Part shown: positions 1 through 13,431 of the stretch, piece after piece
How the letters are laid out: each line of letters opens with the position of its first letter
How positions within the stretch are numbered: position 1 is the first letter of the stretch
Assembly (NCBI GenBank): GCA_028819945.1
Contig: JAPPKQ010000046.1
Coordinates: 1-13,431 of the forward strand
Length of the DNA stretch: 13,431 nt
DNA from: a bacterium
GTDB lineage: Bacteria; Actinomycetota; Acidimicrobiia; Acidimicrobiales; CATQHL01
Direction of reading: 5' to 3'
Notes under the pieces: generated by a model
What the model saw: only the letters and a program-made list of their open reading frames with translations
Database searches by the model: none
Told to the model about the DNA's origin: nothing
Translations under genes and position numbers: made by a program

Positions 1-1335
1 GCCGAAGCCGGCGGCGTGCGAGGCCCTGCGACCGAAGATCTTGGGGCTCCAGTAGAAGAGCCCGGCCACCGCACCGAGGACGGCCGCCATCGCCACGAGG
101 TCCAGCAGCCCCGCGCCGGCCATGGTTCCCCGCAGATCGTCCAGGGGCGCCAGGGCGCGATCCAGATCACCCTGCCAGGACTCGTTGTGCCGAGCGAAGC
201 TCCGCAGGAACCCGACCGCGCCGCCCAGAACCCGGATGAATCCCACGATTGCCGCGAAGACCAGCACGCCGAGCGCCGACATCGCCACGGCGAGGTGCCC
301 GCTGGGTCGGGGCAGGCGGCGGGCGCTGCGGCCAAGGTCGGCCCAGCCTCCCAGCAGCGCCACGACCACCAGGGCCACGACGATGCCGCTGACCACGTAC
401 AGCGGCGTCGTCTGGGCCGACGGGCTGAAGAATCGCTGCAGGTCGGCACCGAAACTGAACACTCCGGCCAGACCGACGAGCGACAGCATGACACCCCAGC
501 GCCGCTGCGGCGTGCCGAAGGCCACCGGCAGGATCTCCCCCACGACGCCGATCACCGGAATGGCGAACACGAACACCTGCGGCTGGTCGAATACCCAGGA
601 GACCTGCTCGTACAGGTTCTGCCCGGCGCCGAAGCGCACCGCGCTCGGACCCCGCAGATCGATCCACATGATGACCAGGTTGGCCACCAGCACGGGCAGG
701 CTCAGGAGCCACACGGCGCCCGCCACGAACACCGACCAGGAGAAGAGCGGCATGCGTTCCAGGGTCATGCCCGCGGGCCGCTGGGTACACATGGTGGTGA
801 GCAGCACCGCCGTGGCGCCCAGCAGCGACAGCACCACCAGGGCGAAGGAGAGCAGGGAGAGTTCCACCGCCCGCTGCTCGCCGCCCGCGGCGAGGCCCCC
901 GTCGATGGCCCAGGAGGCGATGAGGACGCCGGCGCCGGTGAGCCAGCCCCAGAAGGCGGCCGCGGCCGCCCGCGGGAAGGCCACACCCCGGGCGCCGATC
1001 TGCAGTGGGACCACGTGCGTGGCGAGCCCGATCCACAACGGCATGACGAAGAGGAAGACCAGACCGACCCGGTAGAGCGTGAAGAACTGCCGGAACGACT
1101 CGATGCCCGGGAACACCTCGAGACCCGGCAGGTTGGCCCGCTCGATGTGCAGCAGCAGCCCGCACACCAGCACGAAGGTGCCGAGTAGCAGCGACGCCAG
1201 GATCCACATCCGCCCCAGCGTCTTGTGGTCGCTGCTGGACAGGATCCCCGCAAGCCCCCGCCGGGTCGGAGAGCCTGCCGGCATGGCTGAGGCGTGCTCG
1301 TCCGTGGCGGCAGCGTGAGTCTCGGTCGCGGTCAT
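1..1335 (-). CDS. Cytochrome c oxidase subunit I homologue lacking all haem/copper ligands (3' end beyond window)
   Basis: The 445 visible residues align without large gaps to subunit I of aa3-type haem-copper oxidases. Landmarks are SSDHKTLGRMW (33-43), VVPLQIGA..VAFPR (108-122), PQVFVFAIPVIGVVGEILP (252-270), FSFG (293-296) and YWSPKIFG (428-435), with about ten of the usual twelve membrane helices. Against bovine numbering remembered from the family, the ligand positions are H61 to Y88, H240 to Q251, H290/H291 to Q300/R301, H376 to G409 and H378 to L411. Y244 is F255, D91 is G117, E242 is Q253, K319 is about L328, and H368/D369 are L401/R402. It should bind neither haem a, haem a3 nor CuB. 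The frame is intact and the codons are normal for the window, so it looks maintained. ATG at 1335 is the first in-frame start after ctaB; no clear Shine-Dalgarno precedes it. Roughly 80-100 residues probably lie off the edge. Family membership is secure; function is unknown. Confidence 0.88.
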   Translation of the reverse strand, partial: MTATETHAAATDEHASAMPAGSPTRRGLAGILSSSDHKTLGRMWILASLLLGTFVLVCGLLLHIERANLPGLEVFPGIESFRQFFTLYRVGLVFLFVMPLWIGLATHVVPLQIGARGVAFPRAAAAAFWGWLTGAGVLIASWAIDGGLAAGGEQRAVELSLLSFALVVLSLLGATAVLLTTMCTQRPAGMTLERMPLFSWSVFVAGAVWLLSLPVLVANLVIMWIDLRGPSAVRFGAGQNLYEQVSWVFDQPQVFVFAIPVIGVVGEILPVAFGTPQRRWGVMLSLVGLAGVFSFGADLQRFFSPSAQTTPLYVVSGIVVALVVVALLGGWADLGRSARRLPRPSGHLAVAMSALGVLVFAAIVGFIRVLGGAVGFLRSFARHNESWQGDLDRALAPLDDLRGTMAGAGLLDLVAMAAVLGAVAGLFYWSPKIFGRRASHAAGFG

Positions 1336-1510
1336 ACGAATTCGGTAACGAGGTGCGAGTTGTCCGTTCGGTATGACCGCTCGGCGAAGTCCGCTCGACC
1401 GGCGGCCAGGGGGGCTGATCCAGCCGGGAACTGTAACGCGAGTCCACGGGCCGCCCGCACCCCGGCTGATCGCTCCCGGATCATGCCGCTCGATGTCGTC
1501 ATCGGCGCCA
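1336..1510 (-). other. Spacer between ctaB and the oxidase-like gene
   Basis: 175 bases without a recognisable gene. In the frame of the oxidase-like gene it has no stop codon, but also no ATG, GTG or TTG, so that gene cannot start here with a standard codon. A TACAGT hexamer on the minus strand at 1430-1435 could be a -10 box about 95 bases before the start. A 5-bp inverted repeat (GGCTG/CAGCC, 1413-1425) is too short to call a terminator. Nothing firmer is visible. Confidence 0.4.
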
Positions 1511-2385
1511 TCAGACGAACCGATCCAGAGCCATGGCCCCGAACAGCAACACGATGTAGGTGATGGACCAGTTGAACAGCCGCATCGCCACTTGCGGTGT
1601 GCCGTGGCGAAGCAACCGGACACCAGGGCGACGAAGATCACGCCGGTCGCCAGAGCCGTCACGAGGTAGAGGGGCCCCAGCTCGGCCACGAACCCGAAGG
1701 CGACGCTGGTGACCCACAGGACCACGGTGTAGGCGATGATGCGCAGCGCCACGGTCCGGATCGAGCGGACCGCCGGCAGCATCGGCACCCCGACCTGCGC
1801 GTAGTCATCGCGGTAGCGCACCGCCAGCGCCCAGAAGTGGGGCGGCGTCCAGTAGAAGATCACCGCGAACAGCAGCAGCGGCGCCCAGTCCAGGCGGCCC
1901 GTCACGGCCGTCCAGCCCACGAGCACGGGAACCGCGCCGGCGGCGCCGCCGATGACGATGTTGCGCTCGGACCGCCGCTTCAGCCAGAGGCTGTACACGA
2001 ACACGTAGAACAGGGTGGCGCTCACCGCCAGCACCGCGCTGAGCAGGTTCACCATCAGCCAGAGCCAGACGAACGCCGCCACCTCCAGAGTGACCGCGAA
2101 CACCAGGGCGTTGCGCGGGCTGATCGCGCCGGTGACCAGGGGCCGGTCCTGGGTGCGCCGCATGACGCTGTCGATGTCGCGGTCGATGACCATGTTGAGC
2201 GCGTTGGCCCCGCCGGCTGCCAGGGCCCCGCCGGCGATGACCGCCCCGATCAACCACACCGGGGGCAGGCCTCGCTGCGCAACGATCATGGTGGGAACGG
2301 TCGTCACGAGCAGCAACTCGATGATGCGCGGTTTGGTCAGCGCCACGTAGGACGCGATCGTGGCCCGGGCTTTCGTCGCAGGCAT
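1511..2385 (-). CDS. ctaB: Protoheme IX farnesyltransferase (haem O synthase), with a one-base frameshift near the 3' end
   Basis: Membrane prenyltransferase of the UbiA superfamily that adds farnesyl to haem B to make haem O, the substrate of CtaA. The start LTKPRIIELLLVTTVPTMIV (16-35), the NxxxDxxxD prenyl-diphosphate site (N64, D68, D72 in NMVIDRDID), RPLVTGAISP, and WTPPHFWALAVRYRDDY (179-195) followed by GVPMLP are all typical. The first frame is good for 255 residues to position 1621. The conserved end (VAMRLFNWSITYIVLLFGAM, then LDRFV and a stop) is read from 1618 to 1511 in another frame. Restoring one base in the run at 1616-1619 gives a normal protein of 291 residues. The unshifted frame has no stop and continues through 1336-1510 into the oxidase-like gene. 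Either an assembly error or a true mutation is possible. ATG 2385 lacks a Shine-Dalgarno but has a -10-like hexamer 7 bases upstream. It is divergent from ctaA. Confidence 0.93.
1616..1622 (-). other. Frameshift site in ctaB
   Basis: On the coding strand the sequence reads GTG-TC-CGG-TTG-CTT. One base is missing between the frame ending at 1621 and the frame starting at 1618. A third C (GTG TCC CGG) would restore V-S-R-L-L-R-H. A short C run is a common place for sequencing indels. Confidence 0.75.
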
Positions 2386-2392
2386 CGGCGCA

Positions 2393-2398
2393 AGCGTA
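2393..2398 (-). promoter_or_regulatory. Candidate -10 box of ctaB, leaderless type
   Basis: TACGCT on the minus strand lies 7 bases before the ATG at 2385. It fits the actinobacterial TAnnnT -10 pattern and would put transcription start at or next to the start codon. No -35 box or Shine-Dalgarno was found. Confidence 0.5.
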
Positions 2399-2467
2399 CG
2401 AGACCCGCGTGTCCAATACTCCACTCGCGGCGCCGACGCAGCAGCGGGAGGCACAGCGGCCCGCTCC

Positions 2468-2473
2468 TAGGCT
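2468..2473 (+). promoter_or_regulatory. Candidate -10 box of ctaA, leaderless type
   Basis: TAGGCT ends 8 bases before the ATG at 2482. This is the spacing expected when transcription starts at the start codon. The same hexamer recurs before tRNA-Glu and before purA. No Shine-Dalgarno precedes this ATG. Confidence 0.55.
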
Positions 2474-2481
2474 GAGCGCCG

Positions 2482-3417
2482 ATGGCGCTGCTGAGGAGCG
2501 GAATCAGCGCGGCGACCTACCGCCGCATCACGCTGCTGGCCCTGCTGGCCCTCATCTTCATCATCATCACCGGCGGCGCCGTGCGGCTGACCGGCTCCGG
2601 CCTGGGCTGCTCCGACTGGCCGACCTGCGAGGAGGACCAGTTCCTTCCCGACCTCGAGTACCACGCCCTGGTGGAGTCGGTGAACAGGGCCATCACCGGG
2701 GTCGTCTCGATTGCGGTGGCGCTCGCAGTGCTCGGCGCGCTGCTGCTGCGGCCCCGTCGACGCGACCTGATCGTCCTGGCGTTCGGTCTGGTGGCCGGCG
2801 TGGCGGGCCAGGTGGTCCTCGGCGGCCTGGTCGTCTGGTACCACCTCTCCCCCTGGTTGGTCATGGCCCACTTCCTGCTGTCGATGGTCTTGGTGGCCAA
2901 TGCGGTCGTCCTGCACCACCGGGCCGGCCGGCCGGCCCACTCCGGGGTCCCCGACGGCGATGCGCTCGCCGGCGGCACGCGAGCCCGCACGGCCTGCAAC
3001 CTGACGCGCCTGCTCGTGGTGGTTGCCGTCCTGGCGATCGTGACCGGCACGTTGCTGACCGGAGCGGGCCCCCACGGCGGCGACGCCGACGTCGAACGGC
3101 TCCAATACGACATCCCGTCGCTGGCCCGGCTGCACGGAGGGGCGATGGCGCTGTGTGCGGCGATCGCGCTGCTGCTCTGGGCCGGAGCCGAGCGGGGCTC
3201 ATTCCGTCTGCGCCGTCAGGGTCGAGGCCCGGCGGTCCACGCCACGGCCGCCCGGGTGGTGGTTCTGGTGATCGGCGCGCAGGCGGCGGTCGGCTACCTG
3301 CAGTACTTCACGGGTGTGCCGGTGCTCCTCGTGGGCATCCACATCGCCGGCGCGGCCGCCCTGTGGACCGTCGTGCTACGGCTTCACCTGTCCGTGCACG
3401 AGGCGGCCGCCCGGTAG
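2482..3417 (+). CDS. ctaA: Haem A synthase (COX15/CtaA family)
   Basis: Integral membrane enzyme that oxidises the methyl group of haem O to the formyl group of haem A for aa3-type oxidases. At 311 residues it has the family length and about eight hydrophobic helices in two similar halves. Motifs seen: TGGAVRLTGSGLGCSDWPTC (30-49) with the cysteine pair C43/C49 in the first outer loop, QVVLGGLVVW (108-117), GPHGGD, and histidines H128 (MAHFLLS), H216 (RLHGGA) and H285 (GIHIAGA) at haem-binding helix positions. In the first helix after the cysteines the usual ExxHR reads ESVNR, with Asn 68 where Bacillus-type enzymes have His; from memory this is common in actinobacterial CtaA. ATG 2482 has no Shine-Dalgarno but has a -10-like TAGGCT just upstream. 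Divergent from ctaB, consistent with joint control of haem O and haem A synthesis. Its TAG stop forms part of a -10-like hexamer before tRNA-Glu. Confidence 0.95.
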   Translation: MALLRSGISAATYRRITLLALLALIFIIITGGAVRLTGSGLGCSDWPTCEEDQFLPDLEYHALVESVNRAITGVVSIAVALAVLGALLLRPRRRDLIVLAFGLVAGVAGQVVLGGLVVWYHLSPWLVMAHFLLSMVLVANAVVLHHRAGRPAHSGVPDGDALAGGTRARTACNLTRLLVVVAVLAIVTGTLLTGAGPHGGDADVERLQYDIPSLARLHGGAMALCAAIALLLWAGAERGSFRLRRQGRGPAVHATAARVVVLVIGAQAAVGYLQYFTGVPVLLVGIHIAGAAALWTVVLRLHLSVHEAAAR

Positions 3418-3420
3418 GCT
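3415..3420 (+). promoter_or_regulatory. Candidate -10 box for the tRNA genes, overlapping the ctaA stop codon
   Basis: TAGGCT begins with the TAG stop of ctaA and ends 9 bases before the mature tRNA-Glu 5' end. Position and sequence match the other TAGGnT boxes here. No convincing -35 was found. Confidence 0.45.
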
Positions 3421-3429
3421 GCCCCGGTT

Positions 3430-3502
3430 GCCCCCATCGTCCAGCGGCCTAGGACGCCGCCCTTTCAAGGCGGTAACACGGGTTCGAATCCCGTTGGGGG
3501 TG
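3430..3502 (+). tRNA. tRNA-Glu (anticodon UUC)
   Basis: 73-base cloverleaf. The acceptor arms GCCCCCA/TGGGGGT have a terminal G:U pair as in many actinobacterial tRNA-Glu. The anticodon arm is CCGCC-CTTTCAA-GGCGG, giving TTC. The T arm is ACGGG-TTCGAAT-CCCGT and the discriminator is G. CCA is not encoded. First of three tRNA genes in a row. Confidence 0.95.
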
Positions 3503-3557
3503 CCGCTGCCCGGCTCCACCGCTTCAGCGCGCCGCGCCGCTCCGGGGCCGCCGCAGG

Positions 3558-3563
3558 TAGGAT
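3558..3563 (+). promoter_or_regulatory. Candidate -10 box of tRNA-Asp/tRNA-Phe
   Basis: TAGGAT, preceded by GCAGG, ends 12 bases before the tRNA-Asp 5' end. It resembles the TAGGCT before tRNA-Glu, so the Asp-Phe pair may have its own promoter in the 73-base spacer. Confidence 0.45.
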
Positions 3564-3575
3564 TCGGTCCTTGCT

Positions 3576-3650
3576 GGTCCTGTAGTGCAGCTTGGAGTGC
3601 ACGCCGCCCTGTCAAGGCGGAGGTCGCGGGTTCAAATCCCGTCAGGACCG
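3576..3650 (+). tRNA. tRNA-Asp (anticodon GUC)
   Basis: 75-base cloverleaf. The acceptor is GGTCCTG/CAGGACC, the anticodon arm is CCGCC-CTGTCAA-GGCGG giving GTC, the T arm is GCGGG-TTCAAAT-CCCGT, and the discriminator is G. CCA is not encoded. Only 4 bases separate it from tRNA-Phe, so the two are surely co-transcribed. Confidence 0.95.
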
Positions 3651-3654
3651 CCCC

Positions 3655-3727
3655 GGTCGGGTAGCTCAGTTGGCAGAGCGTCCGCCTGAAAAGCGGAAGG
3701 TCCCCGGATCGATGCCGGGCCCGACCA
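3655..3727 (+). tRNA. tRNA-Phe (anticodon GAA)
   Basis: 73-base cloverleaf. The acceptor is GGTCGGG/CCCGACC, the anticodon arm is TCCGC-CTGAAAA-GCGGA giving GAA, the variable loop is AGGTC and the discriminator is A. The T arm is CCCGG-ATCGATG-CCGGG, so position 54 is A instead of the nearly universal T. CCA is not encoded. It converges on pyrE, with 53 bases between them and no clear terminator. Confidence 0.94.
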
Positions 3728-3780
3728 CGCGGTCGACCCCCGTGACCCGGGCCCGGTCGGCGACGGTCTGCTCCGGCGAC

Positions 3781-4347
3781 CTAGGCCCCTCCCGGGGACT
3801 CGTAGGCGAAGCCGAGTTCCGGCGCGGTCACCAGCGCCCGGAAGGCCAGCCCTGCTGCAGCGGCCGCCGCCGCGCACGTGCCTCCCCGGTCGACGATCGC
3901 CAGGATCATCTGCGGCTCGGCGCCGAGAGCGCGGACCACCCGTGCCGCCTCCAGCGGCGAGCGGCCCCTGGTGACGGTGTCCTCGACGATGAGAACCCGA
4001 TCCCCCGCCTCCAGCGCGCCCGCCAGACGGCCTTCCACCCCATGGTCCTTGGCCTCCTTGCGAATGCTGAAGGCACGGAGCGACCGCCCCCGGACCGCGG
4101 CGACGCCCGCTGTGCCGAACGCAATCGGATCCGCGCCCGCGGCCAGACCACCGATGGCGTCGATGTCGGGCGGCATCACATCCAGCACCGCGTCGGCAAC
4201 AAGCAGGATCCCCTCCGCCCGGCAGGCGGTCTGCTTGGCATCGCAGAACCAGTTGCTGCGCCTCCCGGACTTCAAGACAAAGTCACCCGTACGGATCGAG
4301 TGTTTCAACAGGTGCTGCTTCAACAGGTCAACGGACAATGGTTCCAC
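3781..4347 (-). CDS. pyrE: Orotate phosphoribosyltransferase
   Basis: Cytosolic enzyme joining orotate to PRPP to give OMP, the fifth step of de novo pyrimidine synthesis. At 188 residues the length is normal for a bacterial OPRT. Visible are the N-terminal GDFVLKSGRRSNWFCD (21-36), the catalytic flexible loop IRKEAKDHG (95-103; K97, K100, H102) that marks OPRT among phosphoribosyltransferases, and the PRPP-binding motif VLIVEDTVTRGRS (118-130). The usual end of that motif is TTGxS; here it is TRGRS. The GTG at 4347 gives the best N-terminus. GGAG is only 2 bases upstream, too close for a normal Shine-Dalgarno, while a TACGGT hexamer 11 bases upstream suggests a nearly leaderless message. A TTG three codons later, with GGAG 11 bases upstream, is a weaker alternative. 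It stands alone, convergent with the tRNA genes and divergent from the unknown gene at 4562. Confidence 0.93.
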   Translation of the reverse strand: MEPLSVDLLKQHLLKHSIRTGDFVLKSGRRSNWFCDAKQTACRAEGILLVADAVLDVMPPDIDAIGGLAAGADPIAFGTAGVAAVRGRSLRAFSIRKEAKDHGVEGRLAGALEAGDRVLIVEDTVTRGRSPLEAARVVRALGAEPQMILAIVDRGGTCAAAAAAAGLAFRALVTAPELGFAYESPGGA

Positions 4348-4358
4348 AGCTCCAATTT

Positions 4359-4364
4359 ACCGTA
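4359..4364 (-). promoter_or_regulatory. Candidate -10 box of pyrE
   Basis: TACGGT on the minus strand fits TAnnnT and would start transcription within about 5 bases of the GTG at 4347. It lies at the end of the duplicated octamer at 4362-4377. No -35 was recognised. Confidence 0.35.
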
Positions 4365-4377
4365 GACAAGTAGACAA
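4362..4377. repeat. Tandem octamer GTAGACAA x2 in the pyrE promoter region
   Basis: Two exact head-to-tail copies of GTAGACAA, followed by the related GACTGACA. They sit about where RNA polymerase or a regulator of pyrE would bind, and stand out against the GC-rich background. Role unknown. Confidence 0.5.
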
Positions 4378-4415
4378 GACTGACAGTCCAATAGTTGCGG
4401 ACTAGTGGAGAGGAT

Positions 4416-4531
4416 TATTCGCGATACAAGGTGCCCGCGAATAGCGTCTTGCCGACCTCCTGGAGCGGCTTGACTCGCTCGGACAAAAACCGGTTAGACT
4501 TCCGTGATCGCAATTAGTCTGTCTATTCGCG
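4416..4531. repeat. Three copies of TATTCGCG, two of them an inverted pair
   Basis: TATTCGCG occurs at 4416-4423 and 4524-4531, and its reverse complement CGCGAATA at 4436-4443. The first two face each other across 12 bases, so they could form a hairpin or a dyad operator. Copy 3 lies between the -10 candidate and the Shine-Dalgarno of the next gene. No coding sequence explains the conservation. A regulator binding site is a possible reading. Confidence 0.45.
4470..4500 (+). promoter_or_regulatory. Candidate promoter of the 138-residue unknown gene
   Basis: TTGACT (4470-4475) is followed after 19 bases by TAGACT (4495-4500), or after 18 bases by TTAGAC. Transcription would start near 4507, giving a leader of about 55 bases that contains one TATTCGCG copy. 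It is the only place in the window with a clear TTGACN -35. Confidence 0.45.
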
Positions 4532-4546
4532 AGTGAGTAGTCGCCG

Positions 4547-4553
4547 AAAGGAG
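4547..4553 (+). promoter_or_regulatory. Ribosome binding site of the 138-residue unknown gene
   Basis: AAAGGAG lies 8 bases before the ATG at 4562. This is a strong Shine-Dalgarno and settles that start, in contrast to the leaderless-looking starts nearby. Confidence 0.8.
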
Positions 4554-4561
4554 CAGTCGAT

Positions 4562-4978
4562 ATGAGTGAAAGCGACGCGAGCACCGAGAGAAAAGGCCGC
4601 GAGGTCACGCCTGAGCACAAGGCGGCGATGATCCAAGGGCGAACCGAGACCCGTGTTGTACGCCAGTACCTCGAGGCGCTCGAAGTGAGACAGTCCGGAG
4701 GAAGGCGCCGCTCCAAAGAATCGCTCCAGAAGAAGTTGGCGGCTGTGGAAGAGGACCTGGAATCAGCGGGCGCTGTCGGGCGGCTGCACCTGGTGCAGGA
4801 GAGAATCGACCTGCAGAAAGCAATTGACGCCGCTGAACAGAGCGTTGACATCGACGAACTCGAGAGCGGCTTCATCGATGTTGCGGCTTCCTACAGCGAG
4901 CGTAAGGGCATCTCGTACCAGGCTTGGCGAGAGGTCGGTGTCCCACCAAAGGTGCTTCAGGCTGCGGGCATTCGCTGA
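4562..4978 (+). CDS. Conserved-looking protein of unknown function
   Basis: 138 residues, highly charged and soluble, with no signal peptide or membrane segment. The N-terminus is polar and probably disordered (1-16). Residues 17-45 (VTPEHKAAMIQGR..VVRQYLEALE) and 52-92 (SKESLQKKLAAVEEDLES...LHLVQERIDLQKAI) should be helical and may form a coiled coil, with the basic stretch GGRRRSK between them. The C-terminal part (ELESGFIDVAASYSERKG, then ISYQAWREVGVPPKVLQAAG) looks like a small helical module, possibly DNA-binding. I recall actinobacterial proteins of this layout without a known function, but cannot check. The ATG has a strong Shine-Dalgarno and a recognisable promoter. Codon use is less GC-biased than the neighbours (AGA, AAA, GTT, TCC), which may mean a different history or expression level. 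It is divergent from pyrE and convergent with purB, sharing a hairpin with it. Confidence 0.85.
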   Translation: MSESDASTERKGREVTPEHKAAMIQGRTETRVVRQYLEALEVRQSGGRRRSKESLQKKLAAVEEDLESAGAVGRLHLVQERIDLQKAIDAAEQSVDIDELESGFIDVAASYSERKGISYQAWREVGVPPKVLQAAGIR

Positions 4979-4990
4979 CAACTCGACCCC

Positions 4991-5008
4991 AACAGCCGGA
5001 GCCGGCTG

Positions 5009-5010
<2 letters not shown>
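4991..5010. terminator. Hairpin between the converging unknown gene and purB
   Basis: AACAGCCGG and CCGGCTGTT form a perfect 9-bp inverted repeat around AG. It overlaps two bases of the purB TAA stop and starts 12 bases after the stop of the unknown gene. No T-run follows on either strand, as is usual in GC-rich actinobacteria. A competing stem, GGAGCCG (4998-5004) with CGGCTCC (5018-5024), extends into purB. Its position supports a bidirectional terminator. Confidence 0.65.
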
Positions 5011-7743
<2,733 letters not shown>

Positions 7744-7746
<3 letters not shown>

Positions 7747-8778
7747 CGGTCGCGACCCGTTGGCGCGCCGTGCCAGTGTGAGCGAGAAGTCACCGGCTCC
7801 GTCCAGCCACTGCGCCAGGACCGTGAAGCCGGCCGCCGCCAACTCCTCGAGGATCTGGGCGGGCCGGAACTTGACCGAGACCTCGGTTCGCATGGCCTCG
7901 CCGTCGGCGAAGGAGACGCGCAGGCCGAGTCGCCGCACGTGCACCACCTGCGCGCCTTCGGACCGCAGCCACATCTCGACTCGCTGCGTCTCGCCGTCGT
8001 AGGTGGCCACGTGCTTGAACCGCAGGGGCTCGAAGTCGGCGTCCAGGCGCCGGTTGATGACGCGCAGCACGTTGCGGTTGAACGCCGCGGTGATCCCGGC
8101 GGCGTCGTCGTAGGCGGCGAGCAGGCGGCTGCGCTCCTTCACCAGATCCGCGCCGAGCAGGAACGTCTCGCCCGCCGAGGACATGCCGGCGATCTCGGCG
8201 AGGAACTTCCGGCGCTCGGGTCCGGGGAAGTTGCCGATGGTGCCACCCAGCAGGGCCACCAGCCGCCGCCCCTCTCTGGGGACCGACCGCAGGTCCGCAC
8301 CGAACTCGCCCACGACGCCGTGGGTGACCACGCCGGGATAGGCCGCAGCGGCGCCGGCCGCGGTGGCGCGCAGGGCCGTCTCGTTCACGTCGAAGGGAAC
8401 GAAGGCCTCGAGAGTGCCGGCGGTGGCCATGGCGTCGAGCAGCAGGCGGGTCTTGTCCGAGAACCCCGAGCCCAATTCGACGAGCGTCCCAGCCCCCGAG
8501 AGCGTCGCGATCTCCGGAGCGGCACGTCGCAGGATCTCGTGCTCGCGGCGCGTCAGGTAGTACTCGCTCAGCCGGGTGATCTCCCCGAACAGCCGGGAGC
8601 CCTCGTCGTCGTAGAACCACTTGGGGGGAATGTCCTTCGGCTCCGATCCGAGCCCCGCGGACACGTCGGCCGCCAGCGCCCGGTCCTGGGCCGCCTCGTC
8701 GGTGCAGACGCTGATCGTGTAGCCGGGGTCCCCGGCGGCGGCCGCGGCGAACGCGTCGGAGCGTGCTGCCTTCGCCAC
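7744..8778 (-). CDS. egtD: L-histidine N-alpha-methyltransferase (ergothioneine biosynthesis)
   Basis: SAM-dependent enzyme that trimethylates the alpha-amino group of histidine to hercynine, the first step to the thiol antioxidant ergothioneine. Family marks in the 344 residues: PKWFYDDEGSRLFGEITRL (52-70), SEYYLTRREHEIL (71-83), the SAM-binding loop VELGSGFSDKTRLLL (100-114), FVPFDVNETAL, LLGGTIGNFPGPER, FLLGADLVKER and AYDDAAGITAAFNRNVLRVIN. The GTG at 8778 is 12 bases after the egtB stop and has no Shine-Dalgarno, so translation probably depends on ribosomes arriving from egtB. The first 15 or so residues are alanine-rich and the true start is slightly uncertain. With egtB it forms the core ergothioneine pair; egtA, egtC and egtE are not in this window. 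Confidence 0.96.
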
Positions 8779-8790
8779 GGCGGTGACGGG

Positions 8791-10068
8791 TCAGCGACTG
8801 TCCCGGGCCAGGCGCAGGCCCGAGAAGTGCCAGCGCGTGCCCGGAGCGAAGAAGTTGCGGTAGCTGGCGCGGACGTGTCCGGCGGGGGTGACGCAGCAGC
8901 CACCCCGCAGCACCATCTGGTTGACCATGAACTTGCCGTTGTACTCGCCCACGGCACCCGCCGCGGGCGCGAATCCGGGATAGGGGCTGTAGGCGCTGGC
9001 AGTCCACTCCCAGACGTCGCCGAAGAGCTGCGTGAGACCGTCGCCGGCGGCGGGACGGGGGTGGAGCGCGCCCGAGGGCAGGAGGTTCGCGTCGTCGCTG
9101 TCCGGTCGCGCGGCGGCGCTTCCCGCGGCGGCCTCCCATTCGGCCTCGGTCGGCAGCCGGGCGCCGGCCCACTGGGCGAAGGCATCGGCCTCGTAGTACG
9201 AGATGTGGCAGACCGGATCGTCGGCGTGGACCTCCCGCGGGCCGGCCAGCGTGAACACCTGCCAGGAGCCGGCACTGAAGTCGTCGCCGGTGCGGCTCCA
9301 GTACAGCGGTGCGGACCAGCCCGAGGTCTGCGCCGCCGCCCACCCGTCGGACAGCCAGAGGGTGGGTGTCCGGTAGCCGCCGTCGGCCATGAACGCCAGC
9401 CAGTCGCCGCAGGTGACGAGGCGGCCCGACAACTCGTAGGGCCTGAGCAGGATCTCATGCCGCGGCCCCTCGTTGTCGAAGGCGAAGGATTCGCCGTCGT
9501 GCCCGATCGACCGACGGCCGCCCGCGAACCCAACCCAACCGGGGGCGGACCCGGCGGCCGTGGGGTCCGGCGACGTGCCGGGACGGTAGGCGGGCTGGGC
9601 GGGATTGCAGCTCAGGACGTGCTTGATGTCCATGAGCAGGAGTTCCTGGTGCTGCTGCTCGTGGTTCAGGCCCAGGGTCGCAAGGTCCTCCACCGTCTCG
9701 GGGGGCTCGCCGGTCAACAGGCGGACCATTGCCTCGTCGACCCAACTGCGGTACTCGGCAACCTCGGCGGCGGAGGGGCGGGAGATGATCCCCCGTTCCG
9801 GGCGGGGGTGCCGGGGGCCCGCTGCCTCGTAGTAGGAGTTGAAGAGGTAGTGATAGAGAGGGTCCGCCTCGCCGTAGTCCTCGAGGTGAGGCTTCAGCAG
9901 GAACGTCTCGAAGAACCAGGTGGTGTGGGCGCGGTGCCACTTGGTGGGGCTGACGTCGGCCATCGTCTGGATGCACTGATCCTCCGGCGACAGCGGCGCC
10001 GCCAACTGCTCGGTCAGCCCGCGTACGGCCGTATAGCGCTCGGCGAGGGTGCCGTCCGGCTCCGTCAC
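8791..10068 (-). CDS. egtB: Hercynine oxygenase / sulfoxide synthase (ergothioneine biosynthesis)
   Basis: Non-haem iron enzyme that uses oxygen to join a thiol (gamma-glutamylcysteine or cysteine, by subtype) to hercynine. Its 425 residues have the two expected parts. The N-terminal DinB-like domain contains KWHRAHTTWFFE (43-54) and NHEQQHQELLLMDIKH (135-150), so the iron ligands should be H48, H136 and H140. The C-terminal formylglycine-generating-enzyme-like domain contains GARLPTEAEWE, FGDVWEWTASAY, GEYNGKFMVNQMVLRGG and YRNFFAPGTRWHFSGLRLAR. Arg 86 and Arg 89 (PRHPR) are spaced like the two arginines I recall as binding gamma-glutamylcysteine in the Mycobacterium thermoresistibile enzyme, hinting at the glutamylcysteine route; this is a tentative reading. 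The GTG start overlaps the dnaJ stop (GTGA), so egtB is probably coupled to dnaJ. Confidence 0.96.
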   Translation of the reverse strand: MTEPDGTLAERYTAVRGLTEQLAAPLSPEDQCIQTMADVSPTKWHRAHTTWFFETFLLKPHLEDYGEADPLYHYLFNSYYEAAGPRHPRPERGIISRPSAAEVAEYRSWVDEAMVRLLTGEPPETVEDLATLGLNHEQQHQELLLMDIKHVLSCNPAQPAYRPGTSPDPTAAGSAPGWVGFAGGRRSIGHDGESFAFDNEGPRHEILLRPYELSGRLVTCGDWLAFMADGGYRTPTLWLSDGWAAAQTSGWSAPLYWSRTGDDFSAGSWQVFTLAGPREVHADDPVCHISYYEADAFAQWAGARLPTEAEWEAAAGSAAARPDSDDANLLPSGALHPRPAAGDGLTQLFGDVWEWTASAYSPYPGFAPAAGAVGEYNGKFMVNQMVLRGGCCVTPAGHVRASYRNFFAPGTRWHFSGLRLARDSR

Positions 10069-11009
10069 GCGGGCATCCCCAGGTGCTCGCGTGGCGACGC
10101 GCCCTTGGTGGCCTCGTCGAATTCCTCCAGAGCGCGGCGCTGGGCCGCGTTGAGCTTCTTGGGGACCACGACCTCCACGGTAACGAGCAGGTCACCGGTT
10201 CCGCGGTCGGTCTTCACGCCGCGGCCGCGCACGCGCAGGGTCCGCCCGGACGGGGTGCCCGCGGGCAGGCGCAGCGTCACCGGCTCACCCTCGAAGGTCG
10301 GAACCGCGATGCGCGCCCCGGCTGCGGCCTCGCTGAAGCTGACGGGAACGGTCAGGGTGAGATGGTCGCCGTCTCGCCCGAACAGCGGGTCGTCGCCGAC
10401 ACGCACGATCACATAGAGATCCCCCGGCAGCCCGCCGTTGGCACCTGCGCCGCCCTTGCCCCGCAGCCGGATCCGCTGACCGTCAGCGACGCCGGCGGGG
10501 ATCCGGACCTTCGTCGTCGAGCGGTCGGACCGCTCACCCAGGGCCACCTCGGAGGTCACCCCGTTCACGGCTTCGGAGAAGGAGAGGGAGATCTGCGCCT
10601 GATGGTCGGGCCCGCGCTGCGGGCGGTTGGCGCCCGGCGCCCCGCCGAACGGCCCGGCGCCGCCGCCGAACAGGTTCGCCAGCAGGTCGTTCAGCCCATC
10701 GGCGCCCGAGAACTGGAACGTGTGGGTTCCCCCCGGGCCTGTGGCGGCGAACGGGTTGCCGCCGGCGGCGAGGCGGCGGATCTCGTCGTACTGCGCACGC
10801 TTGTCGGCGTCGCCGACCACGTCGTAGGCGGCCGAGACCTCCTTGAAACGTTCCTCGGCGCGGGCATCGTCGGGATTCCGGTCGGGGTGCAACCGGCGCG
10901 CGAGCGAGCGGTAGGCCTTGGTGATCTCGTCCTGGGGTGCTTCGGCGGACACCCCCAGAACGCGGTAGTAGTCCTTCTGCAGCCACTCCTGGCGTATGTC
11001 GTTCATCAC
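10065..11009 (-). CDS. dnaJ: DnaJ-type co-chaperone without zinc finger
   Basis: J-domain protein that delivers unfolded substrates to DnaK and stimulates its ATPase. In 314 residues it has a J domain (about 13-75) with the essential HPD at 41-43 (RRLHPDRNP), a glycine/phenylalanine-rich linker (about 83-132) and the two beta-sandwich C-terminal domains with VRIPAGVADGQRIRLRGKG and LRLPAGTPSGRTLRVRGRG. The protein has no cysteine, so the CxxCxGxG zinc-binding region of classical DnaJ is absent. It is a class B (CbpA-like) protein, though its place after dnaK-grpE makes it the main partner of this DnaK. GTG 11009 with GAGG 8 bases upstream is one start; ATG at 11006 is the next codon and equally possible. 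A hairpin lies in the 33-base gap after grpE. The stop overlaps the egtB start. Confidence 0.94.
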   Translation of the reverse strand: MMNDIRQEWLQKDYYRVLGVSAEAPQDEITKAYRSLARRLHPDRNPDDARAEERFKEVSAAYDVVGDADKRAQYDEIRRLAAGGNPFAATGPGGTHTFQFSGADGLNDLLANLFGGGAGPFGGAPGANRPQRGPDHQAQISLSFSEAVNGVTSEVALGERSDRSTTKVRIPAGVADGQRIRLRGKGGAGANGGLPGDLYVIVRVGDDPLFGRDGDHLTLTVPVSFSEAAAGARIAVPTFEGEPVTLRLPAGTPSGRTLRVRGRGVKTDRGTGDLLVTVEVVVPKKLNAAQRRALEEFDEATKGASPREHLGMPA

Positions 11010-11011
11010 CT

Positions 11012-11037
11012 CACCCGCCTCGGAACTCGTGCGGGTG
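11012..11037 (-). other. Hairpin in the grpE-dnaJ gap covering the dnaJ ribosome binding site
   Basis: In the message CACCCGC and GCGGGTG pair across 12 bases, and CCT/AGG outside can extend the stem past a small bulge. The 3' arm includes part of the GAGG presumed to be the dnaJ Shine-Dalgarno and ends two or three bases from the start codon. It could limit DnaJ output or respond to temperature. Confidence 0.4.
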
Positions 11038-11042
11038 GGAGG

Positions 11043-11617
11043 TCATCCCCGGACGCCGACCACGGCGGGACGCAACACCCGCCCGCTCCACGCATAGCCG
11101 GTGCGCAGCACGTCGGTCACGATCGGGGCCCCTGAGGCCTCACCGTCGGTATCGTCGGGAGTGGCCATCACGGCCTCGTGATAGTTCGGATCGAAGGGCT
11201 CGCCGGCCGGCGAGATCACCTCGAGGCCGCCCTCGGTGAGCGCGTCGAGGAGCGCGCCGTGCAGCGGTCCGACCAACTCGCTGTCGTGGGCGGCACCGGC
11301 TTCAGACGCGTCGAGGACCGCCAACAGCCGTGTCGCCAGGTCGGCCGCCCCCCGTTCGGAGGCCTGGGCCTGCTGGTCGGCGGCCCGGCGCCGGAAGTTG
11401 GCGAATTCGGCCTTCAGACGGGCGAGAGCGTCGAGGTACTCGGCGCACCGCCCGCAGGTCACCCCATCGGGCGCGTCCCCTGCCGCACCCGGCGCACCGG
11501 TGTCCTCATCGATCGTCCCGGCTTGCGCCGTTGCGGCGTCGTCGACGGTGGCTCCTTCCGGCTCTGGATCGAGTTGTTCCTCGGCGGCCCCAGCCGCCGC
11601 GCGCTCGGGCGCAGCCG

Positions 11618-11621
<4 letters not shown>
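11043..11621 (-). CDS. grpE: Nucleotide exchange factor GrpE
   Basis: Dimeric co-chaperone that releases ADP from DnaK and resets the chaperone cycle. Of 192 residues, the first 50 are acidic and alanine-rich, probably disordered. Next comes the long dimerisation helix, with [20 protein letters not shown] (66-85), then the beta-domain signature [20 protein letters not shown] and the end [22 protein letters not shown] CxxC motif (C56, C59 in TCGRCAEYL) just before the long helix is not a standard GrpE feature. The GTG start overlaps the dnaK stop as GTGA, which should couple GrpE synthesis to DnaK. Identification is secure from the C-terminal domain and the gene order. Confidence 0.96.

Positions 11622-13431
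<1,810 letters not shown>

Follow-up and report, generated by a model that had tools for sequence, protein, structure and literature searches.

The heme-copper fold of cytochrome c oxidase subunit I is normally taken as inseparable from its metals. A protein that departs from this has been described in Acetobacter: the 'deranged COX1-like protein' lacks any metal-binding residue and its gene is clustered with ctaB. In the passages of PMC10715153 that deal with it, a role in stabilising CtaB is suggested, the hosts are acetous alphaproteobacteria whose genomes are said to be without COX genes, and an earlier paper (reference 13 therein) is credited for the protein. A second relevant element, a membrane-bound cupredoxin ('Cup'), appears together with TlpA and bacterial COX systems in a figure legend of PMC8239418.

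The present paper concerns a homologue of subunit I encoded at the left edge of a 13,431-nucleotide stretch of bacterial DNA (the window). The protein, called I' here, has neither haem nor copper ligands and its gene adjoins those of a divergent subunit III (III') and of a membrane protein (ORF), the three forming a module within a caa3 oxidase operon. A preliminary description of the window stated that no function was described for such a protein. Literature searches, mostly of open-access papers, likewise gave no account of the I'/III'/ORF module in Acidimicrobiia among the papers listed, but a COX1-like protein without ligands had been reported from Acetobacter, according to the text of PMC10715153 cited above, and as a kind the pseudo-subunit I is not wholly new. 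We consider the chance about even that I' is a pseudoenzyme whose module packs against the caa3 oxidase, or helps to build it, as a structural or assembly subunit.

Identity of I' and its ligand positions

The I' frame starts with an ATG at 1335, stays open to base 1 and runs off the left window end, giving the first 445 of about 571 residues (Table 1). The C-terminus, including the motif PDPWGGHTMEWFAASPPPLDNF, was located on another contig of the same genome (C197, L003), which begins about four residues after the break as judged by the full-length relative P0002 (571 aa, 96 % identical to I'). I' matched PF00115 of Pfam with an E value of 4.9e-33 (115.1 bits, cut-off 34.8), and in a phmmer search of the PDB it matched actinobacterial CtaD (E 9.9e-30), which bears out the earlier proposal that it is a COX1 homologue along its length.

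Table 1 Features of the window
Feature	Position	Strand	Basis
I', haem- and copper-less homologue of cytochrome c oxidase subunit I	1..1335	-	COX1 homology and ligand columns
ctaB, haem O synthase	1511..2385	-	NCBIfam haem O synthase, 367 bits (cut-off 246); UbiA 1.6e-60
ctaA, haem A synthase	2482..3417	+	PF02628, E 6.1e-19; divergent from ctaB
tRNA-Glu, tRNA-Asp, tRNA-Phe in tandem	3430-3728	+	tRNA identification
138-aa open reading frame	4562-4978	+	no Pfam match at E 0.001
Histidine-specific methyltransferase (PF10017) and adjacent DinB/FGE-sulfatase protein	7744-10068	-	Pfam

The ligand columns were compared with those of 16 canonical sequences, each of which has six His, at positions which we take to be H102, H284, H333/H334, H419 and H421 in Rhodobacter numbering. 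In I' the low-spin haem pair of helices II and X was replaced by Y88 and D412, the haem a3 proximal His by L410, the three CuB His by Q251, Q300 and R301, and the cross-linked Tyr by F255. The preliminary description had also reported all six ligands as replaced; Y88, Q251, Q300 and R301 agree with its reading, but in helix X the residues are L410 and D412 and not G409 and L411. The two alignments are shifted by one residue there, and helix X has no His in either register. The further losses it had listed were found as well, i.e. the helix VI Glu (Q253), the cross-linked Tyr, the K-channel Lys (L327) and the D-channel Asp (Gly). At the Mg site the Asp is indeed lost, but the His column holds Thr in 13 canonical caa3-type rows too, so the absence of this His is not special to I'. 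The residue that follows the lost haem ligand of helix II, R89 (window about 1069-1071, minus strand), was Arg in 70 % of the members without the low-spin pair, the canonical residue being Gly.

Histidines elsewhere in the membrane were considered as alternative ligands and rejected from the positions of the conserved His columns: among 116 relatives (from the best 120 of 341) the best conserved were H37 near the N-terminus (115), H528 near the C-terminus (96) and H347 where helix 9 starts (82).

The source genome is a fragmented MAG (2.6 Mb, 485 contigs, 76 % complete) and the frame of the adjacent ctaB is broken, both of which could favour an alignment, frameshift or assembly artefact as the origin of the ligand loss. 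Against this, six of the seven other genomes of the genus have these six residues as well (the exception, L067, has His at the first position), and the ligands are absent from many public proteins. The recurrence and the ligand-less public proteins refute an artefact, to which we attach a practically negligible probability. In the query genome itself ctaD is truncated at a contig end; in a sister genome (L068) it keeps every ligand as well as the Glu, Lys and Tyr.

Gene order and the accompanying genes

The ctaB gene lies directly upstream of I' on the same strand. Its 3' stretch (window about 1511-1640, minus strand) is out of frame here but intact in four relatives of the genus, and the break may be an assembly error; because of it, an open frame of 818 aa runs from ctaB into I'. 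Elsewhere in the window, the open reading frames listed across the three tRNA genes probably include tRNA sequence, and the methyltransferase and DinB/FGE-sulfatase layout is presumably the ergothioneine pair egtD/egtB. In CtaA, the first-half site at which we would expect a His as haem ligand reads ESVNRAITG, possibly a second loss of a haem ligand in the same cluster. A CtaA variant with the substitution H60N is listed for Acidimicrobiaceae in PMC8239418.

The leftward continuation of the window and a ctaC with part of a ctaD, which had been sought, were found on contig C197. After the end of I' the contig carries III' (204 aa; PF00510, 45.8 bits, cut-off 23.8), a membrane ORF of 277 aa that scored above no Pfam cut-off, a ctaC fused to a cytochrome c domain, and an initial piece of ctaD. 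The left window end leads into a caa3 oxidase operon, with the order ctaB, I', III', ORF, ctaC and ctaD and with ctaA divergent from ctaB; relatives such as L161 add ctaE, ctaF and ctaG. III', ORF and ctaC followed I' in 35 of 38 loci, two of the others being cut by contig ends (L012, L056) and one lacking ctaC (L059). Of 41 loci that could be tested by script, 39 have ctaB directly upstream of I' on the same strand, and the other two display ctaB on inspection. These two misses, and a script count for III' of 86 out of 97, are at least partly due to overlapping frames, such genes being visible at the loci. Wherever the neighbourhood is visible, L059 included, I' adjoins ctaB.

The longer ORF homologue of locus L047 was predicted to have seven membrane helices and a cupredoxin domain, with an overall pTM of only 0.45. 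Its cupredoxin part matched PF13473 (E 1.6e-11), has the His, Cys, His and Met in place, and has a predicted fold like auracyanin and amicyanin. The query's ORF has neither the domain nor the copper ligands, and the blue-copper motif (His-Cys-His-Met), assigned as a sequence pattern, occurred in 18 of 97 ORFs. Judged by their sequences, III' and ORF are degenerate oxidase parts like the I' beside them. Small transmembrane proteins are encoded downstream of ctaG in caa3 operons of other classes (L148:6565-7215; L149:8491-9150); they resemble the C-terminal half of ORF, with a cupredoxin match in L148, and the resemblance suggests that ORF arose by fusion.

Graded loss of ligands in the family

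The I' family belongs to one order, and 98 loci were examined after removal of eight duplicates. Named family records (L004-L014) are Acidimicrobiia, Acidimicrobiales, Acidimicrobiaceae, Microthrixaceae, Candidatus Microthrix or 'bacterium', and we infer that the order is Acidimicrobiales. The I' of a Candidatus Microthrix record (L011) has no ligands. A NOR-like COX1 (L051) and a B-type COX1 (L045) were excluded by sequence. Outside the order no I' was present among the matches listed, and all 15 listed loci from other orders or classes have six His. ORF matches outside the order, among those listed, were partial and reached at most 111 bits, compared with at least 182 for full matches within it. 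The scores of the subunit I profile (A1) overlap for I' and canonical subunit I, the ligand check covering the listed loci, and ORF (A3) was used as the marker of the module because A1 scores do not separate the two.

When the query was aligned with 116 of the best 120 of its 341 relatives, shorter ones being dropped, 87 of the 117 sequences had none of the six His, 25 had only H102, four had only H421 and one had both helix X His; neither the low-spin pair nor a CuB His was present in any. Had this copy alone lost the histidines, as the preliminary description allowed, its homologues would keep them, which these 87 do not. A second set of 119 sequences, from the best 120 of 344 matches of the L047 protein, kept the low-spin pair throughout (119/119) and the a3 His also in 99, again with no CuB His (0/119). 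In this L047 group (P0122-P0241) the lost CuB site often reads GRPEVY. Such members might, from their sequences, be copper-free haem proteins fed by the cupredoxin.

Over the 98 loci the low-spin pair was present in 27 and absent from 71, some of these being partial sequences. Five loci had a single His at the CuB positions and none had two or more; the CuB triad survives in none of the members examined. In early branches the low-spin haem pair and the cupredoxin domain on ORF are mostly retained; the query lineage, like many others, has neither. Scored together, with the copper site assigned by pattern, 17 loci had haem pair and copper motif, ten the haem pair only, one the copper motif only and 69 neither, one being unknown. 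A TlpA-like gene followed ORF in 8/16, 1/10, 1/1 and 0/65 of these four classes, respectively, where the stretch was sufficiently long. An independent-pairs test of haem against copper loss gave six pairs (seven on all branches) and was not significant, the association following the tree. We therefore claim no more than a shared trend for the parallel loss of haem and copper sites.

Phylogeny and selection

A quick maximum-likelihood tree was made of 123 rows, with the ligand columns removed and three short rows dropped. Its support values are SH-aLRT without bootstrap, it leaves 40 of its 119 inner branches unresolved, and composition was flagged as unlike in 30 of its rows. An SH-aLRT of 100 supported the branch that sets the 95 I' rows apart from the rest. 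When the tree was rooted on the remaining 28 rows (a mixture of caa3 and other A-type oxidases in which one gene is present twice, as L081 and L154), the ligand-keeping L046 and L047 groups were basal and the L052 group branched soon after. Among I' rows the tree implies at least seven changes of the low-spin pair and at least four of the copper motif. This branching order fits a course in which CuB would have been lost first and the rest repeatedly later.

The median dN/dS over 28 pairs of eight query-genus genomes, some sequences being partial, was 0.178 for I' (maximum 0.233), 0.129 for III', 0.150 for ORF, 0.194 for ctaC and 0.115 for ctaD; ctaE gave 0.187 in seven genomes (21 pairs). No internal stop was listed for divergent copies of I'. 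With its open frame and this median dN/dS, I' does not qualify as a pseudogene, and lone decay of the copy is ruled out by the same median together with the ligand-less relatives. The order-wide family, the lack of internal stops and the median dN/dS support the earlier view of a recruited, metal-free protein rather than decay. Over long range (31 loci) the median tree distance was 2.24 for I' and 0.64 for ctaD, a divergence about 3.5 times as large, and I' is therefore less constrained than the enzyme. Distance correlations over the 31 loci did not pick out a single partner of I'.

Slow decay of the whole set, as the remnant of a former second oxidase that persists only through its place inside the caa3 operon, would agree with the graded ligand loss, the evolution faster than that of ctaD and the shortened ORF of L059. 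Purifying selection on all three genes (median dN/dS of 0.13-0.18) and the intact frames of the divergent copies speak against it, as does the retention of ORF in 166 of 248 genomes of the order, since about 3.2 kb of dispensable DNA should often be deleted or broken. We regard slow decay as very improbable.

Predicted fold and conserved face

AlphaFold2 predicted an intact 12-helix fold for P0002 (pLDDT 84.6, pTM 0.88), with a TM-score of 0.75-0.78 to subunit I of CcO and bo3. Cytoplasmic and outer sides were assigned from the predicted helices and the inside-out topology of CcO, assumed to hold for I'. For the 71 pair-less members the mean frequency of the top residue, in columns that are not independent of each other, was 0.53 on the cytoplasmic side compared with 0.42 on the outer (p 2e-5); the values were 0.59 and 0.48 in the 27 haem-keeping members (p 8e-6), and 0.69 and 0.70 in the 28 other, canonical rows (p 0.69). 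Canonical residues kept in more than 85 % of the 71 were mostly in cytoplasmic loops (DH...G; P...G....AFPR......W; T....R..G; EW....P; NF), and some were in helix VI (W, P, P, G). The outer side of CcO subunit I is where haem propionates, CuA and cytochrome c meet this subunit. In I' this side is more eroded, yet D226 and E65, near the outer ends of helices 5 and 1, were present in 79 and 73 % of pair-less members, respectively.

A cofactor-free or unusual activity of I' itself, as a proton, ion or lipid channel or with a cofactor bound by non-canonical residues, would be in line with the intact predicted fold, with the low-spin haem pair kept by early relatives and with the frequency of R89, E65 and D226 in pair-less members. 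However, I' has lost the helix VI Glu together with the residues of the D- and K-channels, and in members without the low-spin pair no in-membrane His or Cys column reaches 60 %. Such an activity seems to us improbable, if slightly less so than slow decay.

Co-occurrence with the caa3 oxidase

Presence was scored in 248 genomes of the order, with E < 1e-30 for ORF and E < 1e-180 for caa3-type ctaD. Module and caa3 were both found in 154 genomes, caa3 only in 2, the module only in 12 and neither in 80 (Fisher p 3.6e-49, a test that ignores operon linkage and common descent, to which the co-occurrence is partly due). An I'-like fragment is present in each of the two ctaD-only genomes, in G033 by sequence (L056) and in G526 by score only. 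Among the 12 ORF-only genomes, six have a cut or split ctaD (G000, G217, G412, G430, G433, G510) and G012 a piece at a contig end. In G038, where ctaC itself is short, and in G459 and G512, where about 700 bases at most separate ORF from a contig end, the contig stops before ctaD could show. There remain G492 and G032. The latter (locus L059) has I' and III', an ORF of 144 residues and ctaB, with no ctaC in the 3.4 kb beyond and no caa3-type ctaD found in the genome, and looks like a true exception with the module but without caa3. The co-occurrence supports the link of I' to a true oxidase that had been suggested earlier.

The main rival to the reading of the module as a structural partner of caa3 is that I' serves haem O/A biogenesis outside the mature oxidase, by stabilising CtaB (or CtaB-CtaA) or by holding CtaB near the nascent subunit I. 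The constant position of ctaB next to I' agrees with this, and so does the exception L059, which keeps ctaB and I' while ctaC was not found. UbiA-type enzymes have their active site facing the cytoplasm, and the better conserved cytoplasmic side of I' would suit a partner of this type. There is also the ctaB-clustered precedent from Acetobacter, as outlined in PMC10715153. On the other hand, most of the genomes without module or caa3 carry another A-type oxidase and do without the module, one such oxidase having ctaB beside it (L155), and service to CtaB leaves the retention of III' and ORF with I' unexplained. We consider a role in haem biogenesis possible but unlikely.

Discussion

The reading of the module as a structural or assembly partner of caa3 is preferred because the module is kept order-wide with caa3, is under selection, has an intact predicted fold and has one face better preserved than the other. 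In such a mechanism I' would keep the subunit I fold without metals, and I', III' and the membrane ORF would together be a paralogous, catalytically dead copy of the oxidase core. Contact with the caa3 encoded just downstream would be made by the membrane helices of I' and by its cytoplasmic-side half. From the sequences of the family, the ancestral set may have been redox-active, with haem in I' and type-1 copper in ORF; CuB would have been lost first, and the haem and copper sites later in many lineages. The metal sites would have been lost because the function that was kept was scaffolding. A more specific proposal, which we hold tentatively and with less confidence than the structural role as such, is that caa3 in this order joins an active oxidase and its dead twin in one hetero-complex. 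The twin would be a duplicated core, made up of I', III' and what was once a cupredoxin subunit, in which redox centres decayed singly and in repeated events over the order and the cytoplasmic face remained as an obligate scaffold. A haem A carrier, one of the roles suggested in the preliminary description, looks unlikely because I' is without ligands.

The family separates the structural role of the heme-copper fold from the role of its metals, which appear to have been stripped stepwise in many lineages while the protein was kept beside an intact oxidase. It provides a natural series with three, two, one and no His for testing fold against metals, and suggests that an oxidase fold can be reused as a scaffold or assembly partner. 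It also cautions that, in these genomes, the proteins annotated as 'cytochrome c oxidase subunit I' include one that is not an oxidase.

Compared to canonical caa3 subunit I (CtaD, PF00115), I' is homologous over its length, has the same predicted 12-helix fold and shares the motifs DHK, PLQIGA..FPR, RxxGM, YWxPKxFG and PWxGxTLEWxxxSPPP. It differs from CtaD in lacking all six His ligands, the cross-linked Tyr, the helix VI Glu, the K-channel Lys and the D-channel Asp, in being shorter (571 aa in P0002, 697 aa in the ctaD of L068) and in evolving faster. The ligand-retaining I' of the L047 type belongs to the same clade and has the same gene order as the query type, and has already lost CuB; unlike the query, it retains both His of the low-spin haem and in most cases that of a3, its ORF usually bears a type-1-copper-like cupredoxin, and a TlpA gene is often present. 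In another class, a transmembrane cupredoxin protein encoded close to canonical caa3 genes (L148) is reminiscent of 'Cup', and the C-terminal half of ORF is similar to it, but the ORF of the query lineage has no cupredoxin domain. The Acetobacter protein, compared here by its description in the source text, is alike in being COX1-like, in lacking all metal-binding residues and in its clustering with ctaB. Unlike the Acetobacter case as described there, I' nearly always accompanies a complete caa3 oxidase together with III' and ORF.
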